Shown piece by piece: positions 1 through 33,100 of a stretch of 33,100 nucleotides of DNA. Positions within the stretch are counted from its first letter, which is position 1. The number at the start of each line of letters is the position of its first letter. The stretch spans positions 1 to 33,100 of the forward strand of contig JAPZAN010000120.1 of the NCBI GenBank assembly GCA_027460605.1, in the 5' to 3' direction. The translations under genes and the position numbers were made by a program. Under the pieces are notes generated by a model, which did not search any database, was not told the DNA's origin, and worked only from the letters and a program-made list of their open reading frames with translations. Origin of the DNA: Candidatus Methanoperedens sp. GTDB taxonomy: Archaea > Halobacteriota > Methanosarcinia > Methanosarcinales > Methanoperedenaceae.

Positions 1-250
1 CATACCATTTTATGTATTCCCTGTCGTCCCCAAGTTTGCCTGCATTGAATTTCTCGTAAAATTCGTCCGAGCTCATTTTATGGCGCTTTTCAAAATCAGC
101 AAGTGAGTTTTTGACCTGTTTGAGCTCGCGCTTGACCATACTCAGCTCAACTTTTAACATTTTGTTTAAAGTGGACTCTATATATTTTTTCTCAAACTCA
201 AGACCATGGGAGAGTTGGGAATTTATGGCTTTTGCGTATTCAGAGGACAT
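1..250 (-). CDS. Partial CDS (3' end outside window), small hypothetical protein resembling partners of archaeal TA-like modules
   Basis: Read by eye on the minus strand from ATG at 250: MSSEYAKAINSQLSHGLEFEKKYIESTLNKMLKVELSMVKRELKQVKNSLADFEKRHKMSSDEFYEKFNAGKLGDDREYIKWY, open to window edge. The 'FEK.H.MSSDEFYEKFNAGKLGDD' pattern is typical of small archaeal antitoxin-like proteins (recalled, not searched). Confidence 0.55.
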   Translation of the reverse strand, partial: MSSEYAKAINSQLSHGLEFEKKYIESTLNKMLKVELSMVKRELKQVKNSLADFEKRHKMSSDEFYEKFNAGKLGDDREYIKWY

Positions 251-399
251 AACTATGATAGCATTGGCTTTTGACTTTATAAAGCTTGCTTGAATAAAAT
301 TAGAATACTGCTGGCGATACGCGGCGCCGAGTGTGCGGCTGCGCCAGCATATGTAAAGTCCTGATACACATCTTTTAATCTGACCAAGATAACAAAACA

Positions 400-516
400 T
401 CATTTCTTTTTTCGAATTCCCGCTTTAGTATCCAATCGTTGCCGTCCATCGTCCGAGCTGGATTTATTTATTGCACCCTGCCCGGTCAGTTCAAATATTG
501 ATTTTTTCTTTGCCAT
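400..516 (-). CDS. Small hypothetical protein (38 aa)
   Basis: Minus ATG at 516 preceded by GGGAGGTGAAAAC (RBS-like); MAKKKSIFELTGQGAINKSSSDDGRQRLDTKAGIRKKK, stop at 400-402. Below the ORF-track length cutoff. Confidence 0.35.
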   Translation of the reverse strand: MAKKKSIFELTGQGAINKSSSDDGRQRLDTKAGIRKKK

Positions 517-725
517 GTTTTCACCTCCCATATTAAATAGTAATAATTTTGAATATGTTTATAAAATTTGCAATTATACGTTTGAATATCGGATATTCAA
601 GGACAAATTTTTTAGTCACCAATAATAATAAGTTTAAACTAATATAAAAAGTCTTTGATTTTTTGGAGCTAGTTTCAATTTATCCGTTTATGGATTTGGT
701 AGAAAGTGTTACGTTAATTATCTTA

Positions 726-1217
726 TTATTTCTTTCTTATATTTATGAACCCTTTTTCTATAGCTTCTATTTTAGTGCTTACATTTTTTTCCAGAACATC
801 TATTCTTGGATTTATTTCTTCGACTTTAGAAATAATTATATCCAATTGTGAAATAACAGTTGGTTTAGTTTCTTCTCTTCTTATCCTTCTCAATTCCATT
901 AAATCGTAGTAAACCTCTGTCCATTTCTTAGAATCATTGATTATTACCAAAACAAAAAAAATCCACACAATCGGAATTGCATAAAGTGTCCTTAAATCTA
1001 ATATTGAACCTAGTACTGAGCCTAATAAAATTGTAGTTAAAGCCGTGATGATTGGAACACCGGGTAAATTTATACTTGATTGATGCTTAGCTATTTCTAA
1101 AGCTTCATCAATTATGCCATCATTGCATATTTTTTGCAACATTCCCAATCTATTTTCTTTTTTTATATCTTTTATGTCTTTCAGTTTTTGATATAGATTA
1201 TTCATTACTTTGACCAC
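726..1217 (-). CDS. Hypothetical membrane protein with two TM segments and a C-terminal coiled-coil-like region
   Basis: 163-aa ORF; hydrophobic stretches IITALTTILLGSVLGSIL and LYAIPIVWIFFVLVII; heptad-like C-terminus. Confidence 0.6.
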   Translation of the reverse strand: MVKVMNNLYQKLKDIKDIKKENRLGMLQKICNDGIIDEALEIAKHQSSINLPGVPIITALTTILLGSVLGSILDLRTLYAIPIVWIFFVLVIINDSKKWTEVYYDLMELRRIRREETKPTVISQLDIIISKVEEINPRIDVLEKNVSTKIEAIEKGFINIRKK

Positions 1218-1300
1218 CCTTTCAAATTAAACTCATTGCATTAGAATAACCACCAACACAAATTGATACTATCTCACTTTTCCAAATCTCTAATATCCGC

Positions 1301-2272
1301 TCACGAAACCTTAATTTTCTGCCTTCTCTCCTGTAACAAATCTATAAAATCATCCTTATCATCAAACTTCTTCAATTCTTTATCATCTATAAGCACAGTC
1401 TTTTCAATATTTTTCGTTTTACTGACCCCGTGAACTATCAAAAGCGACTGTGTTCCTGCAACTTCCGAGATGCTGCTCATAAGATGCGCCTTCTTGACAA
1501 TGGTCCTTGTGTAATCGCCGACACCTGTTAAAATAGTTGAATTCTCATCCTTTCTGTTTGAAGTCTGCGAAACCGCATCAAACGGAGCCTGCGAAATAGG
1601 CATTACATCAAACCCCATATTTTCAAGGATAGAAAAAACATTCGAATACTGTTTTACTGCCGTTTCCTGTTTCTGGCTTTCACTGGAATGAAGCTTCTCG
1701 AATATATCAACCGAAACAGTAAAACCCCTGTCCAGCACTTCTTCAAGCTTAATTGCAACATCAACACTTGCAGCCATTTCGCCGTCTTCATACTTGCTTA
1801 TGGTTCTCCTTGAAACCCCGAGCAGTGATGCAAGCGCCCCGAGGGATATATTCTTTTTTATGCGTTCCTGTTTCAGGATGAAACCGTCAAGATTAACATA
1901 AAGGCCGCCGTGCTCTGCATAAATCAATGGCGGCATTTCTTCTACAAAATAATCCTGCATTGTACTGATATTGATCGCAGGAATTCCGTACCTGAAATAA
2001 ACAACGCCGCCTTCAAGCGAATGGTCGCGGGTTTTTTCACCGATTACGATCGGGTAACCGTGCAGGTGCCTGGCAAGGAACTGCATTTCCTTGGTAGTTT
2101 CCTCATTCAAGCCGTCGATATTAGAGATTATTTTGATAAGGAGTAATAAGTTATTCCGCCTGGCTGCGATATCAAAACTTCTCGGGCGGGTGTCGCATCG
2201 TTCGGAAATGATGAAGCCGGCCTTGCCAAGAATTGAAACGGCCTCGTTTATTAGCAACTCCTTATTCATCAA
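1301..2272 (-). CDS. Archaeal HTH-type transcriptional regulator with N-terminal nuclease-like/regulatory domain
   Basis: 323 aa; XRE-like HTH (LGALASLLGVSRRTISKYEDGEMAASVDVAIKLEEVL) after an N-terminal domain typical of conserved archaeal HTH regulators. Confidence 0.8.
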   Translation of the reverse strand: MMNKELLINEAVSILGKAGFIISERCDTRPRSFDIAARRNNLLLLIKIISNIDGLNEETTKEMQFLARHLHGYPIVIGEKTRDHSLEGGVVYFRYGIPAINISTMQDYFVEEMPPLIYAEHGGLYVNLDGFILKQERIKKNISLGALASLLGVSRRTISKYEDGEMAASVDVAIKLEEVLDRGFTVSVDIFEKLHSSESQKQETAVKQYSNVFSILENMGFDVMPISQAPFDAVSQTSNRKDENSTILTGVGDYTRTIVKKAHLMSSISEVAGTQSLLIVHGVSKTKNIEKTVLIDDKELKKFDDKDDFIDLLQERRQKIKVS

Positions 2273-2346
2273 ATTTTGAATGATTCTACGTCTATATAAA
2301 TCCCTATGGTGCCAAGATTTATTATGCAGCGGGTAATTAGCATTTT

Positions 2347-3603
2347 GTGATTATCGGAATCGATGATACGGATTCAAAAGAGAGCATGTGCACAACATAC
2401 CTGGCAGCCGTGCTAATCGAAAAATTAAAGGAACACGGCAGGATAAATGATTATCCACTGCTCATCCGGCTCAATCCGAACATCATTTACAAAACACGCG
2501 GCAATGCGGCTCTTGCGATTTCTCTTGACCTTGAAAGGGGCGAAGATGCGAAAGTCGTCAAAGAACTTGTAATCGATACCGTTAGGAACATGGCTGTTTT
2601 TTCCGAGGAAAACACCAATCCTGGCGTAGTTTTTATTGAAGAAGCAACTGAAAAGATGCGGGCCGAGCTTGCCATATTCTCCATCCGCGCTGTTCAGGAT
2701 GTCCTTGAAATCGAGGAAGCTGTGGAAATCCTCAGGCGGCACAATATAAGCCACAAAGGATTCAAGAATAAGAGGGGTTTAATCGGAGCGCTCGCCGCTT
2801 CTGGACTTGCATTGTGCGGTCTTCCTGATTTCACTTATGAATTAATCGCATACAGGGAAAAAGAACGATGGGGCACGCTGCGGGATATAAACGAAGAGTC
2901 CGTATATGCTGCCGATGCAGCCACCCGCCCCGATACATGGGACACGGTAGATCATGAAAATAAACGAGTGGTGTTTGCTCCACATTCACCTGACCCAATC
3001 CTTTTCGGGATACGGGGCAACAGTGAAAATGCGGTAAGACGCGCTTTCTCGATGATAAAAAGCGAGCCTGTTGAAAGGTACGTGGTCTATAAGACAAACC
3101 AGAATACGGATATGCATCTGATGCCGGCAGAAATCAATGAGGTTCTGGATAATCGTTCTTACATATTAAATGGAAAAGTCAAAAGCGCCCCTAAAATCAT
3201 ATCAGGAGGCCATGTTATTTTCGAACTGGAAGATGACGGGAAAGATAACGGGGCAGTTATTGAATGCGCAGCTTTTGAACCCACCAAGGGATTCAGGCGC
3301 ATTATCAGGGAGCTTCGGCCGCAGGATGAAGTAACGGTTTTCGGGAGTGTTAAAGATAAGACCTTGAATATTGAAAAAATCAACATAAATTCTCTCAATA
3401 TTCACGAATTACGCAATCCCCTATGCTGCGGCAAACGCATGAAATCCAAAGGTATAGGGCAGGGTTACAGGTGCGAGAAATGCGGTTCTGTCAAAAAAGA
3501 GCAGGTGCTTGAGACATTAGAGAGAAACATTTCGCAAGGATTCTATGAAGTGCCTCCATCCGCCCGCCGCCATCTTTCAAAACCACTCATCAGATATCAA
3601 TAG
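2347..3603 (+). CDS. tiaS: tRNA(Ile2) 2-agmatinylcytidine synthetase TiaS
   Basis: GTG start; MIIGIDDTDSKESMCTTYLAAVL N-terminus, 418 aa, C-terminal zinc ribbon CCGKRMKSKGIGQGYRCEKCG. Confidence 0.92.
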   Translation: MIIGIDDTDSKESMCTTYLAAVLIEKLKEHGRINDYPLLIRLNPNIIYKTRGNAALAISLDLERGEDAKVVKELVIDTVRNMAVFSEENTNPGVVFIEEATEKMRAELAIFSIRAVQDVLEIEEAVEILRRHNISHKGFKNKRGLIGALAASGLALCGLPDFTYELIAYREKERWGTLRDINEESVYAADAATRPDTWDTVDHENKRVVFAPHSPDPILFGIRGNSENAVRRAFSMIKSEPVERYVVYKTNQNTDMHLMPAEINEVLDNRSYILNGKVKSAPKIISGGHVIFELEDDGKDNGAVIECAAFEPTKGFRRIIRELRPQDEVTVFGSVKDKTLNIEKININSLNIHELRNPLCCGKRMKSKGIGQGYRCEKCGSVKKEQVLETLERNISQGFYEVPPSARRHLSKPLIRYQ

Positions 3604-4384
3604 ACTGCGGCGGCATTCTCTTGTGTTCGTTGGATGAGATTCGCGCTGCCAGCCGGTCAACTATTTCCGGAGGGAAATTTTCCTTTACCAGAGACACATC
3701 CTTATTTTCATCAACCAGCATGGCGAGTATCCGGTCTGCCATCTCATAGGATACACCGAGTTCGCTCTCGTCGGTCTGCCCCGGCCATAAGCCCGCCGTA
3801 GGCGTTTTGTTGATGATTTTCGCCGCTATGCCCATGTGCCGGGCAAGTTCCCGAACGTTTGTTTTATAGAGACCTCCGATAGGTTCTATATCCACGCCGC
3901 CGTCGCCGTATTTTGTGAAATAGCCCAGCAAAAGCTCTGTTTTATTCCCCGTCCCTATAACCATTCGATTCATGAGATTCGCATGATAATACAGTATGCA
4001 CATTCTCGTTCTTGCTTTCAGGTTCCCGTTTGCAGTATTTGCGGCGCTGTCAAAACCAGGAATGGTGGATGAAAAAGCCTGCAAAACCGGAGATATCTCA
4101 ATGACCTTATGCTCAATCCCCAAAACCCGCGCGACTTCCACTGCGTCATCCACATCAGGTTTTGATGTAACGCCCTTCTCAGGCAGCGAGAGGCCAAGCA
4201 CGTTATCAGGACCGAGGGCATAAACTGCGAGATAAGCTGTCAGGGTTGAATCGATTCCTCCGCTTAAACCGATTACCGCCCCCTGCGCTCCCGATTCCCT
4301 GACCTTTGATTTTATGAAGGCGGCGATTTTATCTTTTATGGCTGGATAACTTATCTGGTTCATATATTTTAATGAAATTCCCAC
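3590..4384 (-). CDS. nadE: NH3-dependent NAD+ synthetase
   Basis: SGGIDSTLTAYLA ATP-PPase motif, GTGNKTELLLGYFTKYGDGGVDIEPIG, TAGLWPGQTDESELG. 14-bp convergent overlap with tiaS. Confidence 0.95.
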   Translation of the reverse strand: MGISLKYMNQISYPAIKDKIAAFIKSKVRESGAQGAVIGLSGGIDSTLTAYLAVYALGPDNVLGLSLPEKGVTSKPDVDDAVEVARVLGIEHKVIEISPVLQAFSSTIPGFDSAANTANGNLKARTRMCILYYHANLMNRMVIGTGNKTELLLGYFTKYGDGGVDIEPIGGLYKTNVRELARHMGIAAKIINKTPTAGLWPGQTDESELGVSYEMADRILAMLVDENKDVSLVKENFPPEIVDRLAARISSNEHKRMPPQSIDI

Positions 4385-4481
4385 TTATTAAAATATTACT
4401 TTCACCCCGCTCTGGGAAGCTTTATATGTTCCCGGGATAAGGTAGAATCTGCCTCTCAAATAAAAAATTCAAACAAGAGGC

Positions 4482-5366
4482 TTGAGGAAAGATATGAAAC
4501 AAATAGCAAAACAAATCGAAGCCCGATTCATGGAACTGGGCATTAAAGTTGAGACAAGTGAAATAGAATCATTCTTAAAGAAACATAATGTTCCCAAGAG
4601 TGAATTTTTTGCTCCGCGTGAAACACCGCTGGTAAAGGTATCAGATGTCAAAGAGGATGGAAAATGGGTAACGGTGCGGGGTAAAGTCGTCCAGTTGTGG
4701 GAAGTTAACCAGGAATCCATCTCGCAGGTTGGATTGTTTGGAGACGAGTCCGGCACAATTAAATTCACAAAATGGGTAAAAGCGGCGCTTCCGACTGTGG
4801 AGGAAGGCAAGAACTACATATTCAAAAATGTAGCGACTTCCGAGTGGCAGGGACAGTTCAGCATCAAATTGAATAAGACAAGCGAGATAATCCCGGTTGC
4901 AGAGGAAATAGAGGTAGGCTCAACGCCAACCGAATTCAGCGGTGCCATCGTGGATATCCAGAGCGGCTCTGGTCTTATCAAGCGCTGCCCGGAATGCAAC
5001 AGGGCGCTGGTGAAAGGCGCATGCGGCGAACACGGGAAGGTTGAAGGAATATACGACCTGCGGGTAAAAGCGGTCATGGACGATGGCGAGAAAGTGCAGG
5101 ACATCCTGCTGAACAGGGAAGTTACAGAGGCTCTGACCGGCATCACCCTTGAGAAAGCAAAGGAGATGGCGACAGAGGCACTTGACCAGGCAGTGGTTCT
5201 CGATATGATAAAGAGCAAGCTTGTGGGCAGGTATTTTGTGGTAAGCGGCGCCAAACTTGACAGGTTTATACTCGTAGATTCAATAAAACCTGATGTCAAG
5301 CCGATAGAAGAAGAAATTAAGAGAATACTTGCAGCATCTGCCGCGCCGATCGCACAGGAGGCGTAA
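4482..5366 (+). CDS. Replication protein A-like ssDNA-binding protein (OB folds)
   Basis: OB-fold pattern VTVRGKVVQLWEV...GLFGDESGTIKFTKW; zinc-finger-like CPECNRALVKGACGEHG; followed by RPA-associated gene. Confidence 0.9.
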   Translation: MRKDMKQIAKQIEARFMELGIKVETSEIESFLKKHNVPKSEFFAPRETPLVKVSDVKEDGKWVTVRGKVVQLWEVNQESISQVGLFGDESGTIKFTKWVKAALPTVEEGKNYIFKNVATSEWQGQFSIKLNKTSEIIPVAEEIEVGSTPTEFSGAIVDIQSGSGLIKRCPECNRALVKGACGEHGKVEGIYDLRVKAVMDDGEKVQDILLNREVTEALTGITLEKAKEMATEALDQAVVLDMIKSKLVGRYFVVSGAKLDRFILVDSIKPDVKPIEEEIKRILAASAAPIAQEA

Positions 5367-5368
5367 TC

Positions 5369-5938
5369 ATGGCAGAAAATGGATTTGTCCGCGAAGTTGC
5401 GCACCGCATATTCGCAGCAGAGTTAAAGGAATCAAACCTCCAGGCAAAGGATGGAAATGACCAGTACTCACCGCAGTACCTCATCACCCCGACCGGGGCA
5501 AAATGCAACCGCGTGTTCATTGTGGGCACGCTCACGGAGAAGGAAGATGTAGGAACCGATTCCGAATTCTGGCGCGGGCGCATCGTTGACCCCACAGGCG
5601 CGTTTTTCGTGACCGCGGGGCAGTACCAGCCCGAGGCAGCGCAGGTGCTTGCAAAGACAGCGCCGCCTGAGTTCATTGCTGTCATAGGAAAGCCGACAAC
5701 ATTTACGACCAAGGAAGGAAATGTGCTTACCTCCATCAGGGCTGAGTCCATGCATGTCGTGGATGCTGCCACGAGGGACAGGTGGGTTGTGGATGCTGCG
5801 ATGCATACAGCGAAGAGGCTTGAGAAGCTTGCGGGCAGTGAGCCGAATGCGGTGAAGGCGAGGGAGCATTACAATACGAATGCGGATGCGTATCGCGCGA
5901 TGGTGGCGCAGGCGCTGGAGTCGATGAGGGCGAGGTAG
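5369..5938 (+). CDS. RPA-associated protein (COG3390-like)
   Basis: GFVREVAHRIFAAELKES...; 2-bp spacing after the RPA gene, as in euryarchaeal rpa operons. Confidence 0.85.
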   Translation: MAENGFVREVAHRIFAAELKESNLQAKDGNDQYSPQYLITPTGAKCNRVFIVGTLTEKEDVGTDSEFWRGRIVDPTGAFFVTAGQYQPEAAQVLAKTAPPEFIAVIGKPTTFTTKEGNVLTSIRAESMHVVDAATRDRWVVDAAMHTAKRLEKLAGSEPNAVKAREHYNTNADAYRAMVAQALESMRAR

Positions 5939-5982
5939 AGGGCACAGGGATGTGCCCTTATTTTTAAAAGAAAGACAACTGA

Positions 5983-6369
5983 ATGAATAATATCAGAGGT
6001 CAACTTATGAAACAATATGAATTTTATGAAAAATTAACCCAACTTGTTTACGAATCTTTAGTTCCCATAATAATCCTTGCGAGCATGGCCGTTGTAGGTT
6101 CAATTTTAGATTTCTATTTAGGAGGCGAAGGCTGGTTTAAATATATATTTGCGGGTGTAGGGGGTGTTTCTTTGTTAATTATCTATTATGTTAAAAAGGG
6201 AAAAAACTATATTCTGGAAAATATTAACAACAAAGGTAGAACTGCCAGAACAGCTAATGAGTTTGGTAAGTTACTTATAAAAATCGCCGCAATATTAGCC
6301 ATTTTCATGATTTTGATACTAGTAATTAAATATATTTTTGAAAGACAAGAAAATAAAAAGACCGCTTGA
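5983..6369 (+). CDS. Hypothetical membrane protein
   Basis: 128 aa with three hydrophobic segments. Confidence 0.55.
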   Translation: MNNIRGQLMKQYEFYEKLTQLVYESLVPIIILASMAVVGSILDFYLGGEGWFKYIFAGVGGVSLLIIYYVKKGKNYILENINNKGRTARTANEFGKLLIKIAAILAIFMILILVIKYIFERQENKKTA

Positions 6370-6535
6370 GATATTGCTCATAGGCACGGATGACATGGAA
6401 TATTACTCTCTCCTCCTTAATGAAATATATCATGCCAGCTGGCTTCTATATGGGACAGATATACTGCTCAGGTGTGAAAAAGTTGTAATTGTAAAGAACA
6501 TAAAACCCATCATTGCGGAAACGCCGATGCATTAA
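6338..6535 (+). CDS. Short ORF, possible gene remnant
   Basis: 65 aa, overlaps the previous ORF by 32 nt; RPLEILLIGTDDMEYYSLLLNEIYHASWLLYGTDILL looks protein-like; ends at a dispersed repeat. Confidence 0.3.
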   Translation: MKDKKIKRPLEILLIGTDDMEYYSLLLNEIYHASWLLYGTDILLRCEKVVIVKNIKPIIAETPMH

Positions 6536-6568
6536 ATCTGCGTTCATCTGCGTTTATCCGCGGTTAAT
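6536..6568 (+). repeat. Dispersed intergenic repeat, CTGCGTTCATCTGCGTTTATCCGCGGTTAA type
   Basis: aatctgcgttcatctgcgtttatccgcggttaat immediately after stop codon 6533-6535; related copies at 23936-23970 and 29937-29961. Confidence 0.75.
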
Positions 6569-6607
6569 TTTTCGTTGAAGAGATCCACAAATTAATAAAT
6601 TATTTGT

Positions 6608-6626
6608 CTTTGCGTCCTCTGCGGTG
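6608..6626 (+). repeat. Short intergenic repeat, CTTTGCGTCCTCTGCGGTG type
   Basis: ctttgcgtcctctgcggtg; related to ccgcgcctctgcggctaatta at 30206-30226. Confidence 0.5.
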
Positions 6627-6673
6627 TGCTGGTAGGGAAACGGCTAGTTAGAGGCTTGTTTCTCTTCAGGATA

Positions 6674-7576
6674 TCATCGTCGTAGCATGAGTTCCCGGTA
6701 CCACGTTATTCCCGCGACCACGACGCTGCAACCCAAAAGCGCATATAAGAAAGGTATCCCGTTCAAGAGCAGGAGCATGAACAGTAGGCTGAAGGCTTCA
6801 ACGGTTACGATAAGCTGAAGATGCGTTGACGCCGACGACCAGACAGGTGTTGGCGGATAGTACTTGAAAGCGGCTTGATGTCTGCGGAACTTGTACAGCG
6901 CGTGTGTCAGTGCAAGAATGAGAAAAAACATCAAGAATAGGAACCCAGTAACTACGGAACTCGATGGGAGCCCAGAGGCTTTCACTAACACGTTGGTATC
7001 CGAAAGCGAGTTAGTCCCCACCACCGTAACCATGAAAATTGCCGTGCACCACGCAGGTAGCTGCCATATCAGATTATCGAAATGACGATACGTCTCGCTC
7101 GACTCCGCAATTGAAATGCCATGCGCCGTGGTGTCAGCTTCCCGATGGATTTGATCTTCCGTTAGACACTGCGTTACGAGGTTAAATTGTGATGTTGCGT
7201 AATCTTCGATTCGGTCTTCGTTACTTGCTTCGCCGTGCTTTACCGTATGAATCACGGCATTTCCCGGCATATAGACGTTGTGAATGACGCTTGGCTGAGT
7301 TGTGAACAGCTCTCCTGCTTGAAAACTGCTAAGTCTTCGCTTTCCGTCGATCAGTTCTGCGTAAGCTATCCAACCCTTTTGAACAATGTAGGTTTCCCTG
7401 ACGCGATTATGATAATGACTACTTTGCCACGCACCCTCCGAAGTTGCTTCGGTTCGGATATACGCTGTACCATCGCTCTTCCTGAGGCGAAAGCGAAGCT
7501 CACCGTTAGGCATTTGGTGATGCGAAGTAGAAATGCCGTGAAGCCTTGCCGCATCTTCAGGTGTGATCTCGCGCAT
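6674..7576 (-). CDS. Cupin-domain protein fused to a C-terminal multi-TM region
   Basis: RBS GGAGG upstream of ATG 7576; cupin-like WQSSHYHNRVRETYIVQKGWIAYAELIDGKRRLSSFQAGELFTTQPSVIHNVYMPGNAVIHTVKHG; C-terminal hydrophobic segments. Confidence 0.75.
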   Translation of the reverse strand: MREITPEDAARLHGISTSHHQMPNGELRFRLRKSDGTAYIRTEATSEGAWQSSHYHNRVRETYIVQKGWIAYAELIDGKRRLSSFQAGELFTTQPSVIHNVYMPGNAVIHTVKHGEASNEDRIEDYATSQFNLVTQCLTEDQIHREADTTAHGISIAESSETYRHFDNLIWQLPAWCTAIFMVTVVGTNSLSDTNVLVKASGLPSSSVVTGFLFLMFFLILALTHALYKFRRHQAAFKYYPPTPVWSSASTHLQLIVTVEAFSLLFMLLLLNGIPFLYALLGCSVVVAGITWYRELMLRR

Positions 7577-7758
7577 TGCAGTTATCCTCCAGACATCTAA
7601 CATTATTTCTTATGCGCATATACTTTTCATTATGAAAATAAAGATTATTGGAGAATTTGTCAGGTTTAAATCTATTTCGAGCTCGTTGTTGATATTGTAC
7701 TGCCCCGCACCAACAATTATTAACCCTGAGATACATAATATAAATTGAGGTGTTAGTA

Positions 7759-8130
7759 ATGCCAACAATTGTTCATTTTGACCTGCCTGCAGACAATATA
7801 GAAAGAGCGAAAAAATTCTACGAAAAGCTGTTCGACTGGAAATTCAAGCAGGTGCCGATGCCAATCCCCTTCTACCTTATAGAGACCAGAGATTTAAATG
7901 GGAATCCTGGAGTAGGCGGCGGGATGGGGGAGAGAAAACTGCCCGGGCAGACCACCATGAACTATATCGGTGTGCCTTCAGTTGAAGAATACATTACAAA
8001 GATAAAGAAACTGGGGGGTAACATCATCACGCCCAAAACAGCAGTGGTCGGATGGGGTTATCTTGCAATATGCGTTGATACCGAGAATAATACATTCGGA
8101 CTCTGGCAGGAAGATAAAAACGCGAAGTAA
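7759..8130 (+). CDS. VOC/glyoxalase-family protein
   Basis: MPTIVHFDLPADNIERAKKFYEKLFDWKF...GGGMGERKLPGQTTMNYIGVPSVEEYITKIKKLGGNIITPKTAV...TENNTFGLWQ; GAGGTG upstream. Confidence 0.88.
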   Translation: MPTIVHFDLPADNIERAKKFYEKLFDWKFKQVPMPIPFYLIETRDLNGNPGVGGGMGERKLPGQTTMNYIGVPSVEEYITKIKKLGGNIITPKTAVVGWGYLAICVDTENNTFGLWQEDKNAK

Positions 8131-8159
8131 TTTTTTCATTTTTCTTCAAGAGGAAGAAT

Positions 8160-8954
8160 ATGACAAAAGATATGCCTGCATTGTTCATAGGTCATGGTTC
8201 ACCCATGAACGCAGTTTCCAAAAACGAATTTACAGATAGCCTTGCAGCCCTGGGGAAGAGATTACCAGAGCCGGAAGCAATAATGGTGATATCAGCGCAC
8301 TGGTTGACACCGGGCACATACGTTTCATGCAACGAGAAACCCGGGACCATCCATGATTTCTATGGGTTCCCGGAAGAGTTATATGAAATAGAATATCCAT
8401 GCCCCGGTTCGCCCGACAATGCTGGATCTCTAATAGATTCCATACGAAAAGTGAGCATAAAATGCAGCAATGACTGGGGATTGGACCACGCTTCATGGGC
8501 GATTTTGAAGCACATGTATCCTGGGGCAGATATTCCTGTTTTTGAGATGAGCCTTGACTATTCTTTTAATGAATGGCATCCTAAACCTATACAGTATCAT
8601 TATGAAATAGCCTCGCAACTTGCGATCTTGAGGGAAAAAGGAATTCTCATCATAGGAAGCGGAAATATCGTACATAATCTCGGGCGCATTGATTTTCGAA
8701 ATATCGATGCAGAGCCGTATGATTGGGCTGTGGAATTCGATGAAAGGGTGAAACTGGATATAGTCAATAAGGATCATGAAGAACTCATCAGATACCAGAA
8801 AATAAACGGCGCAACTCTCGCAGTCCCGACGCTTGACCATTACCTGCCAATGATATACGTCATAGCTTTACAGGGAGAAAATGACCCGCTGAAATTCATA
8901 TATGAAGGATTCCAGCATGGTTCGATTTCCATGAGGTGCTTCCAGATAGGATAA
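8160..8954 (+). CDS. ygiD: Class III extradiol ring-cleavage dioxygenase, 4,5-DOPA dioxygenase (YgiD/LigB-like)
   Basis: MPALFIGHGSPMNA, ISAHWLTPGTYVS, DHASWAILKHMYPGADIPVFEMSL, IIGSGNIVHNL, PTLDHYLPMIYV motifs. Confidence 0.9.
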   Translation: MTKDMPALFIGHGSPMNAVSKNEFTDSLAALGKRLPEPEAIMVISAHWLTPGTYVSCNEKPGTIHDFYGFPEELYEIEYPCPGSPDNAGSLIDSIRKVSIKCSNDWGLDHASWAILKHMYPGADIPVFEMSLDYSFNEWHPKPIQYHYEIASQLAILREKGILIIGSGNIVHNLGRIDFRNIDAEPYDWAVEFDERVKLDIVNKDHEELIRYQKINGATLAVPTLDHYLPMIYVIALQGENDPLKFIYEGFQHGSISMRCFQIG

Positions 8955-8972
8955 TATCTGCATTCTTCCTCG

Positions 8973-9305
8973 TCAAGTTCCCTCTGATTCTTTCCCCGCT
9001 CTCTTCTCTTTTTCCTCCCATATCTTTTCAAGCTTCTCCCTGGTCTCCCTGAACAATTCTTTTATCTTCTCACTGCTGCAAAGCTCGATTTCATTCCTGC
9101 AATCAGGCCATTTTTTCTCGCACCGACCTAAAAGCTCATAGCAGTTTCTTTCAAGGTCAGGCAGGTTTTTTTCAATAGCTACTTTGATATCCAGAGTATC
9201 AACATCATAGGTAGCGCTGGTCAGGATCGCCGGGACCAGCTGGGTTTGAATTATCTTTAACCGCTCGCAAGGGTCAATGGTAACCACATTAAACACCTGC
9301 CACAA
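8973..9305 (-). CDS. Hypothetical protein
   Basis: 110 aa, Cys-containing helical protein ending in charged coiled-coil; no family recognised. Confidence 0.5.
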   Translation of the reverse strand: MWQVFNVVTIDPCERLKIIQTQLVPAILTSATYDVDTLDIKVAIEKNLPDLERNCYELLGRCEKKWPDCRNEIELCSSEKIKELFRETREKLEKIWEEKEKRAGKESEGT

Positions 9306-9400
9306 AACTAATTCTTTTCATTAAGCCAAATCCACTATTTTTTCAACATCGAGTTTTACCGTTCTCTGCTACTTATTTTTACTATCTGCATTATCCTGGC

Positions 9401-10144
9401 TTATATCCTCTTCTGCACACTCTTCCATGATTCCGTAATAAGAAAACTCTCCTCCATGTTCCCAACCATTCTCTCAAACTTATTCATGGGCACCGCAAAT
9501 GTGAGTTCATCCCCTGATACATAAGGACGCGCTGAGACGTCGAACATCCCGATAACTCCCCTGGGTCGTGAAGATTTCATTTCAATATAAGGATACTGGA
9601 CAATCGTACCGCATCCAGCGGCAAATGGTGAGAACACTCCATTTGGCTCCGACTCATCAAAATTCGAAAGTGTGAAAAGACCTGAGAGAACATCCGGCCG
9701 AGCAAAGAAGATTACAACTTCGGGCTCATCAGATTCCTCAAGCATATCCCATCTTTTGAACACAATGAATTTAGCTGGGGCTTTAAACGCAGGCTGGTGT
9801 TTCATTACTTCCTTAACAAGCTCAGGGGATTTTTTATAACGCTCGCCTTCAAGCTTTCCCGGAATCCCGCATGACAGGAAATATTCAAAGTCGGGCATTA
9901 TTTTTTCAGAAAAACCAAGGTATCTTTTTCCGCCAAAGCAGCCGATTGATTCTGCATTGAAAGAAAATGAGCGTCCTTTCCTTACCTTTGATAAAGCGCC
10001 GATAACGCATCTGGGTGTTGATTCGGGCTTTGCAAGCTCGGCATGCCCTTCCTCATCTGTGTAATAAAAAGTGATGGGCAATTCAGCGTTGTTAAAATAT
10101 TTTTTCCAGAGTTCATTAAATTTCTCTTTGAATTTCATTTCCAT
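9401..10144 (-). CDS. DUF169-family protein
   Basis: LPITFYYTDEE...CVIGALSKVRKGRSFSFNAESIGCFGGKRYLGF; FVPFAAGCGTIVQYPY-like motif; AVPMNKFERMV. Confidence 0.8.
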   Translation of the reverse strand: MEMKFKEKFNELWKKYFNNAELPITFYYTDEEGHAELAKPESTPRCVIGALSKVRKGRSFSFNAESIGCFGGKRYLGFSEKIMPDFEYFLSCGIPGKLEGERYKKSPELVKEVMKHQPAFKAPAKFIVFKRWDMLEESDEPEVVIFFARPDVLSGLFTLSNFDESEPNGVFSPFAAGCGTIVQYPYIEMKSSRPRGVIGMFDVSARPYVSGDELTFAVPMNKFERMVGNMEESFLITESWKSVQKRI

Positions 10145-10183
10145 AAAATAATCCTCCTATATTCCTTCCAAATTTTTCCATCT

Positions 10184-10600
10184 TCATACATAAATCCTGG
10201 TGTATATATGCAGCCCCAATACCAATGCCAGCACCCATAAACCCAGCGCCGTTCTCATGAACATGCGAAAATTACCAGGCATTCTGATTATGTTGCCAAA
10301 TGCCAGGTTGATGTATATCCAGAGCACAACTACCAGCAGCCCGAGGGTATGGTGTATGAACAGCTCAGCTTTAAATATTCCAAATGGTTCAATTATGATA
10401 TATCCAAGCAATGATGGAAGCATAACTGCAATTATAGCCAATACCTGTAGTGGCACTGCCATCCTTACCATAGCACAGTGCTTAAGAGGGTTTCCTTTTT
10501 TTACAAAATATACCGCCTGAAATACAAATGCAATAAGAAATATCTGGATTCCAAGATTTGCCAATGCAAGAGTCTTTACATCAAAAACCATACTTTTCAT
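10184..10600 (-). CDS. Hypothetical four-TM membrane protein
   Basis: 138 aa, four hydrophobic segments, conserved-looking His (HHTLGLLVVVLW). Confidence 0.6.
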   Translation of the reverse strand: MKSMVFDVKTLALANLGIQIFLIAFVFQAVYFVKKGNPLKHCAMVRMAVPLQVLAIIAVMLPSLLGYIIIEPFGIFKAELFIHHTLGLLVVVLWIYINLAFGNIIRMPGNFRMFMRTALGLWVLALVLGLHIYTRIYV

Positions 10601-10721
10601 CCTCTATGGAATATTGTCAATTATAATCTTTATACTAATTGTTCCTTTCCACCCGCATGTAAAATAAAAAGATTAACAGAATAATTAATATATCTTCGGC
10701 TCGTTTTCCAGCCCGGTTAAA

Positions 10722-12255
10722 ATGCCTGTTATTACAATATATTACGATGACCTTGAAGAACTCTCAGGGATAGATAAGGAGACGGTAATCCGGCGCATCC
10801 CGATGATGGGGTGCGACATCGAACGTATCGGGGATGACCACATCGATATCCCTTGGCATTGAAACTGGAATCCGGGAATTCAAGGTCGCGCCTCCCGTAA
10901 TCAAAATAACAAAAGATCAGGAAATTGAAAAAATCCGACCATACCTGGCCTGCGCGGTAATCCGGGGAATGCAGTTTAATTCACGCAGCATCGAATCCCT
11001 GATGGCACTACAAGAGTCGCTTCACTGGGCTGTTGGCAGGAACCGCAGAAAAGTATCCATAGGCGTGCACGACCTTGCACGGATAAGACCGCCTTTTCGG
11101 TATATTGCGCAGAATCCTTATTTTAAGTTCACGCCGCTTGATTTTACAGAGCCGATGACGATGAGGGAAATCCTCGAAAAACATCCAAAAGGCGTCAAGT
11201 TCGCGAATATCCTTGAAAAATTCGATAAATACCCGCTTATTCTTGATGCAGAGGAGAATGTTCTCTCGTTCCCCCCGATAATCAATGGTGAGCTCACGCG
11301 AGTGACAGAAGAGACCACCGACCTCTTCATTGAGGTAACAGGTCTTGACCCGAGCGTGTCAGTTGCCCTGAACATTGTAGTGGCATCGCTTGCAGAGCGC
11401 GGAGGAAGAATCGAATCCGTTACCATTGATGGGAAAGCACAAACACCGAAACTTGAGCCCGCTATCATGAACCTTGAAAATAGCGAGGTAACGGAGCTGC
11501 TTGGATTCAATATCACAGATGAAGAAATCATATCATGCCTTCAAAAAATGAGGTACGGCGCAAGAATATCGGGCAAAATAATTGAAGTATCTGTCCCTGC
11601 TTACCGCTCCGACATACTGCACAACTGGGACCTTATCGAGGATATCGGTATTGGCTACGGTTTTGATAAGATTCAACCTGAGCTTCCTTCAACTTCCACA
11701 ACAGGAAAATCCCATCCCATTTCAAAGCTTCGGGACTCAATCCATGAAATCATGACCGGGCTTGGTTATTTTGAAGTAATGCCTTTCACCCTCACAAGCG
11801 AGAAAGTGCAATTTGACATGATGCGCCGCGAAAAACAAGAGGGTATCACCCATATCCTGTATCCGATAAGCGAAGACCATACCATCGTACGTACCACAAT
11901 CCTTCCCAACCTGCTTGAAATCCTGTCAATTAATAAGCACCGCGAACTCCCGCAGCGGATATTCGAAGCCGGAGAGGTTGTACTGGATTGCATGACCGGG
12001 CAGCATCTGGGCGCAGCAGCCATCCATCCGCAGGCGAATTTTACTGAAATCCAGGCTGTTGTAGATGCAGTTTTGAGGGAGAGGCGCATAGAATATGAAG
12101 TTGCGGAGTCAAATGACCCGGCATTCATCGAAGGCAGGCGCGCCGATATAATAATAAAAGGCGAGAGAGCCGGGGTGTTCGGCGAGATTCACCCCGGTGT
12201 TATCTCGAATTTCGGGCTTGAGCACCCTATCATAGGGTTTGAATTGGGATTATAA
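10722..12255 (+). pseudogene. pheT: Phenylalanyl-tRNA synthetase beta subunit with internal deletion/frameshift near 10846-10852
   Basis: ATG 10722 encodes [46 protein letters not shown] (stop 10860-10862). The rest resumes in another frame as ...[13 protein letters not shown]...HPQANFTEIQAVVDAVLRE...GEIHPGVISNFGLEHPIIGFELGL to 12255. Segment normally between DHIDI and LGIETG is absent. Confidence 0.88.
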
Positions 12256-12263
12256 TCGAAAGA

Positions 12264-13511
12264 TTACAATCCCTTTTTCTTCTTCAAATAATATCCTGCC
12301 ACTACCGCTCCAACAACCACAAAAATACCCATCACTGCCAGAGGTGAAGTTGAACGTGTTTCCGGATTCACGGTTATCGGGACTGTCCGCCTGAAAATCA
12401 CCACGTTATTCTTTTCATCTATGCCCCTCAGTTCAACATCCAGCAGGTACTTCTTGGCTGCGGCATTTTTATCGACCGTCACTTTCAATACTGCATCCCC
12501 GTTTTCACCGGGTTCAAGCTTTCCCACGAAATCTGATTTTTCATCGAATTCAAAAGGCTGGGATGCGTCTTTGAATACGCGTAATGAAACGGATTCAGCC
12601 TTTTCATTGCCAGTGTTGCCGACATTTATCCTGAATTCGGCTTTGTCCCCCGGTATTAATTTTTCAGGAGTGGTTGTTACTGATTCCACTATGAGATAAG
12701 GCGCCGGCTTTATCGGGATATTGAGAGTGAGGTTTTTCATCCTGTACATATTTGCCTCATCGTTTTCATCCTTATACGTAATCTCAAGTTTTGCGCTGTA
12801 ATCTCCTTCCTTTAAGTTCTCATCCGTATCCACATAAAAATCTGCTTTTTTACTGCCGCCAGTTTCAATTATACCAAGACTGTCCTCATCAGAATAACTG
12901 TATGTCGGCTTGAATCCCGCTGGCACTATGAGTTTAACCTTAACATTCTCTGCATTGCCTTTTCCTATATTGTCGATATTCACAGACAGCGTCGCTTCTT
13001 TTGTATCGGCTATCAATTTTTCGGGAGATGTGACAAGTGCCCCGACTACGAAATCAGCCCGCTTCGGGTCGATGTAAACAGGGAAATCCTTCTTTGTCCA
13101 CCCTTCTCCCGTATCCCAGCTCAGGGTTACGTTGTAAGTCCCCTTGATAGCATTATCTGCTACCCTGAGTTTGTAGTGCAGCACATAGAAAATCTGGTTA
13201 TCGTTCGTGCCTGCGGATGCGCCTAAATCCTTATCCGGGGAATCCCCGGCTTCGAATAAAAAGGGGTATCCCACATCAAGATGGAACTTTAAATTCTCTA
13301 CGGTACTTGACATGGTGTTTACAACCTGCCATCTCAGGTCCACATCTTTCCCGGCATCAGCCGGGTCGGGGTCCTGGCTCATGAAATTTGCCTGTATCCT
13401 GTTTCCCTGCACTCCCGTAAGCGGAGCGCCCAGAACGACAGTGGCAGCCGTTGATAAAAGTACTATCAATACGCCCAGTATTGAAATTTGTGTTAATAAT
13501 CTGTTCTTCAT
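12264..13511 (-). CDS. COG1361-like secreted/membrane-anchored protein with CARDB/NEW3-type repeats
   Basis: N-terminal signal-like segment, repeated 'NIGKGNAENVKVKL' / 'NTGNEKAESVSLRV' modules, C-terminal TM VMGIFVVVGAVVAGYYLKKKKGL. Confidence 0.82.
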   Translation of the reverse strand: MKNRLLTQISILGVLIVLLSTAATVVLGAPLTGVQGNRIQANFMSQDPDPADAGKDVDLRWQVVNTMSSTVENLKFHLDVGYPFLFEAGDSPDKDLGASAGTNDNQIFYVLHYKLRVADNAIKGTYNVTLSWDTGEGWTKKDFPVYIDPKRADFVVGALVTSPEKLIADTKEATLSVNIDNIGKGNAENVKVKLIVPAGFKPTYSYSDEDSLGIIETGGSKKADFYVDTDENLKEGDYSAKLEITYKDENDEANMYRMKNLTLNIPIKPAPYLIVESVTTTPEKLIPGDKAEFRINVGNTGNEKAESVSLRVFKDASQPFEFDEKSDFVGKLEPGENGDAVLKVTVDKNAAAKKYLLDVELRGIDEKNNVVIFRRTVPITVNPETRSTSPLAVMGIFVVVGAVVAGYYLKKKKGL

Positions 13512-14665
13512 GTTCTTACCTCAAATCTGTTCATTATTTTTTTATATGTATCTTTTATATTCATAGTGTCAATTATAATTACAAGAGCAGGGACAATGGT
13601 TATAGCCGCAACCATGCTTGCAGCGACACCATAGCTCATTATTGTCCCCATATCGCCGAGGAAGGTCAATTTCCCAAGGGACATTGCCTGGAATCCTATC
13701 AGGGCAGCCAGCGTCGTTGTGGACATGGGGATTATAACGTTGTTCAGGGTCACTGCCATGGCATCCCCGGGAACAAGTTTGTTTTCCAGTTCAAACCTGT
13801 ACCTCGTGACAACCTGGATTCCGAAGTCTATGCCTATGCCCATTATCATGGACAAAACACCGGAAGTCTGTGAACTCAATCCCATTCCGATTAACCCGAC
13901 ATAGCCCATTGCCCAGAGCGTCCCGAAAATTATCGTGGTCATGGGCGTTAATCCGTATTTTACGGAACGGAAAAGAACAAGTATTATTATCAGGATTCCG
14001 ATAAGGGAATACAGCGACGTCTTTGCCATATCCGGTCCGATGCTTTTTTCCATGACCGTACTTTCCATGGCGTTGCCTCCAAGAGCTACCGTAACTCCAG
14101 GCGGCTTCGGGACTTCCATGATTATCTTGTTAAGCTCGACTTCAAGCGCTTTCAGGTCAGCGTCATCGGTTGTCTGGATTTTAACCAGGGCAAGCGTATA
14201 GTCCTTGCTGACATAATTCCCAAGAAGCCCGTTTTTGTCAGTAAGTGCCGAAATTTCCCTTACGGATTGGGGCAGCCGCCCGTTGTTGATCGTTTTCAAA
14301 ACCGAAGCCGCACTTGAGACATCAATCACATTTTCGGTATGCTGCGCAAGCTCCGAAAGCTGGTCCATATACCGTATGATTTTTGGGTCGCGAATGTCCC
14401 GCGTCTCGTCAGAACCCTTATACTGAGGGTCTAATTCGACTGCAAAGAATACTGCATTGGTGCTTCCGAACTCGTTTTCAATGCTGTTCAGCGTGCCTAT
14501 GGATTCAACGTCATTGGGAAGCATTGATTTTATATCTGATTTTTTTGTTTCAATAGTGCCTGCCATCTGGATGGCAAAAAATGAAACAACAAGCATGATA
14601 ACCAGCACTGTAACGGGGTGCCTGGTGACAAATGCTGAATATTTTTCAAGGAGCTCTTTAATCAT
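13508..14665 (-). CDS. RND-superfamily (HAE3/MMPL-like) transporter, half-size, second half
   Basis: 385 aa; N-terminal TM, soluble loop, cluster of C-terminal TMs with GIGIDFGIQVVTRYRFE; own RBS GGGAGGTAATAATG; ATGA overlap with downstream gene. Confidence 0.85.
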   Translation of the reverse strand: MIKELLEKYSAFVTRHPVTVLVIMLVVSFFAIQMAGTIETKKSDIKSMLPNDVESIGTLNSIENEFGSTNAVFFAVELDPQYKGSDETRDIRDPKIIRYMDQLSELAQHTENVIDVSSAASVLKTINNGRLPQSVREISALTDKNGLLGNYVSKDYTLALVKIQTTDDADLKALEVELNKIIMEVPKPPGVTVALGGNAMESTVMEKSIGPDMAKTSLYSLIGILIIILVLFRSVKYGLTPMTTIIFGTLWAMGYVGLIGMGLSSQTSGVLSMIMGIGIDFGIQVVTRYRFELENKLVPGDAMAVTLNNVIIPMSTTTLAALIGFQAMSLGKLTFLGDMGTIMSYGVAASMVAAITIVPALVIIIDTMNIKDTYKKIMNRFEVRT

Positions 14666-14667
14666 TA

Positions 14668-15849
14668 TTACCTCCCTCTCCGGACATGTTCTTCTTTTTT
14701 GGCTGTAAGCTTCGCAAGTTTCCTATGGGTATTCCAGTACTCAAAATCCTCTTCAAGCAGTATGAACACGGGATTGACAATGAGCGCAGCCAGAAGGCAA
14801 TAAGCTATACCCAGCGCCAGCGTCTGACCCAGGTGCTGTATAAGCGGAACGGATGCGAATGACAGCACACCGAAACCCACAATCGTTGTCGTCCCTGACC
14901 CGATAACGGCTGTGCCTATTGAATATACCGTGGTCTTCATCGAATCAAGCTGGCTATAATTTTTAACCCTTTCTTCATTGTACCTGCTTAGCACGAATAC
15001 GCCGTATTCCACACCCAGCCCCAGAAGCATTGAGCTAAGAGCCACCGTGGCAACCGACAGGGGAATCCCCAGCCATCCAAGGGTACCCATCGTCCAGATT
15101 AATCCTATCGACAGCGGGGCGAATATCAAAAATGCCTGTGTATATGAACGCTGCATGACGAAAAGAAGAAGCAAAATGATGATTGCGGCAACCGCAAGAG
15201 TAAAAACAGCATCCCGTTTGAGTAAATCAAAAATAGTCATCCTGAGAATGGGCTGCCCTGTTATGCCGAACTTTACCCCCGGCGGCTTCGGGGTGTAATC
15301 TATTTTCTCCTGTGCAAGTATATTGAACTTCTGTATCTGGTCTTCTCCTGAGCCTATATCTGCTGCAACATACATGAGCGCCATTTTATAATTCCGGCTG
15401 AAAAATGCATCCGCCACGGAGGTATTGCGCAGGGTTTGCGTTATTTCCTCATCAGAATATGCATTCTTGCCACTGAAAAAACTTGCAGGAGATGTTACGC
15501 TCGTAACAGTCGTTTCGCCCCTCAGTTCCTTATCGAGGAAAATCAGGGATTGTATCACCCTCGGGTCCCGGATATCCCTCACAGCTTCTTTTGAATCAAC
15601 AGACTCGTCAATTTGCACGGCAATGACCACAGTATCCTCGCCCCCGAATTTACCCGATACCTTGTCATTGAGCGCAAATATGGGAAGTTCCTTGGGCATC
15701 TCTTTCCTGAAATCCGAGTTAATGGTCAAATCCTTAAGCCCGATACCCAGAATAATAGTAAGAATTATAACTATGACTGCGAGTATTTTTGTATGCTTTT
15801 TCTGTATTTCAGCAAGTTTCATCAAATTCGTTTCAAGAAAGGTTGCCAT
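14668..15849 (-). CDS. RND-superfamily (HAE3/MMPL-like) transporter, half-size, first half
   Basis: 393 aa; LGLGVEYGVFVLSRYNEER motif; same architecture as the neighbouring half. Confidence 0.85.
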   Translation of the reverse strand: MATFLETNLMKLAEIQKKHTKILAVIVIILTIILGIGLKDLTINSDFRKEMPKELPIFALNDKVSGKFGGEDTVVIAVQIDESVDSKEAVRDIRDPRVIQSLIFLDKELRGETTVTSVTSPASFFSGKNAYSDEEITQTLRNTSVADAFFSRNYKMALMYVAADIGSGEDQIQKFNILAQEKIDYTPKPPGVKFGITGQPILRMTIFDLLKRDAVFTLAVAAIIILLLLFVMQRSYTQAFLIFAPLSIGLIWTMGTLGWLGIPLSVATVALSSMLLGLGVEYGVFVLSRYNEERVKNYSQLDSMKTTVYSIGTAVIGSGTTTIVGFGVLSFASVPLIQHLGQTLALGIAYCLLAALIVNPVFILLEEDFEYWNTHRKLAKLTAKKEEHVRRGR

Positions 15850-15933
15850 CTGTTCTCCGCAGTGCTTCCCTGTTTATTCATGCAGGTATTAAAATGTTAT
15901 GCTTCTAAACAACTCAAGAGTGGTTTAATTACA

Positions 15934-15947
15934 AAACTTTTAAATAG
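15934..15947 (+). promoter_or_regulatory. Possible archaeal TATA box for a short-leader/leaderless trmB-like gene
   Basis: aaaacttttaaatagc just upstream of ATG 15954; visual only. Confidence 0.3.
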
Positions 15948-15953
15948 CAAAAC

Positions 15954-16817
15954 ATGAATTTATCACTTGTGCTTGAAAAACTAAAGAAACTCGGTCTTAC
16001 GAGCTATGAGTCATCGGCTTACTTAGCACTCCTGAAGCTTGGCGATGCCGAGGCGGATGAGATAGCTAATAATGCAAAAATACCTATGGGGCGGATTTAT
16101 AATGTGCTTTCAAGCCTTGAAGAAGACCATTTGATACGTGCGCAGGACACAAGACCGAGAAGGTATGCATGCGTTGAGCCTGCTTCGGCGCTTGAACGGC
16201 TTTCAAAAACCAGGCATGAAGAACTAACCCAGGCTTCGGTTGAACTGGAAAACCTGGTTTCTGACCTGAAATCCGAACTTTCGGGGGTTGAGCCAAGGAA
16301 GCCTGATAAGACTTTCTGGACTGTCGCAATAAGCGAAGAATCCCATGAACTTGTCCGTGAGTGCATATCAGGGTCTCAAAAGGAATTGCTGGTTTTTATG
16401 GCTCCCAAGATGAACTCCGAGCGACTGAAAAAAGATTTGATGCAAGAAAGTCATGCCGGAATCCTCAAGGCTCTTTATGAAGCTATCAAAAGGGGCGTGG
16501 AAATCAAAATTATCCTTAACAAAGATGTGGATTTCAGTTTACTGGAAGAATATCCGATTGTAAAACAACTGCTTGTGTATATGGGGGATAAATTCAATTG
16601 CAGGTTTGCCGCAATACCTGCTACGCCGTTTGATATAATAGATAGTGAAAACGTCCTGCTCCAGATGTTGAATCCCATTAATCCTGAAGAGCTTTTTGCA
16701 GTCGTGAATATCAGGGATACCAAGCTTGCGAAAGAGCTTCGGAAAAAGTTTTTTGCTATATGGGAAAAGGCGGAGCCATATTCTGGAAACAGTTGTAACT
16801 TGACTTTGTCAGATTAG
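15954..16817 (+). CDS. TrmB-family transcriptional regulator
   Basis: LEKLKKLGLTSYESSAYLALLKLGDAEADEIANNAKIPMGRIYNVLSSLEEDHLI winged HTH followed by PLD-like regulatory domain. Confidence 0.9.
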   Translation: MNLSLVLEKLKKLGLTSYESSAYLALLKLGDAEADEIANNAKIPMGRIYNVLSSLEEDHLIRAQDTRPRRYACVEPASALERLSKTRHEELTQASVELENLVSDLKSELSGVEPRKPDKTFWTVAISEESHELVRECISGSQKELLVFMAPKMNSERLKKDLMQESHAGILKALYEAIKRGVEIKIILNKDVDFSLLEEYPIVKQLLVYMGDKFNCRFAAIPATPFDIIDSENVLLQMLNPINPEELFAVVNIRDTKLAKELRKKFFAIWEKAEPYSGNSCNLTLSD

Positions 16818-16897
16818 ACCGCTAAGGATGTATAACGCCATGTGCTTCGATTTTACTAAGTATTCTATCTTAAAATAACGACTTGTTATGAACAATC

Positions 16898-16962
16898 GGA
16901 CAGGATTAACAGGATTTACAGGATGATTTATACACAATCCTGTTTATCCTGTTATCCCGTCT
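16898..16962. repeat. Intergenic hairpin repeat, (ACAGGATTAACAGGATTTACAGGAT) family, copy 1
   Basis: ggacaggattaacaggatttacaggatgatttatacacaatcctgtttatcctgttatcccgtct; arms are imperfect reverse complements. Confidence 0.85.
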
Positions 16963-17067
16963 GAAATAATTCATTTGCTCTGAAAAAGTTGTAATAAAAA
17001 TTAATCCGATTTCCTGCTGCCATGCAGTAATCGGTCAGGACTTAATCGCCGGAATAGGAAATAAATT

Positions 17068-17583
17068 TTAACCAATATAACTCGCGCTTCCCCTGTCAAA
17101 ACCATCCACAAGCTCAAGATTCATATCATCGGGCTGCCATGCTGCGTTTGGATATACGAGATTCTTGAAGAAAAGGGTGGTATCTTTTGCTATTTTTGTG
17201 GCAAGATGTTCTTCGCCGAATACCTGCCTTGTAATCTCATGAGCCATTTGCCTTACGCCGCTTTCGCTCAGGTAGCCCAGCGTATGCAGGTATTCATGGA
17301 GCAACACATGGAAAATATAGGGTTTGTAAAGCTCGGGTCTTGTTTCTTTGATTCTCTCAAGTGGGATTTTATTCATTACTATGACGTTTGAGCCCACAGG
17401 ATAGAAAGCCCCGAAAAATCCCTGTGGATGGTTCCCGAGGTTGGCAAGTCCCAGCATCAAACCTGCGCGGCTTTTTCTCTGGCTCTCCCACACGGCTGCC
17501 TTAACAACCTCGAAGATGTCTGCGAGGGTCTTTGCGTTTTCAAGTCGGGTATGAAAGTTTGTCCTTATATTTTCTAGTTCCAC
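17068..17583 (-). CDS. Conserved hypothetical protein with HExxH metallopeptidase-like motif
   Basis: 171 aa; FHVLLHEYLHTLGYLSESGVRQMAHEI. Confidence 0.65.
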   Translation of the reverse strand: MELENIRTNFHTRLENAKTLADIFEVVKAAVWESQRKSRAGLMLGLANLGNHPQGFFGAFYPVGSNVIVMNKIPLERIKETRPELYKPYIFHVLLHEYLHTLGYLSESGVRQMAHEITRQVFGEEHLATKIAKDTTLFFKNLVYPNAAWQPDDMNLELVDGFDRGSASYIG

Positions 17584-17769
17584 TGTTACCTCTTTAATTA
17601 TTCGTTATTCTACGAACATTATATTGATGGGCTATGATTAAAAGGTTTTGGTCGTGTGGGGCTGTTAAAAAGTTTGGTGTCAAGTAATGGAGGATTTCCA
17701 ATACTTTATGAAAGGCAATCAATGGTCTTTATATGAATAAAGAGAAAATAATAGATAAGGTGAGAAAAC

Positions 17770-18018
17770 ATGAAAGCGGAAAAATTGCTTGAACGCATCA
17801 TTCTTGATCCCAATGTTATGACTGGAAAACCTGTAATCAGAGGAACAAGACTTACAGTGCAGTTTATCCTTGGATTATTAGCGCATGGCGCTTCTATGGA
17901 GGAAATCCTTGAAGAATATAAGGGGTTGACCCGGGAAGATATAAAAGCATGTTTGCTATTTGCAACAGAATCCCTTGAAGACACCACATTTATGCCTTTG
18001 ACTGCAGAGGCTTGTTAG
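17770..18018 (+). CDS. DUF433 antitoxin
   Basis: ERIILDPNVMTGKPVIRGTRLTVQFILGLLAHGASMEEILEEYKGLTREDIKACLLFA. Confidence 0.92.
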   Translation: MKAEKLLERIILDPNVMTGKPVIRGTRLTVQFILGLLAHGASMEEILEEYKGLTREDIKACLLFATESLEDTTFMPLTAEAC

Positions 18019-18372
18019 ATGCGGTTCCTTGTGGATGAATGCACAGGACCTGCGGTTGCACAGTGGTTGCGCCGGCAAAATCATGATGTGATTTCTGTAT
18101 TTGACGAAATCAGGGGAGCGGATGATAGAGAGGTTATCCAGAAAGCCTGCGAGGAAAATCGCATACTAATCACAAATGACAAAGACTTTGGTGAGCTTGT
18201 TTTTCGAGAGAAAAAGCCACATAAAGGTGTGATACTTTTGCGCCTTGAAGATGAACGGGCAGCAAACAAAATAGCTGTACTGAAACGCTTGCTCGAAAAA
18301 TATGAAAATTCCCTCGATGGATTTTTCATTGTTGTTACAGAAACTACTGTCAGAATAGCGGGAAAGACGTAA
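18019..18372 (+). CDS. DUF5615 PIN-like toxin
   Basis: MRFLVDECTGPAVAQWLRRQNHDVISVFDEIRGADDREVIQKACEENRILITNDKDFGELVF; directly abuts the DUF433 gene. Confidence 0.92.
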   Translation: MRFLVDECTGPAVAQWLRRQNHDVISVFDEIRGADDREVIQKACEENRILITNDKDFGELVFREKKPHKGVILLRLEDERAANKIAVLKRLLEKYENSLDGFFIVVTETTVRIAGKT

Positions 18373-18378
18373 ATCGGG

Positions 18379-18849
18379 TTATAATTTGCCTTTTCTCCGT
18401 TTTTTCATAGGAGAGCCGCATACAGGGCACTCATCCCCCTCTGGGAACCTCCGCTTGCACCCGATGCACTGCTTTTCCCAGATGAGAACATCCTTTATCT
18501 TCCTCTGACCCGCAGGCATCACCTTGATACCAAGCTGTATCGCGGTATTCTGCACCGCGAAATCGTCCGTGACAAGAATAGCATCCTCGCGCCCTGAATA
18601 CTCAAGCGCTTTTGCGAGGATATCGACGTCCGTTGCTGAAAGCTCTTCGCTGTCCTTTGTGACTCCCGCTTTTTTCCTGACCTCTTTTTTGAAGCTCTCA
18701 AGCGGTGGCTCGACTCTCACATTCATCAATTCCATTGTCGTGCGGGCGTTCTCATCCCTGAGTTCTTCGACTACGGAGGGCGTTGTTACAATGCTGCCTT
18801 CGAGTCGTTTCCGGATGATGAAAAGGGAGGAGTCGGCAATGTATATCAT
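18379..18849 (-). CDS. nob1: NOB1-like ribosome-maturation endonuclease (PIN domain plus zinc ribbon)
   Basis: MIYIADSSLFI..., LSATDVDILAKALEY, ILVTDDFAVQNTA, C-terminal CIGCKRRFPEGDECPVCG. Confidence 0.9.
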   Translation of the reverse strand: MIYIADSSLFIIRKRLEGSIVTTPSVVEELRDENARTTMELMNVRVEPPLESFKKEVRKKAGVTKDSEELSATDVDILAKALEYSGREDAILVTDDFAVQNTAIQLGIKVMPAGQRKIKDVLIWEKQCIGCKRRFPEGDECPVCGSPMKKRRKGKL

Positions 18850-18928
18850 TTTCAGAAGAGATACTTAAGTTATCTTAGATAAATATATCCTGTCACTTGA
18901 ATCTTAAATTTTAAGAGATCGTCAACCA

Positions 18929-20128
18929 TTAAGTATTCTTTCGCAGAATCTCAGTTTCAAGTTGTTTAGGTAATCGGGGGATACCTATCCTCCCGATGCA
19001 AGATGAGAATCTTTGTTGAATCTTGGTGATATGAGGCGGCAATAGTCTCCACTTCCGATAGCCTTCGATCTCATCGAATTTTTTCACCTCTAAATCTTTA
19101 AAATTAAATACAATAACATCATTTACATTATCGGCCAAAAGAAACAAGAATGCTTCATATATATGTTCTTTAAAGCCAATCTTACTAGAGTACCTGTCTT
19201 CTTTCTTCAGATCATTACCAGATTTTTTACTACCTTTGATTAGATAGACGTTTCCATCACATCTTCCCTCAATAGTATCGCACTCTGGCCTAATGTTTAG
19301 ATAATAAGTACTATCTATTTCGAAAATATCACCAGGTTTTATACCATATAACCCCTTATCTAGAAACATTGTTCTTCGTAAAACATCCCTGAGTTCTTGT
19401 AAATCAGGATCAATTGCTATCTTCAGCTTTTCTACTTCTAGTTCGGGCATTACTGTTATTGACGAAACTAGCCTAAATAGGGTCTCGTTTATTCCCGATA
19501 CCGGATCTTCCCCTTCGTCTTTAAAACTACACCATAGTATCCACGGCCATCCCTTACTTCTATTATATAAATCCCAAAATACCGTATTTTTGGCCTTCAA
19601 CATCTCTCTTTGCCACAACTTCAATACATATATTGGCGGGTTACTTTCTATCCACGCGCCAATATCCTCAAAGAGTTTATCGCCTTCAAGAAGTTCTTTC
19701 TTGTTTCTTACATAGATAAAGTTCCTTCCGTTCTCGAAATATAAACCTTCTTCTTTGAGCTTTGGAATGATTTGATCATTGATATCTCTTGTACTTTCCT
19801 GAGTAAATATAAAAACTGGAGCAAAGCATATATCTTTTAATCTTTTTATGAACTCAATAATCTTTTGATGAATCTCCTCTCTAATTTCAGCGCCGGGAGA
19901 TACCCCCTCCTCAGTCGCTTCGATGGGTTCGAATATATTCCAATCAAGTATTATGAAACTGGACATTGTAAAATTAGAAAGAAAACTCTCAGCCAAATCG
20001 AGCGACTCTATTTCACAAGTAGGAAAACCTTTCTCTTTGATTTTAATAATGATTTTATTGATATCCTCCTCCACTCCTATACCATTATCGATAATCGTCG
20101 CTATCCCTTCGCATAGGCTTATATCCAT
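18929..20128 (-). CDS. Divergent receiver-like protein with C-terminal domain of unknown function
   Basis: 399 aa; SFIILDWNIFE (beta3-like with Asp) and APVFIFTQEST (beta4-like with Thr/Ser) resemble a CheY fold; TAATG overlap with upstream GHKL gene. Confidence 0.65.
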   Translation of the reverse strand: MDISLCEGIATIIDNGIGVEEDINKIIIKIKEKGFPTCEIESLDLAESFLSNFTMSSFIILDWNIFEPIEATEEGVSPGAEIREEIHQKIIEFIKRLKDICFAPVFIFTQESTRDINDQIIPKLKEEGLYFENGRNFIYVRNKKELLEGDKLFEDIGAWIESNPPIYVLKLWQREMLKAKNTVFWDLYNRSKGWPWILWCSFKDEGEDPVSGINETLFRLVSSITVMPELEVEKLKIAIDPDLQELRDVLRRTMFLDKGLYGIKPGDIFEIDSTYYLNIRPECDTIEGRCDGNVYLIKGSKKSGNDLKKEDRYSSKIGFKEHIYEAFLFLLADNVNDVIVFNFKDLEVKKFDEIEGYRKWRLLPPHITKIQQRFSSCIGRIGIPRLPKQLETEILRKNT

Positions 20129-22365
20129 TACTCCTCTCCCTCCTCGTTATTCTCTCCAAAACTTACAAGAAAATTTGCTCCATCTAAAACCGTTTTATCC
20201 TTATCAATTATGTAGTTAATCTCGTAATCGTATCTCCATAGGAGTTGTCGAGCGATATATAGTCCTAAGCCGCGACCCTTAATTCCCTTAGTTGAGAAGA
20301 ATGGTTCAAAGATGAACGGAAGATCACTTTCCCTAACGCCAAGGCCATTATCAGCAAAAACGACTTCGCATTTTGTCCCATCAATTAAAATTTTTATTTC
20401 CTTATTTTCCTTTGTACTCGTAGTTAACCAATAAACTGCATTGTCCATAAGATTTATGAAAACTTGGAGTATTATTCCTTCGGAACATTTAACAACGATA
20501 GGCGGTCCTTTTTCATCCACGATTACTTTTATATTTCTTCTCTCAATAGGAACACTATAGTACAATTTGACTTTATCAATAATATCACTAATTCTTAAAT
20601 CCTTACTACGCCGTCTTGAGGAACGGAATAGTGGTTGGATACCATGAAGTTGATCCTCAATATATGCAAATTGACCTCGTAATTTGTCCAAATCACCTCG
20701 CAATTTATCATGGTCAAAATTATCTTTTTCAGCCATTTTTATCATCATGTTCAAAGTTTCAGCAGCGCGGGTCATCATTATCATCAAGTCGTGGGATGCC
20801 GCGTCTACCGCCATTCCAACTCCTGCAAGATCTTCGACAACTTCGACACGCTCTGAAAATACCTTCTTCTCTTCATGATAATCTTTGATTAATCTGTTAA
20901 GAGTGCTAATACCTTCAGAATCCTTCTGTTTATTCAGATGGTTCTCAATAACCGATAAGTCCTTCTCAACAACTGATTCTTTGATATACAATCCTTTTTC
21001 ACGTATCACAGTTTTTAATTTCTTTAACTCTTTATTCAAATACCCCAAAATTCCGAGAAGAAGTACTCTAATGTCTTGATAAGCATTGCCAATGTCCATT
21101 AGTCCCTCTCTACTCGATTTGTCTCTCAGGTCTGGATTGTCTTTGCTAGTTATACCCACATATCCAACCACTTGATCATTGCTAAGATAACTCCCGGCTT
21201 TCACCAACCCTCTTGCAATGTCTAGTCCCAACCAATCATCGCTTGGATCCCCATAAGGATAAACTCTAATGCCATCTCTATAAACATACGTTCGATGGCT
21301 TCTAATGAGTTCTCTATCATCATTAGATAATGGCGATGCTAATGAAGCCTTTCTTTTAAATTCAAAAACATAAAACTTAAATTTGAAAGATCCACATTCA
21401 GGTCTTCTTTTTAGCCCTCCCCCTTTATCATAAAAACGTTTCCTAATGTCTCTATCATCTGACAAATCGTCTAATAAAGACATTTCTCCTTTTTTTTCAT
21501 TCAATATAAATTTACAACGCCCTTCTCTATCGACCTCGCCATCAATTTTGATATCTGCTATATTTAATAGATTAGTCAATTTATCTTTCTCTTCAGCCAA
21601 GAAAACATACTCACCATTCAAAAGAATATCTACAACAAACTCGGTGCTACCGAATGGTGATACCAACCTCAGGCAATCTTCAAAGATATCACGTATCTTT
21701 TCATCTGTCCATTTTCCTTTTAAATTCGAAACTCTTATTAATGTCCCATGTGGTTGTTTCTCGATTACACTACCTTGAACTACAATAGTTTGCTGTTTTA
21801 TCCTTTCAGGAGAAGTTCGGATCTCGTAATCATATTTAACGTCCTCAATAAAGATTGGTTTATTGGATAAATCCCCTTTCTTTGCAAGAATTTCATCATC
21901 AAAGACGGACAAATCACATTTTAAGTATATTTCACTAGCTTCTAGCTGTTTTGCTCTAGTAAATATCTCTACTGCATATCCAAGCTTGAAGGCGGAATAC
22001 CTTCCGATACCCTTCTCGCCCTGCATTATCCTACCTTTTTCTGTACGACCTTCGCCCATTTTCTTTTTGATATATTTATAAGGCGCTGCAGGATTCATCC
22101 AAGAATCTTTAATGGTATCAAAAGTCATACCAATTCCGTCATCCTCGATTTCAATGACAGAGTTTTCTCCAATTTCCAAACTTGTACCTGATTTGTTAAA
22201 ATTTATGAATCTAATCTGTACCCAAGAAGCATCAGCATCGTATGAATTCTTAATAAGCTCTAAAAGGGCAATCTTTTCGTTTTTGATAAGTTGCTCACCT
22301 AACATGGTTATAAGCCGCCCATATGGTCTGGGGCTAATCGTTCCCTTTTCTGGTATCATCATCAA
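20128..22365 (-). CDS. Dual-GHKL ATPase: N-terminal HSP90/MORC-like ATPase plus C-terminal histidine-kinase-like HATPase
   Basis: N-term ALLELIKNSYDADASWVQIRF...VIEIEDDGIGMTFDTIKDSWM...GEKGIGRYSAFKLG; C-term VFINLMDNAVYWL...VVFADNGLGVRESDLPFIFEPFFSTKGIKGRGLGLYIARQLL; H-box-like ASHDLMIMM. Confidence 0.88.
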   Translation of the reverse strand: MMMIPEKGTISPRPYGRLITMLGEQLIKNEKIALLELIKNSYDADASWVQIRFINFNKSGTSLEIGENSVIEIEDDGIGMTFDTIKDSWMNPAAPYKYIKKKMGEGRTEKGRIMQGEKGIGRYSAFKLGYAVEIFTRAKQLEASEIYLKCDLSVFDDEILAKKGDLSNKPIFIEDVKYDYEIRTSPERIKQQTIVVQGSVIEKQPHGTLIRVSNLKGKWTDEKIRDIFEDCLRLVSPFGSTEFVVDILLNGEYVFLAEEKDKLTNLLNIADIKIDGEVDREGRCKFILNEKKGEMSLLDDLSDDRDIRKRFYDKGGGLKRRPECGSFKFKFYVFEFKRKASLASPLSNDDRELIRSHRTYVYRDGIRVYPYGDPSDDWLGLDIARGLVKAGSYLSNDQVVGYVGITSKDNPDLRDKSSREGLMDIGNAYQDIRVLLLGILGYLNKELKKLKTVIREKGLYIKESVVEKDLSVIENHLNKQKDSEGISTLNRLIKDYHEEKKVFSERVEVVEDLAGVGMAVDAASHDLMIMMTRAAETLNMMIKMAEKDNFDHDKLRGDLDKLRGQFAYIEDQLHGIQPLFRSSRRRSKDLRISDIIDKVKLYYSVPIERRNIKVIVDEKGPPIVVKCSEGIILQVFINLMDNAVYWLTTSTKENKEIKILIDGTKCEVVFADNGLGVRESDLPFIFEPFFSTKGIKGRGLGLYIARQLLWRYDYEINYIIDKDKTVLDGANFLVSFGENNEEGEE

Positions 22366-22405
22366 GTCTCCAAAATTTTGAATTGGAACATTAATATCAT
22401 ATTTT

Positions 22406-23809
22406 TTATCCTTTTAACCCTATTACAATATATTCTATTGGATAAGCTTCTGAATTAGCGTCGTGATTATTTGCAAATTTGCCTGTTTTCTCATCCCTTT
22501 TTTGAGGTAGTATTTTTAACGGAATTTCTCTTTTTATTATTTTATCAAGTTTAAAGCCAGATTGTTGTAAACTCTCAGCAAAAACTTCCGCATTCAATAT
22601 ATCTATACCTCTCAGTTTCGTATCACCTATAACATAACAGCATCTACTGCCATGTTTTAAAATTCTGAAGCTTTCATCAAATACTTCTTGCATATCAATG
22701 AAAAACGCTTCAATTTCTTTTGCCATTTTCTTACTTTTCTTGGTCATTTTGACAACAATGTCTTTGCCAATCTTGCTTTTTAATCTTTTATGTTCGTATT
22801 TTTTGTACGATGTTCCGATAAACTCCCCTCTGTATTCCTTTAAATCATCAGCAAACTCAAGCCAAATCGTTGATAGTTGATGCAAGTCTGCATATTCGTA
22901 GCTGGTAACGAAAGGACTCGAACTTACAATTAAATCTATAGAATTCTCCGATACAGGCTGTTTTCTGGCATCACCAACTTTGATATTTAGATATTTCGTA
23001 AGGTTTTCCTTTATATTTGCAGGAACTTCGTCATAAAAAATATCATTACCTCTCTGCATTTTCTTTAAATGGTTTCGAAATGCTTCATATGGCTTTACAG
23101 GTTTCTTCTTCAAATTTTTTGTTGGTTTTGTTCTTGTTGGTTTTGTACTCCCTTGTAGCCAGATAGAACATCTCTTTAAAATGTGACTAAAGGCAACTAG
23201 AAAAAAATCCCTGATGGTTTCATCTTCCTCATCATAAATAACTCTTAATATCTTTCCAAGTTCATTTTTGTTTTTCTCAGTAAACCAGTAATTAATTCGG
23301 TCAATATGTTTTCGAGGAACTAATGGCCAAATCCTTTCATCAAATGGTGCTTTTTGATTTTCATCTAAAAATTTTAACTTTGATAAGAGCTGTCTTATTT
23401 TTCTATCAAGATACTCTGGATTTATTGGTGTCGATTTCACCTTGGTAATCAAATGCGCTACTTTATTAATATCTGTTCCACTCGCCTTAAAGCCTCTTGA
23501 GATTGCAGTAACCATCGTAGTTCCGCATCCCATAAATGGATCATTTATATAAGCATCTTTATAAAAAATATACTCGTCAATCAGTTTTTCAACTAATTGT
23601 GGAATAAACTTAGCAGGGTAGCGATGGTAATCATGTGTCCACTTCCCCGTTTCTGATTTTTTAAAATCTTCAAACGACCATTCTTTGTCTATCTCTTTTA
23701 TGTTAAACAGATTGATTAATTCATCTGGTGATGCTATTGTTTGTTGAAATTGCCAAGTTTTAACACTCGTCACATATTCAATTGTTGCTTCGCTTAACAA
23801 ATCACCCAT
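22406..23809 (-). CDS. DNA methyltransferase (amino-MTase type)
   Basis: THDYHRYPAKFIPQLVEKLI...YINDPFMGCGTTMVTAISRGFKASGTDIN (motif X/I), IDLIVSSSPFVTSYEYADLHQLSTIWLEF (motif IV-like). Confidence 0.85.
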   Translation of the reverse strand: MGDLLSEATIEYVTSVKTWQFQQTIASPDELINLFNIKEIDKEWSFEDFKKSETGKWTHDYHRYPAKFIPQLVEKLIDEYIFYKDAYINDPFMGCGTTMVTAISRGFKASGTDINKVAHLITKVKSTPINPEYLDRKIRQLLSKLKFLDENQKAPFDERIWPLVPRKHIDRINYWFTEKNKNELGKILRVIYDEEDETIRDFFLVAFSHILKRCSIWLQGSTKPTRTKPTKNLKKKPVKPYEAFRNHLKKMQRGNDIFYDEVPANIKENLTKYLNIKVGDARKQPVSENSIDLIVSSSPFVTSYEYADLHQLSTIWLEFADDLKEYRGEFIGTSYKKYEHKRLKSKIGKDIVVKMTKKSKKMAKEIEAFFIDMQEVFDESFRILKHGSRCCYVIGDTKLRGIDILNAEVFAESLQQSGFKLDKIIKREIPLKILPQKRDEKTGKFANNHDANSEAYPIEYIVIGLKG

Positions 23810-23935
23810 GAATTTTCGACCTTTTTACCTGATAGTCTGCAATATGATAAACTATTTGCTTTTAATTTCTCGGTATAAATATTCAATGAATGAAAGTAAT
23901 ACTATTGAAGTGTACAACGAAGGCCGCACATTGAG

Positions 23936-23970
23936 TATCTGCGTTTATCTGTGTTCATCTGCGGTTTATT
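23936..23970 (+). repeat. Dispersed intergenic repeat, CTGCGTTTATCTGTGTTCATCTGCGGTTTATT type
   Basis: tatctgcgtttatctgtgttcatctgcggtttatt; overlaps the stop of the minus-strand bioY (23969-23971). Confidence 0.75.
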
Positions 23971-24655
23971 ATTTCGCCCTCGAATCAATCTCATTCCCAT
24001 ACGCAGCCCTCGGCACTACTGCCGTGGCTATTGCTGATACGATTAGCGCCTTATACAAATCAACCGCTATGAAAGGCAAAACCCCGAGCTGGATTGCTTT
24101 CTCTGCATTCACGCCAAGCACAAATGCCAGTTGAACAGCCCCGAACAGGTAAACCATCACAATTCCGAGCAGCATTATACTAAACATGCCTGCAAAGCTG
24201 CGTGATTTGACATACATATCTGTGAACCACCCGATAATAAGCGATGCAACAATGAACCCGATGATGTAACCCCCTGTCACGCCTGCGAGAACTTCCATGC
24301 CGGCTGTTCCGCCTGCAAACCATGGCACGCCAAGAACGCCTATAACAGCATAGAATACCTGGCTCATTCCGCCGTACCATTTCCCGAGAATCACGCCAGA
24401 GAGAAGAACCGCGAAAACCTGTCCCGTTACAGGCACGGGCGTGTAGGGAAGATAGAACCGGAGCTGGGCAACCAGTCCGGTCAAACAAGCAAAGCCAAGC
24501 GCCAGAGCCATTTTGTTCAGGAATGTTGATTCAAACCGCCATTTAAAAAAATTGTATCTGGCAGATTCATATTTTTCAAATACGTTTTTTAGTTCGCTTC
24601 CAAATTCTGACATAAATTCACCGATTGTAAACTTTTTATTTCTTAAAGTAGACAA
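23969..24655 (-). CDS. bioY: BioY-family biotin transporter S component
   Basis: AQLRFYLPYTPVPVTGQVFAVLLSGVILGKWYGGMSQVFYAVIGVLGVPWFAGGTAGMEVLAGVTGGYIIGF. Confidence 0.92.
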   Translation of the reverse strand: MSTLRNKKFTIGEFMSEFGSELKNVFEKYESARYNFFKWRFESTFLNKMALALGFACLTGLVAQLRFYLPYTPVPVTGQVFAVLLSGVILGKWYGGMSQVFYAVIGVLGVPWFAGGTAGMEVLAGVTGGYIIGFIVASLIIGWFTDMYVKSRSFAGMFSIMLLGIVMVYLFGAVQLAFVLGVNAEKAIQLGVLPFIAVDLYKALIVSAIATAVVPRAAYGNEIDSRAK

Positions 24656-24722
24656 TCATTTATAAATCAATCGATTTGATTAAGTTCTATTATTGGAACT
24701 GGCATCGGATTCATTATCTCGG

Positions 24723-25031
24723 CTATGGAATGCCCCAGATTATCACTATGCCCCCGATAAGCACAAGCGCCCAGAATAAGACCTTTTGTGTCTTGTCCCC
24801 TATCCCTAAATCGATTGCAAACACCCTGAAACCGTTCAAGGCGTGGGGAAGTACGAGCAACAGCAGAATAAAAACTGCGGTCTTGAACTCCACGAACATG
24901 AAATCAAATGGCGTTTTAATTCCATGCGCCCACACGATATGTATGAACAGGTAGAACACAAGCAGGATACCCGTGACGCGCTGGAGCAGCCATGCCCACA
25001 TCCCTGTTCCGTAAGCCCTTTCTTTTTCCAT
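24723..25031 (-). CDS. sdhC: Succinate dehydrogenase/fumarate reductase membrane anchor (cytochrome b subunit)
   Basis: WLLQRVTGILLVFYLFIHIVWAH...LPHALNGFRVFAIDLG, three TMs. Confidence 0.85.
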   Translation of the reverse strand: MEKERAYGTGMWAWLLQRVTGILLVFYLFIHIVWAHGIKTPFDFMFVEFKTAVFILLLLVLPHALNGFRVFAIDLGIGDKTQKVLFWALVLIGGIVIIWGIP

Positions 25032-25650
25032 TGCGTTTTAGCATCCCGACTGTGTCATTATATCTCGTATCTGCATAAAAGCGCCATGCATTTGCAAGGG
25101 CCGCAGGCCCGAGATAATCCTTGTCCCTTGCTGCCACAGGACATGCCCCGTAGCAAAGGCCGCACAGGATGCAAGCCGCATACTTATCGACTTTCCTGAC
25201 ATCCAGTTGCGACATCAACATATCCCCGCCTCCCTCAAACCAGGGATGCACATCCTCATAATGTTTAAAAAAAGGTTTTAAATCCACCACCAGGTCTTTG
25301 ATTACAGGGAGGTTCGGGAGAGGTTCAATAAGTATTTCCTCGCCGGTCTTTAATTCAGGTTTCGCAACCGGACCATACGGTGATAAGGTCAATACCCGTT
25401 CGCCAATGATTTCAGATGCCTGGGTACGGCATGCAAGTCTTTGTTTCTTGTTGATGAGCATGGCACATGAGCCGCAAACCGCGCCGCGGCATGAATACCT
25501 GAAGGCAAGGGAGCCATCCTGCTCATCCTGTATCTGGAAAAGCGCTTCAAGAACAGACATATGCGGTTTGGGTTTTACTTCAAAAGTATCGAACCACGAC
25601 CTTTCCCCGTCAAATCTTTTGATCTTGAATTTCATAACCCGGCATTTCAT
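24916..25650 (-). CDS. sdhB: Succinate dehydrogenase/fumarate reductase iron-sulfur subunit, apparently truncated/frameshifted at C-terminus
   Basis: YSCRGAVCGSCAMLINKKQRLAC (2Fe-2S), CILCGLCYGACPVAARDKDYLGPAALANAWRFYADTR, then RYNDTVGMLKRNGKRKGL... running 116 nt into sdhC; second Cys-cluster motif absent. True start may be at 25635 (MKFKIKRFDG). Confidence 0.88.
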   Translation of the reverse strand: MKCRVMKFKIKRFDGERSWFDTFEVKPKPHMSVLEALFQIQDEQDGSLAFRYSCRGAVCGSCAMLINKKQRLACRTQASEIIGERVLTLSPYGPVAKPELKTGEEILIEPLPNLPVIKDLVVDLKPFFKHYEDVHPWFEGGGDMLMSQLDVRKVDKYAACILCGLCYGACPVAARDKDYLGPAALANAWRFYADTRYNDTVGMLKRNGKRKGLRNRDVGMAAPARHGYPACVLPVHTYRVGAWN

Positions 25651-25800
25651 AGTTTCTTTCCCACATTATATAAAACACATGGTAGGATAAATGAAGATAC
25701 TTGGGGTATACCGTGTTCATGTAAGGTAAATGTCTTTTATTTTGGGTAGATATAAATAATAGTTTTACAATTAAAGACACTAATAATAAGGGGTGATATC

Positions 25801-26520
25801 ATGAGAAAAATATTAGTAATGATGGCAATAGCCGTGCTTCTCGTAGTAGTGAGTCCGGCAGGCGCCGTAAATACAGACATAAAACTAACAGACACATTAA
25901 AACTTGAGCAGGGTTACAACCTGCATCTGGTCAGCACTGATGTGAATGGCAGTCCGAGGACTGCAGTGCTGCAATTAAACAAGGGCGGAGATGAAAAAAC
26001 AGTAACTTCCGGAGATGAGTTCAGCCTTTATGATGGACAAGGACACCTGATAGTAACAGCAAAGTTAGATGCAGTTTTTGTGGGGGCCACCGGCACATTA
26101 GTCCAAATAAAAAATCTCGTTCAGTATGATAAGAACACAGGTGAGATAATTTTGACAATGGATCGAGTACTTTTGTTTATACCCTCCCATCCGCCTGTTA
26201 AAAATGAGAAGCCTGTAACGGACACGCTTGGACTGAAACAGGGCTATAAATTGCAGTTAATGGCTGCCGATGATAAGGCTGTGCCTGTGCAGATATGGCT
26301 GCAATTAATCCACGGCAGTGTTGTTTATGATGAGGTTGTATCTTTGGGTGAAAATTTTGGCTTTTATGATGGAAGTGTTTTGGTTGCGAATGGAACGTTC
26401 ACTACGCTTTTCCTCGGTTCCACGGGCTACATGGTTGAACTGGAAGACCTCACCCAGTATAATAATAACGGCAGGATAATATTGTATCTGGATAGAGTGA
26501 TACTGGTAAAACCCTACTAG
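25801..26520 (+). CDS. Secreted protein with two tandem S-layer-like (DUF1608/PF07752-type) domains
   Basis: Signal peptide MRKILVMMAIAVLLVVVSPAGA; internal duplication DTLKLEQGYNLHLVSTDVNG...QYDKNTGEIILTMDRVLLF and DTLGLKQGYKLQLMAADDK...QYNNNGRIILYLDRVILV. Confidence 0.75.
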   Translation: MRKILVMMAIAVLLVVVSPAGAVNTDIKLTDTLKLEQGYNLHLVSTDVNGSPRTAVLQLNKGGDEKTVTSGDEFSLYDGQGHLIVTAKLDAVFVGATGTLVQIKNLVQYDKNTGEIILTMDRVLLFIPSHPPVKNEKPVTDTLGLKQGYKLQLMAADDKAVPVQIWLQLIHGSVVYDEVVSLGENFGFYDGSVLVANGTFTTLFLGSTGYMVELEDLTQYNNNGRIILYLDRVILVKPY

Positions 26521-26545
26521 ACGGTTGAAGTATAATGTTCCTTTT

Positions 26546-26594
26546 AGACGGGAGAACAGGATTAAAGATATAATGTATCCTGTTAATCCTGTCT
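26546..26594. repeat. Intergenic hairpin repeat, AGGATTAACAGGAT family, copy 2
   Basis: agacgggagaacaggattaaagatataatgtatcctgttaatcctgtct; imperfect inverted repeat. Confidence 0.8.
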
Positions 26595-26719
26595 GAAAAT
26601 CATTGTTTCTTTTTTAATTTTTATTTATAGCCACTAGAGTTTCATTCCACATTTATTCCAATAATATACCAGATGATAACTACTTTTATTATGCCAGCCA
26701 ATCCTGAGTATAGTATAAT

Positions 26720-28420
26720 ATGTTCAGGCACGACATCATAATAGTGGGAGGAGGTCTGGCGGGTTTGCGCGCCGCTTTAGCAATCAGGGGCGCCGATGTG
26801 GCAGTCATATCCAGAGTCCATCCCTTGCGCTCACATTCGGTAGCAGCCCAGGGCGGTATAAATGCCGCGCTTGCGAAAAACGACAGGTGGGAAGACCACG
26901 CTTTTGACACGATAAAAGGAAGCGATTACCTTGCAGACCAGGACGCTGTGGAAGTGCTGTGTCAGGATGCGCCGGCGCGTGTAATTGAAATGGAGCGATG
27001 GGGGGCGCTTTTTTCAAGAACCGATGAAGGAATGATTGCCCAGCGCCCTTTCGGCGGCGCAGGCTATCCGCGCACGGCTTACGCAGAGGACAGGACAGGT
27101 CATGCGCTGTTGCATACGATGTACGAGCAGGCGCTTAAAAATGGCATCAAATTCTATGAAGAATGGCTGGTAACGCGGCTTGTCGTAAAGACCCCGTATT
27201 TAAATACGGGGACTAATAACGGCAGATGTTCAGGCGTTGTCGGATACAACATCGCAAACGGGAGAATAGAGGGGTTTCTTGCAAAAGCAGTGATTTTCGC
27301 TACCGGTGGATACGGAAGAATATACAGGCGTTCAACGAACTCTATCATAAATACGGGATTCGGGTGTGCTGTGGCATACAGAAGCGGCGTTGCACTTTCG
27401 GACATGGAATTTGTCCAGTTCCATCCCACCACGCTTTACGGAACGAATATACTTATTACAGAAGGTGCTCGCGGCGAAGGGGGTCTCCTCAAGAATAAAC
27501 ACGGCGAGCGGTTCATGGCGCGTTATTCTCCCCATTTGCTTGACCTTGCGCCGCGGGATATAGTGGCGCGCGCCATCCAGACCGAGATAAACGAGGGCAG
27601 GGGATTTGAAGGCGGTTACGTTCACCTTGAACTGATGCACATAGGCGGGCGGAAAATCAAAGAGCGCCTGCCTGGAATCAGGCAGATAGCTATGGATTTT
27701 GCGAACATCGACCCGATTGAAGAGCCGATACCCATCCAGCCGGCGCAGCATTATTCCATGGGAGGGATTGCTTCAAATAAAAACTGTGAGACCTCACTTT
27801 CAGGATTCTACGTGTGCGGTGAATGCTCCTGCCTCAGCGTGCACGGGGCAAACAGGCTTGGCGGGAATTCACTGCTTGAGACGATAGTTTTCGGGAAGCT
27901 CGCCGGGGAAAATGCAGCGATGTTTGCGAATGGAATCGGCTTTGAAGCAGCGGATATCATGGAAAAAGCGGTTCATGGGGAATTGCAGCGGGTTTCGGCG
28001 CTTCTTGGCAAGAACGAAGGCGAAGCATTCTTCAAAATCCGCGATGAGCTAAAGGAAATCATGGATGAAAAAGTCGGGATATTCCGTGATGAAGAGAACC
28101 TGAAGGCGGCGCTTGGTAAAATCAGGGAACTCAAGATGCGCTACGGGAGTGTGTATGTCAGGAATAAAGGCACTGTTTTTAACCAGGAACTCGTGAATGC
28201 GATTGAGCTTGAAGGAATGCTGGATATTGCAGAAGTTATTTGCATCGGGGCAATTGAGCGGAAGGAAAGCCGCGGTTCGCATTTCAGGCTTGATTATCCC
28301 GCAAGGGATGATGCGAACTGGCTCAGGCATACGCTGGTTACATTTGCGCCTGAAGGGCTGCGCGTGGAGTACAAGCCTGTGAATATAACAATGTATCCAC
28401 CCAAGCCGAGGGAGTATTGA
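26720..28420 (+). CDS. sdhA: Succinate dehydrogenase/fumarate reductase flavoprotein subunit
   Basis: [95 protein letters not shown]. Confidence 0.95.
27192..27211. repeat. Perfect 20-bp palindrome inside sdhA
   Basis: CCCCGTATTTAAATACGGGG equals its own reverse complement. Confidence 0.95.
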
Positions 28421-28448
28421 GCAAGAATGCCCATTACTGAAAATAGAT

Positions 28449-28943
28449 TTACCTGTACGCTTTTAATATCTCAATACCTTTTTTTGGAAGTTCAAGTATA
28501 TCCCTGCAAAGACAGTCCTTATCGTTACAAATCTTTTTACCGATTAAAGCATCCATATGTTCTTTATAGACCTCCTGCGCCGTCTTTTTAAAATCATTGT
28601 GATAATACGTTTTAATAACAAGGTTACTTAAATTGATACTCCCGTTGAACGTAGGTTCCTTCTCAAATAAGGCCGGCACTGTGATCAGTTTCTTCCCGTT
28701 GTCAAGCTCAGACAGGAAAACAAAAATCGTCCTCCCGACATAAGCCTGTGCAGCCGCAGCTTCTATGCATCCCCTGAAACCTTTTCCATTGACCCCGTTA
28801 ATTAACAATCCGCAGTATCCCACTCCATTTCCATTCAGGAAATACCTTACCCTGAGGGATAATTCCACATGCATGATAGGCACTTTAATCTCAGAATGCT
28901 GATTATCGGCATTTAATTCCAGAAACCCGTCTAAATTATCCAT
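28449..28943 (-). CDS. Hypothetical protein
   Basis: 164 aa ORF, no family recognised; C-terminal ICNDKDCLCRDIL. Confidence 0.6.
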   Translation of the reverse strand: MDNLDGFLELNADNQHSEIKVPIMHVELSLRVRYFLNGNGVGYCGLLINGVNGKGFRGCIEAAAAQAYVGRTIFVFLSELDNGKKLITVPALFEKEPTFNGSINLSNLVIKTYYHNDFKKTAQEVYKEHMDALIGKKICNDKDCLCRDILELPKKGIEILKAYR

Positions 28944-28971
28944 AAATCCTTTTTTGTTGGGTAATATGAAA

Positions 28972-29382
28972 TCAGGGGCTTATTTTTTCAAGCCTTATCC
29001 TGAACTCTTTCCTGTGCCTTTTCTCTTCATCCAGTATATGTTTTAACACCCCGACCACTTCAGCATCGTCTATCATTTCAATATGCTTTTTGTATCTCTC
29101 AATAGCATCTGTTTCAAGCGCTTTTTGTTTTTCCAGTTGACCTTTGAGGTCATCTCCCCCGAAATCAAGCTCGTTGTGTTCCATACCCGGCTTCCCGCCC
29201 CGTTTCACGATAAGCTCGGCAAGCCAGTTCATGTGCCTCATTTCGTCAATTGCAATCGCTTCTGTGACCCTGCTCGGGTCGCACCTGGGCATGATAAATG
29301 CATTCCTGACATAAATCAGGGTAGTTTCGATTTCCTTCACATAATCTTCGTTTAATAAACGGATTATTTCTCCAGCTTCCAA
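28972..29382 (-). CDS. Ferritin-like/bacterioferritin-type protein
   Basis: Four-helix pattern with E...E, AIAIDEMRHMNWLAELI, ALETDAIERYKKHIEMIDD, LKHILDEEKRHRKEF metal-ligand motifs. Confidence 0.85.
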   Translation of the reverse strand: MEAGEIIRLLNEDYVKEIETTLIYVRNAFIMPRCDPSRVTEAIAIDEMRHMNWLAELIVKRGGKPGMEHNELDFGGDDLKGQLEKQKALETDAIERYKKHIEMIDDAEVVGVLKHILDEEKRHRKEFRIRLEKISP

Positions 29383-29480
29383 ATTCAGCCCTCCGTGTTT
29401 ACAGGATGATTGAGCGCATGAGTATTTATCTTTAATTGAATACTCATCATTTTTATAGCAGTTGCGTATATTTCAGGTAT

Positions 29481-29933
29481 ATGTTAGAATCCCTTCAAGC
29501 CATCCTGTTAAATTACGGTTATCTCGGTCTTTTTCTTGCAAGTTTCCTTGCATCTACGATAGTTCCTTTCGGAAGCGAGGGGATTCTTGTATTTCTCGTT
29601 TACGAGAAATTCAATATCCCAGCCCTGGTGTTTGTCGCATCGGCAGGAAACTACTTTGGCGCCTGCACAACTTATTATATAGGGTTAAAAGGAAGAAGTT
29701 TTGCCCAAAAATATCTTTCCATTGATCCCGGGAATCTTGAAAAGGCAGAAAAATATTTCTCAAAATACGGGGCAGCCGTGCTTTTATTTACATGGCTGCC
29801 ATTTATAGGAGATGTTTTTACTGTCTTTGGCGGATTACTGCGGTTTAAGTTCTGGATTTTTTCAGTTCTTGTGTTTACAGGAAAGTTTCTGCGCTATCTG
29901 GTTGTGGCATATCTTGCGGCAGCGGTTTTTTAA
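29481..29933 (+). CDS. DedA/YqaA-family (SNARE-associated/VTT) membrane protein
   Basis: MLESLQAILLNYGYLGLFLASFLASTIVPFGSEGILVFLVY...ASAGNYFGACTTYYIGLKGR. Confidence 0.85.
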   Translation: MLESLQAILLNYGYLGLFLASFLASTIVPFGSEGILVFLVYEKFNIPALVFVASAGNYFGACTTYYIGLKGRSFAQKYLSIDPGNLEKAEKYFSKYGAAVLLFTWLPFIGDVFTVFGGLLRFKFWIFSVLVFTGKFLRYLVVAYLAAAVF

Positions 29934-29936
29934 AAA

Positions 29937-29961
29937 ATTAACCGCAGATGAACGCAGATTT
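29937..29961 (-). repeat. Dispersed intergenic repeat, ACCGCAGATGAACGCAGATTT type
   Basis: attaaccgcagatgaacgcagattta starting 3 nt after the DedA-like stop; reverse-complement orientation of copies at 6536 and 23936. Confidence 0.75.
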
Positions 29962-30021
29962 ACCGGCACTTCAAACCAGGACGCAAAGACAGGATGACAG
30001 GCAATTCGAAACGAATTTTTC

Positions 30022-30081
30022 AGACAGGATTTACAGGATTAACAAGATGCGAATAATCCTGTCCATCCTGTTATCCTGTCA
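30022..30081. repeat. Intergenic hairpin repeat, AGGATTAACAGGAT family, copy 3
   Basis: agacaggatttacaggattaacaagatgcgaataatcctgtccatcctgttatcctgtcat; imperfect inverted repeat. Confidence 0.85.
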
Positions 30082-30085
30082 TAAG

Positions 30086-30163
30086 AGCGAGCCGGAGAGG
30101 GCGCTGGAGGAAGTGCATCGGATGTTGAAACTGGGTGGGGTTTTGTCTTTCAGCGACCATTGA
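30086..30163 (+). pseudogene. Remnant of a class I SAM methyltransferase (C-terminal motif fragment)
   Basis: SEPERALEEVHRMLKLGGVLSFSDH* resembles 'ALrEihRvLKpGGiLsfsDH' of UbiE-like methyltransferases; no upstream domain present. Confidence 0.6.
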
Positions 30164-30200
30164 AGTTCAGCCCCTTGCTGGCAAATTTCCTCGATACCTC

Positions 30201-30223
30201 GCTCTCCGCGCCTCTGCGGCTAA
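30201..30223 (-). repeat. Short intergenic repeat, TTAGCCGCAGAGGCGCGGAGAGCG type
   Basis: gctctccgcgcctctgcggctaa directly abutting the radical SAM gene stop. Confidence 0.5.
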
Positions 30224-31306
30224 TTAAGGTATAATCTCGCACCCGTTATTAAACTCAGGATACTCAAAATCCTGCCTTTTCACAACCCCGCTCTCAATCA
30301 GCTCCTTCACCCGCGGCAAAGCCTCCTGCAACTTCCGTACCAGATGCCTGACCGTAGAGCAAATCAGGGCAAACCCGTTCTCCCTGAGCATTTCCTGCGA
30401 CCTGTTCACAAAAAGACACCTGCCGCCGCAGATATGGAATATGTCGCATGATACACATGGCTCGCCAACTGAGGCTTTATCGCAAAGCGAGCGCGGACTG
30501 TCGTCAAATATCGAGCCTATAACTGAAAAATCAAAATCGATGGACACGGGGCAGGCAGAAATCCTGCCGTCCGGCATAATTGAAAAAAAATCAATTCCTG
30601 AACCGCATCGAAGGCGCGATTTTTTACCTGATAGCAGCGAATCCATCATGCCTATAAACGGGACTATCCCGCAAACGCGATTCGAGCGCGACATCTCATC
30701 CACCCACCAGTCCGCAAGCAAAGTGACTCCGGAATTATATTCAGCAATCCATTCAACAAGTCCGGGTTCTGTATTTTCCCAGGCTTCCCAGAACATATCA
30801 AAACTGAGCTGCCAGTGAACATGGTCAAAAAACCCGGTGCCAAGAAGATGCCGCACGTTTTCGTAGATATCCGTACCCTGCGCCACCGTCATCCTTGCTA
30901 CGAGGTCGCCGCAAAAGCCTCGGCGTTTTATGAGTTTTGAATTATGTATGATGCGGTCATATACGCCCTTTCCCCGTTCCCTGTCCGTAACTTCCTTTGT
31001 CCCGTCGATTGATACGAGGATGGAATGGAATTTTTCAAGATATTTGGTTTCGATTTTATCTAAAAGCAGACCATTTGTCTGGATAACGAAACGCCCAGGA
31101 ATCGCATCCATGATATTTTCCATGGTCTTGATGCGAAGGAGGGGTTCGCCTCCGTAAAATTCGAGAACAGGGTTGCTGTCCAGGGATAAAAACGATTTAA
31201 GGTCTGCAATCGAATACTGGATTTCTTTTGGATGGGTGTCGCTTCCGCCGCCGCAGTAATTGCAATTGAGATTGCATTCTTTTGTCAGGATTATGTGGTA
31301 GTGCAT
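30224..31306 (-). CDS. Radical SAM/SPASM protein, putative peptide-modifying (AF1577-type)
   Basis: MHYHIILTKECNLNCNYCGGGS (CxxxCxxC), FYGGEPLLR, SPASM-type CGSGIDFFSIMPDGRISACPVSIDF...C..CDIFHICGGRCLF. Confidence 0.88.
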   Translation of the reverse strand: MHYHIILTKECNLNCNYCGGGSDTHPKEIQYSIADLKSFLSLDSNPVLEFYGGEPLLRIKTMENIMDAIPGRFVIQTNGLLLDKIETKYLEKFHSILVSIDGTKEVTDRERGKGVYDRIIHNSKLIKRRGFCGDLVARMTVAQGTDIYENVRHLLGTGFFDHVHWQLSFDMFWEAWENTEPGLVEWIAEYNSGVTLLADWWVDEMSRSNRVCGIVPFIGMMDSLLSGKKSRLRCGSGIDFFSIMPDGRISACPVSIDFDFSVIGSIFDDSPRSLCDKASVGEPCVSCDIFHICGGRCLFVNRSQEMLRENGFALICSTVRHLVRKLQEALPRVKELIESGVVKRQDFEYPEFNNGCEIIP

Positions 31307-31348
31307 GAAGCAAATCCTGAATGGGGTGGTTGTTGTTATGCCTGAATC

Positions 31349-32836
31349 TTAATCCATGTCAAAATCTTTTTTCTTGGGATGCGCATCCTTCGCAGAAGCT
31401 ATCACATCATCGATACGCAATATCATGGATGCAGCTTCAGTAGCCGACGTAATTGCCTGCGTTTTCACGCGAAGCGGTTCGATAACGCCGTTCTTCATCA
31501 TATCCACTGGTTTGCCCTCGTACACATCAAGACCGACATTCTTGTTCCCCTGTTCATGCTCTCTTCGCAGTTCCACAAGCATATCTATGGCGTCAAGACC
31601 TGCATTCTCAGCCAGGGTCTTGGGGATGATTTCAAGCGCCTGCGCGAATTTATTCACCGCAAGCTGTTCCCTGCCTTCCAGTGTGGAAGCATAATCCTTG
31701 AGGCGAAGAGCAAGTTCTATTTCGGGCGAGCCGCCGCCTGCCAGTATTTTCTCATCCTCGATCGCCACGCCCACTACACGCAACGCATCATGCATCGCCC
31801 TGTCAAGGCTTGTGACGACATGTTCGGTTCCGCCGCGCAGCAATATTGAATAAGTATCAGGATTCTTGCATCCGGTAACGAATATCATTTCCCCGTTCCC
31901 GACCATCCTCTCTTCGACAAGCCCTGCATATCCCAGAGCTTCAGGTCTTATCTCATCCAGGCTTGTGATTATTTTGCCGCCTGTAGCCCGTGATAATTTC
32001 ACAAGGTCGTTCTTCTTTACCCTGTGCGTCACGAAAATACCTGCTTTTGCAAGGAAATACCTTGCAAGGTCGTCAACGCCTTTCTGGCAGAATACTACGT
32101 TTACGCCGCCATTGAGCGTTGCGAGGATGGCTATTTTCGCATTCTCTATCCGGGAGGGCATGCTCGAATGGGTCTTTGTCCTGTCCAGGATTATCCCCTG
32201 CACAAGCTCGCTGTCCTCCACGCTTCCTTCCCCGCGCCGCTCGATTGATATGTCCTTGATGTTCACTTTCCTTTTCCCGTTCTCTGTTTTAACTATCGAT
32301 TTAATGGCTTTGACAACAAGGTCGGAAAGTTTTTCTCTTGAGAATTCGATGCCTTTCCCTGTAAGCGCGGTCTGGGCGATTTTACGAAGCTGCTCGTCTG
32401 TTGAATCAACTGAAATATCATTGAGGATTTCTTTTGACTTGTGCGCTGCAAGGTTATACCCGTGGATAATGGTTGTCGGGTGAACTCCCAGTTCCATCAG
32501 TTCCTGAGCGCCTTTTAGAAACTCGCCGGTCAATACCGCTGCTGTTGTTGTCCCGTCCCCGACTTCATCATCCTGCGTCTTTGCGACTTCAGCTACAATC
32601 TTTGCTGCGGGGTGCTTGATTTGCATCTCATCAAGTATTGTGGCGCCGTCGTTTGTGATAATTACAAGTCCTGCCGGGTCTGTGAGCATCTTGTCCAATC
32701 CTTTTGGACCGAGCGTGGTTCTCACGGCTTCTGCCACTGCCCTGGCTGCCATAATATTACTTCTCTTGGCTTCTTCTCCTCTTGTCTCTTGCGTTCCCAT
32801 TTTTAAAATGATAATCGGCTGCGTTTGACCTGGCAT
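31349..32836 (-). CDS. ths: Thermosome (group II chaperonin) subunit lacking the canonical helical-protrusion segment
   Basis: [78 protein letters not shown] lacks the usual EVEKTEIDAKI...LDQEE...MVDKI stretch. Confidence 0.95.
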
Positions 32837-32853
32837 AGATATTCTCCTTATAA

Positions 32854-33024
32854 TTAATTAAATGAATTACGTCGCCGACTTTTTCCAATAATGGATTTAG
32901 CCGTGACTTTCTGTTGTTTCATGTTTATAGTTCTATAAAAAGACTTCGCTGAGGATTCTGCTATATCATTTCCTGAAATAATTTCCTCATTCATAACTTC
33001 TTTTACCTTTTGCACAGTTTTCAT
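32854..33024 (-). CDS. Small hypothetical protein (56 aa)
   Basis: MKTVQKVKEVMNEEIISGNDIAESSAKSFYRTINMKQQKVTAKSIIGKSRRRNSFN, starts just after an upstream partial CDS stop. Confidence 0.3.
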   Translation of the reverse strand: MKTVQKVKEVMNEEIISGNDIAESSAKSFYRTINMKQQKVTAKSIIGKSRRRNSFN

Positions 33025-33029
33025 AAAAT

Positions 33030-33098
33030 TCACCAACCAAACATCTTAAAAGCAAAACCTAGCCAAACTTCAGGAGGCATCTTCCTCATAAAAGCCTC
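33030..33098 (-). CDS. Partial CDS, C-terminal end only
   Basis: Minus-strand frame open from window edge: EAFMRKMPPEVWLGFAFKMFGW*, stop at 33030-33032. Confidence 0.35.
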   Translation of the reverse strand, partial: EAFMRKMPPEVWLGFAFKMFGW

Positions 33099-33100
33099 AT

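Follow-up and report, generated by a model that had tools for sequence, protein, structure and literature searches.

Three genes at positions 18929-23809 of the window (the whole 33,100-nucleotide stretch of Candidatus Methanoperedens DNA analysed here) form a horizontally acquired cassette encoding a DNA methyltransferase, a histidine-kinase-like protein with two GHKL ATPase domains, and a receiver protein whose C-terminal domain is predicted to adopt the fold of the MazF and CcdB toxins. The cassette is not of a wholly undescribed kind, but is a divergent clade of the HEF_HK/Response_reg_2-type kinase/receiver pair; what is new here is the MazF-like fold of the modelled receiver C-terminus, which provides a candidate effector, perhaps for the known family as well. 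We give an even chance to the reading that the cassette is a self-contained defence unit resembling a restriction-modification (R-M) system, in which the kinase and a receiver-toxin would take the restriction role through a phosphorelay.

Layout of the cassette and its insertion between nob1 and bioY

Three minus-strand open reading frames fill this interval exactly as first placed in the preliminary description, and the tight, same-strand operon that it reported was found in every detail. The methyltransferase gene (22406-23809, minus strand, 467 amino acids), which matches PF01555 and PADLOC MTase_II and is kept in 12/12 clade loci, is separated by a 40-nt gap from the gene for the dual-GHKL ATPase or histidine-kinase-like protein (20128-22365, minus strand, 745 amino acids; PF13589 and PF02518 both above cut-off), the start codon of which is a TTG or one of the ATGs just downstream of it. 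The kinase stop codon overlaps the start of the third gene as TAATG at 20126-20130; this gene (18929-20128, minus strand, 399 amino acids) encodes the receiver with its MazF-fold C-terminus, as judged from a receiver profile search, alignment and an AF2 model.

The neighbourhood survey of homologues showed the linkage to be conserved: the order methyltransferase-kinase-receiver, on one strand, recurs in all 12 complete clade loci, so that it is not a matter of chance, and stop/start overlaps between the genes occur in most of them, although some of the longer overlaps hinge on the choice of start codon. All nine loci found with the receiver as seed also have the kinase and the methyltransferase. 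A search of virus contigs seeded with the methyltransferase gave, among the 11 strongest relatives, five with kinase and receiver, five without either (two of these near a contig end) and one, L135, with a different GHKL protein in their place. The kinase and receiver are therefore bound to this methyltransferase, whereas the methyltransferase family also occurs alone; of the question whether the three genes occur independently, raised in the preliminary description, the answer is no for the kinase and receiver and yes for the methyltransferase. Virus-contig methyltransferases at L131, L132, L133, L134 and L141, 34-39% identical to that of the window, have no kinase or receiver in the available stretch, which at L132 stops right after the methyltransferase gene. 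At L135 (6016-9742), a same-family methyltransferase is followed by a single 844-residue GHKL protein that is partly similar to the BbrUII/HgiDII enzymes and carries, as read by eye, a PD-(D/E)xK-like C-terminal motif (PDGKAD...FDAK); the kinase and receiver thus seem to fill the restriction slot.

In the window the cassette lies between nob1 (18379-18849) and bioY (23969-24655). These two genes are only 33-36 nt apart in three genomes of the same genus (L125, L128 and L130), and in the window the interval is filled by the cassette of approximately 5.1 kb, an insert with approximate ends at 18865 and 23970 and a GC content of 35% (0.35), lower than the 0.443 and 0.461 of its two flanks. The cassette is absent from the same-genus relatives and is a foreign insert, acquired horizontally with its three genes as one block. 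No boundary repeat or target-site duplication was recognised at the insert ends. Since no further gene was inserted alongside, the three genes are probably the entire working unit. Its neighbours in the window are housekeeping genes and one toxin-antitoxin-like pair, and do not constitute a defence island; the pair, DUF433 with a PIN-like DUF5615 (17770-18372), lies beyond nob1 from the cassette.

The methyltransferase, the dual-GHKL kinase and the receiver

The calls of methyltransferase, dual GHKL ATPase and receiver-like protein made in the preliminary description all held, the first two through Pfam families and the third through its fold and active-site residues. The first gene product matches PF01555 (E 8.8e-12) and, over residues 41-439, the generic type II methyltransferase profile MTase_II of PADLOC (E 2e-55), and its sequence is that of an N4-cytosine/N6-adenine type enzyme with motif I ahead of motif IV. 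Motif I, the SAM site, reads DPFMGCGT (residues 90-97; 23519-23542, minus strand), and its D90, F92, G94 and G96 are invariant in 12/12 loci. Motif IV (residues 297-300; 22910-22921, minus strand) reads SSPF in the window copy and SPPY in the other 11 loci, so that, as regards modification activity, the window methyltransferase combines a full family match with a substitution by which it may be weakened or altered.

The kinase has the architecture HATPase_c_3 + DHp + HATPase_c. Its N-terminal Hsp90/MORC-like GHKL ATPase domain (residues 32-140; 21946-22272, minus strand) matches PF13589 (E 2.5e-16) as well as HtpG, and residues E36, N40, D75, G77, G79, G116, K118, G119 and G121 are invariant in 13/13 kinases. 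The C-terminal histidine-kinase ATPase, with its N, G1, F and G2 boxes (residues 632-718; 20212-20472, minus strand), matches PF02518 (E 1e-17), with N638, D641, N642, D672, G674, G676, F686, G697, G699 and G701 likewise invariant in 13/13. Between the two, residues 516-585 give a weak match to PF19191 (HEF_HK; E 0.019, 15.9 bits against a cut-off of 24.1), a match found in one of the five clade kinases checked. Within it lies the putative phospho-acceptor His525 (20791-20793, minus strand), part of the SHDLM H-box on the DHp helix, and H525 and D526 are invariant in all 13 kinases.

The receiver of the window matches neither PF00072 nor PF19192, its sole Pfam match being to OKR_DC_1_N, another receiver-like fold (E 2.6e-6). 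Its REC domain (residues 1-160; 19649-20128, minus strand) is instead recognised from the AF2 model, which has a (beta/alpha)5 fold, from Foldseek matches to REC domains (probability 0.99-1.0) and from the conservation of D14, D62, S/T109 and K143 in 12/12 loci, the putative phospho-acceptor being Asp62 (19943-19945, minus strand). The hallmarks of two-component systems, namely the DHp histidine, the N, G1, F and G2 boxes and the receiver Asp/Thr/Lys, are thus present and invariant across the clade and, because the relay and ATP-site residues do not vary, the phosphorelay is likely to be active.

In the full-length receiver model, built from seven sequences (pLDDT 68), the (beta/alpha)5 receiver leads through a helical linker into a beta-barrel at the C-terminus, and with this tail Foldseek matched Escherichia coli MazF (probability 0.99) and a phage PemK/MazF (probability 0.97). 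The C-terminal domain, here called CD (residues 257-390; 18959-19360, minus strand), is predicted to be a small beta-barrel with a C-terminal helix. A second model of the tail alone was obtained from the clade member L022, using 10 sequences that included relatives of the classical type (pLDDT 87, pTM 0.82). CcdB and toxins of the MazF/MoxT family make up all of its best 50 PDB matches, with probabilities mostly of 0.97-1.00, target-normalised TM scores of 0.52-0.71 and Foldseek E values of 7.5e-3 to 0.1, and we therefore predict an SH3-like-barrel fold of the MazF/CcdB type. Kinship with MazF was also sought at the sequence level and was not supported: two alignments of CD against archaeal MazF/PemK gave an hhalign probability below 1%, the MazF alignment comprising only 14 archaeal rows and one PemK, with one row (L078) doubtful; Pfam, at E values up to 5, gave no match to PF02452; and a PDB profile search with CD found nothing. 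Judged by strand order, the conserved CD residues (G-D, N-x-R, C-D and R-G) occupy the end of strand 2 rather than the positions of the two MazF catalytic residues, Arg on beta 2 and Thr on beta 3; as the catalytic residues of MazF are apparently missing, RNase activity is not implied, and a toxin is a reasonable reading of the modelled domain.

The CD domain is, on sequence comparison, recognisable in classical HEF_HK-type receivers as well. The clade receiver profile matches the C-terminus of a Campylobacter receiver (E 2.3e-9), and the G-D...C-D motif recurs in other classical receivers. The profile also matches (E 5e-6) a protein of the same genus as the window (L016:4020-6788, G025), in which a kinase continues in frame into the back half of a receiver and CD. 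This was considered as a Rosetta-stone fusion and rejected: the protein has neither the G2 box nor the front half of the receiver, which holds the phospho-Asp, so that it looks like the product of an internal deletion and was not used as evidence.

Relation to known systems

An HATPase_c_3 + HEF_HK + HATPase_c kinase beside a Response_reg_2 receiver was described by Bellieny-Rabelo 2021 (PMC8011034) in 644 bacterial regions, with 91.6% linkage and with R-M genes enriched, mainly C5 methyltransferases and Vsr. The HATPase_c_3 + DHp + HATPase_c architecture is group 1 of that study, with 174 of 222 proteins, and the C-terminal domain of the Response_reg_2 receivers was left unassigned (PMC8011034). 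The claim of an 'undescribed' system in the preliminary description was thus overstated and must be narrowed, a kinase/receiver pair beside R-M genes being already on record. The two share the kinase architecture, an adjoining receiver gene with an unexplained C-terminus, a strong methyltransferase link and the lack of need for a dedicated restriction enzyme; the link to methyltransferase and R-M genes expected of HEF_HK systems is seen here with the methyltransferase as first gene in all 12 complete loci. However, the described systems are bacterial, mostly with a C5-cytosine methyltransferase and often Vsr, whereas the window clade has a fixed N4/N6 methyltransferase in first place and includes archaea. 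It also lies outside PF19192 (0/5 clade receivers checked) and under the PF19191 cut-off, with a kinase identity to the classical type of approximately 26-30%. Despite the absence of a PF19192 match, the fold, the active-site residues and the CD domain, as matched in Campylobacter, argue that the receiver is kin to Response_reg_2.

A link has been drawn between the family and the paraMORCs described in Iyer 2008 (PMC2292703), where MORC/paraMORC GHKL ATPases were placed in R-M operons. With paraMORC and the BbrUII/HgiDII enzymes (PMC2292703; NF050001) the kinase has in common an N-terminal Hsp90/MutL-like GHKL ATPase adjoining a DNA methyltransferase, but the match is confined to the ATPase domain, and the window protein runs on into a histidine kinase and not a nuclease; NF050001 scores 52.7 bits over residues 20-147, against a cut-off of 550 bits, and falls short of the full-length criterion. 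PADLOC-DB 2.0, a comparison proposed earlier, returned no named defence system, giving just the generic MTase_II match and a partial REase_II match to the kinase GHKL domain. No restriction endonuclease was recognised by Pfam, PADLOC or NCBIfam among the three genes or their immediate neighbours, in agreement with the preliminary description. With the MazF/PemK/CcdB toxins the receiver C-terminus shares a predicted fold but no detected sequence similarity, and it is fused to a receiver rather than paired with an antitoxin. In the two-component phage defence Detocs a kinase relays to receiver-effector fusions, as is proposed for the cassette, but its kinase is different, its effector is a nucleoside phosphorylase and it has no methyltransferase.

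Kinases 38-42% identical to that of the window are found at L015 (G091), from a different Halobacteriota genome belonging to the same order, at L005 (Lysobacter ruishenii), L011 (an Allorhizobium conjugative plasmid) and L012 (a human faecal phage record), and on several virus contigs. The receiver profile search added the loci L067 (G275) and L074 (G858) and matched in 3/394 Halobacteriota and 2/399 Pseudomonadota genomes; the 0/399 in Bacillota, from a run without a positive control, shows little. In a tree of 50 proteins, 13 kinases form a monophyletic clade with 100/100 support, most of the added members coming from virus or phage contigs. Outside it fall classical HEF_HK loci with C5 methyltransferases, such as those of Campylobacter and Burkholderia plasmids (L013 and L014), and L016-L018, from the same genus or family as the window. 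At L017 and L018 (G033 and G008; same family/genus) the order is Vsr, C5 methyltransferase, dual-GHKL kinase, stand-alone receiver and a 208-residue gene; a caspase-like reading of the last (His-Gly...SCSCG, by eye) found no support in Pfam or PDB searches and was rejected. The L015 cassette adjoins hsdR, hsdS, hsdM (hsdS and hsdM being read by eye), a HerA-like ATPase and another methyltransferase, and other clade loci adjoin integrases or recombinases or sit on a plasmid. The defence-type context proposed earlier thus stood, in the conserved linkage, the horizontal transfer and the position of L015 inside a type I R-M/HerA island.

A possible defence function and its alternatives

In the defence reading, the methyltransferase would mark the cell's own DNA, while the Hsp90/MORC-like ATPase would clamp or sense unmarked DNA, or another sign of invasion. 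A conformational change of the ATPase would then trigger autophosphorylation of His525, from which the phosphate would move to Asp62 of the receiver, freeing the MazF-fold domain to halt infection by attacking either nucleic acid or some essential enzyme; kinase and receiver would stand in for the restriction endonuclease. The sensing of unmethylated DNA, the phosphotransfer and the toxicity are inferred; the reading as a whole draws on the invariant relay and GHKL residues, the MazF/CcdB fold matches of CD, the constant gene order, the completeness of the receiver-found loci and the well-supported kinase clade, together with the empty nob1-bioY site, the low GC, the defence neighbours at L015, the mobile-element and plasmid settings and the swap at L135. 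Against this reading, the modelled MazF match is one of fold, without sequence support, the SSPF-bearing methyltransferase may be weak, the window cassette stands alone among housekeeping genes, and most of the added clade members come from virus or phage contigs. The interpretation in the preliminary description is supported in part; the nob1/bioY insertion, the MazF-like fold and the SSPF motif were absent from it.

SH3-like barrels can also be binding domains, which counts towards a regulatory two-component system controlling DNA modification or neighbouring R-M genes, with CD as a nucleic-acid- or protein-binding output and not a toxin. Such a role was proposed for HEF_HK/Response_reg_2 by its discoverers (PMC8011034); however, the cassette travels and inserts without any other R-M gene, no clade member has a DNA-binding Pfam domain and the CD fold matches specifically toxins, and we consider regulation unlikely. 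Equally improbable is direct cutting of DNA in the manner of a type II R-M system, in which the GHKL protein would remodel DNA like MutL, MORC or HgiDII, the CD barrel would be a DNase, and phosphorylation would be lost or secondary. The resemblance of the GHKL domain to BbrUII/HgiDII and the nuclease-like C-terminus at L135 speak for it, as does a further methyltransferase: asymmetric restriction sites need a second one, and an N4/N6 enzyme lies divergently, head-to-head with the cassette, in four of the 12 loci (L005:3075-4268, L011:3334-4524, L024:1031-2215 and L074:13459-14700). Yet phosphorelay residues that are invariant in all members would be unexpected had the relay been lost, and CD has no recognised nuclease motif. 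That the window copy is a decaying passenger, inserted but no longer functional, would fit its aberrant motif IV and its absence from same-genus relatives, but none of the three reading frames is truncated and the key residues of kinase and receiver are all intact, which makes decay very improbable.

Returning to defence, we advance more tentatively, at somewhat below an even chance, that the cassette represents a new restriction-like class of defence, where a histidine kinase of the Hsp90/MORC type, aware of methylation, would free a receiver-tethered MazF-fold toxin by phosphotransfer; if so, some of the bacterial HEF_HK/Response_reg_2 loci would owe their output to this effector domain too. 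For that family, with more than 600 bacterial loci and an output unexplained since 2021, the predicted CD fold offers a concrete, testable effector candidate, and it would link two-component signalling to the self-marking of DNA and to ATPases of the MORC type. The window clade extends the family into Halobacteriota archaea, and its fixed N4/N6 methyltransferase and minimal three-gene insert make it a clear unit for reconstitution.

In the host genome, methyl-coenzyme M reductase alpha is present as two pieces, and the relatives of this genome behave as an archaeal order, with some 30 species in one genus, which points to a Methanoperedens-like archaeon. Elsewhere in the window, positions 12264-15849 hold three consecutive minus-strand open reading frames, of which the two fully translated ones resemble, by eye, MMPL/RND-type membrane transporters.
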